The notes under the pieces were generated by a model. The model saw only the letters and a list, made by a program, of their open reading frames with translations, searched no databases and was not told the origin of the DNA. Shown here one piece after another: positions 1 to 64,000 of a DNA stretch of 64,000 bases (within the stretch, counting starts at the first letter, position 1; every line of letters starts with the position of its first letter). The translations under genes and the position numbers were made by a program. This DNA is from Paracidovorax wautersii (lineage in GTDB: Bacteria; Pseudomonadota; Gammaproteobacteria; Burkholderiales; Burkholderiaceae_C), in NCBI GenBank assembly GCA_009912175.1, contig WNDQ01000001.1, positions 124,001 through 188,000 of the forward strand, in the 5' to 3' direction.

Positions 1-688
1 AGCTCACCTGGTGCCACAGCCCCTCGACCACCGCCGCGCTGAAGGCCGTGTAGACCACCAGCAGGATGGAGCCCTGGTCCACGCCCTTGAGCAGCTTGGC
101 GCGCCGCTGGACCCAGCCGCCAATCCACGGGCGCAGCAGGTGGCCGACCACGAAGGGCGCGAACAGCTGCAGCAGGATGCGGCCGATCGCCTCCAGCCCG
201 CCCGTGGTGGCCGCCGTGCCCTGGGTGGCGATCAGCAGCCCGACCAGCACCGGCGTGATGAAGATGCCCAGCAGCGTCGAGGCCGACGCGCTGCACACCG
301 CCGCCGGAATGTTGCCGCGCGCCATCGACACCATGGCGATCGAGGACTGCACCGTGGACGGCAGCACACACAGGTAGAGCACGCCGATGTACAGGGCCGG
401 CCCCACCAGCAGCGTGATCACGGGCTTGAACGCCAGGCCCACCAGGGGGAACAGCACGAAGGTCGAGGTCAGCACCACCAGGTGCAGGCGCCAGTGCATG
501 ATGCCGGCCACGATGGCCTGGCGCGACAGCCGCGCGCCGTGCAGGAAGAACAGCACCGCGATCGCCAGCGTGGTCGCCAGCTTGAAGGCCGCGGCCACAC
601 TGCCGGCCGCCGGCAGCAGGCTGGCGACGATGACGGTGCCGACCATCATCAGCGTGAAGTTTTCGGGAAGGAAACGAGGTCTGGCCAT
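1..688 (-). CDS. Bile acid:sodium symporter (BASS/SBF-like) family transporter, C-terminus cut by window edge
   Basis: I read this by hand on the minus strand; the ORF track shows only shadows of it because it runs off the left edge. The protein starts MARPRFLPENFTLMM and continues in one open frame to base 2. It shows repeated hydrophobic segments and BASS-type sequence such as FLHGARLSRQ, LYLCVLPSTVQSSIAM and NIPAAVCSASASTLLG, which fit the YfeH/SBF-like branch. That family moves organic anions across the inner membrane with sodium. The substrate cannot be read from sequence. It is divergent from the LysR gene at 799, a usual regulator-target arrangement. About 229 residues are visible, so perhaps a third is missing. 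Confidence 0.85.
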   Translation of the reverse strand, partial: MARPRFLPENFTLMMVGTVIVASLLPAAGSVAAAFKLATTLAIAVLFFLHGARLSRQAIVAGIMHWRLHLVVLTSTFVLFPLVGLAFKPVITLLVGPALYIGVLYLCVLPSTVQSSIAMVSMARGNIPAAVCSASASTLLGIFITPVLVGLLIATQGTAATTGGLEAIGRILLQLFAPFVVGHLLRPWIGGWVQRRAKLLKGVDQGSILLVVYTAFSAAVVEGLWHQVS

Positions 689-780
689 GGTGTTGTGAAG
701 AACAAAATCGGTTGCCGGGAAGGCGAAGGGCTCCGATTACACGCCAAGCTGATTAAAAATAGAAATTAATTGATCTGATA

Positions 781-793
781 AATTCATAGAATT
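781..793. promoter_or_regulatory. Perfect inverted repeat AATTC-ATA-GAATT in the LysR/BASS divergent region
   Basis: The 110-bp gap between the two divergent starts is AT-rich in otherwise GC-rich DNA and holds a perfect 5-bp-arm palindrome ending six bases before the LysR ATG. LysR regulators commonly bind dyads in such gaps, so this is a candidate autoregulatory site. The palindrome is seen directly; binding is inference. Confidence 0.35.
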
Positions 794-798
794 AACTC

Positions 799-1692
799 AT
801 GATCTCCAACCTCAACGTCAGCCTGCGCCAGCTGCGCGTGTTCCAGGCCGTGGCCGAGCTGCAGAACTTCAGCCGCGCGGGCGACCGCATCGGCCTGACG
901 CAGCCGGCCGTCAGCCGCAGCATCCACGAGCTGGAAGCGCAACTGGGTGTGGCGCTGGTCAACCGCAGCACGCGCCTGGTCGAGCTGACCGAGGCCGGCC
1001 GCGGCCTGGCGGCCGAGCTCGACCGCGTGCTCGACGAGCTGGAGGCGGTGCTGCTGAACACGCGCGACCAGGCGTCGAGCCGGCGCGGCACGGTGCGCGT
1101 GGGCAGCAGCCCGACGCTGTCGGCCAACCTCATGCCGCAGTGCATCGCGGCCTGCGCCCAGCGTTTCCCGGACATCGAGCTGCAACTGCTCGACCGCGTC
1201 CAGCAGGACGTGCTGGGCAGCGTGCGCGCGGGCGAGGTCGACTTCGCCGCCGTCATCGACCCGCCCGAGGCCGACGACCTCGCGCTCGAAGTCATCCAGC
1301 GCGACCCTTTTGTGCTGGTCTGCCCGGCCGGCCATGCGCTGGCCGCGCGGCGCGAGGTGCGCTGGAAGGACTTGCAGGACTGGCCGCTGGTGCTGCTGGA
1401 CCACGTCTCGGGCAGCCGGCGGTTGATCGACCAGTCGCTGGCGCGCCACGGCATCGCGCCGCGCGTGGCGCAGGAGCTGGGCCATCCCACCACCGTCTTT
1501 CGGATGGTGGCCGCCGGCATCGGCGTCAGCGTGCTGCCGGGCCTGGCCCTGCCCTCGGCCGACCTGCAGGCCCTGGCCGTGCGGCCGCTGGTGCCGCGCG
1601 TGGAGCGGCGCATCATGCTCGCACGCCGCCGCCACCGGGCGCTGGCCCCGCGCGCGGCTGCCGTGTGGCAGCTGGTGCGGGAGCTGGCCTGA
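799..1692 (+). CDS. LysR-family transcriptional regulator
   Basis: 297 residues, normal for the family. The N-terminal winged helix-turn-helix spans about residues 8-67 (LRQLRVFQAVAELQNFSRAG, then TQPAVSRSIHELEAQLG). It is followed by the linker helix and a periplasmic-binding-protein-like effector domain (GTVRVGSSPTLSANLMP onward). The gene is divergent from the BASS transporter, so that transporter is the probable target. Its TGA stop directly abuts the stop codon of the convergent kup gene with no base between. The inducer is unknown. Confidence 0.95.
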   Translation: MISNLNVSLRQLRVFQAVAELQNFSRAGDRIGLTQPAVSRSIHELEAQLGVALVNRSTRLVELTEAGRGLAAELDRVLDELEAVLLNTRDQASSRRGTVRVGSSPTLSANLMPQCIAACAQRFPDIELQLLDRVQQDVLGSVRAGEVDFAAVIDPPEADDLALEVIQRDPFVLVCPAGHALAARREVRWKDLQDWPLVLLDHVSGSRRLIDQSLARHGIAPRVAQELGHPTTVFRMVAAGIGVSVLPGLALPSADLQALAVRPLVPRVERRIMLARRRHRALAPRAAAVWQLVRELA

Positions 1693-3573
1693 TCAGATCT
1701 CGACCTTGCCGCCCAGCTCCACCACCGCGTTGGTCGGCAGGTGCAGGTAGTCGGCCGCGTGGCCGGCGTTGTGGTACATCTGCGCGAACAGCTTTTCGCG
1801 CCACGGCGCCATGCCGGTGCCCTCCGTGGGGATGACGATGTCGCGCGACAGGAAATAGCTGGTCGCCATGTCGTCGAGCTGGCAGCCACGCTGGCGCACC
1901 TGCTCCAGGTCGCGCGGCAGGTCGATGTCGTTCTTGAAGCCGTAGTGCACGGTGATTTCCCAGCAATGGCGGCCCAGCGGTTCGATCTCGACACGCCGGC
2001 TCATGGGCACCCAGGGCACCTCGTGCTGGCGCATGGTCACGAACAGGTTGGCGTCGTGCAGCACCTTGTTGTGCTTGAGGTTGTGCAGCAGCGCGTTGGG
2101 CACCAGGCCCGGCGTGGCCGTCAGGAACACGGCCGTGCCCTCGACCCGCGCCGGCGGGCTCACGAACACCGCGTCGAGAAAACTGCGCAGGTCGATCGCC
2201 TCCTTGCGCTGCGCCTCGGCCACCAGGTGCCGGCCCTGCTTCCAGGTCATCATCAGCACGAAGACCGAGCCGCCGATGAAGATCGGGAACCAGCCGCCGT
2301 CACCCAGCTTGAGCAGGTTGGAGGCAAAAAAGAAGGCGTCGACCACCAGGAAAAAGCCCGTGGCGGACACGCACAGCACCAGCGGGTACTTCCACGCGTA
2401 GCGGATCACGAAGAAGGTCAGGATGGTGGTGATCAGCATGTCCAGCGTCACCGCGATGCCGTAGGCGGCGGCCAGGCTGCTCGAATTGCGGAACATCAGC
2501 ACCGCCAGCACGATGGCCACGAACAGGCCCCAGTTGACGAAGGGAATGTAGATCTGCCCGGCCGTGCGCACGCTGGTGTGCTGCACCGTCAGGCGCGGCA
2601 GGTAGCCGAGCTGGATGACCTGGCGCGTGACGCTGAAAGCGCCGGTGATCAGCGCCTGCGACGCGATCACGGTGGCGGCCGTGGCCAGCAGCACCAGCGG
2701 CACCAGCGCCCACTCGGGCGCCATGCGGTAGAACGGGTTCTTGACCGCCTCGGGCATCTCCAGCAGCAGCGCGCCCTGCCCGAAGTAGTTGAGCGTGAGC
2801 GACGGCATGACCACCAGGTACCACGCCAGCCGGATCGGCCGGCGCCCGAAGTGGCCCAGGTCGGCGTACAGCGCCTCGGCGCCCGTCACCGTCAGCACCA
2901 TGGCGCCCAGCAGCACGAAGCTGGTGCCGGGGTTGTCGAGGATGAAACGCAGCGCATAGGCCGGGCTGATCGCGCGCAGGATTTCCGGGTGGCCCAGGAT
3001 CTGCCACACGCCCAGCGCGGCCAGCGCCAGGAACCACGTGAGCGTGACCGGCCCGAAATAGCGGCCGATGCCGGCCGTGCCGCGCTTTTGCACCGCGAAC
3101 AGCGCAAACAGCACCACCAGCGTGACCGGCAGGATGTAGGGGTGCAGCACGGGCGAGATGACCTCCAGGCCCTCGACCGCCGAGAGCACCGAGATCGCCG
3201 GCGTGATCACGCCATCGCCATAGAACAGCGAGGTGCCGAAGATGCCGATGACCAGCAGGACCTTGCGCAGACGGGGCTTGTCGGCCACCGCGCGCGAGGC
3301 CAGCGCCAGCATGGCGACCAGGCCGCCCTCGCCTTCGTTGTCGGCGCGCAGCACCAGCAGCACGTACTTGAACGAGACGATGATCGTCAGCGTCCAGAAG
3401 ATCATCGACAGGATGCCGTAGACGTTCTCGGGCGTGAACGGCACGTGGCCGTGGCCGAAGACCTCTTTGATGGCGTACAGCACGCTGGTGCCGATGTCGC
3501 CGTAGACGACGCCGATGGCACCCAGGATCAGGGCTGGCAGGGGTGTTTTTTTGTCAGACACAGACAAGCGCAA
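1693..3573 (-). CDS. kup: Low-affinity potassium uptake protein Kup
   Basis: 626 residues, matching the usual Kup length of about 620-630. The conserved N-terminal motif [20 protein letters not shown] is present. About twelve hydrophobic segments follow, with [18 protein letters not shown] in the transport core and a long cytoplasmic C-terminal domain. Kup is a proton-coupled potassium importer in the inner membrane. The start is uncertain: no ATG lies in frame upstream, and the choices are TTG at 3573 or GTG at 3561. It is convergent with the LysR gene and probably monocistronic. Confidence 0.95.
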
Positions 3574-3664
3574 CCCGGCATGTGGCCATGCGCGGGTTTC
3601 ATTGCTTCGGAAGCGCCATTGTGCCTGCGCCGGGCGCGGCCAGGCGGCGGCCCGGGCGCGGCGC

Positions 3665-6097
3665 TCAGAAGCTGTGGCGCAGCGTCAGCGTCGCGTTGCG
3701 CGGCGCGCCCGGCAGGTTCAGGTTGGGGCTGGTGCCGTGGCCCGAGACGATGTAGCGCCGGTCCAGCAGGTTGCGCAGGTTGAGCTGCAGCGTGGTGGCG
3801 CGGCCCAGGCGGCGCTGCACCATGGCGTCGAACACCACGTAGGACGGCAGCGTGACGGTGTTGCCCGGGTTGGCGAAACGATCGCCCACATAGCTGGCGC
3901 CGCCGCCCACCGTCCAGTCCCCGCCCACGGCCTGCGTCAGCCACAGCGACAAGGAATGGCGCGGCGTGAGCGTGGCGCGTTTGCCCTGGACCGGCTGGCC
4001 CGCGTCGGTCGCGGTCGATTGTGTGATGCGGGTGTCCAGGAAGGCGTAGCTCAGCCAGGCCTGCGTGCCGGGCCGCAGTTCGCCCGTGGCCGACAGCTCC
4101 AGCCCGCGCGTGCGCTGCGTGCCGACCGGGATGAGCTGGGTCGGCGCGGCCGGGTCGGTGGTCTTGATGTCGGTGCGCTCGAGCTGGAACAGCGAGGCCG
4201 TGGTCGACAGCGCGCCGTCCAGCCAGTCGAGCTTGGCGCCCACTTCGTAGTTGGTGGTGCGCTCGGGCTTGAGCGCGGCGTTGGCGGCCGTCAGCGCAAA
4301 CATCTCGGCCGAGGGCTGGTAGGAGCGGCTGACCGAGGCGTAGTAGGACTGCGTGCGGCTGGGCTGCCACACCACGCCGGCACGCGGGCTCCAGGTCGCG
4401 TCGTTGCGCGAGAAGTCGCTCTTCCCGGGCATGCGGTTGTCGGTGCGCTGACCGAAGCGGTCGTAGCGCAGGCCGGCCAGCACCTTCCACTGGGGCGACA
4501 GCGTGACCTGGTCCTGTACGTAGAGCCCACGCGTGAGGTAGCGGTTGAGCGCGCTGCCCGTCAGGGGGCCGCCGCCGTCCAGCGGCACCACGGGCAGCAC
4601 CGGGTTCCAGACGCTGACCGTGGCGACCGTGCCATCCGAGTAGGACAACGCGTCCTTGTTCTGCTGGCCCAGCTCGACCCCGTAGAGGATTTCATGCTGC
4701 AGGCCGCCGGTGCGCAGCGTCTGCACCAGCTCGGTCTGGTTGAAAACGCCATGCTCGAAACGGTCCACACCCGAGCGCGTGAGCGCCACCGTGCCGGCCG
4801 CGTCGTTGGTCGTGCCGGCCGGCAGCGTGTTCTGGCGGTCGAGCGTGTAGCGGTAGTAGCGCAGCGCGTTGCGCAGGCGCAGGCTGTCGGAAAAGCGGTG
4901 GTTGAAGGTGGCCGTGAGCGAGGACACGCGCGAGGTGGAGGTGTCGGCATCACGCGCGTTGGCCGAGCCGTAGTAGGTGCTGGGGTCCACGTTCACCGGC
5001 CGCCCGCGCGTGGCCGGCACGCCGAAGTCGGTCACACGTTCGTCGTGCAGCCAGTCGGCCTGCAGCGTGAGCGAGGTGGCCGCGCTGGGCTGCCAGCGCA
5101 CCGAGGGCGACACGGTCTGGCGCTTGAGAAACTGCTGGCTGCGGTAGCTGTTGCCGTCCTCGACCGCGCCGGTCATGCGCCAGGACCACTGCTCGCTGGC
5201 CACGCGCCCGACGTCGAACTCGCCGCGCTTGGCCGCCCAGCTGCCCACGCTCAGCGCCACGTCGGTCACGTCCAGCCCCGGCTGCTTGGTCACGCGGTTG
5301 ACCAGCCCGCCCGAGGAGCCGCGCCCGTAGAGCACGGCCGCCGGGCCCTTGATCACTTCCACACGCTCGATGTTGGAGAGGTCGCGGAAGTACATGGCGT
5401 CGTCGCGGAAACCGTCGACGAACTGGTCGCCGATGCTGGTGAAGCCCCGGATGCTGACCTGGTCGCGCTGGCCGTCGCCGTGGTTCAGGCCCACGCCCGC
5501 GACGTTGCGCAGCACGTCCTGCATCGACGTCGCGCCCTGGTCGCGGATCACCTGCTGCGGCACCACGTCCATGGTCTGCGGCACGTCGCGCAGGGCGGTG
5601 GCCGTCTTGGTGGCGCCCGACGAACGCACGGTGTTGTAGGCCGTGTCGTCGCCGCCGGCCGCCGCCGTCACACGCACTTCGCCCAGCGTCGCGCCCGCCG
5701 GGCCCGGAGCCGCCGGTGCCGCGGCCGCGCGCGGCCCCAGCGTGTAGCCGGCCGCGCCGCGGCGCACGGCCAGCGGCGTGCCGGCCAGCAGGCGCTCGAA
5801 GCCCTGCTCGACCGTGTAGCGCCCGCGCAGGCCCGGCGTGGCCAGCCCCTGCGTCTGGGCGGGCGTGAAGGACAGCGTCACGCCCGCCTGCCCCGCCAGG
5901 GCCGACAGCGCGGGCCCGAGCGGGCCGGGTGCAATGTCGTAGTCACGCGCGGTGGCGGCCAGGCCGGCCTCGGGCGGGGTCTGCGCTTGCGCCCCCAGGC
6001 TCACGCCGCCCAGGGCAAAGCAGGCCGCCAGGGCCAGGGGATGGACGGCCGCCAAACGCGCCAAACGCGCGCGGGCCGGTGGGGTCGGTGTCGTCAT
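3665..6097 (-). CDS. TonB-dependent siderophore receptor with N-terminal signalling (STN) domain
   Basis: Outer-membrane receptor of about 810 residues. I place the start at [12 protein letters not shown] (6097) rather than the ORF-track start at 6211, because a signal peptide ([19 protein letters not shown]) follows directly. Next comes an STN domain ([20 protein letters not shown]), the signature of FecA-type transducers. After that are the plug ([42 protein letters not shown]) and a 22-strand barrel ending in the C-terminal aromatic TLRHSF. It lies downstream of fecR- and fecI-like genes in the same direction, the standard surface-signalling trio. It probably imports a ferric siderophore; which one cannot be told. 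Confidence 0.95.
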
Positions 6098-6232
6098 GAA
6101 AAAAATCTTGGCTGGACTCGTTCGCAGACAGGGCTGCGGCTGCGTGGAACGCCCGCGCCGGTCGGGCGTCTCGTCGTTCTCCAGACCCATGCCGCATGAG
6201 GCGGCCTTCAAGGGACACCCGAATTTGAAAAT

Positions 6233-7216
6233 TTATGTAACCGGCGCGCGCGCCACCACCGTGACCCAGTAACGCGTGCGCCGCACCACCTCGATGGGCA
6301 GCGCCGCCTGCAGCGCGGCCAGCACGGCGTCGGTGTCGGCCAGCTGGAACGCGCCGGAGATGCGCAGGCCCGCGACCGCCGGATCGCAGCGCAGCAGGCC
6401 GGGCCGGTAGCGCGCCAGCTCGGCCAGGAAGTCACCCAGCCGCTGGTCGTCCGCGTACAGCACGCCCTGCGCCCACGCCGGCGCGCCTGCGGCGGCCCAG
6501 CCCGCCGCCAGCGGCTGCGCGGCCTCGATCACGCCGGCGGAGAAACGCACACGCTGCCCGGCTTCCAGCACACGCTGCGCGCCGCTGCCCGCGGTGGTGA
6601 TCTGCACCCGGTGCGCCAGCACGGCCAGTTCGGTCCAGCCGTCGTCGTGCACCCGCACGACAAAACGGGTGCCCAGCGCCAGCAGGCGCCCCTGCGCCGT
6701 GTGCACCTCGAAGGGCCGCGCGGGCGATTGCCGGTCGGCCGCGGTGCGCACGTCGATCTCGCCGCGGCGCAGGTGCAGGCGGCGGGCCTGGGCCGTGAAG
6801 GCCACGTCCAGCGCCGTGGCGGTGTTGAGCAGTACGCGGCTGCCGTCGGCCAGCGCCACCTCGCGCCGCTCGCCCACGGCGGTGCGGTAGTCGGCGCCCC
6901 AGCCGGCCTCGCCCGCCTGGCGCCAGGCCAGCCAGGACACGGGCGCGGCCAGCCCCAGCACGGCCATCGCCTTGACGGCCGCGCGCCGCCGTGCGGGCGC
7001 GGGACGGGTCAGCACCGGCACGCCCAGCGCGGGCGGCACGGCGCCGAACTGGCGGCGCAGGCGCTCGGCCTTCTGCCAGGCCTGTTCGTGCGCGGGGCTG
7101 GCGGCGCGCCAGCGGCGGCAGGCTTCGGCGTCGGCCGCGCTGGCCTGGCCCGCGTGCATCCGCACCAGCCACTGCGCGGCTTCGCGGATGACGGCGGCGT
7201 CGAGCGCGGAGGACAC
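6233..7216 (-). CDS. FecR-family anti-sigma factor / transmembrane sensor
   Basis: About 327 residues from a GTG start at 7216. A TTG at 7231 that overlaps the sigma-factor stop is the alternative; the 510-residue track ORF runs far upstream in a shadow frame. The N-terminal DUF4880-like segment (DAAVIREAAQWLVRMHAG, SPAHEQAWQKAERL) is followed by one hydrophobic segment (AVLGLAAPVSWLAW) and the periplasmic FecR domain (TAVGERREVALADGSRVLLN). The C-terminal region resembles an STN fold. Known role: it relays the signal from the loaded receptor to the FecI-type sigma factor. Confidence 0.9.
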   Translation of the reverse strand: MSSALDAAVIREAAQWLVRMHAGQASAADAEACRRWRAASPAHEQAWQKAERLRRQFGAVPPALGVPVLTRPAPARRRAAVKAMAVLGLAAPVSWLAWRQAGEAGWGADYRTAVGERREVALADGSRVLLNTATALDVAFTAQARRLHLRRGEIDVRTAADRQSPARPFEVHTAQGRLLALGTRFVVRVHDDGWTELAVLAHRVQITTAGSGAQRVLEAGQRVRFSAGVIEAAQPLAAGWAAAGAPAWAQGVLYADDQRLGDFLAELARYRPGLLRCDPAVAGLRISGAFQLADTDAVLAALQAALPIEVVRRTRYWVTVVARAPVT

Positions 7217-7227
7217 GGGCCCGGCGC

Positions 7228-7743
7228 TCAATCGATCAGGCTCAGGCACAGCTCGAAGCCTTGCGCCATGTCGCGCTTGACGGTGCGTTCGCTCACGCCC
7301 ACACGCGCGGCGATGGCCGCGTAGTCCAGGCCCTCCAGTTGCGAGAGCACGAACACCTCGCGCGTTCGCGGCGCCAGCCGGCCCAGCAGGTCGTCGAGCT
7401 GGCGCAGGGCCTGCAGCGCGGCCAGTTCCTCCTCGGGCGGCATCGCCAGCGGCTGCGGCAGCGCGGCCAGGGTCTCCAGCCAGGCCCGCTCCAGGCTGAG
7501 CCGGCGCCAGTGGTCGTTGAGCAGCCCGCGCGCCACGGTCGTGAGATAAGCGCGCGGCTGCTGCACACGAGCCACGGCCTCGGGCTTGGCCAGCAGCCGC
7601 ACAAAGGTGTCGTGCGCCAGGTCGGCCGCCCCGTCCGCGCAGCCCAGGCGCCGCCACAGCCAATGCTGCAGCCAGCCATGGTTGGCGTGGTAGAGACGCT
7701 CGACGGAGTCGGCAGGCGGTGGCAGGACACAGGACGACGGCAC
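7228..7743 (-). CDS. FecI-family extracytoplasmic function RNA polymerase sigma factor
   Basis: About 171 residues from GTG 7743, the usual size for FecI-type sigma factors. The track start at 7944 adds 67 residues that look non-coding and would put the Fur-like site inside the gene. Region 2 (SVERLYHANHGWLQHWLWRR, DGAADLAHDTFVRLL) and region 4 with its helix-turn-helix (LSQLEGLDYAAIAARVGVSE) are clear. Family knowledge: it directs transcription of the adjacent receptor once the receptor binds its siderophore. It overlaps or nearly touches fecR, so the two are probably co-translated. Confidence 0.92.
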   Translation of the reverse strand: MPSSCVLPPPADSVERLYHANHGWLQHWLWRRLGCADGAADLAHDTFVRLLAKPEAVARVQQPRAYLTTVARGLLNDHWRRLSLERAWLETLAALPQPLAMPPEEELAALQALRQLDDLLGRLAPRTREVFVLSQLEGLDYAAIAARVGVSERTVKRDMAQGFELCLSLID

Positions 7744-8121
7744 GGCGACCTCGCGGCAAGAACAAACCGGCCAGCGGCCGGACAAGACCGCAAATGATAC
7801 CAATTCACAATCAAAAACCATCCTGGCCAGGCCGGTGGCTTTGCTACACTTGCCGCCACTATGTTCATGCACCGCATCGTTCAAAAAGGTCGCAGCGACC
7901 GGGGAGCCTGGCCCTGTCGCCGGCCAACGAATGCGCGTTTCCATTGCTGATCGCCGCCGTCCCTTTTCAGCCGCTTCACGCCTGAAGCCGCACGGGGCGC
8001 TGCGCGCACCCGCCGCCTGAGCGCCGGGCGCCCCGCCCGATCAGCCCCGCTTTCTTGTCCCATTGCCCGCCATGAACCGGTGCCGCCACGGCACCGCCCG
8101 AGCTGCTAGGAGGCTCGCCGC
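7744..8121. other. Divergent control region between the FecI-type gene and trpE
   Basis: 378 bases without a convincing gene. It holds the Fur-like site at 7795-7809, a possible extended -10 (TGCTACACT, ending 7850) for the trpE side, and a strong ribosome-binding site AGGAGG at 8108-8113. A 29-codon frame starts at 7861 (MFMHRIVQKG...), but it has only one Trp codon and no clear attenuator hairpin, so I do not call it a trp leader peptide. Confidence 0.5.
7795..7809 (-). promoter_or_regulatory. Candidate Fur box upstream of the FecI-type gene
   Basis: The 15-mer TGATACCAATTCACA matches 10 of 14 defined positions of the Fur core TGATAATnATTATCA. It lies about 52 bp upstream of the GTG start at 7743, a normal place for iron repression of a fecI gene. 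The match was counted by eye. Confidence 0.45.
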
Positions 8122-9633
8122 ATGATGACCGAACTCGAATTCAAAAGCCTGGCCCTGCAGGGCTACAACCGCATCCCGCTGATCGACGACGCCTTCGCCG
8201 ATCTGGAGACGCCGCTCTCGCTCTACCTCAAGCTCGCGCACGCCAAGGACGGCGGCGCCTACAGCTTCCTGCTCGAATCCGTGGTGGGTGGCGAGCGCTT
8301 CGGCCGCTACAGCTTCATCGGCCTGCCCGCGCGCACCCTGCTGCGCGCCAGCGGCTTCGGCGCCGATGCCCGCACCGAGGTGGTGACCGACGGCCAGGTG
8401 GTCGAGACGGCCGTGGGCAATCCGCTGGACTTCATCGCCGCCTACCAGCAGCGCTTCAAGGTCGCGCTGCGCCCCGGCCTGCCGCGTTTTTGCGGCGGCC
8501 TGGCGGGCTACTTCGGCTACGACACGGTGCGCTACATCGAGAAAAAACTCGAAGCCACCTGCCCGCCCGACACGCTGGGCTGTCCCGACATCCTGCTGCT
8601 GCAGTGCGAGGAACTGGCCGTCATCGACAACCTGTCGGGCAAGCTGTACTTCATCGTCTACGCCGACCCGGGCAAACCGGACGCCTACGCCCAGGCCAAG
8701 CGCCGCCTGCGTGATCTGAAGGAGCAGCTCAAGTACTCGGTGGCCGCGCCCACCATCCGCCCGAGCCAGAGCCACGCGGTCGAGCGCGAGTTCGCCAAGG
8801 CCGACTACATCGCCGCCGTCGAGCGCGCCAAGGAGCTGATCGCCGCCGGCGACTTCATGCAGGTCCAGGTCGGCCAGCGCCTGAAGAAGCGCTACACCGA
8901 GTCGCCCCTGTCGCTCTACCGCGCGCTGCGTTCGCTCAACCCCAGCCCCTACATGTACTACTACCACTTCGGCGACTTCCAGGTAGTGGGGGCCTCGCCC
9001 GAGATCCTGGTGCGGCAGGAGTCGACCACCTTCAACGGCCAGGCCGAGCAGCAGATCACCATCCGCCCGCTGGCCGGCACGCGCCCGCGCGGCAACACGC
9101 CCGAGGCCGACAAGGCCGCCGAGGCCGAGCTGCTGGCCGACCCCAAGGAACGCGCCGAGCACGTCATGCTGATCGACCTGGCGCGCAACGACATCGGCCG
9201 CATCGCCAAGACCGGCAGCGTGCAGGTGACCGAGGCCTTCGTGGTCGAGCGCTACAGCCACGTGATGCACATCGTCAGCAACGTCGAAGGCAACCTCAAC
9301 GACGGCATGGGCCCGGTCGACGTGCTCAAGGCCACCTTCCCGGCCGGCACGCTCACGGGCGCGCCCAAGGTGCACGCGATGGAGCTGATCGACCAGCTCG
9401 AACCCACCAAGCGCGGCCTGTACGGCGGCGCCTGCGGCTACATCAGCTACGCGGGCGACATGGACGTGGCCATCGCCATCCGCACCGGCATCGTCAAGGA
9501 CCAGACGCTGTATGTGCAGGCCGCCGCCGGCGTCGTGGCCGACTCGGTGCCCGAGCTCGAATGGAAAGAGACCGAGGCCAAGGCGCGCGCCATGCTGCGC
9601 GCGGCCGAACTGGTCGAAGAAGGCCTGCAATAA
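8122..9633 (+). CDS. trpE: Anthranilate synthase component I
   Basis: 503 residues, normal length. It converts chorismate to anthranilate using ammonia supplied by TrpG, the first step of tryptophan synthesis. The motif LLES near residue 50 is the part of TrpE that binds the feedback inhibitor tryptophan. The catalytic domain shows IRPLAGTRPRG, IDLARNDIGR and TFPAGTLTGAPKVHAMELID (about residue 411). The start is supported by AGGAGG eight bases upstream; a second ATG follows at once. Unusually for this group, trpG, trpD and trpC do not follow; the next gene encodes a DUF945 protein. Confidence 0.97.
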   Translation: MMTELEFKSLALQGYNRIPLIDDAFADLETPLSLYLKLAHAKDGGAYSFLLESVVGGERFGRYSFIGLPARTLLRASGFGADARTEVVTDGQVVETAVGNPLDFIAAYQQRFKVALRPGLPRFCGGLAGYFGYDTVRYIEKKLEATCPPDTLGCPDILLLQCEELAVIDNLSGKLYFIVYADPGKPDAYAQAKRRLRDLKEQLKYSVAAPTIRPSQSHAVEREFAKADYIAAVERAKELIAAGDFMQVQVGQRLKKRYTESPLSLYRALRSLNPSPYMYYYHFGDFQVVGASPEILVRQESTTFNGQAEQQITIRPLAGTRPRGNTPEADKAAEAELLADPKERAEHVMLIDLARNDIGRIAKTGSVQVTEAFVVERYSHVMHIVSNVEGNLNDGMGPVDVLKATFPAGTLTGAPKVHAMELIDQLEPTKRGLYGGACGYISYAGDMDVAIAIRTGIVKDQTLYVQAAAGVVADSVPELEWKETEAKARAMLRAAELVEEGLQ

Positions 9634-9815
9634 CGCCGCCAGACGCGCCCGGCAAGGTGGCACGCGGGGCGCAACATGCTGTTACGGGATCACTGTCACC
9701 GGCATGAGGGTCAGCCTCTACACTCAAGGCTGAGTCCGGGTGCCGCAAGGCATGCCGGCACTCCCCTTCTTGAAACCCGGGCGGCCCCACCCGCTCGCAC
9801 GTCCGCTCATTTGCC

Positions 9816-11363
9816 ATGAAGAAATCCGCCGTCCTCACCCTCAGCGCCGTCGCCGCAGCCGCCCTGGCCTACGCGGGCGGCACCTGGTGGGCCGGCGAGC
9901 GCGCGCAGGCCATCTACGAACAGCAGGTCGCGCAACTGCAGCAGCGTTACCCGGGCCTGGCCGTGCTCGACCACCAGTACCAGCGCGGCTTCTGGCACTC
10001 CAGCTCGACCCTGGTGCTGCAATACGGCCGGCCCGACAGTACGGCGGGCGACACGACGGACAACGCCGCGGACCCGGCAGGCACGGCGCAGGAATCCGAG
10101 CCCGAGACCGGCGACCCCGCGCAGGCCGACGCCCACGCCAACCCGGACACCGAAGGCGAGGAGCAGGAAGACCCGCAAGCCGCCAGCGCGGATGACGGCG
10201 ACGAAGAGGAAGTGGCGACGCCGCTGTATTTCACGGTCGTGCTCAACGACCGCATCACGCACGGCCCGATCACCAGCCTGCGCTCGGTGGGTGCGGCCAG
10301 CGTCAACTCCACGCTCACGCTCGACGCGCGTTCCACGCCCGAGATCGCCGCCACGCTGGCCGGCAAGACCCTGGCCACGGCCAGAACCGACGTGGATTTT
10401 TCGGGCGACTTCAGCAGCGCCTTCCAGGGGCCCGAGCTGAGCTGGAACACCCCCGCGGGCGATGCCATACACTGGCTCGGCCTGCAGGGCACGCTGGCCA
10501 GCACGGGCGGCGCCGACAAGCTCAGCTACGAGCTCACCGCGCCCGGCCTGCAGGTGGACAACGCCGACGACGGCATGCACGTGGGCTTTTCGGGCCTGAG
10601 CCTGCGCGGCATCGACAAGGCCATGAACGCGCTGTGGGCGCTGTCGGGCCGCGACGAAGGCCAGATCGGCACGATCAGCATCAAGGCCGACGAAACCGCC
10701 GACGACGCCAAACCCTTCGAGCTGGCGCTGCAGAACGTGCAGTTCCAGCAGACCAACAAGACCTCGGGCGACCTGCTCGACGGCATGCTGCAGGTCACGG
10801 GCACCGGCACGGCCGGCGGCCTGCCCATCAATGGTTTTGAGCTGCGCACCTCGCTCACGCGGCTGCACGCGCCCACCTACCTGCGCATGGCCGAGCAGGT
10901 CGCGGGCCTGAGCTCGGACGACGCCGAGGGCGCGGCCGCCGTCATGCGCAGCCACCTGTCCGCGCTGCTGGCCTACAACCCCGAATACGCGCTCGACAAG
11001 TTCTCGCTGGACATCGACGGCGAGCATGGCGAAGCCTCCTACCGCCTGAGCATGCCCGGCGTCACGCCCGAAGAGCAGGAAGTGCCGCTGTCGCTGCTGG
11101 CCGTCAGCCGGCTCCAGCTCGAAGCCAGCGCCAACCTGCCCGTGAGCTGGCTCGAATGGATCGCGCGCGAATCGGCGCTGGACGACGGCGGCAACCTCAC
11201 ACCCGCGGGCGCCAAGGTGCTGCTCGACGAGCTCGTGCACCAGCGCCTGGTGCTGCGCGACGGCCCGCACCGCATCAAGACCCAGGTGCATTACGAAAAA
11301 GGCCGCCTGGAAGTCAACGGCAAGCCGTTGCGCGGCGGGCTGGGCGCTTTGGGCAATCTCTAG
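9816..11363 (+). CDS. DUF945 (YdgA-like) family protein with acidic insertion
   Basis: 515 residues. It starts with a short hydrophobic N-terminus (MKKSAVLTLSAVAAAALAYA) that could be a signal peptide or membrane anchor, then IYEQQVAQLQQRYPGLAVLD typical of the DUF945/YdgA family of envelope proteins. Roughly residues 75-132 form a low-complexity acidic stretch (TDNAADPAGTAQESEPETGD, GEEQEDPQAASADDGDEEE) that I do not associate with the family and that probably extends as a disordered loop. The role of the family is not known in detail. It lies 182 bp after trpE and 138 bp before metN, probably a separate transcript. Confidence 0.85.
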   Translation: MKKSAVLTLSAVAAAALAYAGGTWWAGERAQAIYEQQVAQLQQRYPGLAVLDHQYQRGFWHSSSTLVLQYGRPDSTAGDTTDNAADPAGTAQESEPETGDPAQADAHANPDTEGEEQEDPQAASADDGDEEEVATPLYFTVVLNDRITHGPITSLRSVGAASVNSTLTLDARSTPEIAATLAGKTLATARTDVDFSGDFSSAFQGPELSWNTPAGDAIHWLGLQGTLASTGGADKLSYELTAPGLQVDNADDGMHVGFSGLSLRGIDKAMNALWALSGRDEGQIGTISIKADETADDAKPFELALQNVQFQQTNKTSGDLLDGMLQVTGTGTAGGLPINGFELRTSLTRLHAPTYLRMAEQVAGLSSDDAEGAAAVMRSHLSALLAYNPEYALDKFSLDIDGEHGEASYRLSMPGVTPEEQEVPLSLLAVSRLQLEASANLPVSWLEWIARESALDDGGNLTPAGAKVLLDELVHQRLVLRDGPHRIKTQVHYEKGRLEVNGKPLRGGLGALGNL

Positions 11364-11501
11364 ATCGCCAGCACGCCCTGGCGGCCCGCGTCGGCACGAT
11401 CCGAATATTCATCCTCAGAAATATCACTTCGACCTCGAACACGGCTTTCGACAATCGGCTGTTCGCCTTTTCCCAGACCCTGGGCTGCCACCAGTTATCC
11501 G

Positions 11502-12508
11502 ATGACGCACATTTTCAGGCTGGAGAACGTCTCCAAGGCCTTCATCCGCTCTGGCCAGACGTTGCCAGCCCTGCGCGACGTCAACCTCGAGATTCCTCCG
11601 GATCCTTTTTCGGCATCGTCGGCACCTCGGGCGCGGGCAAGAGCACGCTGCTGCGGCTGCTGAACCTGCTGGAAACACCCAGCGCCGGCTCGATCTGGTT
11701 CGAGGGCCAGCCGATCCACGGCTTGTCGGGCGCTGCGCTGCGCGCCTACCGAAACAAGGTCTCGACGATCTTTCAGCACTTCAACCTGTTTCACGGCAAG
11801 ACCGTGCTGGAGAACATCGAGTTTCCCCTGGCCGTGCGCGGCGAGCCGCGCGCCGCCCGCCGCCAGAAAACCCAGGAGCTCATTGACCTCGTCGGCCTGC
11901 GCGGCCAGGAAAACGCCTATCCGTCGCAGCTCTCGGGCGGGCAGAAGCAGCGGGTCGGCATCGCGCGGGCGCTGGTCTCGAACGCGCAGGTGCTGCTGTG
12001 CGACGAGGCCACCAGCGCGCTCGACTCGGAGACCACGACCGTCATCCTCGATCTGCTGCTGTCGCTCAAGCGCCAGCTCAATCTGACCATCATCCTCATC
12101 ACGCACGCGTGGGACGTGGTGCGCTACGCGGCCGACTCGGTGACCCTGATCCAGGGCGGCCGCATCGTCGAGACCGGCAGCGTGCGCGAGTTGCTGCACG
12201 ACGCAGACTCCTACCTCGGCCGCCAGCTGCTGCCCGCGCCCGACCTGGGACGCGGCCCCGAACACGGCTGGATCCGCTACGACCTGCTGCTGGCCGACGT
12301 GCGCCAGCAAAGCACGATCTTTGCCGACGCCGCCAAACGCCTGGACGTCGCCAGCGCCGTGGTCTCCGGCGGCGTCGAGCGCCTGGGCGGCATCGAAGCC
12401 GCACGTTTCAAGGTCGACTTCGACCTGCGCGGCAAGGCACCCGGCGCGCTCGAAGCGCTGTCCTCCATCCTGCGCGAAAAGAGCATCGTGCTCGGCAAGG
12501 CGGCCTGA
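11502..12508 (+). pseudogene. metN: Methionine ABC transporter ATP-binding protein MetN, frameshifted
   Basis: The true start is ATG 11502 (MTHIFRLENVSKAFIRSGQ). The reading frame changes near 11600: the sequence reads cctccggatcc where one more G would give PPGSFFGIVGTSGAGKST in one frame. The track ORF from 11156 is in frame only after this point. Downstream everything is intact: Walker A GTSGAGKST, signature LSGGQKQRVGIARAL, Walker B VLLCDEATSALD, and the C-terminal ACT-like NIL domain that senses methionine. With one base restored the protein has about 335 residues, as usual. It energises MetI/MetQ methionine import. Its stop overlaps the metI start (TGATG). Sequencing error is as likely as a real mutation. 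Confidence 0.88.
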
Positions 12509-13176
12509 TGAACACACGCGACTGGACCCAATACATCCCCGACTTCTGGGAAGCGCTCGGCCAGACCCTCTACATGACCGCCTTCTCGGGTGTGCTGGTC
12601 ATCAGCTTCGGCATCGCCATCGGCCTGGCGCTGTATCTGACGGCGCCCAACTCATGGAGCCCACGCCCCGTGGTCTACCACGTGCTCAACACGATCGTGA
12701 ACATCGGGCGCTCGATCCCGTTCATCATCATGATCGTCATCCTCATTCCCGCGACGCGGCTGATCGTCGGCACGCCGCTGGGCCCGGCCGCGGCGCTGGT
12801 CCCGCTGACGGTGGGGTTCACGCCCTTCTTCTCGCGCCTGATCGAGTCCAACCTGCGCGAACTCGACCAGGGCCGGATCGAGGCGGCCCGCGTCATCGGC
12901 GTGACGACACCGCAGTTCATCTTTCGCATCCTGCTGCCCGAATCCCTGTCCGGCATCATCGGCTCGGCCACCATCATCCTGGTCGGCCTGGTCGAGGGCA
13001 CCGCCGTGGCCGGCGCCATCGGCGCGGGCGGCGTGGGCGACTTCGCGCTCACCTATGGCTACCAGCGCTGGTTCACCGAATTGATCGTGGTCGCCGTCAT
13101 CGCCATGGTGCTCATCGTGCAGGCCATCCAGATCACCGGCGACACCTGGGTGCGCCTGCGCAAACACAAACGCTAG
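12508..13176 (+). CDS. metI: Methionine ABC transporter permease MetI
   Basis: 222 residues starting at ATG 12508, which shares its A with the metN stop, so the two are translationally coupled. It is an inner-membrane protein with about five to six hydrophobic segments (TAFSGVLVISFGIAIGLALY, IPFIIMIVILIPATRLIVG). The coupling-helix (EAA-loop) region that docks to MetN reads ESNLRELDQGRIEAARVIGV. The family transports D- and L-methionine. It is intact even though the upstream metN is frameshifted. Confidence 0.95.
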   Translation: MNTRDWTQYIPDFWEALGQTLYMTAFSGVLVISFGIAIGLALYLTAPNSWSPRPVVYHVLNTIVNIGRSIPFIIMIVILIPATRLIVGTPLGPAAALVPLTVGFTPFFSRLIESNLRELDQGRIEAARVIGVTTPQFIFRILLPESLSGIIGSATIILVGLVEGTAVAGAIGAGGVGDFALTYGYQRWFTELIVVAVIAMVLIVQAIQITGDTWVRLRKHKR

Positions 13177-13216
13177 GCCACTGCGCCTGCGCCTTCGTCC
13201 GATTTCTTTTGTCTGC

Positions 13217-14128
13217 ATGGAAAGACGCCTCATGTCGCTCAACGCCCCCATCGCCCCCACAGCCCGACGCAAGACCCTGCACACGATCCTGACCCTGTGC
13301 GTCGCCGCGCTCACCAGCGGCTTTGCCGGCACCGCCACAGCGGCCGACACCCGCGTGCCCAGCGAGCCGCTGCGGGTCTACGTGACCCCGACACCGCAAG
13401 GCGACATCCTGCGCTACGTGCAGAAGCTCGCCGATGCGGACAAGAGCGGCCTCAAGCTCAAGGTCATCGAAAGCAACCAGGGGCTGGACGTCAACCAGTT
13501 GCTGCTCAAGGGCGACATCGACGCCAACCTGTTCCAGCACCAGCCCTATTTCGTTTCGTGGATCGCCGCCCACCCCGAAGGCAAGGACAAGCTGGTCAAC
13601 GCCGCCACCCTGCTGGTCAACGTGTTCGGCCTGTATTCCTCCAAGTACAAGTCGATCAAGGACATCCCGGACGGCGCCTCCTTCCTGGTGCCCAACGAGC
13701 AGACCAACCTGCCGCGCGCCCTGTTCATCCTGCAAAACGCGGGGCTGCTCACGCTCAACTACCCGAAGTCCGACGGCTCCGCCGCCGCGCGGGCCATCGA
13801 CGAGAAAACCATCGCGGCCAACCCCCGCAACTTCAAGTTCATCCCGACCGAAACACGTTTGCGCGCCAAGGCCCTGCCGGATGTGCAAGCGTCGTTCATC
13901 AACGGCGACATCGCGCTCACGCACGACATCGACCCACGCTCGGCGCTCGCGCTGGAAGACAAGGCCGGCAATCCCTACGCCAACGTGCTGACGACGCGCA
14001 GCGACCTGGTGCAAGACCCGCGCGTGCAGGCCCTTGTGAACTACCTCACCGGCGAGTCGGTGGCCCGGTTCATCAACGACAACTACAAGGGCTTCGTGGC
14101 ACCGGTCCAGCAGCGGCTGATTCCTTGA
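13217..14128 (+). CDS. metQ: MetQ/NlpA-family methionine-binding protein
   Basis: 303 residues with start at 13217; MSLNAPI at 13232 is an alternative. The signal peptide ends around GFAGTATAADT. No lipobox is visible: the one Cys in the leader is preceded by Leu-Thr-Leu, so this looks like a soluble periplasmic form rather than the classical lipoprotein. Family sequence is clear: NQGLDVNQLLLKGDIDANLF, HQPYFVSWIAAHPEGKDKLV, ALPDVQASFINGDIALTHDI. It follows metI by 40 bp and completes the metNIQ importer. Confidence 0.93.
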   Translation: MERRLMSLNAPIAPTARRKTLHTILTLCVAALTSGFAGTATAADTRVPSEPLRVYVTPTPQGDILRYVQKLADADKSGLKLKVIESNQGLDVNQLLLKGDIDANLFQHQPYFVSWIAAHPEGKDKLVNAATLLVNVFGLYSSKYKSIKDIPDGASFLVPNEQTNLPRALFILQNAGLLTLNYPKSDGSAAARAIDEKTIAANPRNFKFIPTETRLRAKALPDVQASFINGDIALTHDIDPRSALALEDKAGNPYANVLTTRSDLVQDPRVQALVNYLTGESVARFINDNYKGFVAPVQQRLIP

Positions 14129-14167
14129 ACGGGCCGTGCACACCCGTGAAAAGACTTTGAACAGGTT

Positions 14168-14184
14168 CTTAAGCCCAACCTAAG
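14168..14184 (+). promoter_or_regulatory. Candidate PmrA/QseB-type box upstream of the ABC transporter
   Basis: CTTAAG, five bases, CCTAAG: one mismatch to the direct repeat YTTAAK-N5-YTTAAK known for PmrA/QseB response regulators. It sits 72 bp before the GTG start at 14257, with a weak -10-like AGAATA about 10 bp downstream of the box. The left half also belongs to a short sequence that recurs elsewhere in the window, which lowers the confidence. Confidence 0.35.
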
Positions 14185-14256
14185 TCCGGCACGTCCAGAA
14201 TAGGCCGCCGGTCTGCGGTTCGCAGGCGCCGGCGCATCGGCAACAACGAACTTTGG

Positions 14257-16050
14257 GTGGACATGGACTGGCATACCGAAATCGGCCACAGCGCACTGTG
14301 GTTGCTGCAGGCTTATCTGATCACGTGCGCGGGCTCCGCCGCCATGGTGGCGCTGGCGGTGCGTGGCACGCGCTGGGGGCATCAGTTCTGGCGGCTGGGC
14401 GCGGGTTATCTGGATCCGCGGCGCGACTGGCGCCCGCTGGTGTCGCTGGCGCTGCTGCTGTTCTTTGCGCTGTTCGCGGTGCGGCTGTCGGTGCTGTTTT
14501 CCTTCTGGTACAACGGCTTTTACAGCGCGCTGCAGGCACTGGACGTCAAGGCCTTCTGGTTCCTGATCGGCATCTTCGCCGTGCTGGCGGCGGTGCACGT
14601 GGGCAGCACGCTGCTCAACGCATACATCGGCCAGGCCTTCGACATCCGCTGGCGTGTGTGGCTCAACGAGCGTCTGACCAGCGACTGGCTGGCCGGCCAG
14701 GCCTATTACCGCGAGCAGTTCCTCGAAGGCAACGCGGCCATGGACAACCCGGACCAGCGGATCGAGCGCGACATCGCGGCCTTCACCACGGGCTCGCGCA
14801 CGCTGGCCATCGGCGCGGTCGGCTCCGTGGTTTCGCTGGTCGCCTTCACGGGCATTCTGTGGTCGCTGTCGGCGCCGCTGGCCGTCGCGGGCATCGAGGT
14901 GCCGCGCGCCATGGTGTTCCTGGTCTACCTCTACGTGATCGTGGCCACCGTGTTTGCCTTCTGGATCGGGCGGCCGCTGATCCGGCTGAACTTCCTGTCC
15001 GAAAAACTCAGCGCCAACTTCCGCTACGCGCTCATGCGGCTGCGCGAGTACGCCGAGAACATCGCCTTCTACCGGGGCGCGGCCATCGAGCGCCGCCAGC
15101 TCGACGGCCGCTTCGGCGCGGTCATCGCCAATGCCTGGGCGCTGGTGTTCCGGGGCCTGAAATTCGACGGCTACAACCTGGGCGTGAGCCAGGTCGCCGT
15201 GGTCTTTCCCTTCATCCTGCAGGCGCCGCGTTTCTTCAGCGGCGCGATCAAGCTGGGTGACGTGATGCAGACCTCGCAGGCCTTCGGCCAGGTGCAGGAT
15301 GCGCTGTCGTTCTTCCGCACGTCCTACGACACGTTTGCACAGTACCGCGCGGTGCTGGACCGCCTGACCGGCTTTCTCGATGCCACGCGGGACGCGCGCG
15401 CGCTGCCGACGATCGCCACCGAGCCGCTGGCCGATGCCCTGCAGATCACCGCGCTGCAGGCCCGCCGCCCCGACGGCCAGCCGCTGGTGCAAGACCTGTC
15501 GCTGGCACTGCAACCGGGCCAGGCGCTGCTCATCAAAGGCCCCTCGGGCTGCGGCAAAACGACCTTGCTGCGCGCGCTGGCCGGCCTGTGGCCGCATGCC
15601 GAAGGCACGGTGCGGCACCCCGAGGGCGCGCAGACGCTGTTCCTGTCGCAGCGCCCCTACCTGCCGCTGGGCAGCCTGCGCGCGGCGTTGGCCTACCCGG
15701 GCGAGCCCGCGCCCGGCGACGACGCGCGCATCCACGCCGTGCTGGCGCGCGTCAGCCTGGGCCACCTGGCCGAGCGGCTGGACCTGGCCACCGACTGGTC
15801 GCGCATCCTGTCGATCGGCGAACAGCAACGGCTGGCCTTTGCCCGCGTGCTGTTCAACCAGCCGCGCCTGGTCTTCCTCGACGAGGCCACATCAGCCACC
15901 GACGAGGGCCTGGAGCACCAGCTCTACACGCTGCTGCGCGGTGAGCTGCCGCAGGCCATGCTGGTGAGCATCGGCCACCGCAGCACGCTCGACGCCTTCC
16001 ACGACCGCCAGCTCGTGCTCGACGGGCAAGGCGGCTGGGCGCTGCGTTGA
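14257..16050 (+). CDS. ABC transporter, fused permease/ATPase of the SbmA/BacA-YddA type
   Basis: 597 residues. The start is GTG 14257 or ATG 14263. The N-terminal half is the SbmA/BacA-like membrane domain with about six to eight hydrophobic segments (VSLALLLFFALFAVRLSVLF, ALDVKAFWFLIGIFAVLAAV) and the typical RWRVWLNERLTSDWLAGQAYY and NPDQRIERDI. The C-terminal half is the ATPase: Walker A GPSGCGKTT, signature LSIGEQQRLAFAR, Walker B LVFLDEATSA, switch His in IGHRST. Relatives move peptides, vitamin B12-like molecules or fatty acyl chains; the substrate here is unknown. It follows metQ by 128 bp with its own control region. Confidence 0.92.
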   Translation: MDMDWHTEIGHSALWLLQAYLITCAGSAAMVALAVRGTRWGHQFWRLGAGYLDPRRDWRPLVSLALLLFFALFAVRLSVLFSFWYNGFYSALQALDVKAFWFLIGIFAVLAAVHVGSTLLNAYIGQAFDIRWRVWLNERLTSDWLAGQAYYREQFLEGNAAMDNPDQRIERDIAAFTTGSRTLAIGAVGSVVSLVAFTGILWSLSAPLAVAGIEVPRAMVFLVYLYVIVATVFAFWIGRPLIRLNFLSEKLSANFRYALMRLREYAENIAFYRGAAIERRQLDGRFGAVIANAWALVFRGLKFDGYNLGVSQVAVVFPFILQAPRFFSGAIKLGDVMQTSQAFGQVQDALSFFRTSYDTFAQYRAVLDRLTGFLDATRDARALPTIATEPLADALQITALQARRPDGQPLVQDLSLALQPGQALLIKGPSGCGKTTLLRALAGLWPHAEGTVRHPEGAQTLFLSQRPYLPLGSLRAALAYPGEPAPGDDARIHAVLARVSLGHLAERLDLATDWSRILSIGEQQRLAFARVLFNQPRLVFLDEATSATDEGLEHQLYTLLRGELPQAMLVSIGHRSTLDAFHDRQLVLDGQGGWALR

Positions 16051-16061
16051 GAGCCTGTTCG

Positions 16062-16081
16062 CGGCCTGATCAATCAGGCCG
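16062..16081. terminator. Hairpin between convergent genes, possible bidirectional terminator
   Basis: CGGCCTGAT-CA-ATCAGGCCG, a perfect 9-bp stem, lies between the ABC transporter stop (16050) and includes the stop codon of the convergent Bug gene (16070). There is no T-run on either side, so intrinsic termination is uncertain. Confidence 0.35.
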
Positions 16082-17080
16082 GATGTTCATTTCCCGGATG
16101 ACGGTGCCGTACTTGTCGAGCTCCTGGCGCGTGAAGACGGCCAGTTGCTCGGCACTGCCGTGCGCGGGCGTGATGGCGAACTGCTGCAGTCGCTCGTTCA
16201 CATCGGGCATCTGCATGACCTTGGCCAGCGCGTCGCCCAGCTTGCGCAGCACGGGCGCCGGCGTCTTGGCGCGCGTGTAGAGCGCGTACCAGGCATCGAC
16301 CTGGAAGTTCTTGTAGCCCGCCTCGGCAAAGGTCGGCACGTCGGGCAGCTCGGCCAGGCGCGTGGGCGCGGCCACCGCCAGCGCGCGCGCCTTGCCGCCA
16401 CGGGTCAGCGGCAAGGCGCTGGTGCTGGTGTCGAAGATCACGTCCAGCCGGCCGGCGATCAGGTCGAGCGTGTGGGCGTTGCCGCCCTTGTAGGGCACGT
16501 GCGTCATCTCGACCCCGGCCGCGCGGCCGAACAAAGCGCCGGCCAGGTGCAGCGGCGAGCCATTGCCGGCCGAGCCATACATCACCTGGCCCGGCGTCTT
16601 GCGCGCCTGCTCGACCACGGCGGCCAGGCTGGTGTAGCGCGAGTCGGTGCCGACGGTGGCGATGATGGGCGCCTTGCCGATCAGCCCCAGCGGCGCAAAG
16701 TCGGCCACCGGGTCGTAGCCCGCGACCTTGTAGCCCAGCAAGTTGGGCGTGACCGCGTGGCTGGCCAGCGAACCCAGCACCAGCGTGTAGCCGTCGGACG
16801 GCGCCCGGGCCGCCATGGCGGTGCCAATGGCCGTACCCGCGCCGGGGCGGTTGTCGACCACCACGGCCTGGCCCAGCACCTCGGCCATCTTCTGGCCGAT
16901 CAGCCGCCCGACCGCGTCGTTGGCGCCGCCGGCCGGGTACGGCACGATCAGCGTGAGGTTGCGCGAGGGGAAATCGTCCTGGGCCTGGGCGGCGGGCGCC
17001 AGCGTTCCCAGCAGGGCCAGGGCCGCGGCGGCCAGGCAGCCGCGCCGGCGCAGGGCGCCCCCGGTGAAGGGCAATGTCAT
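16070..17080 (-). CDS. Bug/TctC-family tripartite tricarboxylate transporter substrate-binding protein
   Basis: About 336 residues from ATG 17080 (MTLPFTGGALRRRG), chosen over the track start because GGAG precedes it and a signal peptide follows (GCLAAAALALLGTLAPAAQA). Core motifs of the Bug family are present: NLTLIVPYPAGGANDAVGRL, VVVDNRPGAGTAIGTAMAAR, DFAPLGLIGKAPIIA and HVPYKGGNAHTLDLIAGRLD. These are periplasmic binders of carboxylates and related compounds. No TctA/TctB membrane genes are adjacent, which is common for orphan Bug genes in Burkholderiales. It is divergent from the DeoR gene. Confidence 0.93.
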   Translation of the reverse strand: MTLPFTGGALRRRGCLAAAALALLGTLAPAAQAQDDFPSRNLTLIVPYPAGGANDAVGRLIGQKMAEVLGQAVVVDNRPGAGTAIGTAMAARAPSDGYTLVLGSLASHAVTPNLLGYKVAGYDPVADFAPLGLIGKAPIIATVGTDSRYTSLAAVVEQARKTPGQVMYGSAGNGSPLHLAGALFGRAAGVEMTHVPYKGGNAHTLDLIAGRLDVIFDTSTSALPLTRGGKARALAVAAPTRLAELPDVPTFAEAGYKNFQVDAWYALYTRAKTPAPVLRKLGDALAKVMQMPDVNERLQQFAITPAHGSAEQLAVFTRQELDKYGTVIREMNIRPD

Positions 17081-17137
17081 GGTGTCTGTCTCCGGTGAGT
17101 CGTAGTAGGCTTGCGCTGGCGCGGACCGATGCCACAA

Positions 17138-17165
17138 TCTTTCACAAACAACCAAATTCTTTCAC
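17138..17165. repeat. Direct repeat TCTTTCAC, candidate DeoR operator
   Basis: Two identical octamers TCTTTCAC at 17138-17145 and 17158-17165 are spaced 20 bp start to start, two helical turns. They lie in the gap between the divergent Bug and DeoR genes. A regulator binding here could control both. Inference only. Confidence 0.35.
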
Positions 17166-17239
17166 CATGCCTTTGATCAAGCCAGACATTTGTCCGATAA
17201 ACCGGTGAAAACCCCTACCAATTTCTCTCAAAAACGCGC

Positions 17240-18055
17240 ATGAACAAGCCCACCCGAAGCGTCCAGCCCACGGCGCTGCTGCCCGCGCAGCGGCGCGACC
17301 GCATCGTGGCCTTCTTGCAGCGGCACGGCGCGGTGACGCTGCAGCAGCTCGCGCAGGCGCTGGAGGTGTCGCTGTCGACCTTGCGGCGCGACCTCGACGG
17401 CCTGGAGGCCGAGGGCATCCTGTCGCGCACCCATGGCGGCGCGCTGCTGCGCCAGCCGCAGTACAGCACTTTCGAGCCCGACCCGAGCGCGGCATCAGCC
17501 CTTTCGCCTCAAGAAAAACGCGCCATCGGCGTGGCCGCGGCGGCCGGCCTGCGGCCCGGGCAGAGCGTGATCTTCGACAGCGGCAGCACCGTGCTGGAGG
17601 CCGCGCGCGCGGCGGTCGAGCGCAACCTGCCGCTGGTGGCCGTCACCAACGACCTGGCCATCGCCCAGGTGCTGGGCACGAGCGCCGCCATCCGCGTGCA
17701 CGTGCTGGGCGGCCAGTTGCGGCCCGGCAGCCATACGCTCACGGGCCCCGGCATGATCGAGCAGGCGCACGCGCTGCGCGCCGACGTGGTGCTGCTGGGC
17801 GCGCATGCGGTGACCGACGGTGTGCTGTCGGAGACCGACGCCGACGTGGCCGCCGTCAAACGCGCTTTTGTGGCGGCAGCGGCCGAGCGGCGGCTGCTGG
17901 TGGATGCCAGCAAGTTCCGCCCGCGCGCCTTCATGCAGGTGTGCGAGATCACGGCCTTCGACGAGGTGATCTCGGACCAGGGCCTGCCCCCCGGCCAGGC
18001 CGAGGCACTGCGCGAGCTGGACCTCGCGCTCACGCTGGTGCACGCGGGCGGCTGA
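17240..18055 (+). CDS. DeoR/GlpR-family transcriptional regulator
   Basis: 271 residues, slightly longer than the usual 250-260. The N-terminal helix-turn-helix is clear (RDRIVAFLQRHGAVTLQQLA, EVSLSTLRRDLDGLEAEGIL, then THGGALL). The C-terminal sugar-phosphate-sensing domain has the expected IFDSGSTVLEAARA and VLLGAHAVTDGVLSETDADV. Members usually repress sugar or polyol catabolic genes and respond to a phosphorylated sugar. Here the neighbour is a Bug binding protein, so the regulated pathway is unclear. It converges on gshB with 12 bp between stops. Confidence 0.93.
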   Translation: MNKPTRSVQPTALLPAQRRDRIVAFLQRHGAVTLQQLAQALEVSLSTLRRDLDGLEAEGILSRTHGGALLRQPQYSTFEPDPSAASALSPQEKRAIGVAAAAGLRPGQSVIFDSGSTVLEAARAAVERNLPLVAVTNDLAIAQVLGTSAAIRVHVLGGQLRPGSHTLTGPGMIEQAHALRADVVLLGAHAVTDGVLSETDADVAAVKRAFVAAAAERRLLVDASKFRPRAFMQVCEITAFDEVISDQGLPPGQAEALRELDLALTLVHAGG

Positions 18056-18067
18056 CCCCAGAGCCTG

Positions 18068-19012
18068 TCAGGCCGCGAGCTTTTCCAACGCGTCGATGAA
18101 CATGGCGGGCACGTCGAAACCCGTCTGGTCGGTGATTTCCTGGAAGCAGGTCGGGCTGGTCACGTTGATTTCGGTCAGGCTCTCGCCGATCACGTCCAGG
18201 CCGACCAGCAGCAGGCCGCGCGCGGCCAGCGTGGGGCCCAGGGCCTCGGCGATCGCGCGGTCGCGGCTGGTCAGCGTCTGTGCCACACCCTTGCCGCCGG
18301 CGGCCAGGTTGCCGCGCACTTCGCCGCCCTGCGGAATGCGCGCCAGGCTGAACGGCGCGGGCACGCCGTTGATGAGCAGGATACGTTTGTCGCCCTGCAC
18401 GATCTCGGGCACGTAGCGCTGCACCATGATGGTCTGCGTGCCGTCGCGGTTGAGCGTCTCGATGATGCTGCCCAGGTTCAGGCCGTCGGCCTTGACGCGG
18501 AAGATGCCCATGCCGCCCATGCCGTCCAGCGGCTTGAGGATGATGTCGCCGTGCTCGGCCTGGAAGGCGCGCACCGCCTCGGGCCGGCGCGTGACCAGCG
18601 TGGGGCTGGTGAACTGCGGAAACTCCAGCAGCGCGAGCTTTTCGGGGTGGTCGCGCAGCGCGGCCGGCTTGTTGAAGACCTTGGCGCCTTCACGCTCGGC
18701 CTGGCCCAGCAGGTGGGTGGCGTAGAAGAACTCGGTGTCGAAAGGCGGGTCCTTGCGCATGACCACGGCGTCGAACTCGCGCAGCGCCACTTCGCGTGTG
18801 CCGTCCACGCGGAACCAGGCCTCGGGCTCGCCGGTGAGCGTGATGTCCTGCACACGCGCCGTCACCAGACCGCCACTGCGCCAGCCCAGGTCGATCTGCT
18901 CGCAGGCCGACACGCGATGGCCGCGCCGCTGCGCCTCGCGCATCATGGCGAACGTGGTGTCCTTGTAGATCTTGAAGGACGCCAGCGGGTCCGCGACAAA
19001 CAGAAGATTCAT
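18068..19012 (-). CDS. gshB: Glutathione synthetase
   Basis: 314 residues, standard for proteobacterial GshB. It joins gamma-glutamylcysteine and glycine using ATP. The N-terminus MNLLFVADPLASFKIYKDTT and the ATP-grasp core (IILKPLDGMGGMGIFRVKAD, MVQRYVPEIVQGDKRILLIN, GLDVIGESLTEINVTSPTCF) are diagnostic. gshA is not in the neighbourhood. It is transcribed in the same direction as benE upstream but separated by 64 bp, so probably has its own promoter. Confidence 0.97.
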   Translation of the reverse strand: MNLLFVADPLASFKIYKDTTFAMMREAQRRGHRVSACEQIDLGWRSGGLVTARVQDITLTGEPEAWFRVDGTREVALREFDAVVMRKDPPFDTEFFYATHLLGQAEREGAKVFNKPAALRDHPEKLALLEFPQFTSPTLVTRRPEAVRAFQAEHGDIILKPLDGMGGMGIFRVKADGLNLGSIIETLNRDGTQTIMVQRYVPEIVQGDKRILLINGVPAPFSLARIPQGGEVRGNLAAGGKGVAQTLTSRDRAIAEALGPTLAARGLLLVGLDVIGESLTEINVTSPTCFQEITDQTGFDVPAMFIDALEKLAA

Positions 19013-19076
19013 GATGAGCCTCTTTGGAAATCCGTCGTACAGGCCGTGATCGTAAGCACGTTCTGATGTCTTGTTT

Positions 19077-20225
19077 TCAGGCGCGGCGCGCCAGCGCCCC
19101 CGCCACCACGCCCCAGAAGGCCGAGCCGATGCCGGCCAGCGTCACGCCGCTGAGCGTGACCAGAAAGGTGATGAGCGCAGCCTCGCGGTGCGACTCCTCG
19201 CGCAGCGCCACCACCAGCGCGCTGCCGATGGTGCCCAGCAGCGCCAGGCCCGCAATGGCGGCCACCAGCTCGGGCGGAAAGGCGGCGATCAGCCCCGTCG
19301 CCACGCCGGCGAACAGGCCCAGCAGCACGTAGAGCGCGCCGCACACCACGGCCGCGGTGTAACGTTTGTCCGGGTCTTCGTGCGCCTCGCGCCCCATGCA
19401 GATGGCGGCGGTGATCGCGCTCAGCGACAAGGAATAGCCGCCGAACGGCGCCAGGGCCAGCGTGCCCAACCCCGTCAGCGACACCAGGCGCGAGACCGGC
19501 ATGGCGTAGCCCGCCGCGCGGATCGCCGCCACGCCGGGCAGGTTCTGCGATGCCATGGTCACCACGAACAGCGGCAGCGCCAGGCTGATGGCGGCCGCGA
19601 GCGACCACTGCGGCGCGATCCACACCGGCTGCGCGAACGCCAGCGGCAAGGGCGCGGGCGCCATGCGGCCGCTGGCCCAGGCGTAGGCCACGGCCACGCC
19701 CAGCGTCACCGGCACGGCGTAGCGCGCGAACCAGCGGCGCCCGGCCAGGTAGGTCAGCAGCATGAGCAGCACCAGCGGCCAGGCCGTCTGCGCGGCGGTG
19801 AAGGCCTGCAGGCCGAAACGTGTGAGCACACCCGCCAGCAGGCCGGCGGCCAGCGCCAGCGGAATGCGGTCCATGATGCGCGCGAACCAGCCCGTCACGC
19901 CGAACAGCAGCACCAGCGCCGCGCACAGCATGAAGGCGCCCACGGCCTCGCCCATCGAAAAACCCGAGCCGGCCACGGCCAGCATGGCCGCGCCCGGCGT
20001 GCTCCAGGCCACCATGACGGGCTTGCGCAGCACCAGCGAGGGCAGCGCCGTGCACAGGCCGCAGCCCACGCCCAGCGCCCACACCCACGAGGTGATGGCC
20101 GCATGGTCGGCCCCGAAGGCCTGCGCGGCCTGGAACACGATCACGATCGAGCTGGTCACCCCCACCAGCACCGCGACAAAACCGGCGCTGGCGGCGGACA
20201 GGCTCAGGTCCTTGAAAAAAAACAT
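19077..20225 (-). CDS. benE: Benzoate/proton symporter BenE family transporter
   Basis: 382 residues from ATG 20225 (MFFFKDLSLSAASAGFVAV); the track ORF extends 77 spurious codons upstream into the GntR gene region. It has about twelve hydrophobic segments and family sequence such as GVTSSIVIVFQAAQAFGADH, WSTPGAAMLAVAGSGFSMGE and FVVTMASQNLPGVAAIRAAG. BenE relatives import benzoate or similar aromatic acids with protons. No benzoate degradation genes are adjacent, so the substrate is not certain. Confidence 0.93.
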   Translation of the reverse strand: MFFFKDLSLSAASAGFVAVLVGVTSSIVIVFQAAQAFGADHAAITSWVWALGVGCGLCTALPSLVLRKPVMVAWSTPGAAMLAVAGSGFSMGEAVGAFMLCAALVLLFGVTGWFARIMDRIPLALAAGLLAGVLTRFGLQAFTAAQTAWPLVLLMLLTYLAGRRWFARYAVPVTLGVAVAYAWASGRMAPAPLPLAFAQPVWIAPQWSLAAAISLALPLFVVTMASQNLPGVAAIRAAGYAMPVSRLVSLTGLGTLALAPFGGYSLSLSAITAAICMGREAHEDPDKRYTAAVVCGALYVLLGLFAGVATGLIAAFPPELVAAIAGLALLGTIGSALVVALREESHREAALITFLVTLSGVTLAGIGSAFWGVVAGALARRA

Positions 20226-20271
20226 GGGCGCGATTGTGGCACCCGGCCCAAATCTGCGCAGGACCGGGGTT

Positions 20272-21111
20272 TCACCCGCGCAACAAGGCCTTGCGGAAGG
20301 ACAGCACGTGCGTCTCGACCGCGCGTTCGGCCGCGCCGCTGTCGTTGGCCGCCAGCGCCTCGACGATGGCGGCGTGTTCCCGGCTGACTTCCTCCAGATG
20401 GCCTTCGCTGGCCAAAGAGATCGCCCAGAAGCGCTGCGAACGCGCATGCAGCACACGCAGGATCTCGGTCAGCACGGGGTTGCCGGAGACGGCGGCGATC
20501 TGCTCGTGGAACAGGCGGTCGCAATTCATGATGTGCGGCATGCTGCGTGTGGCCACGGCGGCGTCGAAGTCGTGCGCGGCGCGGCGCACGTCGGCAATCT
20601 GCTCGGCCGTGATGGCCGGGGCCACCAGGCGCGCGCACAGCAGCTCGTTGGCCAGGCGCACGTCGATCAGCGCCAGCGCGTCGTCGATGGACAGCGGCGC
20701 CACCACCACGCCCTTGCGCGGAATGATCTGCACCAGTCCCTCGGTCGCCAGCCGGTGCAGCGCATGGTTGACGGGCGTGCGGCCCACACCCAGGTCGCTC
20801 ACCAGCGTTGCGGTGTTCAGGTAGTCGCCAGGGCGGTAGGCCAGCGTGGTCAGCCGGTCCTTGAGCAGCGAATACGCCCGCTCGTTTTGCGACAGGTCGG
20901 CCAGGGGGTCGGCGGACGGAGACGGCAGGGGACTGAACGCAGTGGACACAGGACTTTTCAACTCGGCAAAAAAACGGCCCAGCTCGTGGGAAAACGACGG
21001 TGCCCGGGCAGGCGCCGCGCTCGATTGTGGCAGCGGCTCGCCCGGTGCCGCCGCCCCGATGGGCCGGCCCGGACCATCGCACCCCCGTGATACTACTCTT
21101 GTCTCTGGCAT
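20272..21111 (-). CDS. GntR-family regulator (FCD subfamily)
   Basis: 279 residues with a long, probably disordered N-terminal extension rich in Pro, Ala and Ser before the winged helix (QNERAYSLLKDRLTTLAYRP, VSDLGVGRTPVNHALHRLAT). A later start is possible. The C-terminal FCD domain carries the expected metal-binding histidines in regions such as NCDRLFHEQIAAVSGNPVL and EHAAIVEALAANDSGAAERA. It is divergent from the TRAP transporter operon, with a long palindrome in between, so it most likely controls that operon in response to its substrate. Confidence 0.93.
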   Translation of the reverse strand: MPETRVVSRGCDGPGRPIGAAAPGEPLPQSSAAPARAPSFSHELGRFFAELKSPVSTAFSPLPSPSADPLADLSQNERAYSLLKDRLTTLAYRPGDYLNTATLVSDLGVGRTPVNHALHRLATEGLVQIIPRKGVVVAPLSIDDALALIDVRLANELLCARLVAPAITAEQIADVRRAAHDFDAAVATRSMPHIMNCDRLFHEQIAAVSGNPVLTEILRVLHARSQRFWAISLASEGHLEEVSREHAAIVEALAANDSGAAERAVETHVLSFRKALLRG

Positions 21112-21135
21112 GAAATTCGCTTGGAATCCTTTGCG

Positions 21136-21161
21136 AAGACTTGTGAAATTTTACAAGTCTT
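21136..21161. promoter_or_regulatory. Operator-like palindrome for the GntR regulator
   Basis: AAGACTTGT, eight bases, ACAAGTCTT: perfect 9-bp arms. FCD-type GntR proteins often bind CTTGT/ACAAG dyads. It lies 25 bp from the GntR start and 112 bp before the dctP-like start, inside the divergent promoter region. Confidence 0.6.
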
Positions 21162-21272
21162 TTACTTGATGATCAGTGGTGCATGGCGCACCGGCGCGGT
21201 GCGCAGGCACCGGTCGTCCGGGTTCTGCCGGCACCACCGACGGCCATTTTTTCAAAGAGGAGCGTTTCTTCC

Positions 21273-22325
21273 ATGTTCACCCGCCTTCCCCGCATCGCCC
21301 TGGCGCTGGCCGCCGCATCCCTGGCCAGCGCCGCCCTGGCGCAGGACCTGCCCCGCACCCAGCTCAAGATCGTCGGCGGCCTGAGCAACCTCAGCGCCTA
21401 TGCCGATTACGAGCAGCCGTTCTGGAGCAAGACCATCCCCGAGCGCTCCCAGGGCGCCGTCACAGCCGAGATCAAGGGCTTCAACGAACTGGGCCTGAAA
21501 GGCCCCGAGCTGTTGCGCCTGATGCAGCGCGGCACGGTCGAGTTCGGCACCGCCACGCTGTCCTACTTCGCCAGCGACAACCCGATCAACGAGGCCATCG
21601 ACCTGCCCGGCCTGGCGCCCGACGTGGCCACGGCGCGCAAGGTCACCCAGGCCTACACGCCCACCTATGCGCAATTCTTTGCCGACAAGACCAACGTCAA
21701 GCTGCTGGGCATCTCGACCTACCCGGCGCAGGTGCTGTTCTGCAACGCGCCGGTGACGGGCCTGGCCAGCGTCAAGGGTCTGAAGGTGCGCACCAGCAGC
21801 CGCACCCAGGCCGAATTCGTCGAGGCCCTGGGCGGCACCAGCGTGACCATGGCCTTTGGCGAGGTCGTGCCCGCCCTGCAGAACAAGGTGGTCGACTGCG
21901 CCATCACCGGCTCGCTGTCGGGCTACCAGGCCAAGTGGTACGAGGTCTCGACCCACCTGTACGCGCTGCCGATCAACTGGAACCAGCAGATCCACGCCGT
22001 CAACCAGAAGAGCTGGGACAAGCTCGACCCCAAGGTCCAGGCCTTCCTGCAGGACAACGTGAACCAGCTGGTGGCCGCCATCTGGCAGGCCGCCGCCACG
22101 CAGACCCAGCAGGGCTATGACTGCAACACGGGCGCGGCCGCCTGCACGCAGCCGGTCAAGGGCAAGATGGTGCTGATTCAGCCGACCGACGCCGACCGCG
22201 CGCTGCTCAAGAAGGTGTTGAACGACGCCATCCTGCCCAAGTGGGCCCAGCGCACGCAGGCCGAGTATGTCGACGCCTTCAACCAGAGCGTGGGCGCGGC
22301 CCTGGGTGTGATCGCTCGCAAGTGA
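21273..22325 (+). CDS. TRAP transporter solute-binding protein (DctP type)
   Basis: 350 residues from ATG 21273 (MFTRLPRIALALAAASLAS), with AGAGGAG upstream and a signal peptide ending at ALA-QDL. The track start at 21183 is too far upstream. The family core is clear: IKGFNELGLKGPELLRLMQR, ELLRLMQRGTVEFGTATLSY, SVKGLKVRTSSRTQAEFVEA, the region holding the Arg that usually binds the ligand carboxylate. It delivers a carboxylate-like solute to the DctQM permease encoded directly downstream. Confidence 0.95.
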   Translation: MFTRLPRIALALAAASLASAALAQDLPRTQLKIVGGLSNLSAYADYEQPFWSKTIPERSQGAVTAEIKGFNELGLKGPELLRLMQRGTVEFGTATLSYFASDNPINEAIDLPGLAPDVATARKVTQAYTPTYAQFFADKTNVKLLGISTYPAQVLFCNAPVTGLASVKGLKVRTSSRTQAEFVEALGGTSVTMAFGEVVPALQNKVVDCAITGSLSGYQAKWYEVSTHLYALPINWNQQIHAVNQKSWDKLDPKVQAFLQDNVNQLVAAIWQAAATQTQQGYDCNTGAAACTQPVKGKMVLIQPTDADRALLKKVLNDAILPKWAQRTQAEYVDAFNQSVGAALGVIARK

Positions 22326-22330
22326 CCGCC

Positions 22331-22963
22331 ATGCACACCGCTTCCCTTTCCTCGCCACTGGCCGCCTTGCTGCGCCTGGCCGAGCGGCTGTCGCGCTACG
22401 CCGTCTGGGCCGGCGGCGCGCTGACGATTGCCAGCGTCGTGCTGATCGGCGTCGACGTCGTCGCGCGCAAGCTCTTCAGCGTCACCGCGGGCGGCGCCGA
22501 CGAGTTGTCCTCCTATGCCTTCGCCATCAGCACCTCGTGGGCGCTAGCCTTTGCCACGCTCTCGCGCGCCCATGTGCGTGTCGACGTCGTCTACCAGTAC
22601 CTGCCCGTGCGCGTGGCCGCCATCGTCGACTGGCTCGCGCTGGTCGGCCTGGGCGTCTTCATGGTGTGCCTGACCTGGTACGCCTACGACGTGGTCGCCA
22701 TGTCCTGGCTGCAGGACTCCACCGCCAACTCCACCCTGGCCACGCCGCTGTGGATTCCGCAAGGGCTGTGGCTGGCCGGGCTGCTGTGGATGTGCGTGGT
22801 GCTGCTGCTGATGCTGCTGCGCGCCTCGTTCGCGCTGGTCACGGGCGACCTCGCGGCGGTGCAGGCCCTGTGCGGCGTGCGCTCCAACGTCGAGGAAGCC
22901 GAAGAAGAAGCGGCCGCCGGGCAACGCCTGGTGGCCTCCGAACAAGCCCCATCCGGCCGATAG
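22331..22963 (+). CDS. TRAP transporter small permease subunit (DctQ type)
   Basis: 210 residues from ATG 22331, five bases after the dctP stop. Four hydrophobic segments are visible (AVWAGGALTIASVVLIGVDV, IVDWLALVGLGVFMVCLTWY and others), together with the family region DELSSYAFAISTSWALAFAT. An acidic C-terminal tail (EEAEEEAAAGQ) follows. It bridges the binding protein to the large DctM subunit. Confidence 0.93.
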   Translation: MHTASLSSPLAALLRLAERLSRYAVWAGGALTIASVVLIGVDVVARKLFSVTAGGADELSSYAFAISTSWALAFATLSRAHVRVDVVYQYLPVRVAAIVDWLALVGLGVFMVCLTWYAYDVVAMSWLQDSTANSTLATPLWIPQGLWLAGLLWMCVVLLLMLLRASFALVTGDLAAVQALCGVRSNVEEAEEEAAAGQRLVASEQAPSGR

Positions 22964-22973
22964 CGCCCACACC

Positions 22974-24257
22974 ATGATCGCAACTGCCTTGATCCTTCTG
23001 CTGGCGCTCATCGGCATCAGCATTCCCGTGGGCGCCGCGCTGGGCCTGCTCGGCCTGGTGCTGGACCCGCTGTATTCCATGCTGCCGCTGTCCAGCGCCA
23101 TGGGCGAGATCGCCTGGAGCACCAACAACGAGTTCCTGCTGGTCGCCATTCCGCTGTTCATCCTGCTGGGCGAGGTGCTGCTGCGCGCCGGCTTTGCCGA
23201 GCGCATGTACAGCGCCATGAGCCTGTGGCTGTCGTGGCTGCCGGGCGGGCTGATGCACGCCAACATCGGCGCCTCTACGCTGTTCTCGGCCACGTCGGGC
23301 TCCAGCGTGGCGACCGCCGCCACGGTCGCCACCGTGGCCGTGCCGCAGGTCCACAAGTACGGCTACAAGGAATCGCTGTTCCTGGGCAGCATCGCCGCCG
23401 GCGGCACGCTGGGCATTCTGATTCCGCCGTCGATCAACCTGGTGATCTACGGGGTGCTCACCAACACCTCGGTGCCCAAGCTCTACCTGGCCGGCGTGAT
23501 CCCGGGCCTGCTGATGGCGCTGGCCTTCATGCTGACCATTCTGGTGGCCTGTCTGCTCAAGCCCAGCTGGGGCGGCAAGAAGATCCACGGCACCTGGAGC
23601 GAACGCCTGGCCAGCCTGGTCCACCTGATCCCGCCCATGCTGATCTTCGGCCTGGTCGTGGGCTCGATCTACGCGGGCCTGGCCACGCCCACCGAGGCGG
23701 CCGCCCTGGGCGTGCTGGGCGCCTTCGCGCTGGCCGCGTGGTATGGGCGCCTGAGCTGGGCCATGCTGCGCGAGGTGGTGGAAAACGCCATGAAGTCGAC
23801 CGCCATGATCATGCTCATCATCCTGGGCGCGAGCTTCCTGAACTTCGTGATGTCGGCCACCGGCCTGACCGACTCGTTCACCGGCGCCATCCGCAACCTG
23901 GGCCTGTCGCCGGGCTGGATGCTGCTGATCGTGATCGTGTTCTACCTGGTGCTGGGCTGCTTCATGGAGACGCTGTCGATGATGATCACGACCATCCACA
24001 TCGTCGCGCCCATCATGATCGCGCTGGGCTACGACCCCGTGTGGCTGGGCATCCTGATCATCATCCTGGTCGAGGCCGCGCTCATCACCCCGCCCGTGGG
24101 CCTGAACCTGTTCGTCGTGCACAGCGTGCGCAAGAGCGGTTCCATGAACGCCGTCATCGTCGGCGCCCTGCCCTTTGTGCTGGCCATGTTCTGCATGATC
24201 GCCGTGCTGGTGGCCGTGCCGTCCATCGCGCTGTGGCTGCCGTCCGCATTCGGCTGA
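22974..24257 (+). CDS. TRAP transporter large permease subunit (DctM type)
   Basis: 427 residues, normal length, starting ten bases after dctQ. It has about twelve hydrophobic segments and the conserved NEFLLVAIPLFILLGEVLLR, SATSGSSVATAATVATVAVP and GTLGILIPPSINLVIYGVLT. It forms the sodium-driven transport channel of the TRAP system. The operon probably continues into the DUF2848 and amidase genes. Confidence 0.95.
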   Translation: MIATALILLLALIGISIPVGAALGLLGLVLDPLYSMLPLSSAMGEIAWSTNNEFLLVAIPLFILLGEVLLRAGFAERMYSAMSLWLSWLPGGLMHANIGASTLFSATSGSSVATAATVATVAVPQVHKYGYKESLFLGSIAAGGTLGILIPPSINLVIYGVLTNTSVPKLYLAGVIPGLLMALAFMLTILVACLLKPSWGGKKIHGTWSERLASLVHLIPPMLIFGLVVGSIYAGLATPTEAAALGVLGAFALAAWYGRLSWAMLREVVENAMKSTAMIMLIILGASFLNFVMSATGLTDSFTGAIRNLGLSPGWMLLIVIVFYLVLGCFMETLSMMITTIHIVAPIMIALGYDPVWLGILIIILVEAALITPPVGLNLFVVHSVRKSGSMNAVIVGALPFVLAMFCMIAVLVAVPSIALWLPSAFG

Positions 24258-24335
24258 TTCCCCGCCCTTTCCTCCAAGGCGCCAGCCATGTCTTGCACAA
24301 GGCTGCTGGCGGCCCCCTCTTTTTCCGACCTCACC

Positions 24336-25019
24336 ATGCTTGCCACTTTCACCCTCGACACCGACCACGGCGCCCCCACCCTGTCCATCGACTTCGATCA
24401 ACTCGTCATCGCCGGCTGGGCCGGCCGTGACCGGGACGCCATCGAACACCACATCGAAGAACTGGCCGCCCTGGGCGTGCCGCGCCCCAGCAGCGTGCCG
24501 CTGTACTACCGCGTGGCCGACAACCAGCTCACGCAGCAGCCGCGCATCCAGGCCGTCGGGCCGGGCTCGTCAGGCGAAGTCGAAGTCTTCGCCTTCACCC
24601 ACGCGGGCGAGCTCTTCATCAGCCTGGCATCCGACCACACCGACCGGCCGCTCGAATCCCACAGCGTGGCGCTGTCCAAACAGCTCTGCGCCAAACCCAT
24701 CGGCACCACGGCCTGGCGCCATGCCGACGTGGCCGCCTACTGGGACGAGCTGGTCCTGCGCGCCTGGATCGTCGAAGACGGCAAGCCCGTGCTCTACCAG
24801 GAAGGCACGGCCGCCGCGCTGCGCACACCACTGGAGCTGATCGCCGGCTACACGGGCGGCGCGCCGCTGCCCGAGGGCACGGGCATGACCTGCGGCACCG
24901 TGGGCGCCATCGGCGGCATCCGCGCCGCGCAGGACTTCGAGATGGAGCTGTTCGATCCGCGCCGCCAGCGCAGCCTGCGCCACCGCTACCGCTGCGAGTG
25001 GCTGCCCGAAGTCGCCTGA
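24336..25019 (+). CDS. DUF2848 family protein
   Basis: 227 residues from ATG 24336 (MLATFTLDTDHGAPTLSID); the track start adds 16 doubtful residues. Family features include LVIAGWAGRDRDAIEHHIEE, VPLYYRVADNQLTQQPRIQA and the C-terminal MTCGTVGAIGGIRAAQDFEM. The family is related in fold to fumarylacetoacetate hydrolase-like enzymes, but I know of no firm activity. It lies between TRAP genes and an amidase, 79 bp after dctM, suggesting an intracellular step on the imported compound. Confidence 0.88.
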   Translation: MLATFTLDTDHGAPTLSIDFDQLVIAGWAGRDRDAIEHHIEELAALGVPRPSSVPLYYRVADNQLTQQPRIQAVGPGSSGEVEVFAFTHAGELFISLASDHTDRPLESHSVALSKQLCAKPIGTTAWRHADVAAYWDELVLRAWIVEDGKPVLYQEGTAAALRTPLELIAGYTGGAPLPEGTGMTCGTVGAIGGIRAAQDFEMELFDPRRQRSLRHRYRCEWLPEVA

Positions 25020-25096
25020 ACTCTGAACCCCGAGCCGCGCCACAATGCGGCCTGGCCCGCACGCCGTCCCTTCGTGCCCTCTTTTCCCGTTCTGCC

Positions 25097-26407
25097 ATGA
25101 CCGCACCTTCCCCGTTGACCGCCACCCAACGCCTGGAACAGGCGCTCGCCGCCATCGCCGCGTCGGGCGACGAGGGCCCACGCATCTTCACGCACGTGGA
25201 CGCCACACGCGCCCGCAGCGAAGCCCGCGCCGCCGACGAACGCGCCGCGCAAGGCCTGTCGCTGGGCCCGCTCGATGGCCGCATCGTCTCGGTCAAGGAC
25301 CTGCTCGACGTGGCCGGCCAAGTGACCACGGCCGGCTCACGGCTGCTGCAAACAGCCGCGCCTGCGCAGCAGGACGCCGAGGTCGTGCAGCGCCTGCGCC
25401 GCGCGGGCGCGGTCGTCATCGGCAAGACCAACATGACGGAGTTCGCCTTCTCGGGCGTGGGCATCAACCCGCACTACGGCACGCCGGGCAACGCGCATGA
25501 CGCCGAACGTATTCCAGGCGGCTCGTCGTCGGGCGCGGGCGTGAGCGTGGCGCGCGGCATGGCCGAGATCGCCATCGGTTCGGACACGGGCGGCTCGATC
25601 CGTATTCCCTCGGCTCTCAACGGGCTGGTGGGCTTCAAGCCCACGCAGGCACGCGTGCCGCTGGCGGGTGCCTTTCCGCTGTCGTTCACGCTCGACACGC
25701 TGGGCCCTCTGGCCACCAGCGTGGCCGATGCCGCCGCCGCCGACAGCGTGCTGGCCGGCATCGCGCACGCGCCGCTGCCGGCACGCTCGGTGCAGGGCCT
25801 GCGCCTGGGCATCCCGCGCGGCCTGCTGTTCACCGAGACCGAAGACGCCGTGCTGCAGGCCTTCGAGCAGGCCGCTGCCGCGCTGCGTGCCGCCGGCGCG
25901 CGCGTGAGCGACGAATCGCTCGACGCCTGGCTGGGCGCGCCCTTCACGCTGCAGGAAAAAGGCACGCTGGTCGCGGCCGAAGCGGCCTTCATCCACGAGC
26001 GCCACGTGGCCGAGCAGGCCGACGCGTTCGACCCCATCGTGCTCGGTCGCATCCGCCGTGGCCAGGGCGTGCCGGCCTCGCACTACGTGGCCGTGCAGCA
26101 GGCGCGCCGCGCCCTGCTGCCGCAGCTGGACCACGCCCTGGCCGACGTCGACGCACTGATCCTGCCCACCGTGCCCTTCGTGGCGCCGCGCATTGCCGAG
26201 ATACAGGACGAAGCGGCCTTCCTGCGCGTCAACGCGCTGGTCCTGCGCAACCCCTCGGTCTTCAACTTGTATGACCTGCCCGCGCTGTCGCTGCCGCTGC
26301 CACGCGCCGGCCAGTTGCCCGTCGGCCTGATGGTGGTGGGCCGCCGCCACGCCGACCGCGAACTGCTGGCCGTGGGCGCGGCGCTGGAGGCCTTGTTCGC
26401 GCGCTGA
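25097..26407 (+). CDS. Amidase, amidase-signature family
   Basis: 436 residues from ATG 25097 (MTAPSPLTATQRLEQALAA). The Ser-cisSer-Lys triad is visible: Lys in IVSVKDLLDVAGQVTTAGSR, and the two serines around GSSSGAGVSVARGMAEIAIG and SDTGGSIRIPSALNGLVGFK. Members hydrolyse amide bonds to a carboxylate plus ammonia. It is not GatA, as no gatB or gatC is nearby. With TRAP and DUF2848 genes upstream it looks like the hydrolytic step of a small uptake pathway. It converges on the 5'-nucleotidase gene. Confidence 0.92.
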   Translation: MTAPSPLTATQRLEQALAAIAASGDEGPRIFTHVDATRARSEARAADERAAQGLSLGPLDGRIVSVKDLLDVAGQVTTAGSRLLQTAAPAQQDAEVVQRLRRAGAVVIGKTNMTEFAFSGVGINPHYGTPGNAHDAERIPGGSSSGAGVSVARGMAEIAIGSDTGGSIRIPSALNGLVGFKPTQARVPLAGAFPLSFTLDTLGPLATSVADAAAADSVLAGIAHAPLPARSVQGLRLGIPRGLLFTETEDAVLQAFEQAAAALRAAGARVSDESLDAWLGAPFTLQEKGTLVAAEAAFIHERHVAEQADAFDPIVLGRIRRGQGVPASHYVAVQQARRALLPQLDHALADVDALILPTVPFVAPRIAEIQDEAAFLRVNALVLRNPSVFNLYDLPALSLPLPRAGQLPVGLMVVGRRHADRELLAVGAALEALFAR

Positions 26408-26428
26408 CCCGCGCGCGCGTCCCGGTCG

Positions 26429-28324
26429 TTACCGCGTCGCCGCCGGGCCGATGAAGGACTTGGTGCTGTAGAGCGTGTGGTCCAGGCGCTGGATCGCGGG
26501 CACGCCGCCCGTGCCCGTGGCCAGACCATCGATGTAGGCCTGGAACACGTCGGCGTCGAGCACGCCCACGTCCAGGCGGCGCGCGGCGGGCACCTGGGCC
26601 AGCGTGGTGTAGCCGTCACCGCCCGTGGCGTTGAAGCTCAGCACGGCCAGGCGGTAGGTCTTGGCCTCGTCGAGCGCCACCCAGGTCTGGCTGGCCGGCT
26701 CGAAGACCTCGAAGTGGCTGGCGCGCGCGCCCTTGGCCTGGGAGGCATCCACGTCGAAACGCAGGCCCCCGGTGTAGGGATAGGGGCCGGTCGTGCCGCC
26801 CGTCTTGAAGACGGCGTCCAGGCCGTCCTCGACCATACCCCGGGCTTCGGCGCCGGTGATGCTCATCATCCACAGCATGTTGGCAAACGGCAGCACTTCG
26901 ATCACATTGGCCGCGGTGACCTGGCCCTTGAGCGGCACACGCACACCGCCGCCGCTTTGCAGGCTGATGTCGGCCCCGCCATAGCTCGTGTTCGCCACCG
27001 CCAGGTAGGCCTGGGCGACCAGTTGCTGGACGTCGCCGCCACGCACGCTGACGCTGCCTTCGGCGTTGCAGTCCGCACTGGAGCGGCTGTAGTCGACCGA
27101 ACCCACACCGCCCGGCACGCGGCGCGCACACAGCTCCAACGGGGCATGGGCCACGACCTTGGCGCGGTAGTCCGCCACCTGCGCCGTGTAGGGCGCCAGC
27201 ACCTCGACGGCCCGTGCGTTCTCGGCCGTGACACGCAGGAAGCCGCTGGCGGCCACGTCGGCCTCGATGGCCACGCGGTCGGCGGTCGACACCGCCTTGC
27301 CGCCGATCTGGAAGTTGTCGCCGATCAGCACATGCGGCGTGCCGGCGCACTGCGTCACGCGCCCCTCGGCGTCGAAGCGGACCTTGAGCTCGCCGACCAC
27401 GTGCGCGTACTCCCAGGCCTGGGCAATGCAGACCGTCTCGCCGTCCTTGTTGCGCAGCGCCTGGGCGTAGCCGCCGCCCGGCGTGCCCACGCCATAGGTG
27501 GCCAGCGTATCCGGACCCAGCAAGGTGTGCGAGTCGCCGCCGATCACCACGTCGACGCCCGACAGCTTGGCCAGCACCTGCTTGTCGTACTCGTAGCCGA
27601 TGTGGCTTTGCAGCACGATCTTGTTGATGCCTTGCGCACGCAGCGCGTCGATGGCGCGCTGCGCGGCGACCGTCTCGTCCTCGAACGTGGTGTCCGGGTC
27701 GGGGCTGGACGACTCCTTGGTCTTGCCCGCAATGGTCAGCCCGACCAGGCCGATCTTCTGGCCGCCCCGCTCGATCACGGTGGCGGGCTGGACATAGCCC
27801 GGCGCACGGCTGCTGTTGAGCGCCGAGTTCGCGCCGAACTGCACGTTGGCGCTGAGCACCGGTGTCTGGCAGGCGCCGGCGTGCAGGCGGTCGATCCATT
27901 GCTTGAGTTCGGTGTCGCCCTTGTCGAATTCGTGGTTGCCCAGCGTGAACGCATCGAAGCAGACGGTGTTCATGAGCGCCGCATCGGCCTCGCCGATCGC
28001 GCCCGCGCGGCTGTAGTACAGCGTGCCGCTGAGCGCGTCGCCCGCGTGGATCTTGATCACGTTGCTCGATGACGCGGCCAGGTCCTCGAAGGCCTGGGTC
28101 ACGCGCGCAAAACCGGCCGCGTCCACCGACACCGCCACACGCTCGCCCGCGGCGTTGCGCAACTGCAGCGTCTTGCTCTTGGCGTCCAGGTTGGAGTGAT
28201 GGTCGTTGATGTGCAGCAGCGTCAGCTCCAGCGCTTGTGCGGCGGGTGGCGTGGTCGGCGTGCCGCCGCCGTTGTTGTTGTCGTCATCGCCTCCGCAGGC
28301 GGCCAGCGCAGCACCTGCCAGCAA
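26429..28324 (-). CDS. 5'-nucleotidase / cyclic phosphodiesterase (UshA-like), signal peptide interrupted by a stop
   Basis: The 631-residue frame holds a complete two-domain enzyme. The metallophosphatase domain has LTLLHINDHHSNLD, KIHAGDALSGTLYYSR, TLGNHEFDKGD and VVIGGDSHTLLGPD; a C-terminal nucleotidase domain follows (LQSGGGVRVPLKGQVTAANV). It would release phosphate and nucleosides outside the cytoplasm. The N-terminus is odd: a lipobox (LAACGG) is present, but the frame opens only at TTG 28324. An in-frame TGA at 28334-28336 separates it from a plausible start ATG 28429 (MTERHFEQPRTPRG). Reading that stop as Arg would give a normal lipoprotein signal. So export may be lost, or a base is wrong. 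Confidence 0.88.
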   Translation of the reverse strand: MLAGAALAACGGDDDNNNGGGTPTTPPAAQALELTLLHINDHHSNLDAKSKTLQLRNAAGERVAVSVDAAGFARVTQAFEDLAASSSNVIKIHAGDALSGTLYYSRAGAIGEADAALMNTVCFDAFTLGNHEFDKGDTELKQWIDRLHAGACQTPVLSANVQFGANSALNSSRAPGYVQPATVIERGGQKIGLVGLTIAGKTKESSSPDPDTTFEDETVAAQRAIDALRAQGINKIVLQSHIGYEYDKQVLAKLSGVDVVIGGDSHTLLGPDTLATYGVGTPGGGYAQALRNKDGETVCIAQAWEYAHVVGELKVRFDAEGRVTQCAGTPHVLIGDNFQIGGKAVSTADRVAIEADVAASGFLRVTAENARAVEVLAPYTAQVADYRAKVVAHAPLELCARRVPGGVGSVDYSRSSADCNAEGSVSVRGGDVQQLVAQAYLAVANTSYGGADISLQSGGGVRVPLKGQVTAANVIEVLPFANMLWMMSITGAEARGMVEDGLDAVFKTGGTTGPYPYTGGLRFDVDASQAKGARASHFEVFEPASQTWVALDEAKTYRLAVLSFNATGGDGYTTLAQVPAARRLDVGVLDADVFQAYIDGLATGTGGVPAIQRLDHTLYSTKSFIGPAATR

Positions 28325-28464
28325 GGCCAGCGCTCAAGTGCAAACCTGGTGGGCCTGGCGAGCCACGCCCGCACGCAGCCCCACGGGACCGCGCGGGGTG
28401 CGCGGCTGCTCGAAATGTCGTTCCGTCATGAACCGTCCTCGTCGATCAAAAACCTGAAGATCGT

Positions 28465-28493
28465 GTAAACGGTTCGTGACGCCGCCGTGAAAG
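28465..28493 (-). promoter_or_regulatory. Possible Pho-box-like repeats upstream of the 5'-nucleotidase
   Basis: On the minus strand three heptamers CTTTCAC, GCGTCAC and CGTTTAC recur every 11 bases, resembling degraded copies of CTGTCAT/C. They lie 36-64 bp upstream of ATG 28429, in the gap shared with the divergent nuclease gene. The fit is partial (6/7, 5/7, 4/7). Confidence 0.25.
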
Positions 28494-28580
28494 GTCGCGA
28501 TCCAGACGCAATCCAGACACAAACGCTCGGCCACTCGCACACCACGCCACCGTCACAAAGCCTTCCTAGACTCCGGCGCG

Positions 28581-31097
28581 TTGCAACCCTTAGAGCCTGT
28601 GCCTGTGTCCTTCCGCCCACCTTCCCGCATCGCCTTCGCCGCCTGGCTTGCCACCGTCGTGGTCACGCCGGCCCACGCCGAGCTGTTCTTCAGCGAGTAC
28701 GTCGAAGGCTCCAGCAACAACAAGGCGCTGGAGATCTTCAATCCGGACGCGGCCGGCATCGACCTCTCGGCCTACACCGTCGAGCAGTACAACAACGGCA
28801 ACACGTCGCCGAGCGCCCGTTTTCCGCTGGCGGGCACGCTCGCGGCCGGCGGCGTCTATGTCGTCGCACACCCGACGCTGGCCACGCAACTGGCCAGCGG
28901 CCTCGTCCAGCAGCAAGCCTCGCTCGGCTTCAACGGCAATGACGCCGTCGTGCTCAAGAAGGACGGCGCAGTGGTCGACCGCATCGGCCAGGTCGGCTTC
29001 GACCCCGGCACCGAGTGGCGCAGCAACGGCGTGTCCACACTCAACCAGACGCTGCGCCGCAAGGCCGAGATCGCCACGGGCGACACCGCCGCCGACACGG
29101 CGTTCGATCCGTCCGTTGGCTGGCTGGCCTTTGCGCAGGACGACTTCAGCGGCCTGGGCCTGCCCGGCCAACAGACGGCGACGCCTGGTGGCGGCGATCC
29201 CGGCGGTGGGGCTGGCGTGACCTGCGGCGGCGCCCACACCGTCATCGCCGACATCCAGGGCAGCGCGGCCGAATCGCCACTCAAGGGCCAGACCGTCAAC
29301 GTCGAAGCCGTCGTCAGCGCCAGCTACCTGGGCAGCGGCGGATTCACGGGCTTTTTTATCCAGCAGGCCGACGACGAACGCGCCAATCGCGCCCACACGT
29401 CCGATGGTGTCTTCGTCTACGCGCCCGGCCTGGCCGCAACAGCGGTCAGCGCCGGCCAGCGCATTCACCTGCGCGGCACGGTGGAAGAATTCGGCGGCCA
29501 GACGCAGCTGCGCCTGAGCGGCGCCAGCAACCTGGCAGTCTGCCGCACGGGCCAGACCGTGACGCCCGTCACGCTCAACCTGCCGCTGCCCGACGGCGCG
29601 AGCTTTGCCGACTACGAAGGCATGTACGTGCGCTTCAGCCAGGACCTGCGCGTCAACGAGGTCTACGAACTGGCACGCTACGGCAGCATCGTGCTCGCGC
29701 CCACGCTGCTGCAGACACCCACGCAGACCGCAGCCCCGGGTGCAGCGGCCGTGGCGGTGGCCGCCAGCAACGCGCGCTCGCGCATCATCCTGGACGACGG
29801 CAAAGGCGCGCAGAACCCCGATCCGGTGATCTACCCCCCAGGCGGCCTGAGCGCGGCCAACACCCTGCGGCGCGGCTACACCGTGCATGGCGGCGTCGAA
29901 GGCGTGCTGAACATGCGCTACAGCGCCTGGCGCATCCAGCCGCTGCCCGGTGCGGCCGTGCCGACATTCGACGCCACCGGCAACCCGCGCCCCGACGCCC
30001 CGCCACGCGCGGCCGGCAGCGACCTGCGCGTGGCCTCGTTCAACGTGCTAAACTACTTCAACGGCAACGGCCAGGGTGCGGGCTTCGACGACCCAACCAA
30101 CCGCGGCGCCGCCACGCAGGACGAATTCGAGCGCCAGCGCGCCAAGATCGTCGCCGCGCTCGAAGGGCTGGACGCCGACGTGGTCGGCCTCATGGAAATC
30201 GAGAACGACGGCTACGGCAGCAACAGCGCCGTCCAGGACCTGGTGCGCCAGCTCGGCAGCCACTGGGCCTTCGTCTCGCCCGGCACGGCGCAGCTGGGCG
30301 GCGACGCCATCGCCGTGGCGCTGATCTACCGCCAGGACCGGGTCGAGCCCGTCGGCCAGGCCGCCACGCTGGCCATCGACGACAAGAACCGCCAGCCGCT
30401 GGCCCAGACCTTCCGCGCACTCGGTGGCGGCCGGGCCGTGACGGTTGCCGTCAACCACCTCAAGTCCAAGAGCTGCGGCGACGCCACGGGCAGCAATGCC
30501 GACCAGGGCGACGGCCAGGGCTGCTGGAGCCCCACACGCGTGCAGGCCGCCAGCCGCATTGCCGACTGGCTGCGCGGCGCGCCCACGGGCGTGGCCGACG
30601 CCGGCGTGCTGATCGTGGGCGACCTCAACGCCTATGCGCAGGAAGACCCCATCACCACGCTGGCCGCCCACGGCTACGCCAACATGCTGGCGCGGCATGC
30701 GGGCGCGCAAGCCTACAGCTACGTCTTCAGCGGCGAGTCCGGCAACCTCGACCACGCGCTGGCCGACGCCACCGCCAGCGCCACCGTGGTGAACACGCAA
30801 GCCTGGCACATCAACGCCGACGAACCGCTGGGCCTGCAGTACACCCGGCAGTACAAGAGCGACGCCCAGCAGGCCAGCTTCTACGCGCCCGACGCCTATC
30901 GTTCGTCGGACCACGACCCCGTGGTCGTCGATCTGGCTCTGGCCGAAACCAGCGGCGGCGGTGATGGTGACGGCGGCGGCACAACACCACCCGCCAGCGG
31001 TGACGGGGGTGGCAGCATCGGCCTGCTGGCGGCCCTGCTCGCGGCTTGCGGCGTCGGCATGGCCTGCGCACGCCGTGCGCGGGCGGCCCGTCGATAA
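28581..31097 (+). CDS. ExeM/NucH-family extracellular endonuclease with lamin-tail domain and GlyGly-CTERM-like tail
   Basis: 838 residues from TTG 28581; GTG 28605 is an alternative start. A signal peptide (IAFAAWLATVVVTPAHA) is followed by a lamin-tail domain (LFFSEYVEGSSNNKALEIFN), a middle OB-like region, and an endonuclease/exonuclease/phosphatase domain (DLRVASFNVLNYFNGNG, VVGLMEIENDGYGSN, VAVNHLKSKSCGD, YRSSDHDPVVVDLAL). The C-terminus is Gly/Ser-rich, then one hydrophobic helix and an Arg cluster (GGSIGLLAALLAACGVGMAC, RRARAARR). That is the layout of GlyGly-CTERM sorting signals cut by rhombosortase. It probably degrades extracellular DNA for nutrients. It is divergent from the 5'-nucleotidase gene. 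Confidence 0.92.
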   Translation: MQPLEPVPVSFRPPSRIAFAAWLATVVVTPAHAELFFSEYVEGSSNNKALEIFNPDAAGIDLSAYTVEQYNNGNTSPSARFPLAGTLAAGGVYVVAHPTLATQLASGLVQQQASLGFNGNDAVVLKKDGAVVDRIGQVGFDPGTEWRSNGVSTLNQTLRRKAEIATGDTAADTAFDPSVGWLAFAQDDFSGLGLPGQQTATPGGGDPGGGAGVTCGGAHTVIADIQGSAAESPLKGQTVNVEAVVSASYLGSGGFTGFFIQQADDERANRAHTSDGVFVYAPGLAATAVSAGQRIHLRGTVEEFGGQTQLRLSGASNLAVCRTGQTVTPVTLNLPLPDGASFADYEGMYVRFSQDLRVNEVYELARYGSIVLAPTLLQTPTQTAAPGAAAVAVAASNARSRIILDDGKGAQNPDPVIYPPGGLSAANTLRRGYTVHGGVEGVLNMRYSAWRIQPLPGAAVPTFDATGNPRPDAPPRAAGSDLRVASFNVLNYFNGNGQGAGFDDPTNRGAATQDEFERQRAKIVAALEGLDADVVGLMEIENDGYGSNSAVQDLVRQLGSHWAFVSPGTAQLGGDAIAVALIYRQDRVEPVGQAATLAIDDKNRQPLAQTFRALGGGRAVTVAVNHLKSKSCGDATGSNADQGDGQGCWSPTRVQAASRIADWLRGAPTGVADAGVLIVGDLNAYAQEDPITTLAAHGYANMLARHAGAQAYSYVFSGESGNLDHALADATASATVVNTQAWHINADEPLGLQYTRQYKSDAQQASFYAPDAYRSSDHDPVVVDLALAETSGGGDGDGGGTTPPASGDGGGSIGLLAALLAACGVGMACARRARAARR

Positions 31098-31134
31098 AAA
31101 ATGGCCCCTCGGCCCATCGCGATGCGATGACCCG

Positions 31135-31156
31135 ATCCCCCGGGGGGGATGTTTTT
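31135..31156 (+). terminator. Intrinsic terminator of the extracellular nuclease gene
   Basis: ATCCCCC-GG-GGGGGAT hairpin followed by GTTTTT, 37 bp after the stop codon at 31097. The two-base loop would open to a shorter stem in RNA. Confidence 0.6.
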
Positions 31157-31177
31157 ATCTTGGGGCGGCCCAGCAAT

Positions 31178-31211
31178 AAAAAATCATCCGTGCCGGCCAG
31201 CGCCGGCACGG
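31178..31211 (-). terminator. Intrinsic terminator of the SpmAB-like gene
   Basis: On the minus strand a perfect 10-bp stem CCGTGCCGGC-GCTG-GCCGGCACGG is followed by GATGATTTTTT. It begins two bases after the stop codon at 31213. Confidence 0.8.
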
Positions 31212-31212
31212 T

Positions 31213-32424
31213 TCAAGCAAAGAACCAGTAACACACCGCGATCGAGGCCACGACCCCGGCCAGATCGGCCAGCAGCGCGCAGCCCACCGCGTGCCGCGCG
31301 CGCTGGATGCCAACCGCGCCGAAGTACACCGCCAGCACGTAGAACGTCGTCTCGGTGCTGCCCTGCATGGTCGCGGCCACCGGGGCCGCAAAGCTGTCGA
31401 CACCGTGCGTCTGCATGGTCTCGATCAGCAGCGCCCGCGCGGCGCTACCCGAAAACGGCTTGGTCAGCGCCACCGGCAACGCATCGACAAAACGGCCATC
31501 CAGGCCCAACGCCTGCACCAGCCAGCGCAGGCCATCGAGCGCCACGTCCAGCGCCCCCGATGCCCGCAGAACACCCACGGCGCACAACATGGCCACCAGG
31601 TAGGGCAGCAGGTTCTTCGCCACCTCAAAACCGTCCTTGGCCCCTTCGATGAAGGTCTCGTAGACCGGCACCCGCCGCAGCGCGTCCCACAGCAGGAACA
31701 GCACCAGATTGCCCAGCAGCGACGACAAGGACGCCAGGGCCACGGACGACAAGCCGGCCAGCACGGCCATGAAGCCACCCAGCAGCACGGCACCGCCGCC
31801 CAGCCAGGCCAGCACCACCGGGTCCCACAGCCGCAGGCGCTGCATCCAGGCCACGCTCAGCAAGCCCACCAGCGTCGAGGCCGTGGTCGCCAGCAAAATC
31901 GGCAGGAAGACGAGTGTGGGATCGGGCGCGCCCTGCTGCGCGCGGTACATGAAGATCGAGACCGGCAGCAGCGTCAGCGACGAGGCATTGAGCACCAGGA
32001 ATAAGATCTGCGCATTGCTCGCGGTCGTCGGCGATGGATTGAGTTCCTGCAAGGCCCGCATGGCCTTCAAGCCGATCGGCGTCGCCGCGTTGTCCAGCCC
32101 CAAGCCATTGGCCGCGAAGTTCAGCGTGATCAGCCCCAGCGCCGGGTGCCCTGCCGGCACCTCGGGCATCAGCCGGCGAAACAGAGGGCCCAGCAAGCGC
32201 GCCAGCAAATCGACCGCCCCCGCCTTTTCCGCAATCTTGAGCACGCCCAGCCAGAGCGTGAGCGTGCCGAACAGCAGCACCATCACCTCCACCGCCAATC
32301 GCGCCATCGCAAACAGACTGGCCACCATCGCCGCGAACACCTCGGCGTCGCCCCCCACCAGCCAGCGCAGCAAACCCGTCACCGCCGCCGTCACAAAAAA
32401 CGCAAGCCACAAGCCGTTGAGCAT
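31213..32424 (-). CDS. Fused spore maturation protein SpmA/SpmB-like membrane protein (nucleoside-recognition domains)
   Basis: 403 residues from ATG 32424 (MLNGLWLAFFVTAAVTGLL), preceded by AAGGA; the track start at 32553 is unsupported. Two nucleoside-recognition (Gate) domains are joined. The SpmA-like half has VMVLLFGTLTLWLGVLKIAE and LITLNFAANGLGLDNAATPI. The SpmB-like half has YETFIEGAKDGFEVAKNLLP and ATMQGSTETTFYVLAVYFGA. Many hydrophobic segments place it in the inner membrane. The fusion is known in non-sporing proteobacteria, where its function is not established. It ends in a strong terminator and stands alone. Confidence 0.9.
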   Translation of the reverse strand: MLNGLWLAFFVTAAVTGLLRWLVGGDAEVFAAMVASLFAMARLAVEVMVLLFGTLTLWLGVLKIAEKAGAVDLLARLLGPLFRRLMPEVPAGHPALGLITLNFAANGLGLDNAATPIGLKAMRALQELNPSPTTASNAQILFLVLNASSLTLLPVSIFMYRAQQGAPDPTLVFLPILLATTASTLVGLLSVAWMQRLRLWDPVVLAWLGGGAVLLGGFMAVLAGLSSVALASLSSLLGNLVLFLLWDALRRVPVYETFIEGAKDGFEVAKNLLPYLVAMLCAVGVLRASGALDVALDGLRWLVQALGLDGRFVDALPVALTKPFSGSAARALLIETMQTHGVDSFAAPVAATMQGSTETTFYVLAVYFGAVGIQRARHAVGCALLADLAGVVASIAVCYWFFA

Positions 32425-32614
32425 CGAGGTCCTTCTAAGAGCGTGTTTACGTTCCACCGTCCAGCACGTCTCATGAACGAGTCGGCACCACCCAGTCTGC
32501 ACCGCACAGAGCCGAACGTCGGCCTCATCGCAACGTGGCTGCGGCCTTTTCAAACAGGCAGGGCAGCCTCACTCAATCCAAGCGCAAACTGGTCCACATT
32601 GGCCCGCACCCACG

Positions 32615-32647
32615 AAAAAAGCCGCTTGCCTTTCGACAAGCGGCTTT
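32615..32647 (-). terminator. Intrinsic terminator of the porin gene
   Basis: On the minus strand AAAGCCGCTTG, an eight-base loop, CAAGCGGCTTT, then a run of six T in total. The 11-bp stem starts about 42 bp after the porin stop. Confidence 0.85.
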
Positions 32648-32689
32648 CGCAAGTTTTAAATCCAGGCAGGCACAAGGCCTGCGTCGGAT

Positions 32690-33709
32690 TTAGAACCAGT
32701 GGTCGAAACCAGCAGTGACTTGCGAAGCGGTGTCCTTGCCACCGGTGAACACGTCGTTCTTCGCCTTCAGGTAGCTGGCGCCAGCGTACACATTGCTGCG
32801 CTTGGACAGCTTGTAGTCGGCACCGATGCCCAGGCCTTGGATCTTGCCGGAGGAAGGACCACCTGCGGTGAAGCCCGAACCGTACAGACCGCGGCTGGCG
32901 CGACCAGCTTCTTGCTGGTAGTTGTAAGCGATGCGCAGCGTCGTCGCGCCGAACGGAACCTTCGCGCCAATGGTGGCGGTGTTCTTCTTGTCCTTGTTCT
33001 GGTCGTATTCCCAGGCGCCGAGCAGGGCGACGGGACCGAAGTCATAGGAACCGCCCAGTTGATACAGACCCTTGGTGCCAGCAGCACCGTTCTTGCCAGC
33101 CGTCAGGCCAACACCGACCGGACCATTGGCATAGTCCAGGCCCAGGGAGTAAGGAGCCTTTTGCGTCGTGCCGGCCGGGGTGGTCCAGTCGCCGCTCTGA
33201 GCTTCCTTGGTGGCGATCTGGCCGGTCACCTTGAAGCCGCTGAAGTTCGGCGAGATGTAGGTCGCTGCGTTTTGGTTACGCGCGCCATTGGAGGTCAGCG
33301 CCGAAGCGGCGTTGTTCCACGCGCCGCCGAACGCGCCGCCGTAGTTGCCCACGAAGGTGTCGTTCAGGGTGTATTGCTTACCGAAGCGAACTTCACCGAA
33401 GCCACCAGCCAACGACAGGAAGGATTGGCGATTGCCCAGGCCAGTCGAGGAGCCAGTGCCGGAGTCAACGTTGTAGCCCGTTTCAACAACGAAACCAGCC
33501 TTCAGACCGTTGCCCAGATCTTCAACGCCACGGAAACCGATGCGCGAACCAACCAGACCACCGGAGTTCTGCCTGTACTTGGCACCCGAACCGCTCACGT
33601 TGTCCCAGGTGTAGTTCACGTCGGCGCTGCCGTACAGCGTGACAGAAGACTGAGCCATCGCGGCGCCGGAAGCGGCCAGCACGGCCAGGGCGATCAGAGA
33701 CTTTTTCAT
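32690..33709 (-). CDS. Gram-negative porin (betaproteobacterial Omp32/OmpC-like family)
   Basis: 339 residues from ATG 33709 (MKKSLIALAVLAASGAAMAQ), with GGAG upstream and a typical signal peptide. The mature start SSVTLYGSADVNYTWDN, the eyelet-loop-like regions and the C-terminal Phe (GFDHWF) identify a 16-strand trimeric outer-membrane porin. The codon choice is more A/T-tolerant than in most neighbours, which fits a very highly expressed gene. A long upstream region (about 330 bp) and a strong terminator show it is transcribed alone. Confidence 0.96.
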   Translation of the reverse strand: MKKSLIALAVLAASGAAMAQSSVTLYGSADVNYTWDNVSGSGAKYRQNSGGLVGSRIGFRGVEDLGNGLKAGFVVETGYNVDSGTGSSTGLGNRQSFLSLAGGFGEVRFGKQYTLNDTFVGNYGGAFGGAWNNAASALTSNGARNQNAATYISPNFSGFKVTGQIATKEAQSGDWTTPAGTTQKAPYSLGLDYANGPVGVGLTAGKNGAAGTKGLYQLGGSYDFGPVALLGAWEYDQNKDKKNTATIGAKVPFGATTLRIAYNYQQEAGRASRGLYGSGFTAGGPSSGKIQGLGIGADYKLSKRSNVYAGASYLKAKNDVFTGGKDTASQVTAGFDHWF

Positions 33710-34036
33710 TACGTAATTCTCCAAGGTTAAACATGGGGCGCCGGTGCCTGTGTGTCTGGGTTGCCGACTTGGAAGCACTCCCTGAAACACCGGTGCCCCG
33801 GGCCAACCTCCTTTTCGGAAGTTAATGCTATTGCAACAGACCCGCCGCCCTTTAGCCAAGCTTTTTGGACGTGGGCCGCTGGTTTTGTTGTCACGCTGCA
33901 ACAGCCGAAGTCGGCCCTGTTTGCGCGCCACGAGAAAGCGCCGCTGCGGCTTGTCAGCCTTGGCCTACAAACCTTATGTGACAACAGGTTGACGAGCAAA
34001 CCTCATGTGAGATCGCCCCGGCGCAAAACGATTTCG
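33710..34036. other. Long upstream region of the porin gene
   Basis: 327 bases without a supported gene. Its AT content is higher than the flanking genes. Besides the porin ribosome-binding site (GGAG) I see only the paired repeats at 33968-34010. I could not identify a convincing -35/-10 pair. Confidence 0.5.
33968..34010. repeat. Paired 14-bp direct repeats upstream of the porin
   Basis: CAAACCTTATGTGA (33968-33981) and CAAACCTCATGTGA (33997-34010) differ at one base and are 29 bp apart start to start. They lie 260-300 bp before the porin ATG and just after the osmC-like gene. Tandem sites of this kind may bind a regulator that controls the porin; that is inference. Confidence 0.4.
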
Positions 34037-34498
34037 TCAGGCTGGGACCAACTCGAAGCTGGTGGTGATCTCGGCCGTCTTGCCCAGCATGATGGTGGCC
34101 GAGCAGTACTTCTCGTGGCTCATGTGGATGGCGCGTTCCACGGCTGTTTCGGGAATGTCCTTACCCGTGACGACGAAGTGCAGGTTGATGCGCGTGAACA
34201 CCTTGGGGTCGACCTCGGCCCGCTCGGCCTGGATCTGCACGGTGCAGCCCTGCACGGCGTGGCGGCCGCGCTTGAGGATGAGCACGACGTCATAGGCCGT
34301 GCAGCCACCCGCGCCGGCCAGCAGCAGTTCCATGGGGCGCGCCGCCAGGTTGCGCCCGCCGTTTTCCGGCCGGGCCGCATCGGGCGCGCCGTCCATGGCG
34401 ATGACGTGGCCACTGCCCGTCTCGGCCACAAAACCCATGCCGGAACGCGTGCCGGACGCGCCGGTCCAGCTCACCGAGCATTCCATCGTATTGCTCAT
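34037..34498 (-). CDS. OsmC/Ohr-family protein
   Basis: 153 residues from ATG 34498 (MSNTMECSVSWTGASGTRS); the track start adds a spurious leader. Both family cysteines are present, in LLLAGAGGCTAYDVVLILKR and AIHMSHEKYCSATIMLGKTA. These form the peroxidatic pair in OsmC/Ohr proteins that reduce organic hydroperoxides with dihydrolipoyl donors. This branch is the YhfA-like group rather than Ohr itself, so the peroxide preference is uncertain. The gene is divergent from the small RNA and ilvA. Confidence 0.92.
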   Translation of the reverse strand: MSNTMECSVSWTGASGTRSGMGFVAETGSGHVIAMDGAPDAARPENGGRNLAARPMELLLAGAGGCTAYDVVLILKRGRHAVQGCTVQIQAERAEVDPKVFTRINLHFVVTGKDIPETAVERAIHMSHEKYCSATIMLGKTAEITTSFELVPA

Positions 34499-34665
34499 AT
34501 CGAAGCTTTCTCTATTAATAACAACCACGGAAAAAAGACAGCGAGGCCCGAAGGACGGTCCATCCAGACGCCTCGGCGCATGCCATGGCTGCATTGTGAC
34601 GGTCCCGCATCCCGCGGCGACCTGATGCGACGAAGCAACATTGCGGTCTTTGTGGCCTGCGTATG

Positions 34666-34694
34666 TTGCGTTGCAAAAAACAGGGGTTTATACT
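34666..34694 (+). promoter_or_regulatory. Sigma-70 promoter for the candidate small RNA
   Basis: TTGCGT (34666-34671), exactly 17 bases, then TATACT (34689-34694). Transcription would begin near 34701. Confidence 0.6.
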
Positions 34695-34700
34695 AGGGCC

Positions 34701-34813
34701 AACGCGTTCCCGATTTTTCAGTATCTTGTGAAATCGGCTCGAATGCCCCAGTTGTCTCCTCCACCCTCCAATGGTGGATTTAAACCCGACTCTCACGAGT
34801 CGGGGTTTTTTTT
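34701..34813 (+). ncRNA. Candidate small RNA with anti-Shine-Dalgarno loop and intrinsic terminator
   Basis: A promoter-like pair and a strong terminator bracket about 113 nt with no convincing coding frame. The predicted fold has three parts. The 5' hairpin pairs CCGATTT with AAATCGG. The middle stem UCCACC/GGUGGA has a CUCCAAU loop and sits inside a pyrimidine tract (UCUCCUCCACCCUCC, 34755-34769) complementary to ribosome-binding sites. The terminator is CCCGACTC-TCAC-GAGTCGGG (34785-34804) followed by G and eight T. It ends 236 bp before the ilvA start, so it is unlikely to be a classical ilvA leader, and no Ile/Val/Leu-rich leader peptide is seen. Exact ends are approximate. Confidence 0.6.
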
Positions 34814-35049
34814 CGCCCACGCGGGGCCAGCGCTGGTGGATCGGTCTTTCGTTGCGCCGTGCCTGGGCAGGCAGGCCACTCTGGCCTGGGGATGCCCACG
34901 GCGCCAAGCCGTATGATGCGGGCGGCTCGCGTGCCGGCGCTTCTGCGGCTCTGCGCTTTCGTCCGGCGGCCGGGCCTCTCTTCCTGTTTGTCAACCGCAG
35001 CTTGACGGCAATGCCAGGACCGTTCGACGGCAAGGCAAGGCCGAGCCCT

Positions 35050-36600
35050 ATGAGCAAGACCCACCTGACCCCCGCTGACTATCTCAAGAAAATCCTGACG
35101 GCGCGCGTCTACGACGTGGCCCACGAAAGCCCGCTGGAGATGGCCAGCCAACTGAGCCAACGGCTGGGCAACCAGGTTCTGCTCAAGCGCGAGGACCAGC
35201 AGCCGGTCTTCAGTTTCAAGCTGCGCGGGGCCTACAACAAGATGGCGCACCTGACGCCGGCCCAGCTCAAGAAGGGCGTGATCTGCGCCTCGGCCGGCAA
35301 CCATGCCCAGGGCGTGGCGCTGGGCGCGCGCAAGCTGGGCACACGCGCCGTGGTCGTCATGCCGACCACCACGCCGCAGGTCAAGATCGACGCGGTCAAG
35401 GGTTTTGGCGGCGAGGTCGTGCTGGCCGGCGACAGCTATTCCGACGCGTATGACCACGCCATCAAGCTGCAGGCCAAGCAGGGGCTGACCTTCATCCACC
35501 CCTTCGACGACCCGGACGTGATCGCGGGCCAGGGCACCATTGCCATGGAAATCCTGCGCCAGCACCAGGGGCCGCTGGACGCGGTGTTCGTGGCCATCGG
35601 CGGCGGCGGACTGATTTCGGGCGTGGCCAACTACATCAAGGCGCTGCGCCCCGAGATCAAGGTGATCGGCGTGCAGATGAGCGACTCGGACGCCATGGTG
35701 CGCTCGGTCGAAGGTGGCCGGCGCGTCACGCTGCCGGAGGTGGGGCTGTTTTCGGATGGCACCGCCGTCAAGCTGGTGGGCGAGGAGACCTTCCGCGTCA
35801 GCCGCGAGCTGGTCGATGACTATGTGATCGTCGACACCGACGCGGTGTGCGCGGCCATCAAGGACATCTTCACCGACACACGCAGCATCGTCGAACCTTC
35901 GGGCGCGCTGGCCGTGGCGGCCATCAAGCAGTACGCCGCGCAGCACAAGCTCAAGGGCCAGACCTTCGCGGCCATTCTGTGCGGGGCCAACATGAACTTC
36001 GACCGGCTGCGTTTCGTGGCCGAGCGCGCCATGGTGGGCGAGGAGCGCGAGGCGCTTTTCGCCGTCACCATTCCTGAAGAGCGCGGCAGCTTTCGCCGTT
36101 TTTGCGAAGCCATCGAACAACTGCCAGGCGGCCCGCGCAACGTGACCGAATTCAACTACCGCATCAGCAGCCAGCAGGCCGCGCACGTCTTCGTCGGCCT
36201 GAGCACCAGCGGCAAGGGCGAGAACGAGAAGGTCGCCAAGATCCTCAACAAGCAGGGTTTCCAGGCGCTGGACCTGACGCACGACGAGCTCGCCAAGGAG
36301 CATGTGCGCCACATGGTGGGCGGCCATTCGGCCCTGGCCGGCAACGAGCGCCTGCTCAACTTCACCTTCCCCGAGCGGCCGGGCGCGCTGATGAAGTTCC
36401 TGTCGTCCATGAAACCCAGCTGGAACATCAGCCTGTTCCACTACCGCAACCAGGGCGCCGACTACGGCCGCGCGCTGATCGGCATGCAAGTGCCCAAGGG
36501 CGACGCGCGTGCGTTCAAGCAGTTCCTGGCTGAACTCGGCTACCCGTTCAAGGAAGAGACCGACAACCCGGTCTACCGGCTGTTCCTGCGACAGGAATAG
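35050..36600 (+). CDS. ilvA: Biosynthetic threonine ammonia-lyase
   Basis: 516 residues from ATG 35050 (MSKTHLTPADYLKKILTAR); the track ORF begins upstream inside the small RNA. It deaminates threonine to 2-oxobutanoate, the first committed step to isoleucine. The PLP lysine lies in QQPVFSFKLRGAYNKM, and the phosphate-binding loop in AIGGGGLISG. The C-terminal third carries two ACT-like regulatory domains (FAVTIPEERGSFRRFCEAIE and LLNFTFPERPGALMKFLSSM), so feedback inhibition by isoleucine is expected. No other ilv gene is near. Confidence 0.97.
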   Translation: MSKTHLTPADYLKKILTARVYDVAHESPLEMASQLSQRLGNQVLLKREDQQPVFSFKLRGAYNKMAHLTPAQLKKGVICASAGNHAQGVALGARKLGTRAVVVMPTTTPQVKIDAVKGFGGEVVLAGDSYSDAYDHAIKLQAKQGLTFIHPFDDPDVIAGQGTIAMEILRQHQGPLDAVFVAIGGGGLISGVANYIKALRPEIKVIGVQMSDSDAMVRSVEGGRRVTLPEVGLFSDGTAVKLVGEETFRVSRELVDDYVIVDTDAVCAAIKDIFTDTRSIVEPSGALAVAAIKQYAAQHKLKGQTFAAILCGANMNFDRLRFVAERAMVGEEREALFAVTIPEERGSFRRFCEAIEQLPGGPRNVTEFNYRISSQQAAHVFVGLSTSGKGENEKVAKILNKQGFQALDLTHDELAKEHVRHMVGGHSALAGNERLLNFTFPERPGALMKFLSSMKPSWNISLFHYRNQGADYGRALIGMQVPKGDARAFKQFLAELGYPFKEETDNPVYRLFLRQE

Positions 36601-36631
36601 GAACGCCCCCGAAGCGCCTGCGGTGCCACCG

Positions 36632-36669
36632 CGCCCTCGAGGGCGACAGCCCTGGTCGGGCAAAGCCCG
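36632..36669. terminator. Hairpin pair between convergent ilvA and efflux operon
   Basis: A perfect 14-bp palindrome CGCCCTCGAGGGCG (36632-36645) and a second stem CGGGC-AAA-GCCCG (36657-36669) fill the gap between two convergent transcripts. No T-run follows, so termination is only suspected. Confidence 0.3.
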
Positions 36670-36711
36670 CCCCCGCTGTCACTTGCAAAGCAAAGCCACG
36701 AAGACCGGTGA

Positions 36712-38178
36712 TCAGCGCTTGGCTGCTGTGCTTTCCTCCCACCCACCGCCCAAGGCCAGGAACAGCGTGATCTGGTCGTCGGCCAGTTCGGCGTCGGAGG
36801 CGGCCACGGCGGCGTCGGCAGTGGCCAGGCTGCGCTCGGCGTCCAGCGCGTCCAGGTAGCCGGTGCGCCCGCCCTGGTAGAGCTGGCGGGCCTGCTCGGC
36901 GACCTGCGCCGCGTCGTCGCGCGCGGCCTGCAGTGCATTGCGCCGGTCCAGCGCCCGGGCGTAGGCGGACAGGGCCGTCTCGGTTTCACGCAGGGCACCC
37001 AGCACCGTGCCGTCAAAACGCGCCAGCGCCGCCCGCGTGCCGGCTTCGGCCTGGGCGATGCGGGCCTGCGCGACACCTGTGTTGGGCACGGTCCACGAGA
37101 TCAGCGGCCCCAGGCTCCACGAGAACGTATCGCCGCGCCCGAAACCAGTCGCGGGCCCCACCGAGGCGGCCGACAGGCCCAGCGTGATCTTGGGGTAGAG
37201 GTCGCCCGTCGCCACGCCGATGCGGGCCGTGGCCGCTGCCAGCATGCGCTCGACCTGGCGGATGTCGGGCCGGCGGCGCAGCAGTTGCGCGCCGTCGCCC
37301 ACCGGGATCACCGAGGCCAGGCGCGGCGGCTCGGCGCAGTCGGTAATGTCCTGGGGAAAGGCCTGCGGCAGCGCGCCCGTGAGCGTCGCCAAGCGGTAGA
37401 GCGCGCTCTGGCGCTGCGCCAGCAGCGGCGGCACACTGGCCTGCAACTGGTTGAGCTGGCTGCTGGCGCGCGAGACGTCGATGCGCCCGGCGCGGCCGGC
37501 CTGTTCAAGCTGGCGGTTCACGTCCAGCGCGCGCTGCTGCAGCCCGATCGACTGCCGCGCCGAAACCAGTTCCAGGTTGGCCGAGCACACCTGCGCGTAG
37601 GCGCGCGCCGTCTGCGCCGCGACGTTCACGCGTGCCAGGTCGACGGCGGCCTGCGCTGCCTCGCTGTTGGCCTCGGCCGCTTCGATGCCGCGCCGGATCT
37701 GGCCGAACAGGTCGACCTGATAGGACAGACCAACGCCCGCGCTGTAGTGATAGGCGTTGGGCGGCACATAACCCGGCTGCAGCTCCGAGAGCCCCGAGAC
37801 ATGACCATAGGACGGCCCGCCATTGACGGTGATCGATGGGCGCTGGCCGCCCATGGCTTCGTCGACGCTGGCCTGCGCGCTTTCCAGATTGGCCAGGGCC
37901 ACACGCAAGTCGGTGTTGTGGACCAGGGCCTGCGCGACCAGGCGGTCGAGCCGCGCGTCCTGGTACAGGCGCCACCAGTGGTCGGGCAAAGGCGCGCTGC
38001 TGTAGCGGGGCGACTGCGCCTGCGCGAACGGCTGGGCCGCGTCGGGCTGGCTGGCGACGGCCTCGGCGGGCTGCCGGTAGTCGGGGCCGACGGGATGGCT
38101 CGCACAGGCGGCCAGCAGCGCCGCCGCGCTCAACGCCATCGCCCCGCACGCGAGCCGAAAAACAAGACGATCAGACAT
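36712..38178 (-). CDS. NodT-family outer-membrane efflux lipoprotein
   Basis: 488 residues. The signal peptide ends in a lipobox (ALSAAALLAAC), so the protein is lipid-anchored in the outer membrane. Two TolC-like repeats follow, with family sequence DHWWRLYQDARLDRLVAQAL, YQVDLFGQIRRGIEAAEANS and SWTVPNTGVAQARIAQAEAG. It forms the trimeric exit duct for the HlyD/FUSC pump encoded immediately upstream in the same operon, separated by only three bases from the HlyD stop. Confidence 0.94.
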   Translation of the reverse strand: MSDRLVFRLACGAMALSAAALLAACASHPVGPDYRQPAEAVASQPDAAQPFAQAQSPRYSSAPLPDHWWRLYQDARLDRLVAQALVHNTDLRVALANLESAQASVDEAMGGQRPSITVNGGPSYGHVSGLSELQPGYVPPNAYHYSAGVGLSYQVDLFGQIRRGIEAAEANSEAAQAAVDLARVNVAAQTARAYAQVCSANLELVSARQSIGLQQRALDVNRQLEQAGRAGRIDVSRASSQLNQLQASVPPLLAQRQSALYRLATLTGALPQAFPQDITDCAEPPRLASVIPVGDGAQLLRRRPDIRQVERMLAAATARIGVATGDLYPKITLGLSAASVGPATGFGRGDTFSWSLGPLISWTVPNTGVAQARIAQAEAGTRAALARFDGTVLGALRETETALSAYARALDRRNALQAARDDAAQVAEQARQLYQGGRTGYLDALDAERSLATADAAVAASDAELADDQITLFLALGGGWEESTAAKR

Positions 38179-38181
38179 GCC

Positions 38182-39138
38182 TCAACCCGCCTTTCCGGCA
38201 AACGGCTGTGCGCCCGATGCCGCCGGGGTTGCAGCCGGTGCGCGGCCGCCCTCCACCACCTCGACCGTCACGGTCTGGCCCGCCACCAGCCGCATCCCCT
38301 CCTGCGCATCGAGCTGGACCCGCACACGCTGGGCCAGCCGAACCCAGTTGAAAGTCGGGTTGACGCTGGGCAGCAGGTTGGCGCTGGTGGAGCGGTCGTG
38401 GTCGGCAATGCCTGCCGCCACGCTCTGCACCGTGCCCGACAGCGGCTGCGACGCGCCCATGGGCGTGACCCGCACGCGGTCGCCGAGGTGGATGCGCGGC
38501 AGCTTGGTTTCCTCGAAATAGCCTTCGACATAGATCGAGCCCCCGTCGACCAGCGCCAGCACCGGGCGGCCCGCCGTGGCATAGGCGCCCTGCCGCAGGT
38601 CCAGGTTGGTGACCACGCCATCGGTCGGGGCCTGGACCTGGGCGCGCTGCAGATTCAGATGCGCCGTGTCCAGCGCCACCTCGGCCTGGGCAACGGCGGC
38701 GCGGGCCTGCTCGACGCGCGAGCGGGTCTGCTCCTGCACTTCGCGCGAGACCAGGGCGCTCAGGCCCTGGTTGCGGGCGTTCTCGCGTTGCGCCTGGGTC
38801 AGCACGGCCTGTTGCGCGGCCAGCTGTGCACGCGCCTGGCGCTCGGCCAGTTCGTAGCGTGCGCGGTCGACCTCGAACAGCACATCGCCCGCGTGCACGA
38901 ACTGGTTGTCCTGCACCCGCACGGCCGTGACCAGGCCCGAGACGTCGGGCGCAAGCTGCACGACGTTGGCACGCACACGGCCGTCGCGTGTCCACGGCGC
39001 CAGCTCGTAGTGATCCCACAGCTGCCACACGGCCCAGCCGGCCAGCGCCACGGCCACCAGCGTGACCAGGGGCCGCAGCACCTGGCCGATCCAGGCCGCG
39101 CGCCCGGGACTTGTTGTTGATTTGGAAGGTGTCGTCAT
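38182..39138 (-). CDS. HlyD-family membrane fusion protein of an AaeA/EmrA-like efflux pump
   Basis: 318 residues. One N-terminal membrane anchor (LRPLVTLVAVALAGWAVWQL) is followed by the lipoyl-like half motif (VQLAPDVSGLVTAVRVQDNQ), a coiled-coil hairpin rich in Ala, Gln and Arg (residues about 90-155), and the beta-barrel (APTDGVVTNLDLRQGAYATA, YVEGYFEETKLPRIHLGD). It links the inner-membrane FUSC protein to the NodT duct. With the DUF1656 protein this matches the AaeXAB layout for export of aromatic acids. Confidence 0.94.
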   Translation of the reverse strand: MTTPSKSTTSPGRAAWIGQVLRPLVTLVAVALAGWAVWQLWDHYELAPWTRDGRVRANVVQLAPDVSGLVTAVRVQDNQFVHAGDVLFEVDRARYELAERQARAQLAAQQAVLTQAQRENARNQGLSALVSREVQEQTRSRVEQARAAVAQAEVALDTAHLNLQRAQVQAPTDGVVTNLDLRQGAYATAGRPVLALVDGGSIYVEGYFEETKLPRIHLGDRVRVTPMGASQPLSGTVQSVAAGIADHDRSTSANLLPSVNPTFNWVRLAQRVRVQLDAQEGMRLVAGQTVTVEVVEGGRAPAATPAASGAQPFAGKAG

Positions 39139-39165
39139 GATCGTTCTTCTTTCGTCGTTCTTCGT

Positions 39166-39375
39166 TCAACCCTGCAACCAGCCGCCCAGGCGCGAAAGCC
39201 CATAGAGCAGCACGGCGTAGAGCGCCAGGTCGAACAAGGGCGGATGCCAGACCCAGCGGTAAAAACCGATGGCGGCCAGCACGCGCCGCACGCCCCAGGC
39301 GACACCCAGGGCCAGCAGCGCCAGCAGCATCAGCCACGGCAGGTACATGCCCACAAGACTGGTTTCACCGGTCAT
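39166..39375 (-). CDS. DUF1656 (AaeX-like) small membrane protein
   Basis: 69 residues with two hydrophobic segments (MYLPWLMLLALLALGVAWGV and LFDLALYAVLLYGLSRLGGW). DUF1656 proteins regularly lie between FUSC and HlyD genes of AaeB-type pumps; their exact role is unknown. Its start overlaps the end of the FUSC gene by 11 bases, showing translational coupling. Confidence 0.9.
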   Translation of the reverse strand: MTGETSLVGMYLPWLMLLALLALGVAWGVRRVLAAIGFYRWVWHPPLFDLALYAVLLYGLSRLGGWLQG

Positions 39376-41495
39376 CGCTCGCCTCTTCTTTTTCTGTGCC
39401 AGGGGTGGATGTGCCCGCTACCAAGGCCGCGGGCGCTTGCGGAAACAGGTTGCGGCGCAGGCCCACCAGCGCCGCCACGGCACGGTCTGCCACCGCGTCG
39501 CGCCCGGCGGGCTGAAACGCCGCGACCAAGGCCGCGTCGATGCCCGCCAGCGCCTGGGACGGCGGCGCCACGGCCTGACCGCCTGCGCGGGCGCGGAAAA
39601 AAGCCGAAATTGGCGCCAGCAGCGCCGGGATCGACTGCGCCACGGCGGCCGACAAATCCACGTGCAGTTGCCGCAGCGTCGCCAGATCGGCGCCCACACG
39701 CAGGTCACGCAAGGCATCGTTGGCCACCACGCCGTCGAGCGTGCCGCCGGCTTGCGCGATGCGCGGCGCCAGCAGGCCGATGCGGTCAAGCATGCGCACG
39801 GCATAGCCCGCGTCCGGCGCCGCGCCGCGCGCCGCGTCGGCCATGTCGCCCAGCTCGCGCCAGGTGGCGCGCTGGATGCGCCGCGCGCTCCATTGCGCGC
39901 CGACCGAGCGCAGCAGCCGCGTCACGCGCGAGGCGATCAGCGCGCCCATGATCTGGGCGGCCGTGAAGTTGACGAAGCTCGCCAGATCGGCGCTGGCCGT
40001 GTCGTGCATGGCCAGGGTGCCCGCCACGCCAAAGAAGAACGGCATGGCCTGCCCGAAGCTCGCCGGCCGCGCGATGAAGCAGCCCAGGACCAGGAACAGC
40101 GGGGCGCAGATCGCCACCAGCATGCCGAAGTCCTGCACCAGCGGCAGCAGCACCAGCACGTACAGCGCCGAGACCGGCACCGACCACAGCGTCCATTTGA
40201 TGAAGCCGTGGATGGCCGGCACCGGATCGTCCAGCGCGGCAAAGAAGCTGCAGAAGACGGCGGCCATCATGGCGGCCACGTAGCCGTAGGTCCAGCCCGT
40301 GAGAATCCAGAAGGCGCAGCACACCGCGATGGCGATGGCCGCGGCCGCCGCCGACAGCAAGGCCATGCCGCGGTTGCGGTGCAGGACCCGGTTGCCCAGG
40401 CTGGCCTGGCGGCGCAGCGGCGCGGCCGCGCCGCGCAGGCCGGCATCGATGTCGCGCCGCAGGCTGGCGCAGGCCTGCCACTCGGCGGTCAGCTCGGCCA
40501 GACGCTGGACCAGGCTGATGCGCAGGGCCTGCTGCCAGCGCTGCTGAGCCGCGTCCACGGCGGCGCCGGCTGGCGCGGCCGCGAACCGTTGGAAGGCCGC
40601 GTCCAGGTCCGCGTCCGGCGCGGCCTGCGGGTCCGATGCCTGGCGTTGCAGCCATTGCGCCACCTGCCCCAGCAGCGCCACCACGTCATGCGGCAGCCGC
40701 CCCTGGTCGTCGGCCAGCGCCCGCAGCCGGTCGTCGACGGCCGACAGGTGCGGCGTGAGAGCCGCCACGCGGTCCTGCATGGCGCGGATGGCGCCCGCCG
40801 TCCAGCGCAGATGCGTGGTGTCGAAAGGCACGTGGGTGGACAGCAGGCGCAACTGGGTGATGTCGCCGGCCAGGCGGCGGCGGTCGCCCGTGAGCTTGGC
40901 GTCCGAGCCGGCCCCGGCCTGGCGCTCGGGGTCGAGCAGGTCACCCAACCAGCGGCGCGCATCGGCCAGCGCGCGGTCGATCAGTCCCAGCACGCTGCCC
41001 GTCAGCCCTTTGGGCCAGAACACGCTGTGGATGACGGTCGCGCACAGAATGCCCAGGCCGATCTCTTCAACGCGTGAAACGGCCGTATCGAAGATGGCCT
41101 GCGGCGCATCGACGCTGGGAAATCCCACGAAAGCCGCCGTGTAGCCTGCCAGCATGAAGAGGTAGGCGCGCGGCGTGCGGTCGAGCAGCGACACGTACAG
41201 GCAAAACGCCACCCAGCCCGACATGGCCAACGACAGCAGCAAGGGCGCGTTGGCCAGCGCCGGCACCAGCAGCAAGGCCGCCGTGCTGCCGATCAAGGTG
41301 CCGCAGAAACGGTAGACGCCCTTGGAGCGCATGGCCCCGGCCAGCGGGTGGGCGACGATGTAGGTCGTCATCACGGCCCAGAACGGGCGCGGCAGCCATG
41401 CTGGCGATGTACATCGCCAGCATGGCTGCCGCGAAGGTCTTGGCCGAGAACAGCAGTTCCGCGCCGGAAACACGCGGCAGGCGAAAGGCAGGCAT
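39365..41495 (-). pseudogene. FUSC/AaeB-family efflux inner-membrane protein, frameshifted at a perfect palindrome
   Basis: The proper start is ATG 41495 (MPAFRLPRVSGAELLFSAKT), three bases after the marR stop. This frame gives normal family sequence only to about AAAMLAMYIAS. The next expected segment (LPRPFWAVMTTYIVAHPLAG) is in a different frame, used by the track ORF ending at 39365. The total length is not a multiple of three (+1 or -2). The rest is intact: two membrane bundles (GVYRFCGTLIGSTAALLLVP; IAIAVCCAFWILTGWTYGYV) and a long cytoplasmic helical region, about 709 residues in all. The shift falls inside the 46-bp palindrome at 41388-41433. If real, the pump lacks its inner-membrane subunit. 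Confidence 0.88.
41388..41433. repeat. 46-bp perfect palindrome inside the FUSC gene
   Basis: Two 23-bp arms meet with no loop between 41410 and 41411; each arm is the exact reverse complement of the other (right half begins ACATCGCCAGCATGGCTGCC). As a result both strands encode MLAMYIASMAAA here. It coincides with the FUSC frameshift. Confidence 0.95.
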
Positions 41496-41498
41496 TGC

Positions 41499-42020
41499 TC
41501 AGTCCTCCTGCCCTTTCACGGGCATGAGGGGCATGGTCGTTCCCAAGCGCGGCATCAGCACGCCGAACACCCGCAGGCAGGCGGCGATGTCCTCGTCGGC
41601 AATGCCCGCATAGAGCGTGCCGCGCAGCCCATGCAGGACGGCCTCGATGTCGGCGCGGGCCTGGACGCCCTCGGGCGTGAGGTGCAACGTCTTGGCGCGG
41701 CGGTCGAGCGGGTCTTCGCGCCGCAGCACCAGCCCGGCCTCGACCAAGCGATCGAGCGTGCGCACCAGCGACGGGCCCTCGATGCTGATGGCCTCGGCCA
41801 GCGCGCCCTGGCGCACGCCGTCACCCAGCCGGCCAATGAACACCAGCGGCCAGGCCATGGCGTGCGACAGACCATGGGCGGCCACCGCCTTGTCGGCCGC
41901 GGCGCGGTAGCCGCGCTGCAGCACGCCCAACGACATGCTCAGCGCCATGAGCGCCGCGTTGCGGTCGAACGTGTCCGTGGGCCCGTTCGGTTCGCTGGAG
42001 GAAATAAGGTCTGCGGTCAT
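41499..42020 (-). CDS. MarR-family transcriptional regulator of the efflux operon
   Basis: 173 residues. The winged helix region shows GVRQGALAEAISIEGPSLVR, TLDRLVEAGLVLRREDPLDR and RRAKTLHLTPEGVQ, all typical of MarR. It is the first gene of the run MarR-FUSC-DUF1656-HlyD-NodT, three bases before FUSC. MarR proteins usually repress their own operon until a phenolic or other toxic ligand binds, so it probably senses the compound exported by this pump. An inverted repeat lies about 64 bp upstream. Confidence 0.94.
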   Translation of the reverse strand: MTADLISSSEPNGPTDTFDRNAALMALSMSLGVLQRGYRAAADKAVAAHGLSHAMAWPLVFIGRLGDGVRQGALAEAISIEGPSLVRTLDRLVEAGLVLRREDPLDRRAKTLHLTPEGVQARADIEAVLHGLRGTLYAGIADEDIAACLRVFGVLMPRLGTTMPLMPVKGQED

Positions 42021-42083
42021 GGAAAGACGCCATTCCTGCGAACCACAGCCCCTGTCGGGGCTGGATCCTGGGAATGGCTTTTT

Positions 42084-42101
42084 GATAGTTAGCTTGCTAT
42101 C
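42084..42101. promoter_or_regulatory. Inverted repeat, candidate MarR operator
   Basis: GATAG, eight bases, CTATC, in an AT-rich patch 64-81 bp upstream of the marR start, within TTGATAGTTAGCTTGCTATC. This spacing and sequence resemble MarR operators (ATAG...CTAT). Confidence 0.5.
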
Positions 42102-42211
42102 TATTGTAGCGGCAAATGCACGGCCTTGCAGGACGGGAATAAAACCGGGATCAGAACCGCCTGAATGGCGCGTTCTTCGCTATCAAAAATAGTAGGGGAT
42201 CGTGTGTGCAA

Positions 42212-42224
42212 TCGCCGCAGGCGA
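42212..42224 (-). terminator. Short hairpin just past the rnpB 3' end
   Basis: TCGCC-TGC-GGCGA on the minus strand, about five bases beyond the P1 helix, followed by TTGCACAC. A second AT-rich hairpin (CTATTTTTGATAG) lies about 20 bp further. Either could end the rnpB precursor. Confidence 0.35.
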
Positions 42225-42228
42225 AAGT

Positions 42229-42547
42229 GTGAAGTACGCCGATAAGCCGGATTCTGTGCACGGCGGTTGCCCGCCGCGTGACCGCCATTAATCTGGGCCG
42301 GGTGTCGCCACACCGGCTCGATGCTACCTACCCGTGGACTCAGCGGGCCGCCTCGATGTCCACCTATTTGGTATTGCTGCGCGTAGAGATTGCCCGTTTC
42401 ACCCGAACTGAATCGGCTCGTCTCTGTTGCTCTGATCCTCACCTCACGGTGGAGAGGTGTTACCTCCTACGCTGCCCTGTGCAGTCCGGACGTTCCTCCA
42501 GTGCCGTGTTTCCACGCTTGCACCAGCGGCGGTCTGGCGTACTTCAC
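42229..42547 (-). ncRNA. rnpB: RNase P RNA (bacterial type A)
   Basis: About 319 nt on the minus strand. The ends pair perfectly as helix P1: GTGAAGTACGCC (42547-42536) with GGCGTACTTCAC (42240-42229). The universally conserved 5' core GAGGAACGTCCGGACTGCAC and the 3' core ACAGAATCCGGCTTATCGGC are both present at the right distance. This RNA is the catalytic part of RNase P, which matures tRNA 5' ends. The ORF track reads several spurious frames through it. It is divergent from clsB. Confidence 0.95.
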
Positions 42548-42638
42548 GGCGGCGATTATCGTCGATCGCCACGTGCGGCTGACGGTCACATGCGCAGGCA
42601 ACGCCGTCCTACAACGCGGGCATGCCTGCTGCGCCAAG

Positions 42639-43937
42639 ATGATGGACCAGGACAGTTTCATGGATACCGACGAAGCACCATCCCCGCGCCCAGGCTTGCG
42701 CGAACGTTGGCGCCGCAAAAGCGCCCCGTCGCGCTGGACCGCCGGCAATGCCTTCGAGCTGCTGGAAAACGGCGAAGCCTACTTTCCCGCCGTCAACGCG
42801 GCCCTTGCCCGCGCGCGGCGCGAAGTGGTGATCGAGACTTTCATCCTGTTCGAGGACAAGGTTGGCCTGGCGCTGCATGCGCAACCGCTGGCCGCCGCGC
42901 AGCGCGGCGTGGACGTGCACCTGCTGGTCGACGGCTACGGCTCGTTCGAACTGTCCCCGGACTTCATCGGCAGCCTGATCGCCGCGGGCGTGCAGTTGCG
43001 CGTGTTCGACCCGGGCCAGAAGGTAATGGGCCAGCGCCTGAACGTGCTGCGCCGCATGCACCGCAAGATCGTGGTGGTCGATGGCGAACTGGCCTTCATC
43101 GGCGGCATCAACTTCAGCGCCGACCACCTGGCCGACTGGGGGCCGTTGGCCAAACAGGACTACGCCACGGCGGTGCGCGGCCCCCTGGTGCGGCAGATCC
43201 GCGACTTCGTGTTCCGCGCCATCGACAGCCGGCCCCGGCCCGACAACCACGACCTGGGCGAGCACACCGAGCGGGGCGACATGCATGCCCTGTTCGTCAC
43301 CCGCGACAATCACCGCCATGCCACCGACATCGAGCGCCACTACCAGATCGCGCTGCGCGCCGCGCGCCAGCGCGTGGTCATCGCCAATGCCTATTTTTTC
43401 CCGGGCTACCGCTTCATCCGCAGCCTGCGCCGCGCGGCGCTGCGCGGCGTCGACGTGCGGCTGATCCTGCAGGGTGAGCCGGACATGCCCATCGTCAAGA
43501 CCGCCGCCCGCCTGCTCTACGACCATCTGCTGCGCGCCGGCGTGAAGATCTACGAATACAGCGAACGCCCGCTGCACGGCAAGGTGGCGCTGGTGGACGA
43601 CGCGTGGGCGACCATCGGCTCGAGCAACCTCGACCCGCTGAGCCTGTCGCTCAACCTGGAGGCCAACGTGGTGGTGCGCGACCGCGCCTTCAACCAGACC
43701 CTGCATGAACGACTCGATCATCTGATGCGGCATGGCTGCCAGCCCGTGCAGGCACCGCCCGAGCCGCGCTGGAACGGCCTGCGGCTGGTGCGCAGCTACT
43801 GCGTCTTCCACGTGCTGCGCTGGTTTCCGACCTGGGCCGGCTGGCTGCCGCGCCACCGCCCCACCATCACCCTGGCCCAGGCCGAGGCGGCGCGCAAGGC
43901 GAGCGACCGCGACACGCCAGCCTCGGCGTCGACCTGA
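42639..43937 (+). CDS. clsB: Cardiolipin synthase B (phospholipase D family)
   Basis: About 432 residues. Candidate starts are ATG 42639, 42642 and 42660; the last has AGGA eight bases upstream. The track start at 42390 lies inside rnpB. Both phospholipase D HKD motifs are visible: HRKIVVVDGELAFIGGIN near residue 142 and HGKVALVDDAWATIGSSNLD near residue 313. It makes cardiolipin from phosphatidylglycerol, and in E. coli ClsB also uses other alcohols. It is followed after eight bases by a YbhN-like gene, the same pair as ybhO-ybhN in E. coli. Confidence 0.94.
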   Translation: MMDQDSFMDTDEAPSPRPGLRERWRRKSAPSRWTAGNAFELLENGEAYFPAVNAALARARREVVIETFILFEDKVGLALHAQPLAAAQRGVDVHLLVDGYGSFELSPDFIGSLIAAGVQLRVFDPGQKVMGQRLNVLRRMHRKIVVVDGELAFIGGINFSADHLADWGPLAKQDYATAVRGPLVRQIRDFVFRAIDSRPRPDNHDLGEHTERGDMHALFVTRDNHRHATDIERHYQIALRAARQRVVIANAYFFPGYRFIRSLRRAALRGVDVRLILQGEPDMPIVKTAARLLYDHLLRAGVKIYEYSERPLHGKVALVDDAWATIGSSNLDPLSLSLNLEANVVVRDRAFNQTLHERLDHLMRHGCQPVQAPPEPRWNGLRLVRSYCVFHVLRWFPTWAGWLPRHRPTITLAQAEAARKASDRDTPASAST

Positions 43938-43945
43938 GCGTCGCC

Positions 43946-45010
43946 ATGGCTTCTTCCGACATGGGAACCCTCAAGAACCGCGCGGTGCCCCGCTCCGACC
44001 CCCACCCCGATCCGCCAGTCCGCCTCGTCGACCGGGCCCCACCCGGGCGCCTGGCACGCCTGCGCGCAAGACCGTGGTGGTCCTGGCTGACGCGCGGTCT
44101 GGCCGCCGTTTTTCTCACGCTGGTGGCCGTGCTGCTGCTGCGGCTGGCGCGCGGCATCGACTGGCTGGCGGTGTGGCAGGCCTTCAGGGCGCTGCCGCTG
44201 CCGGCAGTGGCGGCCGCGGCCGGCCTGTGCGCGGCCAGCCATCTGGTCTACAGCACCTTCGATTTGTTCGGCCGCCGCTACAGCGGCCATCGGCTGTCGG
44301 TGGCGCAGACGCTGGGCATCACACTGGTCAGCTATCCCTTCACGCTCAACCTGGGCTCCATCGTCGGCGGTGCGTCGGCACGCTACCGGCTGTATTCGCT
44401 GCGCGGCGTGCGCCTCGGCCAGATCGGTCAGATCGGTCAGATCGTCGGCCTGAGTATCGTGACCAACTGGCTGGGCTATTTTGCGCTGGCCGGCGGTCTG
44501 GTCTGGCTGTGGCAGCCCAGCCTGCCGGACCGCTGGCAGCTCGGCCATGCGGGCCTGCAGGCGATGGGCGTCCTGCTGGCCGCGCTGGTGGTGGGCTACG
44601 TCGCGCTGTGCGTCTGGCGGCGCGGGCGCCCGCTCATGCTGCGCGGCCATGCCTTCCCCTTGCCCGGCTGGCGCGCGGCACTGCTGCAGACGGCGCTGTC
44701 GGCGCTCAACTGGTCGCTCATGGGCACGGCCGTGTGGGTGCTCACGCAGCAGCAAGTGCCTTTTGCCGCCGGGCTGGCCACCGTGATGCTGGGCGCCGTG
44801 GTGGGGCTGGTGTCGCGCGTGCCCGCCGGGCTGGGCGTGATCGAGGTCGTCGGCACGGCCATCCTGGCCGTCAGCCTGCCGCGCGCCGAGGCGCTGGCCG
44901 CCGTGCTCGCCTACCGCACGCTGTATTTTTTTGCGCCGCTGGTGCTGGCCGCGGTGGCCTTCGGCGTGCTGGAACTGCGTCAACGTCAGCGTCAGCGGCG
45001 CAAGGCCTGA
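43946..45010 (+). CDS. YbhN-like membrane protein (UPF0104, lysylphosphatidylglycerol synthase TM family)
   Basis: 354 residues with about eight hydrophobic segments (RGLAAVFLTLVAVLLLRLAR, GITLVSYPFTLNLGSIVGGA, AAGLATVMLGAVVGLVSRVP). The motif SRVPAGLGVIEVVGTAIL is typical of the transmembrane domain of MprF-like proteins; the lysine-transferring domain is absent. Its partnership with clsB is conserved, suggesting a role in phospholipid movement or modification, but no activity is proven to my knowledge. A triple Gly-Gln-Ile repeat sits near residue 160. Confidence 0.9.
   Translation: MASSDMGTLKNRAVPRSDPHPDPPVRLVDRAPPGRLARLRARPWWSWLTRGLAAVFLTLVAVLLLRLARGIDWLAVWQAFRALPLPAVAAAAGLCAASHLVYSTFDLFGRRYSGHRLSVAQTLGITLVSYPFTLNLGSIVGGASARYRLYSLRGVRLGQIGQIGQIVGLSIVTNWLGYFALAGGLVWLWQPSLPDRWQLGHAGLQAMGVLLAALVVGYVALCVWRRGRPLMLRGHAFPLPGWRAALLQTALSALNWSLMGTAVWVLTQQQVPFAAGLATVMLGAVVGLVSRVPAGLGVIEVVGTAILAVSLPRAEALAAVLAYRTLYFFAPLVLAAVAFGVLELRQRQRQRRKA
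44421..44447 (+). repeat. In-frame 9-bp tandem repeat (AGATCGGTC) in the YbhN-like gene
   Basis: Two perfect copies of AGATCGGTC and a third partial copy encode GQIGQIGQI. Being a multiple of three, expansion or loss would keep the frame. Confidence 0.8.
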
Positions 45011-45019
45011 GAACCTGTT

Positions 45020-45652
45020 TCAGTCCTCGTCGAAACCCCGCACGTGCTCGGCCTTGAACACCGGCAGCGCCAGCTTGTAGCGGATCGCCAGCAGCCGCAT
45101 GACGAAACCGATCGTCACCGCCACCAGCATCGCCGTGTCGTGATCCAGGCCCCCGCGCTGCAGGCCGACGTAGGCCACGCCCGTGACCAGCGAGACCGAG
45201 GCATACAGGTCGCGCCGCAGCACCAGCGGCACCTGGTTGCACAGCACGTCGCGCAGCAGGCCGCCGAAGATGCCCGTGATCAAACCCATCAGCACCACGA
45301 TGACCACGTGCACGCCCAGCGAGGCGGCAACGTCGCAACCGATGACGGTGAAGGCCACCAGCCCCATGGCGTCGAGCACCAGAAAGGCCGACTTGAGCCG
45401 GTAGGCCTGCCGCGCCAGCGCCGCCGTGACGATGGCCGCGCCGATGGTGTAGGCCAGGTATTCGGGGTGGGCGACCCACCCCACCGGGTAGTGGCCCAGC
45501 AGCATGTCGCGCACCGAGCCCCCGCCCAGCGCGGTGACGGTGCCGATGAAGGCGATGCCGAACAGGTCCATGTTGCGGCGCATGCCCATGATGGCGCCCG
45601 AAGCCGCTTCGGCGGTGATGGCGATGAGGTAGACGATGCCCAGCAGTCCCAT
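45020..45652 (-). CDS. Trimeric intracellular cation (TRIC) channel family protein
   Basis: 210 residues with seven hydrophobic segments and two internally repeated halves. Each half carries the glycine motif: GTVTALGGGSVRDMLLGHYP in the first and ITGIFGGLLRDVLCNQVP in the second. That pattern defines the UPF0126/YadS-YicG family, now recognised as bacterial TRIC channels conducting monovalent cations. It converges on the YbhN-like gene with nine bases between and is divergent from the FAD enzyme. Confidence 0.93.
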   Translation of the reverse strand: MGLLGIVYLIAITAEAASGAIMGMRRNMDLFGIAFIGTVTALGGGSVRDMLLGHYPVGWVAHPEYLAYTIGAAIVTAALARQAYRLKSAFLVLDAMGLVAFTVIGCDVAASLGVHVVIVVLMGLITGIFGGLLRDVLCNQVPLVLRRDLYASVSLVTGVAYVGLQRGGLDHDTAMLVAVTIGFVMRLLAIRYKLALPVFKAEHVRGFDED

Positions 45653-45781
45653 GGTCTTTCTTGCTTCTCGTGATGGCGGCCCGAGGTCGGCCCGGGCGTG
45701 ATGCTAACGCCATGCCAGGACCGGGCACCGCGCCGCCTCCTTTAAAATTTGCGCCCCTTGCTTGATCAATACGAGCCCCCG

Positions 45782-47469
45782 ATGATCCGAATCGCCGAAC
45801 TCAAACTCCCCCTGGACCACCCCGCAGACGACCTCGCGCTGCAGGCCGCGCGCACGCTGGACGTGCCGCGCGAACAACTGGCCCACGTGCACGTGCACGT
45901 GCACAAGCGCAGCTTCGACGCGCGCAAGGCCGACCTGCTGTGCGTCTACATCGTGGACGTGACGCTGGCCGACCCCGCCGCCGAAGCCGCCCTGCTGGCG
46001 CGCCACGCCGGCCACCCGTACATCCGCCCCTCGCCCGACATGACCTATTACCCGGTTGGCTCCGCGCCGGCCACGCAGGCGAGCCGGCCGGTGGTCGTGG
46101 GCTTTGGTCCCTGCGGCATCTTCGCGGCGCTGCTGCTGGCGCAGATGGGCTTTCGGCCCATCGTGCTCGAACGCGGCAAGACCGTGCGCCAGCGCACCCG
46201 GGACACCTGGGGCCTGTGGCGCAAGAGCACGCTCAACCCTGAATCGAACGTGCAGTTCGGCGAAGGCGGCGACGGCACGTTTTCGGACGGCAAGCTTTAC
46301 AGCCAGATCAAGGACCCGCGCCACCTGGGCCGCAAGGTGATGGAGGAGTTCGTCAAGGCCGGCGCGCCCGAAGAAATCCTCTACATCGCCCACCCGCACA
46401 TCGGCACCTTCAAGCTGGTCAAGGTGGTCGAGAACATCCGCGCGCAGATCGTGGCGCTGGGCGGCGAGATCCGCTTCGAGCAGCGCGTGACCGACCTGCT
46501 GCTCGAGCCCGAAGCCGACGGCGGCCAGCGCCTGCGCGGCCTGGTGGTGCTGGACCAGGCCACCGGGCAGACGCACGAATTGCGCACCGACAGTGCCATC
46601 CTGGCGCTGGGCCACAGCTCGCGCGACACCTTCCAGATGCTGCACCGGCGCGGCGTGTATGTCGAAGCCAAGCCCTTTTCCGTGGCTTTCGGGTCGAGCA
46701 CCCGCAGGGGCTGATCGACCGCGCGCGCTGGGGCCGGCATGCCGGCCACCCGCTGCTGGGCGCGGCCGACTACAAGCTCGTGCACCACGCCAGCAATGGC
46801 CGGGCCGTCTACAGCTTCTGCATGTGCCCGGGCGGCACCGTGGTGGCGGCCACCAGCGAGCCCGGCCGTGTGGTCACCAACGGCATGAGCCAGTACTCGC
46901 GCAACGAACGCAATGCCAACGCGGGCATCGTCGTCGGCATCGACCCGGCCGACTACCACACCGACTACGGCCTGCTCGAAGACGTGCCGCCCCAAGCCAG
47001 CGGCCAGCCGCACCCGCTGGCCGGCCTGGAACTGCAGCGCCGGCTCGAAACCCGCGCTTTCGAGCTGGGCGGCGGCGACTACCACGCGCCGGGGCAACTC
47101 GTGGGCGACTTCGTGGCCGGCCGGCCCTCGACCGATTTCGGCAGCGTCACGCCGTCGTACAAGCCCGGCGTGCGCCTGGGCAGCCTGCATGGCGCGCTGC
47201 CGGCCTACGCGATCGAGGCCATGCGCGAAGCCTTCCCGGCCTTCGGCAAGAAGATCAAGGGTTTTGACATGCCCGACGCCGTGCTCACCGGCGTGGAAAC
47301 ACGCACCTCGTCGCCCATCCGCATCACGCGCGGCGACGACTGCCAGAGCCTGAATGTGCGCGGCCTGTTCCCGGCCGGCGAAGGCGCGGGCTATGCCGGC
47401 GGCATCCTGTCGGCGGGCGTGGACGGCATCAAGGTCGCCGAGGCCGTGGCGCGCGACCAGATCGGCTGA
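45782..47469 (+). pseudogene. FAD-dependent dehydrogenase (large NAD(P)/FAD oxidoreductase family), frameshifted
   Basis: The track splits this gene into two ORFs. ATG 45782 starts MIRIAELKLPLDHPADDLAL, and the Rossmann motif follows (VVVGFGPCGIFAALLLAQMG) with GEGGDGTFSDGKLYSQIKDP. At 46684-46685 one G seems missing: GTGGCTTTCGG should read GTGGGCTTTCGG. The first frame therefore stops at 46714, while RVEHPQGLIDRARWGRHAGH continues in the other frame to 47469 (YSFCMCPGGTVVAATSEPGR; GEGAGYAGGILSAGVDGIKV). Repaired, it has about 562 residues, normal for the family. The substrate is unknown. The lesion could be a sequencing error. Confidence 0.88.
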
Positions 47470-47539
47470 TGGACGGGGAGACGGGCTGCGCCATTGCGCG
47501 CTAGCATGGCTGCTTCGACCACTGCAGCAGCCACGCGCC

Positions 47540-48175
47540 ATGACCCAGGCCCCCGACTTCCATTTCTACGAACCGCGCCTGGGCCACGGCCTGCCGCACG
47601 ACCCGTTCAACGCCATCGTCGGCCCGCGCCCCATCGGCTGGATCGGCTCGCTCAGCGCTGAAGGCCGGCCCAACCTCGCGCCCTACAGCTTCTTCAACGG
47701 CTTCAACTACACGCCGCCCATCGTGGGCTTTGCCAGCGTCGGCTGGAAGGACAGCGTGCGCAACATCGAAGCCACGCGCGAGTTCACCTGGAACCTGGCC
47801 ACACGCGAACTGGCCGAGGCCATGAACACCAGCTCGGCCGCCGTCTCGCCCGAGGTCAACGAATTCACGCTCGCCGGCCTGCAGCCCGCCCGCTCGCAAT
47901 TGATCGCGGCGCCGCGCGTGGCGGCCAGCCCGGTGTCCTTCGAATGCCGGCTCACGCAGCTGATTCAACTGCAGTCGTCGCACGGCGAGCCCGTCGAGAC
48001 CTGGCTGGTCCTGGGCGAAGTCGTCGGCGTGCACATCCGCGCCGATGCGCTGGACCAGGGCATCTACGACCCCGCCGCCACCCACACCATCCTGCGCGCG
48101 GGCGGTCCGGCCGACTACTTCGAAGTCACGGCCGCCACGCGTTTCCAGATGCGCCGGCCCCGGGTCGAGAACTGA
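47540..48175 (+). CDS. Flavin reductase-like domain protein (FMN-binding split barrel)
   Basis: 211 residues from ATG 47540 (MTQAPDFHFYEPRLGHGLPH); the track start is upstream in the previous gene. Family sequence is clear: NAIVGPRPIGWIGSLSAEGR, NLAPYSFFNGFNYTPPIVGF and RNIEATREFTWNLATRELAE. These proteins bind FMN; some reduce flavin and others are flavoenzymes of unknown substrate. It lies 70 bp after the FAD-dependent dehydrogenase, so a shared redox role is possible but unproven. Confidence 0.92.
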   Translation: MTQAPDFHFYEPRLGHGLPHDPFNAIVGPRPIGWIGSLSAEGRPNLAPYSFFNGFNYTPPIVGFASVGWKDSVRNIEATREFTWNLATRELAEAMNTSSAAVSPEVNEFTLAGLQPARSQLIAAPRVAASPVSFECRLTQLIQLQSSHGEPVETWLVLGEVVGVHIRADALDQGIYDPAATHTILRAGGPADYFEVTAATRFQMRRPRVEN

Positions 48176-48367
48176 GCCCCCGGCGACTTCGAACCGGTTC
48201 TTACTACAAAAGCATTCAAAGCCCCGCCTTCTGACCCGCTCCTGCCGCCAAAACCTCTGAAACGCCCAATCCCTGGCCTATCATCGCTCCCAAACAGGGA
48301 GTCTTGATTTCGAACGGATTGACGATTTTGATGGGGACCGCCGCCACGCCGCGGCCAGGGAGCGAAC

Positions 48368-51300
48368 TTGAGCCTCAGCCACCTTCTGGCCCACGTCCAC
48401 GACGCGGCCGCCAACCTGCCACAGACCGATCCGCAGGCCACGGCGCCCTGCGTGCTGTTTCTCTCGGCCAGCGACGGCCGCAGCCGCGCCCGCACCATCT
48501 CCGCCCGCGCGCCCACCTTTGCCCAGGCCTGGCAGCAGGCCGCGCAAAACCTGCAGCGCGTCTTGCGGCAGGACAAAATCATTCCGCAATGGCTGCGTGT
48601 CGACCGTGTTGATCAAACCCAGGCGGTCGACTGGGGCACATTGCGCGCTGCGCTGGGCAAAACCAAACGCAATTACTTTCCTTACGGCATTGCACTAGAC
48701 GCCGAATTCCGCATGGCCATGCTGGAGCCAGAATTGGGTGCCCACGCCTTGCTCTACGACAGCGCGCAAGACGAGTGCACTCCCAATGCGACCAATCTCA
48801 AAACCTATGGTCAGTGGCGTTTTCGACAGCCATTGAGCTGGCCCGTATCTGACACGGTGCCTGCCTGGCTGTTCACCACGCAAGCGCTCTTCAGTGATGG
48901 GCACAGCTTGCATCTCATCGAACAAACCGGTCCCTACCGCGGCTATCGGAAAGTCCCGGACTGGAACGCCAACGCCGTCCAGGCCCTGGTCGTCACCGGC
49001 ACCGACTATCTGGCGCGCCAGGTCAAAACCTCGGGTGAGTACCACTACGGCTGGTTCCCCTGCTTTGACCGGCCCATTCCCACCTACAACGCCCTGCGCC
49101 ACGCCAGCTCGACCTACGCTCTGCTCGAAGGCTGGGAGTTGACACAGGAGCCCCGGCACCGGCAGGCCATCGAGCGCGCCTTGCGCGATCTCACGCGTCG
49201 GCTGATCCAGCCCGCCACGCTGCCCGACGGCAGCACGGCCGCCTTCCTGGTCGACACAGGCGACGAGATCAAGCTCGGCGGCAACGCCGTGTGCATTCTT
49301 GCGCTGGTGAAATACACCGAGTTGACCGGCGACCAACAATACCTGCCCCTGCTCGAACAACTGGCCCTGGGCATCGTGCACATGCAGCAGCCCGACGGCA
49401 GCTTTGTGCACGTGCTGCATCACCCGGGGCTGGGCCTCAAGGAACAGCAGCGCGCCATCTACTACGACGGCGAGGCCGCCTTCGGGCTGATGCGGCTCTA
49501 TGGGCTCACGCGCGACGCGCGCTGGCTGGCCTGTGTCGAGCGCGCCTTCGAACACTTCATCGCCGCCAAGCACTGGAAGGCCCACGACCACTGGCTGAGC
49601 TACTGCGTCAACGAACTGACGCTGTACCGGCCCGACGAGCGCTACTACCAGTTCGGGCTGGACAACGTCCGCGATCACCTGGACTTCGTGCTTGAGCGCA
49701 TCACCACCTTCCCGACGCTGCTTGAACTCATGATGGCTGCGCGCCAGATGATCGAGCGCCTGCAGGCAGACCCCGAGCACAGCCACCTGCTGGACGATTT
49801 CGATCGGGTCAAGTTCCACCAGGCACTCGAGCACCGGGCCCGCTACCTGCTCAACGGCCACTTCTGGCCCGAGCTGGCGATGTTCTTCAAGAACCCCGCG
49901 CGTATCCGCGGCGGTTTCTTCATCCGCCACCACGCCTTCCGTGTGCGCATCGACGATGTGGAGCACTACCTGTCGGGATATGTGGCGTATTGGAAGTATC
50001 TGACACGCAGCACCAAGCCCAACACACCAGTTCCTAACGTAACCGACGCGAAGCCAGTGGTAACCGCCAGCCACCGCGATACAAAACCACGCGCGCGTGC
50101 CGTGATTGCCTGGGGTGGCGACATCAACCTGGGACGCCGTCAACATTACATGACCCCCAAGCCGGGCCAGCCCCATGCGCTGGCCGGTATACCCGCCCTG
50201 CATGCAGCCGACCTCGCCATCGCCAACCTTGAGTGCGTGGTGGCGACCTCCGGAGAGACCGGTGTGGACAAGGGAGAGCAAGGGCCCTTCTATTACCGAG
50301 CCCGGCCGCAGATGCTGCGCGTCCTGCTCGACGCGGGTATCGGGATGGTGAGTGTGGCCAATAACCACGCTGGCGACTACGGACCGGCCGCGCTGGCCGA
50401 ACAGCGCCAGTGGTTGGATGCGGTGGGTGTGGGTCATGCTGGCTCGGGTGACTGCCTGGACGACGCTTTCCGTCCAGCATTGCACCGGGTGGGCGATCTG
50501 GTGGTGGCCCTATTTGCCATCGACACCACCCAAACACAGTTCGCGGCCACCCCTACGCGAGGAGGTATCGCACACCTCGACATCCGTCAGTCCCAACTCT
50601 GGCATGACCGGATGGCCCCTCTCATCGCCGAAGCACGGCAACGTGCCCACCTGGTGCTGGTGGCCGTCCACGCAGGCAAAAACTGGGCTGAAACGCCCAC
50701 CCGCGACGAGATCGCCGCCGCCCACGCGTTGATCGACGCCGGTGCCGACGCCGTGCTAGGTACATCGGCCCATGTAATACAAGGTATCGAGGTTTACAGG
50801 GAGCGCCCGATCATTCATGACGCGGGCAATCTTCTGTTCGACAGCCAGATCAAATACAGCGGCAGCGGCATGTTCCACCTGCATGTCAGTGCACACGGTG
50901 TCGAACAGGTCGATTTCATTCCTATCCATGTCGGTGTGGGCCACAGCGTGCAATTGCAGGACCAGCATGCCCGGGCGGCCGCGGATAGCTACATGCGTCA
51001 ATGCGCGGCACTGGGCGCCGAACTGAAGGCCACGCCCACAGGCGCGTCGCTCATGCTCTCGCCCCCCGAGCGGCCTGCCCCGGTCCAGGCATGGGCTGGC
51101 CCGCCCCCTCTTTTGCGGCCCGAAGTGCTTGATGCGCCGCCACCGATACAACCCCACTGGACGGTGGTACAGGTCCCGACGGATGCGGCTTTCCAGCCCA
51201 TCGAGCTCGGCCCTCTGCGCCTGCTGGGCATGCGGGTACGACCGGCCGCCAGCATCACCCAGCGGCAGATGATCTGGGTTGAAAGCTTCTGGTGCTGCAC

Positions 51301-51637
51301 ACAACCAGTCGCCGACGACCTGCGGCTCGACATCCGTGCTCAATACGAAAACAGCGCGGCCGCGCCGGCATGGGGAGATGGCATGGACCATGAACCGTGC
51401 GACTGGATGTTGCCGACCTCGCGCTGGCAGCCCGGGGTGATCTATCGGGACGAATTCGGTCTGCGGCCGCCAGCGCTCAAGCATCTGCGCAACGGACGCC
51501 TTCAATGGACTGTCGGTGTCATCGCCGCAGACCGCCGCTACGGTCCCGCGTTGCCCCCGCTGCCATTGATCGAAGTCGCCCTACCTGAACGAACAACGCC
51601 GCAGCCCCTTCCTCATCCACTCAAGACGTCCGCATGA
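48368..51637 (+). CDS. Putative six-hairpin glycosidase domain fused to a CapA/PGA_cap domain
   Basis: 1089 residues from TTG 48368, supported by AGGGAG six bases upstream. There is no signal peptide. Residues about 1-560 look like an (alpha/alpha)6 toroid, with repeated helical segments such as ASSTYALLEGWELTQEPRHR, KLGGNAVCILALVKYTELTG and YYDGEAAFGLMRLYGLTRDA. Residues about 575-835 are a PGA_cap (CapA-like, metallophosphatase fold) domain: VIAWGGDINLGRR, IANLECVVATSGE, MVSVANNHAGDYG, VAVHAGKNW, GTSAHVIQGIEVY. A C-terminal beta-rich region follows. It begins a six-gene operon, and its stop overlaps the next start (ATGA). I assign a role in making or trimming a surface polymer only by analogy. 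Confidence 0.75.
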   Translation: MSLSHLLAHVHDAAANLPQTDPQATAPCVLFLSASDGRSRARTISARAPTFAQAWQQAAQNLQRVLRQDKIIPQWLRVDRVDQTQAVDWGTLRAALGKTKRNYFPYGIALDAEFRMAMLEPELGAHALLYDSAQDECTPNATNLKTYGQWRFRQPLSWPVSDTVPAWLFTTQALFSDGHSLHLIEQTGPYRGYRKVPDWNANAVQALVVTGTDYLARQVKTSGEYHYGWFPCFDRPIPTYNALRHASSTYALLEGWELTQEPRHRQAIERALRDLTRRLIQPATLPDGSTAAFLVDTGDEIKLGGNAVCILALVKYTELTGDQQYLPLLEQLALGIVHMQQPDGSFVHVLHHPGLGLKEQQRAIYYDGEAAFGLMRLYGLTRDARWLACVERAFEHFIAAKHWKAHDHWLSYCVNELTLYRPDERYYQFGLDNVRDHLDFVLERITTFPTLLELMMAARQMIERLQADPEHSHLLDDFDRVKFHQALEHRARYLLNGHFWPELAMFFKNPARIRGGFFIRHHAFRVRIDDVEHYLSGYVAYWKYLTRSTKPNTPVPNVTDAKPVVTASHRDTKPRARAVIAWGGDINLGRRQHYMTPKPGQPHALAGIPALHAADLAIANLECVVATSGETGVDKGEQGPFYYRARPQMLRVLLDAGIGMVSVANNHAGDYGPAALAEQRQWLDAVGVGHAGSGDCLDDAFRPALHRVGDLVVALFAIDTTQTQFAATPTRGGIAHLDIRQSQLWHDRMAPLIAEARQRAHLVLVAVHAGKNWAETPTRDEIAAAHALIDAGADAVLGTSAHVIQGIEVYRERPIIHDAGNLLFDSQIKYSGSGMFHLHVSAHGVEQVDFIPIHVGVGHSVQLQDQHARAAADSYMRQCAALGAELKATPTGASLMLSPPERPAPVQAWAGPPPLLRPEVLDAPPPIQPHWTVVQVPTDAAFQPIELGPLRLLGMRVRPAASITQRQMIWVESFWCCTQPVADDLRLDIRAQYENSAAAPAWGDGMDHEPCDWMLPTSRWQPGVIYRDEFGLRPPALKHLRNGRLQWTVGVIAADRRYGPALPPLPLIEVALPERTTPQPLPHPLKTSA

Positions 51638-52389
51638 CCGTCCATTCACTTCCCTGGAAGCCGGCCCGGGCACGTGTACTGCGCCGACTGGCCGTCATGG
51701 CCACCTTGGTTTGCGGTCTGAGCGCACCAATCGCCCAAGCCCAGCCGGCCCCCTCCCTGCCCGCCTTCGATCTGAACGTCGTCGTGCTTACGCCGCAGGA
51801 GCAAGCCCGGGACCAGACCAGCCTGGGGGCGATGCGACAGCAAATCGAATGGCTCAACCGCGATTTCGTGACGCAGGATGACCGCCATCTGGTCACGTTC
51901 CGACTCAAGTCCATACAGGACTATGCCTCGATCAAGGACTCGCACTGCGAGCTCGTTTCCTTGGCTCAAAAAGCCTACGACGGCGATGCATGGAACCAAG
52001 CCTTCAATGCCTGCAACGACCCCACCGTGCGCGATCCCAAAGCCATCAACGTCTACATCTACGACAGCTACAGCCCACGGCTCGGCTATGCCGATGCCAA
52101 TTCCCACGGACGCTACAACAAGGCCCGACCCTATATCTTTGTTGACTGGGACCGTCTGCGAACACGCGACCAGAGCCCCTTCGAACATGAGCTGGGCCAT
52201 GCCTTCGGCCTCGGCCATGTCTGTGCCGTCGGCGCCGAACGCGGGAGCGACACCAACATCATGGCCAGTGCAGAGTGCGGTAAGGGCAGCGGTGGCCGCC
52301 GCAATATCGGATTCAACCCAGAACAGGCCGACACCATTCTTCGCAGTGCCATACGCATCGCGCGAATGCTCGCGCAGCCGCCACGTTAA
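51634..52389 (+). CDS. Secreted zinc metalloprotease of the metzincin type
   Basis: 251 residues with a signal peptide (LRRLAVMATLVCGLSAPIAQ, cleaved near AQA). The zinc motif HELGHAFGLGH spans residues 185-195, with His185, His189 and His195 as ligands and Glu186 as the base. The Met-turn follows as NIMAS (Met210). This is the metzincin arrangement; I cannot place it in a named family. It starts inside the stop of the CapA-like gene (ATGA), so the two are co-translated. Its substrate could be a protein anchored in or made by the glycan locus. Confidence 0.85.
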   Translation: MTVHSLPWKPARARVLRRLAVMATLVCGLSAPIAQAQPAPSLPAFDLNVVVLTPQEQARDQTSLGAMRQQIEWLNRDFVTQDDRHLVTFRLKSIQDYASIKDSHCELVSLAQKAYDGDAWNQAFNACNDPTVRDPKAINVYIYDSYSPRLGYADANSHGRYNKARPYIFVDWDRLRTRDQSPFEHELGHAFGLGHVCAVGAERGSDTNIMASAECGKGSGGRRNIGFNPEQADTILRSAIRIARMLAQPPR

Positions 52390-52465
52390 GTCGCACACCG
52401 GCTTCCAAACAACACCTCGGCCCCGGCCCTGATCCAAGCCAGCGGGAGCCATCGCAAGGATGACC

Positions 52466-54253
52466 ATGGAGCAATTGATCACCCGCCTTCGAACACTGTC
52501 GCAACAGGTGACCGATGATGACGATCTCATCCGTCGACTGCTGGAGGAGGGTCTGCCCGAAATCGCATGCGTGGTAGCCCGCAACCGCCTGGAACACGAA
52601 ACACCTTCCGACCCGCAGCACTGGCAGGCTTACCATGCGCTGTTGCTACAGTGTGGCAACACTGCGGCCGCGGAGCGCCTGCGCGAAGCCGTGTCTCCCG
52701 AACAATTCACCGAACGCACCGGACTGGGTTTCTGGAGTGAGTCGATCCGTGCGGCGCAAAACCATGCCGATCGCCTCGCACACACGCTGGACCGCTTGCT
52801 CGCGATCGATCCCTTCCGCTTGGCTGTGCGTGTGTCGACCGTACGGCGTCGCCACCCTCAGCACTACGAGGCTCTGGCCGGTGTGCTGCAAGCCCGCGCC
52901 GCTCGCCTACCTGCGCCGGCGGGCCATGCAGCCATCGCCCTGAAGTTGGCACTGCAGGAGATCGACCCTCATGACGAGAGCCATGACGAGGCACTGCTCG
53001 ACCTGTTCCAGCGCGCGGCCATCGGTGACGTGACAGCGCTGCTACGCAGCGCCTTCTCCCGAAACGTCCTGTTGTTTCAACGGTGGGTGCAGCGACTCAA
53101 CCAGACACCGGAACGGCTGGTATCTATCAGTCCACGAGGCATCTACCGCCTGCTCGCCGTTGCCTACATCCACCTCGACGATGACGCTTACCGTTCCCTG
53201 GCCGAACACATCGTGCACCTGCACGACGCCCAGCCTCCCGGCCAGCTCGATACACCGCTGACCGCCACAGTCGCTATCGCCCAGCGTTTTCTTGCCCGGC
53301 GCCAGACACCAGCGCCTGCTGGCCCATTTCCGATTGGCACGCGAGGCGACCGCCCCCTGCGTATCGCTATCGCGGTTTCCGGGCAATTGCGAGCGTATCG
53401 CGAGGTGTTTCCAAGCTGGCGCCACCTGGGACTGGATGGACACCAAGTCGACTATTACGTCCACACCTGGAAAAGCATCGGCTGGCGCTTTCCCAACGCC
53501 ATTACCGGCAATGCAGTCGACCGCGTGTTTGGGCATGCACCATTTGTGCAGGCCTACATCAAGGCTGGTCTGCTCTACGGTATCGAGGCCATGCGCAAGG
53601 CGTACCCCACCTTCCTGGGATCACTCGAACGCAGCGCAGCCGATGTGACCGTGGCCGATGTCCAGGCCGTCTACGGTTCTGACGCACGCGTGTACATCGA
53701 GGCAGAAGATCCCACGCGCTTTCCCGATGACCCCAAAAACCAGCACAAGATGTTCTACAAGATCGACCAAGCCCAGCGCATGGTCGAAGAATCGGGCGTC
53801 TCCTATGACCTTGTGATCCGCCTGCGCGGTGACCGCTCATTTCGTCCGCCGAGAACACCGCCCGACTACCAGGCAATGTGGCACCAGAGCCAGGCCGATC
53901 AGGTCCTGTTCGGAGAACCAGCTCGCATCGCCAACGAGCTTTATGTGGACGACCAGTTCGCCATCGGCACGCCCGAGGTGATGCGAGCCTACGCCAGCAC
54001 GGCACAGTTGCAACAGCAGGCCGTCCAGGAGCGCTGGCATGGCTTCACTCCTCAGCTTGCGCCACACCTCACCTTGGCCTACGCCCTGTTTTTCCAGGGC
54101 ATCCGTGTGCGCGAGGCGCTGGGTGTGCGCCCCGGCCCCATCCGGGGCCAGCACCTCATGAGCCGACAGGAGATTCACGAGGCGCTGCTGCACGACATGC
54201 CTGGCGGCCCCCGCAGCGAGATGGACCGGCTTTTCCTGGAGGCCGTTGCATGA
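52466..54253 (+). CDS. Glycosyltransferase-like protein with helical N-terminal domain (paralogue 1)
   Basis: About 595 residues. I choose ATG 52466 because AAGGA lies five bases upstream of it and too close to ATG 52460. Residues about 1-290 are helical and repeat-like. From about residue 298 comes RIAIAVSGQLRAYREVFPSW, then YYVHTWKSIGW, NQHKMFYKIDQAQRMVEESG, YDLVIRLRGDRSF and ELYVDDQFAIGTPEVMRAYA. This order (SGQLR start, HTW, RxR-D, DD) resembles uncharacterised GT-A-like transferases. I do not recognise a named family. It overlaps the next gene by ATGA. Confidence 0.75.
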   Translation: MEQLITRLRTLSQQVTDDDDLIRRLLEEGLPEIACVVARNRLEHETPSDPQHWQAYHALLLQCGNTAAAERLREAVSPEQFTERTGLGFWSESIRAAQNHADRLAHTLDRLLAIDPFRLAVRVSTVRRRHPQHYEALAGVLQARAARLPAPAGHAAIALKLALQEIDPHDESHDEALLDLFQRAAIGDVTALLRSAFSRNVLLFQRWVQRLNQTPERLVSISPRGIYRLLAVAYIHLDDDAYRSLAEHIVHLHDAQPPGQLDTPLTATVAIAQRFLARRQTPAPAGPFPIGTRGDRPLRIAIAVSGQLRAYREVFPSWRHLGLDGHQVDYYVHTWKSIGWRFPNAITGNAVDRVFGHAPFVQAYIKAGLLYGIEAMRKAYPTFLGSLERSAADVTVADVQAVYGSDARVYIEAEDPTRFPDDPKNQHKMFYKIDQAQRMVEESGVSYDLVIRLRGDRSFRPPRTPPDYQAMWHQSQADQVLFGEPARIANELYVDDQFAIGTPEVMRAYASTAQLQQQAVQERWHGFTPQLAPHLTLAYALFFQGIRVREALGVRPGPIRGQHLMSRQEIHEALLHDMPGGPRSEMDRLFLEAVA

Positions 54254-56055
54254 CCGTGGTCCGGCCAGCCAACCCCGCTTTGGACCTGGACACCCTGCAA
54301 GCGTTGCTCGCGCATTGCGTGGATGCACACGGGCGGCTCGATGTGGCCCGATTGCTGCAGCAGGGCCTGCCCGAAATCGCCCTGCTGGTGACCCGCCAGT
54401 CCATGGCCCGGCAACAGCCCCCCAACCCACCCGACTGGCTGGCCCATTACCGCCTGCTGCAGCAGGTCACCGATCATGGTGCGGCGCTCCGGCTGTGGGC
54501 TGATATGGACGTCGAGGCCACCCAGAAGGCCACGGGCCTGGACTACTGGAACGAGGCCGTCTGGACCGCCGCGCTGCACACCGAGCGGCTCACCCAGCTC
54601 GTGCAGGAACTCATGGACCGCGACAGCTGGCGGTTCGCGGTGCGGCTCGCGCAGTTCCGCAACGGCAACGGCGGGCTTTTTTTTCCGCTGGCCAACGTCA
54701 TCGCCGACGCGCTCCAGCGCAAGCCCCTGCCGCCCAATGGCCTGAGTGCGCTGGCCTGGAACCTGGTGCTGCAGCGCTGCGATCCGGCCGTGCCGACCTG
54801 GTTCGAACCGATGCAGCGCATGCTGGAGCGGCGCAAGCTGGTCGACATCAGCAGCCTCTTGCGCACGTCCCTGCCCGCCAATGCGCCGCTGTTCCGCCAG
54901 TTCGCGCTGCGCATGCTGGCGCAGGACCCGGCCGTCCATCCGCTCGGCCCACGCGCCACCTTCCATTTCCTGGTGCTGTCCTACGCCCTGCTGGAGCCCC
55001 AGGTCTACCGCGCGGTCTGTGCACGCGTGCTGACATGGGCCGGCGCCGTCCCGACGATCGACCGCCAGACGCCCGAGGGCGCCAGTGTTCTGGTGGCACG
55101 CAACCACCTGCAGCGCTATCGCCTGGCGCAATCGCAATCGGCCCAACCGTCGCCCGGCCGCCTGCGCATTGCGCTGTGTGTCTCGGGCCAGTTGCGCGGC
55201 TATCAGGACGCCTTCAAGACCTGGGAACACCTGCAATTGCAGGACCACGACGTGCACATCCACGTGCACACCTGGCGCAGCGTAGGGCTGTCGGTTCCAG
55301 TGGCGTCTTCGCGCAAGGGCGTGGACCGCGCGTTCACCCACCCCCCGTTCGTGCGCGCCTTCATCCGGGCGGGCCAGCGGTACGGCGATGAGGCCCTGAA
55401 CCGGGCCTATCCGAAGTTCATGGCCGCGCTGGCCTGGGGCGCCACCGTCACGCCCGACGACCTGCGCGCCGTCTATGGCCCCGACACGCACGTCGGCATC
55501 GAGGAGGACGACCTGCCCGAGTTCGCAGGCGACACCACGCACCAGCACAAGATGTTCCACAAGATCCTCATGGCCCACCGGCTGGCGGCGCAATCACCCC
55601 AGCCCTACGACCTGATGATCCGCATCCGCCCCGATCTGTCGCTGCTGCCGCCCGAACAGCCCATCGACTGGCACGCGATCTACAGGGCATGCGTTGACAA
55701 CCAGACGATCTACACCGGGCCTCTGCATCTGGTCAACAACCTGTTCGTCGACGACCGGATCGCCATCGGCTCGCCCGCGTCCATGCTGCGCTATGCCGAA
55801 ACCCGCCGCGCCCAGAAACAGGCCGACGAGGAGCGCTGGTACGGCTTTCCGCGCGGCCTGCAATGGCACCGGTCGCTCGCCTATTCCTTGTTCTTCCAGG
55901 GGCTGCAGGCCGTCGATCTGCCGGGCATCCTGCCCGGCCCGCTGGTTGGCGCGCGCACCTGGGACCGCGACCAGATCCGCGAGGCCCTGGCGGCCGACCT
56001 GCCCCACGGCCCGGTCACCGACATGGACCGGCTGCTGACCCAGGCCCTGCAATGA
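54250..56055 (+). CDS. Glycosyltransferase-like protein with helical N-terminal domain (paralogue 2)
   Basis: 601 residues from ATG 54250, overlapping the previous stop. It is a full-length paralogue of the preceding protein. The shared N-terminal helices include LLQQGLPEIALLVTRQSMAR against LLEEGLPEIACVVARNRLEH. The C-terminal domain shows RIALCVSGQLRGYQDAFKTW, IHVHTWRSVG, HQHKMFHKILMAHRL, YDLMIRIRPDLSLL and NLFVDDRIAIGSPASMLRYA. The two differ enough that they likely have separate acceptors or sugars. Function is inferred only from fold-like motifs and operon context. Confidence 0.75.
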   Translation: MTVVRPANPALDLDTLQALLAHCVDAHGRLDVARLLQQGLPEIALLVTRQSMARQQPPNPPDWLAHYRLLQQVTDHGAALRLWADMDVEATQKATGLDYWNEAVWTAALHTERLTQLVQELMDRDSWRFAVRLAQFRNGNGGLFFPLANVIADALQRKPLPPNGLSALAWNLVLQRCDPAVPTWFEPMQRMLERRKLVDISSLLRTSLPANAPLFRQFALRMLAQDPAVHPLGPRATFHFLVLSYALLEPQVYRAVCARVLTWAGAVPTIDRQTPEGASVLVARNHLQRYRLAQSQSAQPSPGRLRIALCVSGQLRGYQDAFKTWEHLQLQDHDVHIHVHTWRSVGLSVPVASSRKGVDRAFTHPPFVRAFIRAGQRYGDEALNRAYPKFMAALAWGATVTPDDLRAVYGPDTHVGIEEDDLPEFAGDTTHQHKMFHKILMAHRLAAQSPQPYDLMIRIRPDLSLLPPEQPIDWHAIYRACVDNQTIYTGPLHLVNNLFVDDRIAIGSPASMLRYAETRRAQKQADEERWYGFPRGLQWHRSLAYSLFFQGLQAVDLPGILPGPLVGARTWDRDQIREALAADLPHGPVTDMDRLLTQALQ

Positions 56056-56086
56056 CCCCATTCCCCTTCAACGAGAGCACCTTCCT

Positions 56087-56461
56087 ATGAAACGCCTGAT
56101 CGTCGATCTCGACCACACCCTGTGCGTCGCCCGCGACCGGGACTACGCCAACGCCGAGCCCCGCGCGGACGTCATCGCGCAACTGCGCACCTACCACGCC
56201 CAGGGTTTCGAGATCGCCATCCACACCAGCCGCAACGTGCGCACCTACGCGGGCAACGTGGGCAAGATCAATGCGCACACGCTGCCCGTCATCCTCGACT
56301 GGCTGGCGCGCCACGACGTGCCCTACGACGAGATCCACGTCGGCAAGCCCTGGTGCGGCGACGACGGTTTCTACATCGACGACCGGGCCGTGCGCCCCTC
56401 GGAATTCGTGCGCCACAGCTACGAGGAAATCGTGCAACTTCTGGAGCGAGAACAATCATGA
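56087..56461 (+). CDS. Small HAD-superfamily phosphatase, capsule-biosynthesis type
   Basis: 124 residues. HAD motif I is DLDHT with nucleophile Asp7 and acid/base Asp9. Motif II is in IAIHTSRNVRTY, the lysine is probably in VGKPW, and motif IV is in FYIDDRAVRPSEF. There is no cap domain, as in small HADs found in capsule loci that remove phosphate from sugar or polyol phosphates. It shares an ATGA overlap with the following gene, so it probably acts in the same pathway, perhaps dephosphorylating a precursor before or after activation. Confidence 0.82.
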   Translation: MKRLIVDLDHTLCVARDRDYANAEPRADVIAQLRTYHAQGFEIAIHTSRNVRTYAGNVGKINAHTLPVILDWLARHDVPYDEIHVGKPWCGDDGFYIDDRAVRPSEFVRHSYEEIVQLLEREQS

Positions 56462-58674
56462 TCCTCCTGACCTCCGCCGCCTACGTCGACCCGGAACTGC
56501 AATCCGAGTTCGGGCGCCTGCCGCCCGCCTTTCTGCCCGTCGGAAACCAGCGGCTGTTTCAGCGGCAAGCCGACATGCTGCGCACCACCTTCCCCGGCGA
56601 GCCCATCTACCTGTCCCTGCCCGAGAGCTACACGATCGCGCGGCGCGACGCCGACACGCTGGCGCGGCTGGACGTCCAGGTGGTCAAGGTCCCCGACGGC
56701 CTGAGCCTGGCGGCCTCGGTGCTGTACGCCATCAACCGCATCGGCGACTACAGCGCGGGCGTGCGCATCCTGCACGGCGACACGCTGGTCTCGGGCTTCG
56801 ACACCGCCTGGGACTGCGTGGCCATGGCCCAGTCCTCGGACGACTACAACTGGTATGTCGAGAGCCACAGCGGGGTCGTTCCCAGCATCTGGTGCGGCTA
56901 CTTCGCCTTCGGCTCCATCGACCTGCTCACCAAGTGCCTCGCCGGCGCGCACAACGCCTTTGAAAAAGCCGTGAACGACTACGACGCCGCGCAAGCGCTG
57001 CTGCGCATCCGGCCCAGCCATTGGCTGGACTTCGGCCACGTCAACACCTTCTACCGCTCGCGCGCGCGCATGACCACGCAGCGCGTCTTCAACGACTTGC
57101 GCATCCAGAACCACCGTGTCCACAAGACAGGCACACCACCCGCCAAGATCCAGGCCGAAGCGCTCTGGTTCGACGCGCTGCCGCCCACCTTGCGTATCTA
57201 TGTTCCCCAACTGCTGGCGCGCAACATCGAAGACGGCAAGGCCAGCTACGAGCTGGAATACCTGTGCCTGGCGCCGCTCAACGAGCTGTATGTGCACGGG
57301 CTGAATTCACCGGGCTTCTGGCACCGCCTGTTCCGGCATCTGGCGGACTGGTTCCAGGCCAGCCAGCAGGCCATGGACTGGCGCCAGGTGGACATCGAGT
57401 CGGTGCGGGCCGACGTCAACGGCATGCTGGCCGACAAGACGCGCGAGCGGCTGGGCCAGTACCTGGCATCCGTGGGCCTGAACGATGCCGGCCCGACCTC
57501 ACTCAACGGTGCACCCCTGCCGCCCCTGGCCACCATCGTCGAGCGCTGCCTGGCCGAGGCCGCGAAAGTGCCGGTGGTGCTGGGCGTGCTGCACGGCGAC
57601 CTGTGCTTCAGCAACATCCTGTTCGACACGCGCGCCGACCAGATCAAGCTGATCGACCCGCGCGGCCTGAACTACAAGGGCGAACAGCGTCTGTACGGCG
57701 ACCTGCGCTACGACCTGGCCAAGCTCACGCACTCGGTGATCGGGCTCTACGACTACCTGATCGCCGACGCGTTCTCCATCGACGACGGCGCGGGCCTGGA
57801 CTTTGCGCTGCAGATCCATGCCGACGACAACGTCGAGGTCATCGGCACGCACTTCCTGGACCAGCGCATGCTGGACGGCATCACGCCCCGCCAGATCCTG
57901 CCCATCACCGTCCTGCTGTTTCTGTCGATGCTCCCGCTGCACAGCGACGCCCCCCGGCGCCAGCGCGCCATGCTGGCCAATGCGCTGCGCCTCTACCGCC
58001 TGCCGCTGCATGGCCAGACGGTTTTTCATCAGATGCTGAACTCGTTCGCGCACTACTTCGAGGACGACCTGTTCCTCTTCATCGTCCGCCAGGACCATGC
58101 CGCGCGCGACTTCGTCGCCGACGAGGCGACGGCGCTGGGCATCGCGCGTTTCGAGATCGTGGAGATCGCAGGCGACACCCTCGGCCAGGCCGACACGGTC
58201 GCGCGCGGCCTGCACCTGCACGAAGGCGCGGTCGACGAGCCGCTCTACATCTTCAACATCGACACGCTCCGCCCACGCTTTCGCAAGTCGGACAAGGCCA
58301 TCGGCAGCCAGGGCTATCTGGAGGTCTTCGAGGCCGAGGGCGAGCACTGGTCCTTTGTCGAGCCCGGACCCGGCCACACGGTCCTGCGCACGACGGAGAA
58401 GGAACGCATCTCCAACCTCTGCAGCGACGGCCTGTACCAGTTCGCATCGCGCGTCGTGTTCGAGCAGGCGTTCGAGCACCAGGTGACGAACCACCTGCTC
58501 ACGCGCAACGAGTACTACATCGCGCCCGCCTACAACGCGTTGATCGCGCGCGGCGACCGCATCCTGTACGAAAAGATCGACCGCAACGACGTGCTGTTCT
58601 GCGGCACGCCTGACGAATACAACGCGCTGCTGGCCATGCCCGTGGACGAATTCGCCCGGCGCGTGGCTGCCTGA
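56458..58674 (+). CDS. Putative three-domain nucleotidyltransferase / choline kinase-like / nucleotidyltransferase protein
   Basis: 738 residues from ATG 56458; the track ORF starts upstream in the HAD gene. Residues about 1-240 resemble a divergent nucleotidyltransferase (LPPAFLPVGNQRLFQRQADM; ILHGDTLVSG near 104). Residues about 270-500 are an aminoglycoside phosphotransferase/choline kinase-like domain with catalytic loop HGDLCFSNILFD (379-390) and metal site LIDPRG. From about 520 a second nucleotidyltransferase-like domain follows (LFLFIVRQDHAARDF; LGQADTVARG; LYIFNIDTLRP). Both transferase domains lack the classical G-x-G-x-R nucleotide loop. It could phosphorylate and activate a small alcohol or sugar for transfer to the glycan. 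This is inference. Confidence 0.7.
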   Translation: MILLTSAAYVDPELQSEFGRLPPAFLPVGNQRLFQRQADMLRTTFPGEPIYLSLPESYTIARRDADTLARLDVQVVKVPDGLSLAASVLYAINRIGDYSAGVRILHGDTLVSGFDTAWDCVAMAQSSDDYNWYVESHSGVVPSIWCGYFAFGSIDLLTKCLAGAHNAFEKAVNDYDAAQALLRIRPSHWLDFGHVNTFYRSRARMTTQRVFNDLRIQNHRVHKTGTPPAKIQAEALWFDALPPTLRIYVPQLLARNIEDGKASYELEYLCLAPLNELYVHGLNSPGFWHRLFRHLADWFQASQQAMDWRQVDIESVRADVNGMLADKTRERLGQYLASVGLNDAGPTSLNGAPLPPLATIVERCLAEAAKVPVVLGVLHGDLCFSNILFDTRADQIKLIDPRGLNYKGEQRLYGDLRYDLAKLTHSVIGLYDYLIADAFSIDDGAGLDFALQIHADDNVEVIGTHFLDQRMLDGITPRQILPITVLLFLSMLPLHSDAPRRQRAMLANALRLYRLPLHGQTVFHQMLNSFAHYFEDDLFLFIVRQDHAARDFVADEATALGIARFEIVEIAGDTLGQADTVARGLHLHEGAVDEPLYIFNIDTLRPRFRKSDKAIGSQGYLEVFEAEGEHWSFVEPGPGHTVLRTTEKERISNLCSDGLYQFASRVVFEQAFEHQVTNHLLTRNEYYIAPAYNALIARGDRILYEKIDRNDVLFCGTPDEYNALLAMPVDEFARRVAA

Positions 58675-58680
58675 GTCCGG

Positions 58681-59100
58681 TCAGGACACGGCGGGCGGCT
58701 TCGGGATAGGCCGGGGCCGGCCCTGCTCGTCGATGGCGACGTAGGTCAGTTGAGCCTCGGTCACCTTGATGACGCGGCCCTGGTCGTGCATGCGCTCGGC
58801 GAAGACCTCGATACGCACGGTGATGGAGGTGCGGCCGATGCGTTCGACATGGCCGTAGAAGGACAGCAGGTCGCCCACGCGCACGGGTTGCTTGAAGACG
58901 AACTCGTTAACCGCAACGGTGGCAAAACGCCCACCGGTGTAGCGCGCCGGAATGACCGAGCCGGCCAGATCGACCTGGGCCATGACCCAGCCGCCAAAGA
59001 TGTCCCCATTGGCGTTGCAGTCGCCCGGCATGGGGATGACCTTGAGCACCAGCTCCTTGTCGGTGGGCAGTTCGGTGAGCATGTCGTGGGTGTAGACCAT
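58681..59100 (-). CDS. Acyl-CoA thioesterase, YciA-like hotdog family
   Basis: 139 residues; the start is ATG 59100 or the Met six codons later. The family signature CNANGDIFGGWVMAQVDLAG carries the catalytic Asp on the hotdog helix, and FVFKQPVRVGDLLSFYGHVE follows. YciA-type enzymes hydrolyse medium and long acyl-CoAs in the cytoplasm. It is divergent from an acyl-CoA-binding protein gene, a sensible functional pairing, and converges on the glycan operon with six bases between stops. Confidence 0.94.
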   Translation of the reverse strand: MVYTHDMLTELPTDKELVLKVIPMPGDCNANGDIFGGWVMAQVDLAGSVIPARYTGGRFATVAVNEFVFKQPVRVGDLLSFYGHVERIGRTSITVRIEVFAERMHDQGRVIKVTEAQLTYVAIDEQGRPRPIPKPPAVS

Positions 59101-59333
59101 CGGGAGTCGAGCCGTTGTCGTGGGGGGTTCAAGTTGCCTGGGGCGCTGTGCGCGGCCACTTCAGCGGGCGGGCCGGCGGCCGCTTGTCTCGACTCCACGG
59201 GGTCCGGTTCTGTCCATCTCGAGGTGGTCCGGGTCGTTGCTGGGGCGCCAGTATAAGACGGTCGATTACTGGGCGGTCGACCCTCAGGCAAACCATGATG
59301 CGCAGCGGGCACAGGGCGATTACGATGCACAAT

Positions 59334-59349
59334 AACGAACGGTCGTTCT
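59334..59349. promoter_or_regulatory. TetR-type operator-like dyad upstream of the acyl-CoA-binding protein
   Basis: GAACG-GT-CGTTC (59337-59348) overlaps a second dyad AACGA-ACGG-TCGTT. It ends 15 bp before the ATG at 59364. Such dyads are typical targets of TetR-family regulators, several of which respond to acyl-CoAs. Confidence 0.5.
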
Positions 59350-59363
59350 TTTTTATCAATACC

Positions 59364-59618
59364 ATGTCCGATCTCCAAACCCAATTCGAAGCCGCTGTCG
59401 CCCAGTCCACGTTACTGCCGGAAAAACCCGACAACCCGACGTTGCTCAAGATCTACGCGCTCTACAAGCATGCGACCGAGGGCGACAACAAGGCGACCAA
59501 GCCCAGCCTGGGCGACATCGTGGCGCGTGCCAAGTGGGACGCGTGGACGGTGCAGAAGGGCAAGTCGGTGGAGCAGGCGCAGCAGGCTTATATCGATCTG
59601 ATCGAATCGCTGCGCTGA
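59364..59618 (+). CDS. Acyl-CoA-binding protein
   Basis: 84 residues from ATG 59364, the normal size of a stand-alone ACBP. The four-helix-bundle signature is present: KPDNPTLLKIYALYKHATEG, then GDIVARAKWDAWTVQKGKS. It binds acyl-CoA esters in the cytoplasm and buffers or delivers them. It is divergent from an acyl-CoA thioesterase gene and has a TetR-like dyad in front of it, so both are probably tied to fatty-acid metabolism. Confidence 0.95.
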   Translation: MSDLQTQFEAAVAQSTLLPEKPDNPTLLKIYALYKHATEGDNKATKPSLGDIVARAKWDAWTVQKGKSVEQAQQAYIDLIESLR

Positions 59619-59660
59619 GTTGGTTGGACGCGGTTGCGCACCGCTGGCCGGCTTCTGCGG

Positions 59661-59772
59661 GAGGCGAGTCAAAGCGGGCCGGAACTGCCTCTGCTCATGT
59701 CCTCCTGCACCGGCCTGCGGCCGGCGCATTCCCCCCTGACTTCGCTGAGGCAGTTCCGGCCCGCTTCGCCTC
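59661..59772. repeat. 112-bp inverted-repeat element with nested hairpin
   Basis: Perfect 20-bp arms AAGCGGGCCGGAACTGCCTC (59672-59691) and its reverse complement (59747-59766) are flanked by an outer GAGGCG/CGCCTC pair. Between them lies a second stem CCGGCC-TGC-GGCCGG (59710-59724). It fills the gap between two convergent genes and could act as a bidirectional terminator or be a REP/MITE-like dispersed element. No second copy was found in the window. Confidence 0.8.
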
Positions 59773-59801
59773 GCCGCGAGCGCCGCAACGTCTGTTTGCC
59801 G

Positions 59802-61913
59802 TCAGGTGCCTGAATCGCCGTCCGGCTCGACCTCGACCAGGCAGTCGTAAAACACCGGCGCACGCCCGATGTCGGTCAAGCGCTGGCTGGTCAGTTCATT
59901 GACGTTGCGGCCGTCCAGGCCGAACTTGCGCCACCAGATGCCCATGCCGTTGACCACGCCGGGGCGCGCGCGTGTGCTGACCTCGGCCTTGCAGCGGTAG
60001 CTGCCGCGGTCGTTGAAGATGCGCACGACCGTGCCGTCGGCGATGCCGCGCGGCGCGGCGTCGTCGGGGTGGATTTCCAGCAGCGGCTCGCCCTCGATGC
60101 GGCGCAGGCTTTGCACGTTGACGAAGGTCGAGTTGAGAAAGTTGCGCGCCGGCGGCGAGATCATGGCCAGCGGATAGGCGGACGAACTGCCCGCCACTTC
60201 GTAGTTGGGCAGGTGATCGGGCAGGCCGTCGATTCCTTGCGCCGCCAGGCGGGCGCTGTGGAATTCGCAGCGGCCCGAGGGCGTGGGGAAACCGCCTTCG
60301 GCGAAGGGCGCGTCGGGCACGGGCAGGGAGACAAAACCATCGCGCAGCAGGGCGTCGAAGTTGACCGTCGGGCCGAGTGCCTGGCGGCACAGGGCTTCGT
60401 CGCTGTCGGCAAAACACGCGTCGTCGAAACCCAGGCGCGCGGCCAGCTGCCGGAAGACGTCGGTGTTGGGCCGCGCCTGGCCGACGGGCGCGATGGCGGG
60501 CCGGTTGAGCAGCACGTCGGTGTGGCCGTAGCTGTTGTGGATGTCCCAGTGTTCGAGCTGCGTGGTGGCGGGCAGCACGTAGTCGGCGTAGTCGGCCGTG
60601 TCGGTGCGGAACTGTTCGAGCACGACGGTGAACAGGTCTTCGCGCGCAAAGCCCTGCGCGACCTGGGCCGATTGCGGCGCCACGGCGACCGGGTTGCTGT
60701 TGTAGACAACCAGGGCCTGCACGCGCGGACCGAAGGCGGGGCTGGCTGCGGCCAGCAAGTGTTCGCCGATGGTGGACATGTTGAGCGTGCGTGGGCGGCG
60801 CTCGCCCAGCAGGTCGGGCCGCCGCAGTGTGGCCGCCTGCACGGGCGCGGTGCTGGAGGACGACAGCAGCAGGCCGCCAGCGCGGTGGCGCCAGGCGCCG
60901 ACCAGCGCGGGCAGGCAGGCCACGGCGCGCACGGCGTTGCCGCCGCCGCGCACGCGCTGCATGCCGTAGTTCAGGCGGATGGCGGCGGGCTTGGTGTGGG
61001 CGTAGTCGTGCGCCAGTTGCCGGATCTGCTCGACAGGCACGCCGCAGACCTCGGCCGCGCGCTCGGGCGGCCATTGCAGGGCGCGTTCACGCAAGGCGTC
61101 CCAGCCCAGCGTGTGGCGCGCGAGGTAGTCGTGGTCGAGGCCGGCCTGCGCGTCGGCCTGCTTCCAGGCGGCGTCGTGCACGATCAGCTCGTGCATCAGC
61201 GCCAGCGCCAGCGCGCCGTCGGTTCCGGGGCGCAGGGCGATGTGTTCGTGGCACTTGTCGGCGGTCTCGCTGCGGCGCGGGTCGATGCAGACCAGCCGCG
61301 CGCCGGCGCGCTTGGCCTGCTGCGCGTAACGCCAGAAATGCAGGTTGCTGCCCACCGAGTTGCTGCCCCAGATCAGGATCAGGCGCGACTCGGCGAAGAA
61401 CTCGACCTTCATGCCGACCTTGCCACCCAGCGTGTGGACCAGCGCCTCGGTGCCGGCCGAGGCGCAGATGGTGCGGTCCAGCAGCGACGCGCCCAGGCGG
61501 TGGAAAAAGCGCGCGGCCATGGCCTCGCCCTGCACCAGGCCCATGGTGCCGGCGTAGCTGTAGGGCAGGATGGCCTGCGGGTCGTGTGCGGCAATGGTTT
61601 TCAAACGCTGCGCGATGTCGTCCAGCGCCTCGTCCCAGCCCACGGGCTCGAACTGCCCGCTGCCCTTGGGGCCCACGCGGCGCAGCGGCGTGAGCACGCG
61701 CTCGGGGTGGTAGCTGCGTTCGGTGTATTTGGAGACCTTGGCGCACAAGGCGCCGTCGGTGTGGCGGTGCGCGGGGTTGCCCGCGACCTTGATGGCCACG
61801 CCCGCGCGCACCGTGGTGACCAGCGAGCAAGTGTCAGGGCAGTCATGCGGGCAGGCGCCCAGCACGACGGTATCGTCGGCATCGGAAAGAACGGGAGTAG
61901 TGGCTGCGGCCAT
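59802..61913 (-). CDS. Molybdopterin-dependent oxidoreductase with [4Fe-4S] site
   Basis: 703 residues from ATG 61913 (MAAATTPVLSDADDTVVLGA); the track ORF runs 310 codons too far upstream into the M20 gene. The N-terminal iron-sulphur motif is CPHDCPDTC (residues 21-29) plus Cys in DGALCAKVSK. Molybdopterin-binding regions include LIWGSNSVGSNLHFWRYAQQ and CIDPRRSETADKCHEHIALR, and a C-terminal dinucleotide-binding domain follows (EIHPDDAAPRGIADGTVVRI). There is no Tat signal, so it is cytoplasmic. The substrate is unknown. No partner subunit is adjacent. Confidence 0.93.
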   Translation of the reverse strand: MAAATTPVLSDADDTVVLGACPHDCPDTCSLVTTVRAGVAIKVAGNPAHRHTDGALCAKVSKYTERSYHPERVLTPLRRVGPKGSGQFEPVGWDEALDDIAQRLKTIAAHDPQAILPYSYAGTMGLVQGEAMAARFFHRLGASLLDRTICASAGTEALVHTLGGKVGMKVEFFAESRLILIWGSNSVGSNLHFWRYAQQAKRAGARLVCIDPRRSETADKCHEHIALRPGTDGALALALMHELIVHDAAWKQADAQAGLDHDYLARHTLGWDALRERALQWPPERAAEVCGVPVEQIRQLAHDYAHTKPAAIRLNYGMQRVRGGGNAVRAVACLPALVGAWRHRAGGLLLSSSSTAPVQAATLRRPDLLGERRPRTLNMSTIGEHLLAAASPAFGPRVQALVVYNSNPVAVAPQSAQVAQGFAREDLFTVVLEQFRTDTADYADYVLPATTQLEHWDIHNSYGHTDVLLNRPAIAPVGQARPNTDVFRQLAARLGFDDACFADSDEALCRQALGPTVNFDALLRDGFVSLPVPDAPFAEGGFPTPSGRCEFHSARLAAQGIDGLPDHLPNYEVAGSSSAYPLAMISPPARNFLNSTFVNVQSLRRIEGEPLLEIHPDDAAPRGIADGTVVRIFNDRGSYRCKAEVSTRARPGVVNGMGIWWRKFGLDGRNVNELTSQRLTDIGRAPVFYDCLVEVEPDGDSGT

Positions 61914-62007
61914 GGGCGTTGTCGTGGGCAATCGTGGGAGGCGGATCGGCGATCCGTCGATCGCGTCATGCCGGCATTTTCGGCCAGATGGCGCATTGGC
62001 GCTGGAC

Positions 62008-62035
62008 TTGCGGGCATCACGCAGCGGACTACACT
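62008..62035 (+). promoter_or_regulatory. Sigma-70-like promoter for the M20 amidohydrolase
   Basis: TTGCGG (62008-62013), 16 bases, TACACT (62030-62035), 86 bp before the ATG at 62122. Confidence 0.4.
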
Positions 62036-62121
62036 GGCACGATTCGGATGAGCCTCTGGCTTGATCCTTGCAGCACGTCCGCTCCTTTGTGGCGCGCGAC
62101 GTGCGCCTTCCGGTTTTCATC

Positions 62122-63333
62122 ATGAATCTGATCCAAGACATCGTCGCCCAGGCCGCGGCCCTGACGGCCATCCGGCGCGACATCCACGCCCACCCTGAAC
62201 TCTGTTTCGAGGAGCACCGCACGGCCGATCTGGTCGCCCGCAAACTGGCCGAATGGGGCGTCGACGAGGTCCACCGCGGCGTGGGCCGCACCGGCGTGGT
62301 CGGCCTGCTGCACGGGCGCGACGGCGGCGCCAGCGGCCGGCGCATCGGCCTGCGCGCCGACATGGACGCGCTGCCCATGCAAGAGATCAACACCTTCGCC
62401 CACGCCAGCCAGACGCCCGGCAAGATGCACGCCTGCGGCCACGACGGCCACACCACCATGCTGCTGGCCACCGCGCAGCACCTGGCCCGGCACCGCGACT
62501 TCGACGGCACCGTGGTGCTGCTGTTCCAGCCGGCCGAGGAACTGGGCGGCGGCGCCCAGGTGATGATCGATGACGGCCTGTTCCAGCGTTTTCCGGTCGA
62601 GGCCGTGTTCGGCATGCACAACTGGCCCGGCATGGCCGTCGGCCAGATTGCGCTCAGCCCCGGCCCCATCATGGCCTCGACCAACGAGTTCAAGATCACC
62701 ATCCACGGCCGCGGCTGCCACGGCGCCATGCCACACCTGGGCGTCGACCCGGTGCCGATCGCCTGCCAGCTGGTGCTGGCCCTGCAGACCATCGTCAGCC
62801 GCAACACCAAGCCGATCGACGCGGCCGTGCTGTCGGTCACCATGATCTACGCGGGCGAGGCCACCAACGTGGCGCCCGACCATTGCGAGATCCAGGGCAC
62901 GGTGCGCACCTTCCGCACCGACGTGCTCGACCTGATCGAGGCGCGCATGAAAGAGGTGGCCGAGCACACCTGCGCGGCCCACCAGGCCCGCTGCGACTTC
63001 CGCTTCACGCGCAACTACCCCGCCACCGTCAACGAGCCCACGGCCACCGCCTTCGCGCGCCAGGCGCTGGCTGACGTGGTGGGCCCGGCCAACCTGATCG
63101 CGCAAGAGCCCACCATGGGCGCCGAGGATTTTTCGTACATGCTGCAGGCGCGGCCCGGCGCCTATTTCTTCATCGGCAACGGGGACGGCCTGCACCGCGA
63201 GGGCGGCCACGGCGAGGGCCCCTGCGTGCTGCACAACACCAGCTACGACTTCAACGACGAGCTGCTGCCGCTGGGCGCCAGCGCCTTCGCGCAGCTCGTG
63301 CGGCGCTGGCTGGCCCAGCCGGCGCAGGCCTGA
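62122..63333 (+). CDS. M20-family amidohydrolase (hippurate hydrolase / N-acyl amino acid hydrolase type)
   Basis: 403 residues from ATG 62122 (MNLIQDIVAQAAALTAIRRD). Metal-binding motifs of the M20D group are clear: ADMDALPMQE, MHACGHDGHTTMLLATAQHL and LFQPAEELGGGAQVMIDDGL, with the dimerisation domain in between (FKITIHGRGCHGAMPHLGVD). The C-terminal PTMGAEDFSYMLQARPGAYF completes the site. It hydrolyses N-acyl or N-aroyl amino acids in the cytoplasm. It is divergent from the molybdenum enzyme and followed by a LysR gene. Confidence 0.95.
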   Translation: MNLIQDIVAQAAALTAIRRDIHAHPELCFEEHRTADLVARKLAEWGVDEVHRGVGRTGVVGLLHGRDGGASGRRIGLRADMDALPMQEINTFAHASQTPGKMHACGHDGHTTMLLATAQHLARHRDFDGTVVLLFQPAEELGGGAQVMIDDGLFQRFPVEAVFGMHNWPGMAVGQIALSPGPIMASTNEFKITIHGRGCHGAMPHLGVDPVPIACQLVLALQTIVSRNTKPIDAAVLSVTMIYAGEATNVAPDHCEIQGTVRTFRTDVLDLIEARMKEVAEHTCAAHQARCDFRFTRNYPATVNEPTATAFARQALADVVGPANLIAQEPTMGAEDFSYMLQARPGAYFFIGNGDGLHREGGHGEGPCVLHNTSYDFNDELLPLGASAFAQLVRRWLAQPAQA

Positions 63334-63427
63334 CGCAGGGGACGGGCGCCGCGCGCTCGCCTTTTGATGGGCGCGCGGCCAAAGCCCTGTATCCTTGCCG
63401 GATCACACGCGCCGGATCCGTCGACTC

Positions 63428-64000
63428 ATGGAAACCAAGTGGCTTGAGGACTTCGTCAGCCTCGCCGAAACCCATAGCTTCTCCCGCTCAGCCCAACTGC
63501 GCCACGTCACGCAACCCGCCTTCTCGCGGCGCATCCAGTCGCTCGAAGCCTGGGCCGGGACCGATCTGGTCGACCGCTCGTCCTACCCCACCCGGCTCAC
63601 GCCCGCGGGCCAGACGCTCTACAACCAGGCGCTGGAGCTGCTGCACGACCTGCAGGCCACGCGCTCTATGCTGCGCGCGCACCGGCAGGCGGCCGACGAC
63701 GTCATCACCTTCGCCATGCCGCATTCGCTGACGTTTGCGTTCTTTCCGGCCTGGATGTCGGCGCTGCGCGAACAGTTCAAGCCCATCAAGACCCGGCTGA
63801 TCGCGCTCAACGTGCTCGACGCCGTCACCCAGCTGGCCGAAGGCGGCTGCGACATCCTGGCGGCCTTCCACCACCCGTCGCGCCCCCTGCAACTCGACCC
63901 GGTGCGCTACGAGATGATCCAGCTCGGCACCGAGACGCTGTCGGCCTATTCCCTCGCCGACGCCGCGCTCAAGCCCGTGCACCGGCTCGACGGCCGCACC
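63428..64000 (+). CDS. LysR-family transcriptional regulator, C-terminus cut by window edge
   Basis: 191 residues are visible from ATG 63428 (METKWLEDFVSLAETHSFSR). It is not in the ORF track as a plus-strand gene because it runs off the end. The helix-turn-helix is clear: SAQLRHVTQPAFSRRIQSLE. The effector domain starts near ITFAMPHSLTFAFFPAWMSA. It lies 94 bp after the M20 hydrolase in the same direction and might regulate it. About 100 residues are missing. Confidence 0.93.
   Translation, partial: METKWLEDFVSLAETHSFSRSAQLRHVTQPAFSRRIQSLEAWAGTDLVDRSSYPTRLTPAGQTLYNQALELLHDLQATRSMLRAHRQAADDVITFAMPHSLTFAFFPAWMSALREQFKPIKTRLIALNVLDAVTQLAEGGCDILAAFHHPSRPLQLDPVRYEMIQLGTETLSAYSLADAALKPVHRLDGRT

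Follow-up and report, generated by a model that had tools for sequence, protein, structure and literature searches.

The MupP-AmgK-MurU pathway removes the phosphate from a sugar 6-phosphate, phosphorylates the sugar at C1 and then uridylylates it, by means of a HAD phosphatase, an APH-fold anomeric sugar kinase and a uridylyltransferase (PMC5371407). The LicA-LicC pair comprises a choline kinase and a CTP:phosphocholine cytidylyltransferase. EcbF/BcbF capsule-locus cassettes, which carry a phosphatase of the TIGR01689 family, lie in plasmid capsule loci of E. coli, Citrobacter and Phaeobacter. The structure 4evw, a nucleoside-diphosphate-sugar pyrophosphorylase from Vibrio cholerae RC9, comes from structural genomics, and a literature search found no published function for it. 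The 64,000-nucleotide stretch of Paracidovorax wautersii DNA analysed here (the window) contains a 738-residue open reading frame that joins a kinase and two nucleotidyltransferase-like domains in one chain. An earlier note had read this frame as a possible single-chain enzyme that phosphorylates and then activates its substrate. With a probability of roughly 0.75, the frame is instead a recent gene fusion: a small deletion joined two neighbouring genes of a conserved surface-glycan cassette and removed the NTP-binding loop of the last domain. The apparent three-in-one enzyme thus probably arose by accident, not long ago, and its last domain is probably disabled.

The single frame is open throughout its 738 codons, and its ATG and the stop of the HAD gene before it share a 4-bp overlap (Table 1). 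The AlphaFold2 model of the protein, built from a 47-row alignment, has a mean pLDDT of 93.4 and a pTM of 0.79, and is matched by Foldseek to 4evw, to other nucleotidyltransferases including MurU and LicC (1jyk), and to APH kinases. By phmmer, residues 512-728 match 4evw with an E-value of 4.5e-50; Pfam gives NTP_transf_3 at 18.2 bits, below the cut-off. The phmmer and AlphaFold2/Foldseek results together therefore bear out the arrangement proposed in the earlier note, a nucleotidyltransferase (NT1), a kinase and a second nucleotidyltransferase (NT2). Structure models and Foldseek searches, by which the outer domains might have proved to be other folds, place both in the nucleotidyltransferase fold. 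The motifs picked out in the note are all present: PVGN and HGDT in the N-terminal domain (HGDTL at 106-110), HGDLCFSNIL at 379-388, LIDPRG at 398-403, LGQADTVARG at 575-584 and FNIDTLRP at 599-606.

Table 1. Coordinates of the fused gene, its domains and its upstream neighbours in the window.
Feature	Position	Strand	Evidence or remark
'SGQLRGY' protein 1	52460..54253	+	Tandem paralogue of protein 2; homologue at locus L050 fused to NT2
'SGQLRGY' protein 2, putative transferase	54250..56055	+	Recurrent cassette neighbour
HAD phosphatase, EcbF/BcbF-type, overlapping partner gene of the cassette	56087..56461	+	TIGR01689, 198.1 bits, above the curated cut-off of 162
Fused gene: NT1-like domain, APH-like kinase and loop-less NT2, 738 aa	56458..58674	+	Open frame, motifs, AlphaFold2 model
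NT1, nucleotidyltransferase-fold domain with family-specific loop	56458..57087	+	Structure model, alignment of relatives
APH-like small-molecule kinase domain	57088..57993	+	Conserved motifs, Foldseek APH matches
Deletion junction: kinase tail, stop, spacer and first 22 NT2 residues missing	57993..57994	+	DNA alignment to relatives
NT2 remnant, 4evw-like nucleotidyltransferase	57994..58671	+	phmmer, Foldseek, family profile

The kinase domain carries, besides HGDLCFSNIL and LIDPRG, a KTG...K....E motif near residues 222-234. In 22 aligned sequences, the H-G-D-x(4)-N catalytic loop, the downstream Asp and the N-lobe Lys and Glu are invariant or nearly so. Detection by Pfam APH (PF01636) is weak, at 18.9 bits under a gathering cut-off of 23.2, and APH structures are present among the Foldseek matches of the kinase-containing model. 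The domain is accordingly an APH-like kinase in general; nothing in it is specific to choline kinase, the closer affiliation suggested before. Records of phages of Enterococcus, Synechococcus and others also match the fused protein (40 in all), and the ten listed match mainly the kinase part, at approximately 24-29% identity.

In the relatives, drawn from a sample of about 1,500 genomes together with plasmid records, the full architecture is spread over two adjacent genes, NTK (~520 aa, NT1 plus kinase) and NT2 (~240 aa), mostly in NTK-NT2 order. The two are separate in 19 of the 19 relatives with the full pair, and the one-frame fusion is seen in the window only. Across the 18 loci measured, the gap between them runs from -4 to +12 nt. 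Among these loci are those of the closest relative, G875 (61% identity in NTK, 59% in NT2), and of Variovorax; a Variovorax paradoxus plasmid relative shows about 60% identity. On a Caballeronia plasmid (L082) NTK and NT2 are split and the genes overlap, and a more distant pair in Paenibacillus has the reversed order. At most loci, as in the window, a small EcbF/BcbF-type HAD gene stands directly upstream of NTK. This cassette of HAD phosphatase, NTK and NT2 is found in Burkholderiales, other Gammaproteobacteria (in the GTDB sense), alphaproteobacteria and Paenibacillus, and in the relatives it belongs to clusters for LPS or capsule that also carry WavE, WaaA, O-antigen ligase, Wzx, ABC exporters, and Stealth or TagF-like genes. 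The E. coli ST131 plasmid pMB9366_2 (L083) bears a capsule-type cluster with ABC export, Stealth, a TagF-like gene and the HAD-NTK-NT2 cassette.

Aligned with the DNA of G875 (locus L074), the window is collinear around the junction except at a single clean gap, exactly 104 bp long. The missing segment comprises the last NTK residues and their stop codon, an 8-nt spacer and NT2 residues 1-22 (MFVIPMVGKSRRFTEAGYALPK), and in G875 a TAC trinucleotide stands at both of its ends. NT2 in G875 is offset by two nucleotides from the NTK frame; 104 mod 3 = 2 cancels this offset, so that NTK and NT2 share one frame in the window. In comparison with Variovorax (L081), about 87 bp are missing, and both Variovorax genes lie in one frame with a single stop between them. 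An assembly or sequencing error at the junction, concealing two separate genes in the strain itself, would agree with the occurrence of the fusion in one genome only and with the draft state of that assembly (102 contigs). Large direct repeats at the junction were sought as a cause of misassembly, and only a repeat of about 3 bp was found; a clean 104-bp block whose ends offer no repeat prone to assembly collapse, together with a joined frame that is open, makes such an error very unlikely.

In the AlphaFold2 model, the kinase helix passes directly into the remaining NT2. The remnant lacks beta-1, the P-M-x-G-x-S-x-R-F loop and the P-K lysine, and keeps NIDT and the downstream motifs. In sugar nucleotidyltransferases, this loop and the lysine hold the triphosphate. 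The NTP-binding loop, P-M-x-G-x-[SG]-x-R-F ... P-K, is present in 19/19 aligned relatives, with T as its first residue in a few distant members, and absent in the window only; eleven residues (P M G S R F A G Y P K) that are conserved in at least 80% of relatives are gone with it. The rest of the domain scores 282.7 bits against the NT2 family profile, and Foldseek superposes it on 4evw with 44% identity, an rmsd of 1.6 and a TM-score of 0.83 on the target. The alignment with 4evw begins at residue 22 of that structure, and the window is without the preceding N-terminal part. A profile search of the strain's own genome yields no second NT2, the only other match reaching 16.4 bits over 51 positions. 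Since the loop is intact in all 19 relatives and no second NT2 is detected, its loss is a strain-specific deletion. Judged from the residues removed, the loss would probably abolish catalysis by NT2; the fused chain should still phosphorylate and should not complete the activation.

Accelerated decay of the remnant, tested by dN, third-position bias and conserved columns, is not seen. Pairwise dN to G875 is 0.31 for NT2 and for NTK, third-position bias is alike in both, the departures of NT2 from conserved columns are 5 in the window against 3 in the relative, and its lineage-specific changes are 34 against 27. With NT2 evolving at no higher rate than NTK, the loss looks recent; being undecayed, the remnant may also still do something, and the same picture would be expected from a recent deletion as from a retained non-catalytic role. 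In the second case, the loop-less NT2 would be a pseudo-enzyme with a structural or regulatory role beside the kinase in a functional fusion, with activation left to NT1 or another enzyme. GMPPA, the inactive partner of GMPPB, follows a comparable logic. The confident three-domain model, together with a remnant that stays in frame, retains NIDT among other motifs and evolves as NTK does, is consistent with such a partnership. The fusion is nevertheless restricted to one genome, all 19 split relatives retain the loop, and a recent deletion accounts equally well for the absence of decay; a functional pseudo-enzyme is therefore unlikely, and the inactivating deletion is preferred.

The first domain departs from the standard pattern in a different manner. 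Where G-x-G-x-R...K is expected, NT1 has the loop S6...G19..P22....P27, and HGDTL and WLDFGHVN (from 189) are kept. A separate model of the first 210 residues has a pLDDT of 82.5, weaker (~50) over residues 11-30, and all 50 listed Foldseek matches of this model are nucleotidyltransferases or pyrophosphorylases; Pfam NTP_transferase scores 17.1 bits, under its cut-off of 21.2. A search of PDB sequences with the NT1 profile gave mostly spurious matches to designed repeat proteins, and fold comparison was therefore used. In all relatives, the G-x-G-x-R...K loop is absent from NT1 and a different, conserved loop takes its place, with S6, G19, P22, P27, L33 and Q37 invariant and a typical context of TSAAYVxxELxxEFGxLPPxFLPxGNxRL. 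The missing motif of NT1 is a family trait. The note had observed correctly that both outer domains lack G-x-G-x-R and had cautioned that they might be altered or inactive; the caution was sound, the loop having been replaced in NT1 of every relative and deleted from NT2 in this strain only.

HGDT and W-x-D-F-G of NT1, which presumably occupy the places of the fold's two metal-binding aspartates by analogy with RmlA-type enzymes, are kept in 12 of 15 relatives. The remaining lineage (L049, L052 and L076) is a clearer pseudo-nucleotidyltransferase, without the GDT and DFG aspartates and with kinase and NT2 intact. As the kinase is kept in these three, NT1 catalysis is not essential to the cassette, and the conserved replacement loop, taken with the loss of GDT and DFG, indicates that NT1 is constrained and probably no standard nucleotidyltransferase. 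NT1 is probably a modified nucleotidyltransferase fold that assists or regulates the kinase without standard nucleotidyl transfer. Some kinases of the same family at other loci have N-termini with no match to NT1. A working trifunctional enzyme, with NT1 and/or NT2 active through altered loops and one chain both phosphorylating and activating, could draw on the nucleotidyltransferase fold of both outer domains, on the two presumed metal aspartates in HGDT and WLDFG, and on the conservation of the replacement loop. It is very unlikely, however, given an NT2 devoid of beta-1, loop and PK lysine and three relatives that retain the kinase without GDT and DFG in NT1. The single-chain economy envisaged earlier is likewise unsupported, as the genes are separate in every full-pair relative and the deletion removed the NTP-binding loop of NT2. 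On a wider proposal, NT1 is a distinct, widely conserved class of the fold, marked by a signature loop of its own and dedicated to an APH-like kinase of glycan clusters, which it would control or feed; in this strain the loop-less NT2 would have become a second pseudo-nucleotidyltransferase, leaving the kinase flanked by two non-catalytic domains. This proposal is tentative and rather unlikely.

The fused gene closes a series of six co-oriented genes (48368-58674) with a GC content of 0.63-0.67, against approximately 0.70 in the flanks. In a genus-mate (G001), the same flanking genes enclose only about 5.3 kb, partly of different content, so the site is a variable glycan locus; the lower-GC six-gene block at 48300-58700 is a hypervariable glycan locus. 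Its first gene (48368-51637, +) encodes a protein of 1089 aa whose last part is a PGA_cap (CapA-like) domain region. At the same site in the genus-mate, the N-terminal half of this protein is kept and a group-1 glycosyltransferase stands in place of PGA_cap, a domain swap. The second gene (51634-52389, +) encodes a metallopeptidase-like protein (HELGHAFGLGH); the cassettes of G875 and Variovorax have a different protein nearby, with HELFHLYQYG. The two SGQLRGY proteins carry the motifs S-G-Q-[LM]-R and D-x-x-x-R-x-R-[PG]-D, and Pfam gives no convincing match for the family, the PDB no meaningful one. A natural 803-aa fusion of NT2, with its loop intact, to an SGQLRGY protein occurs at L050:9522-11933. 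Recurring beside the cassette and fused to NT2 in that one case, the SGQLRGY proteins are candidate users of the cassette product.

The LPS and capsule setting, together with fold classes like those of MupP-AmgK-MurU, suggests to us that the cassette supplies a surface glycan with an NDP-activated sugar or polyol. In the intact form, HAD phosphatase, NTK and NT2 would act in sequence: the phosphatase would strip the phosphate from a sugar or polyol, the APH-like kinase would place a new phosphate on the position destined for activation, and NT2 would couple this phosphate to a nucleotide. The resulting NDP-activated donor would serve a transferase, for which the SGQLRGY proteins are possible candidates. 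By analogy, phosphatase, kinase and nucleotidyl transfer leading to an NDP-activated surface-glycan precursor is the most likely ancestral pathway. In this strain, the fused chain would keep the phosphorylation and lose the completion of activation. We infer the reaction order and the substrate class, as well as the recency of the fusion.

In conclusion, what looked like an attractive self-contained phosphorylate-and-activate enzyme is corrected, at base resolution, to an inactivating deletion fusion, probably a half-broken member of a recurrent cassette. The HAD phosphatase, NT1-kinase and NT2 cassette itself is identified as recurrent in LPS and capsule clusters, and a literature search found no characterised homologue and no described product. 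NT1 and its conserved non-standard loop clearly merit biochemical study.

Among known systems, LicA-LicC shares the kinase-then-nucleotidyltransferase logic, and LicC is one of the structural matches. The comparison with LicA/LicC drawn in the note gains support from structure prediction and from the conserved phosphatase, kinase and nucleotidyltransferase cassette of the relatives. Unlike LicA-LicC, the cassette has the kinase motif DPRG, nothing supports choline as a substrate, and no LicD gene is recognised beside it. MupP-AmgK-MurU matches the cassette in its three fold classes and in the plausible order of reactions, and MurU structures are among the best structural matches of the outer nucleotidyltransferase domains. 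The likeness is one of fold and gene order; that system consists of separate proteins without an NT1 domain and acts in peptidoglycan recycling. The EcbF/BcbF capsule-locus cassettes share with the window the order HAD, NTK and NT2, and differ from it in that their genes are split, the NT2 loop is intact and they lie inside larger export and polymerase clusters.
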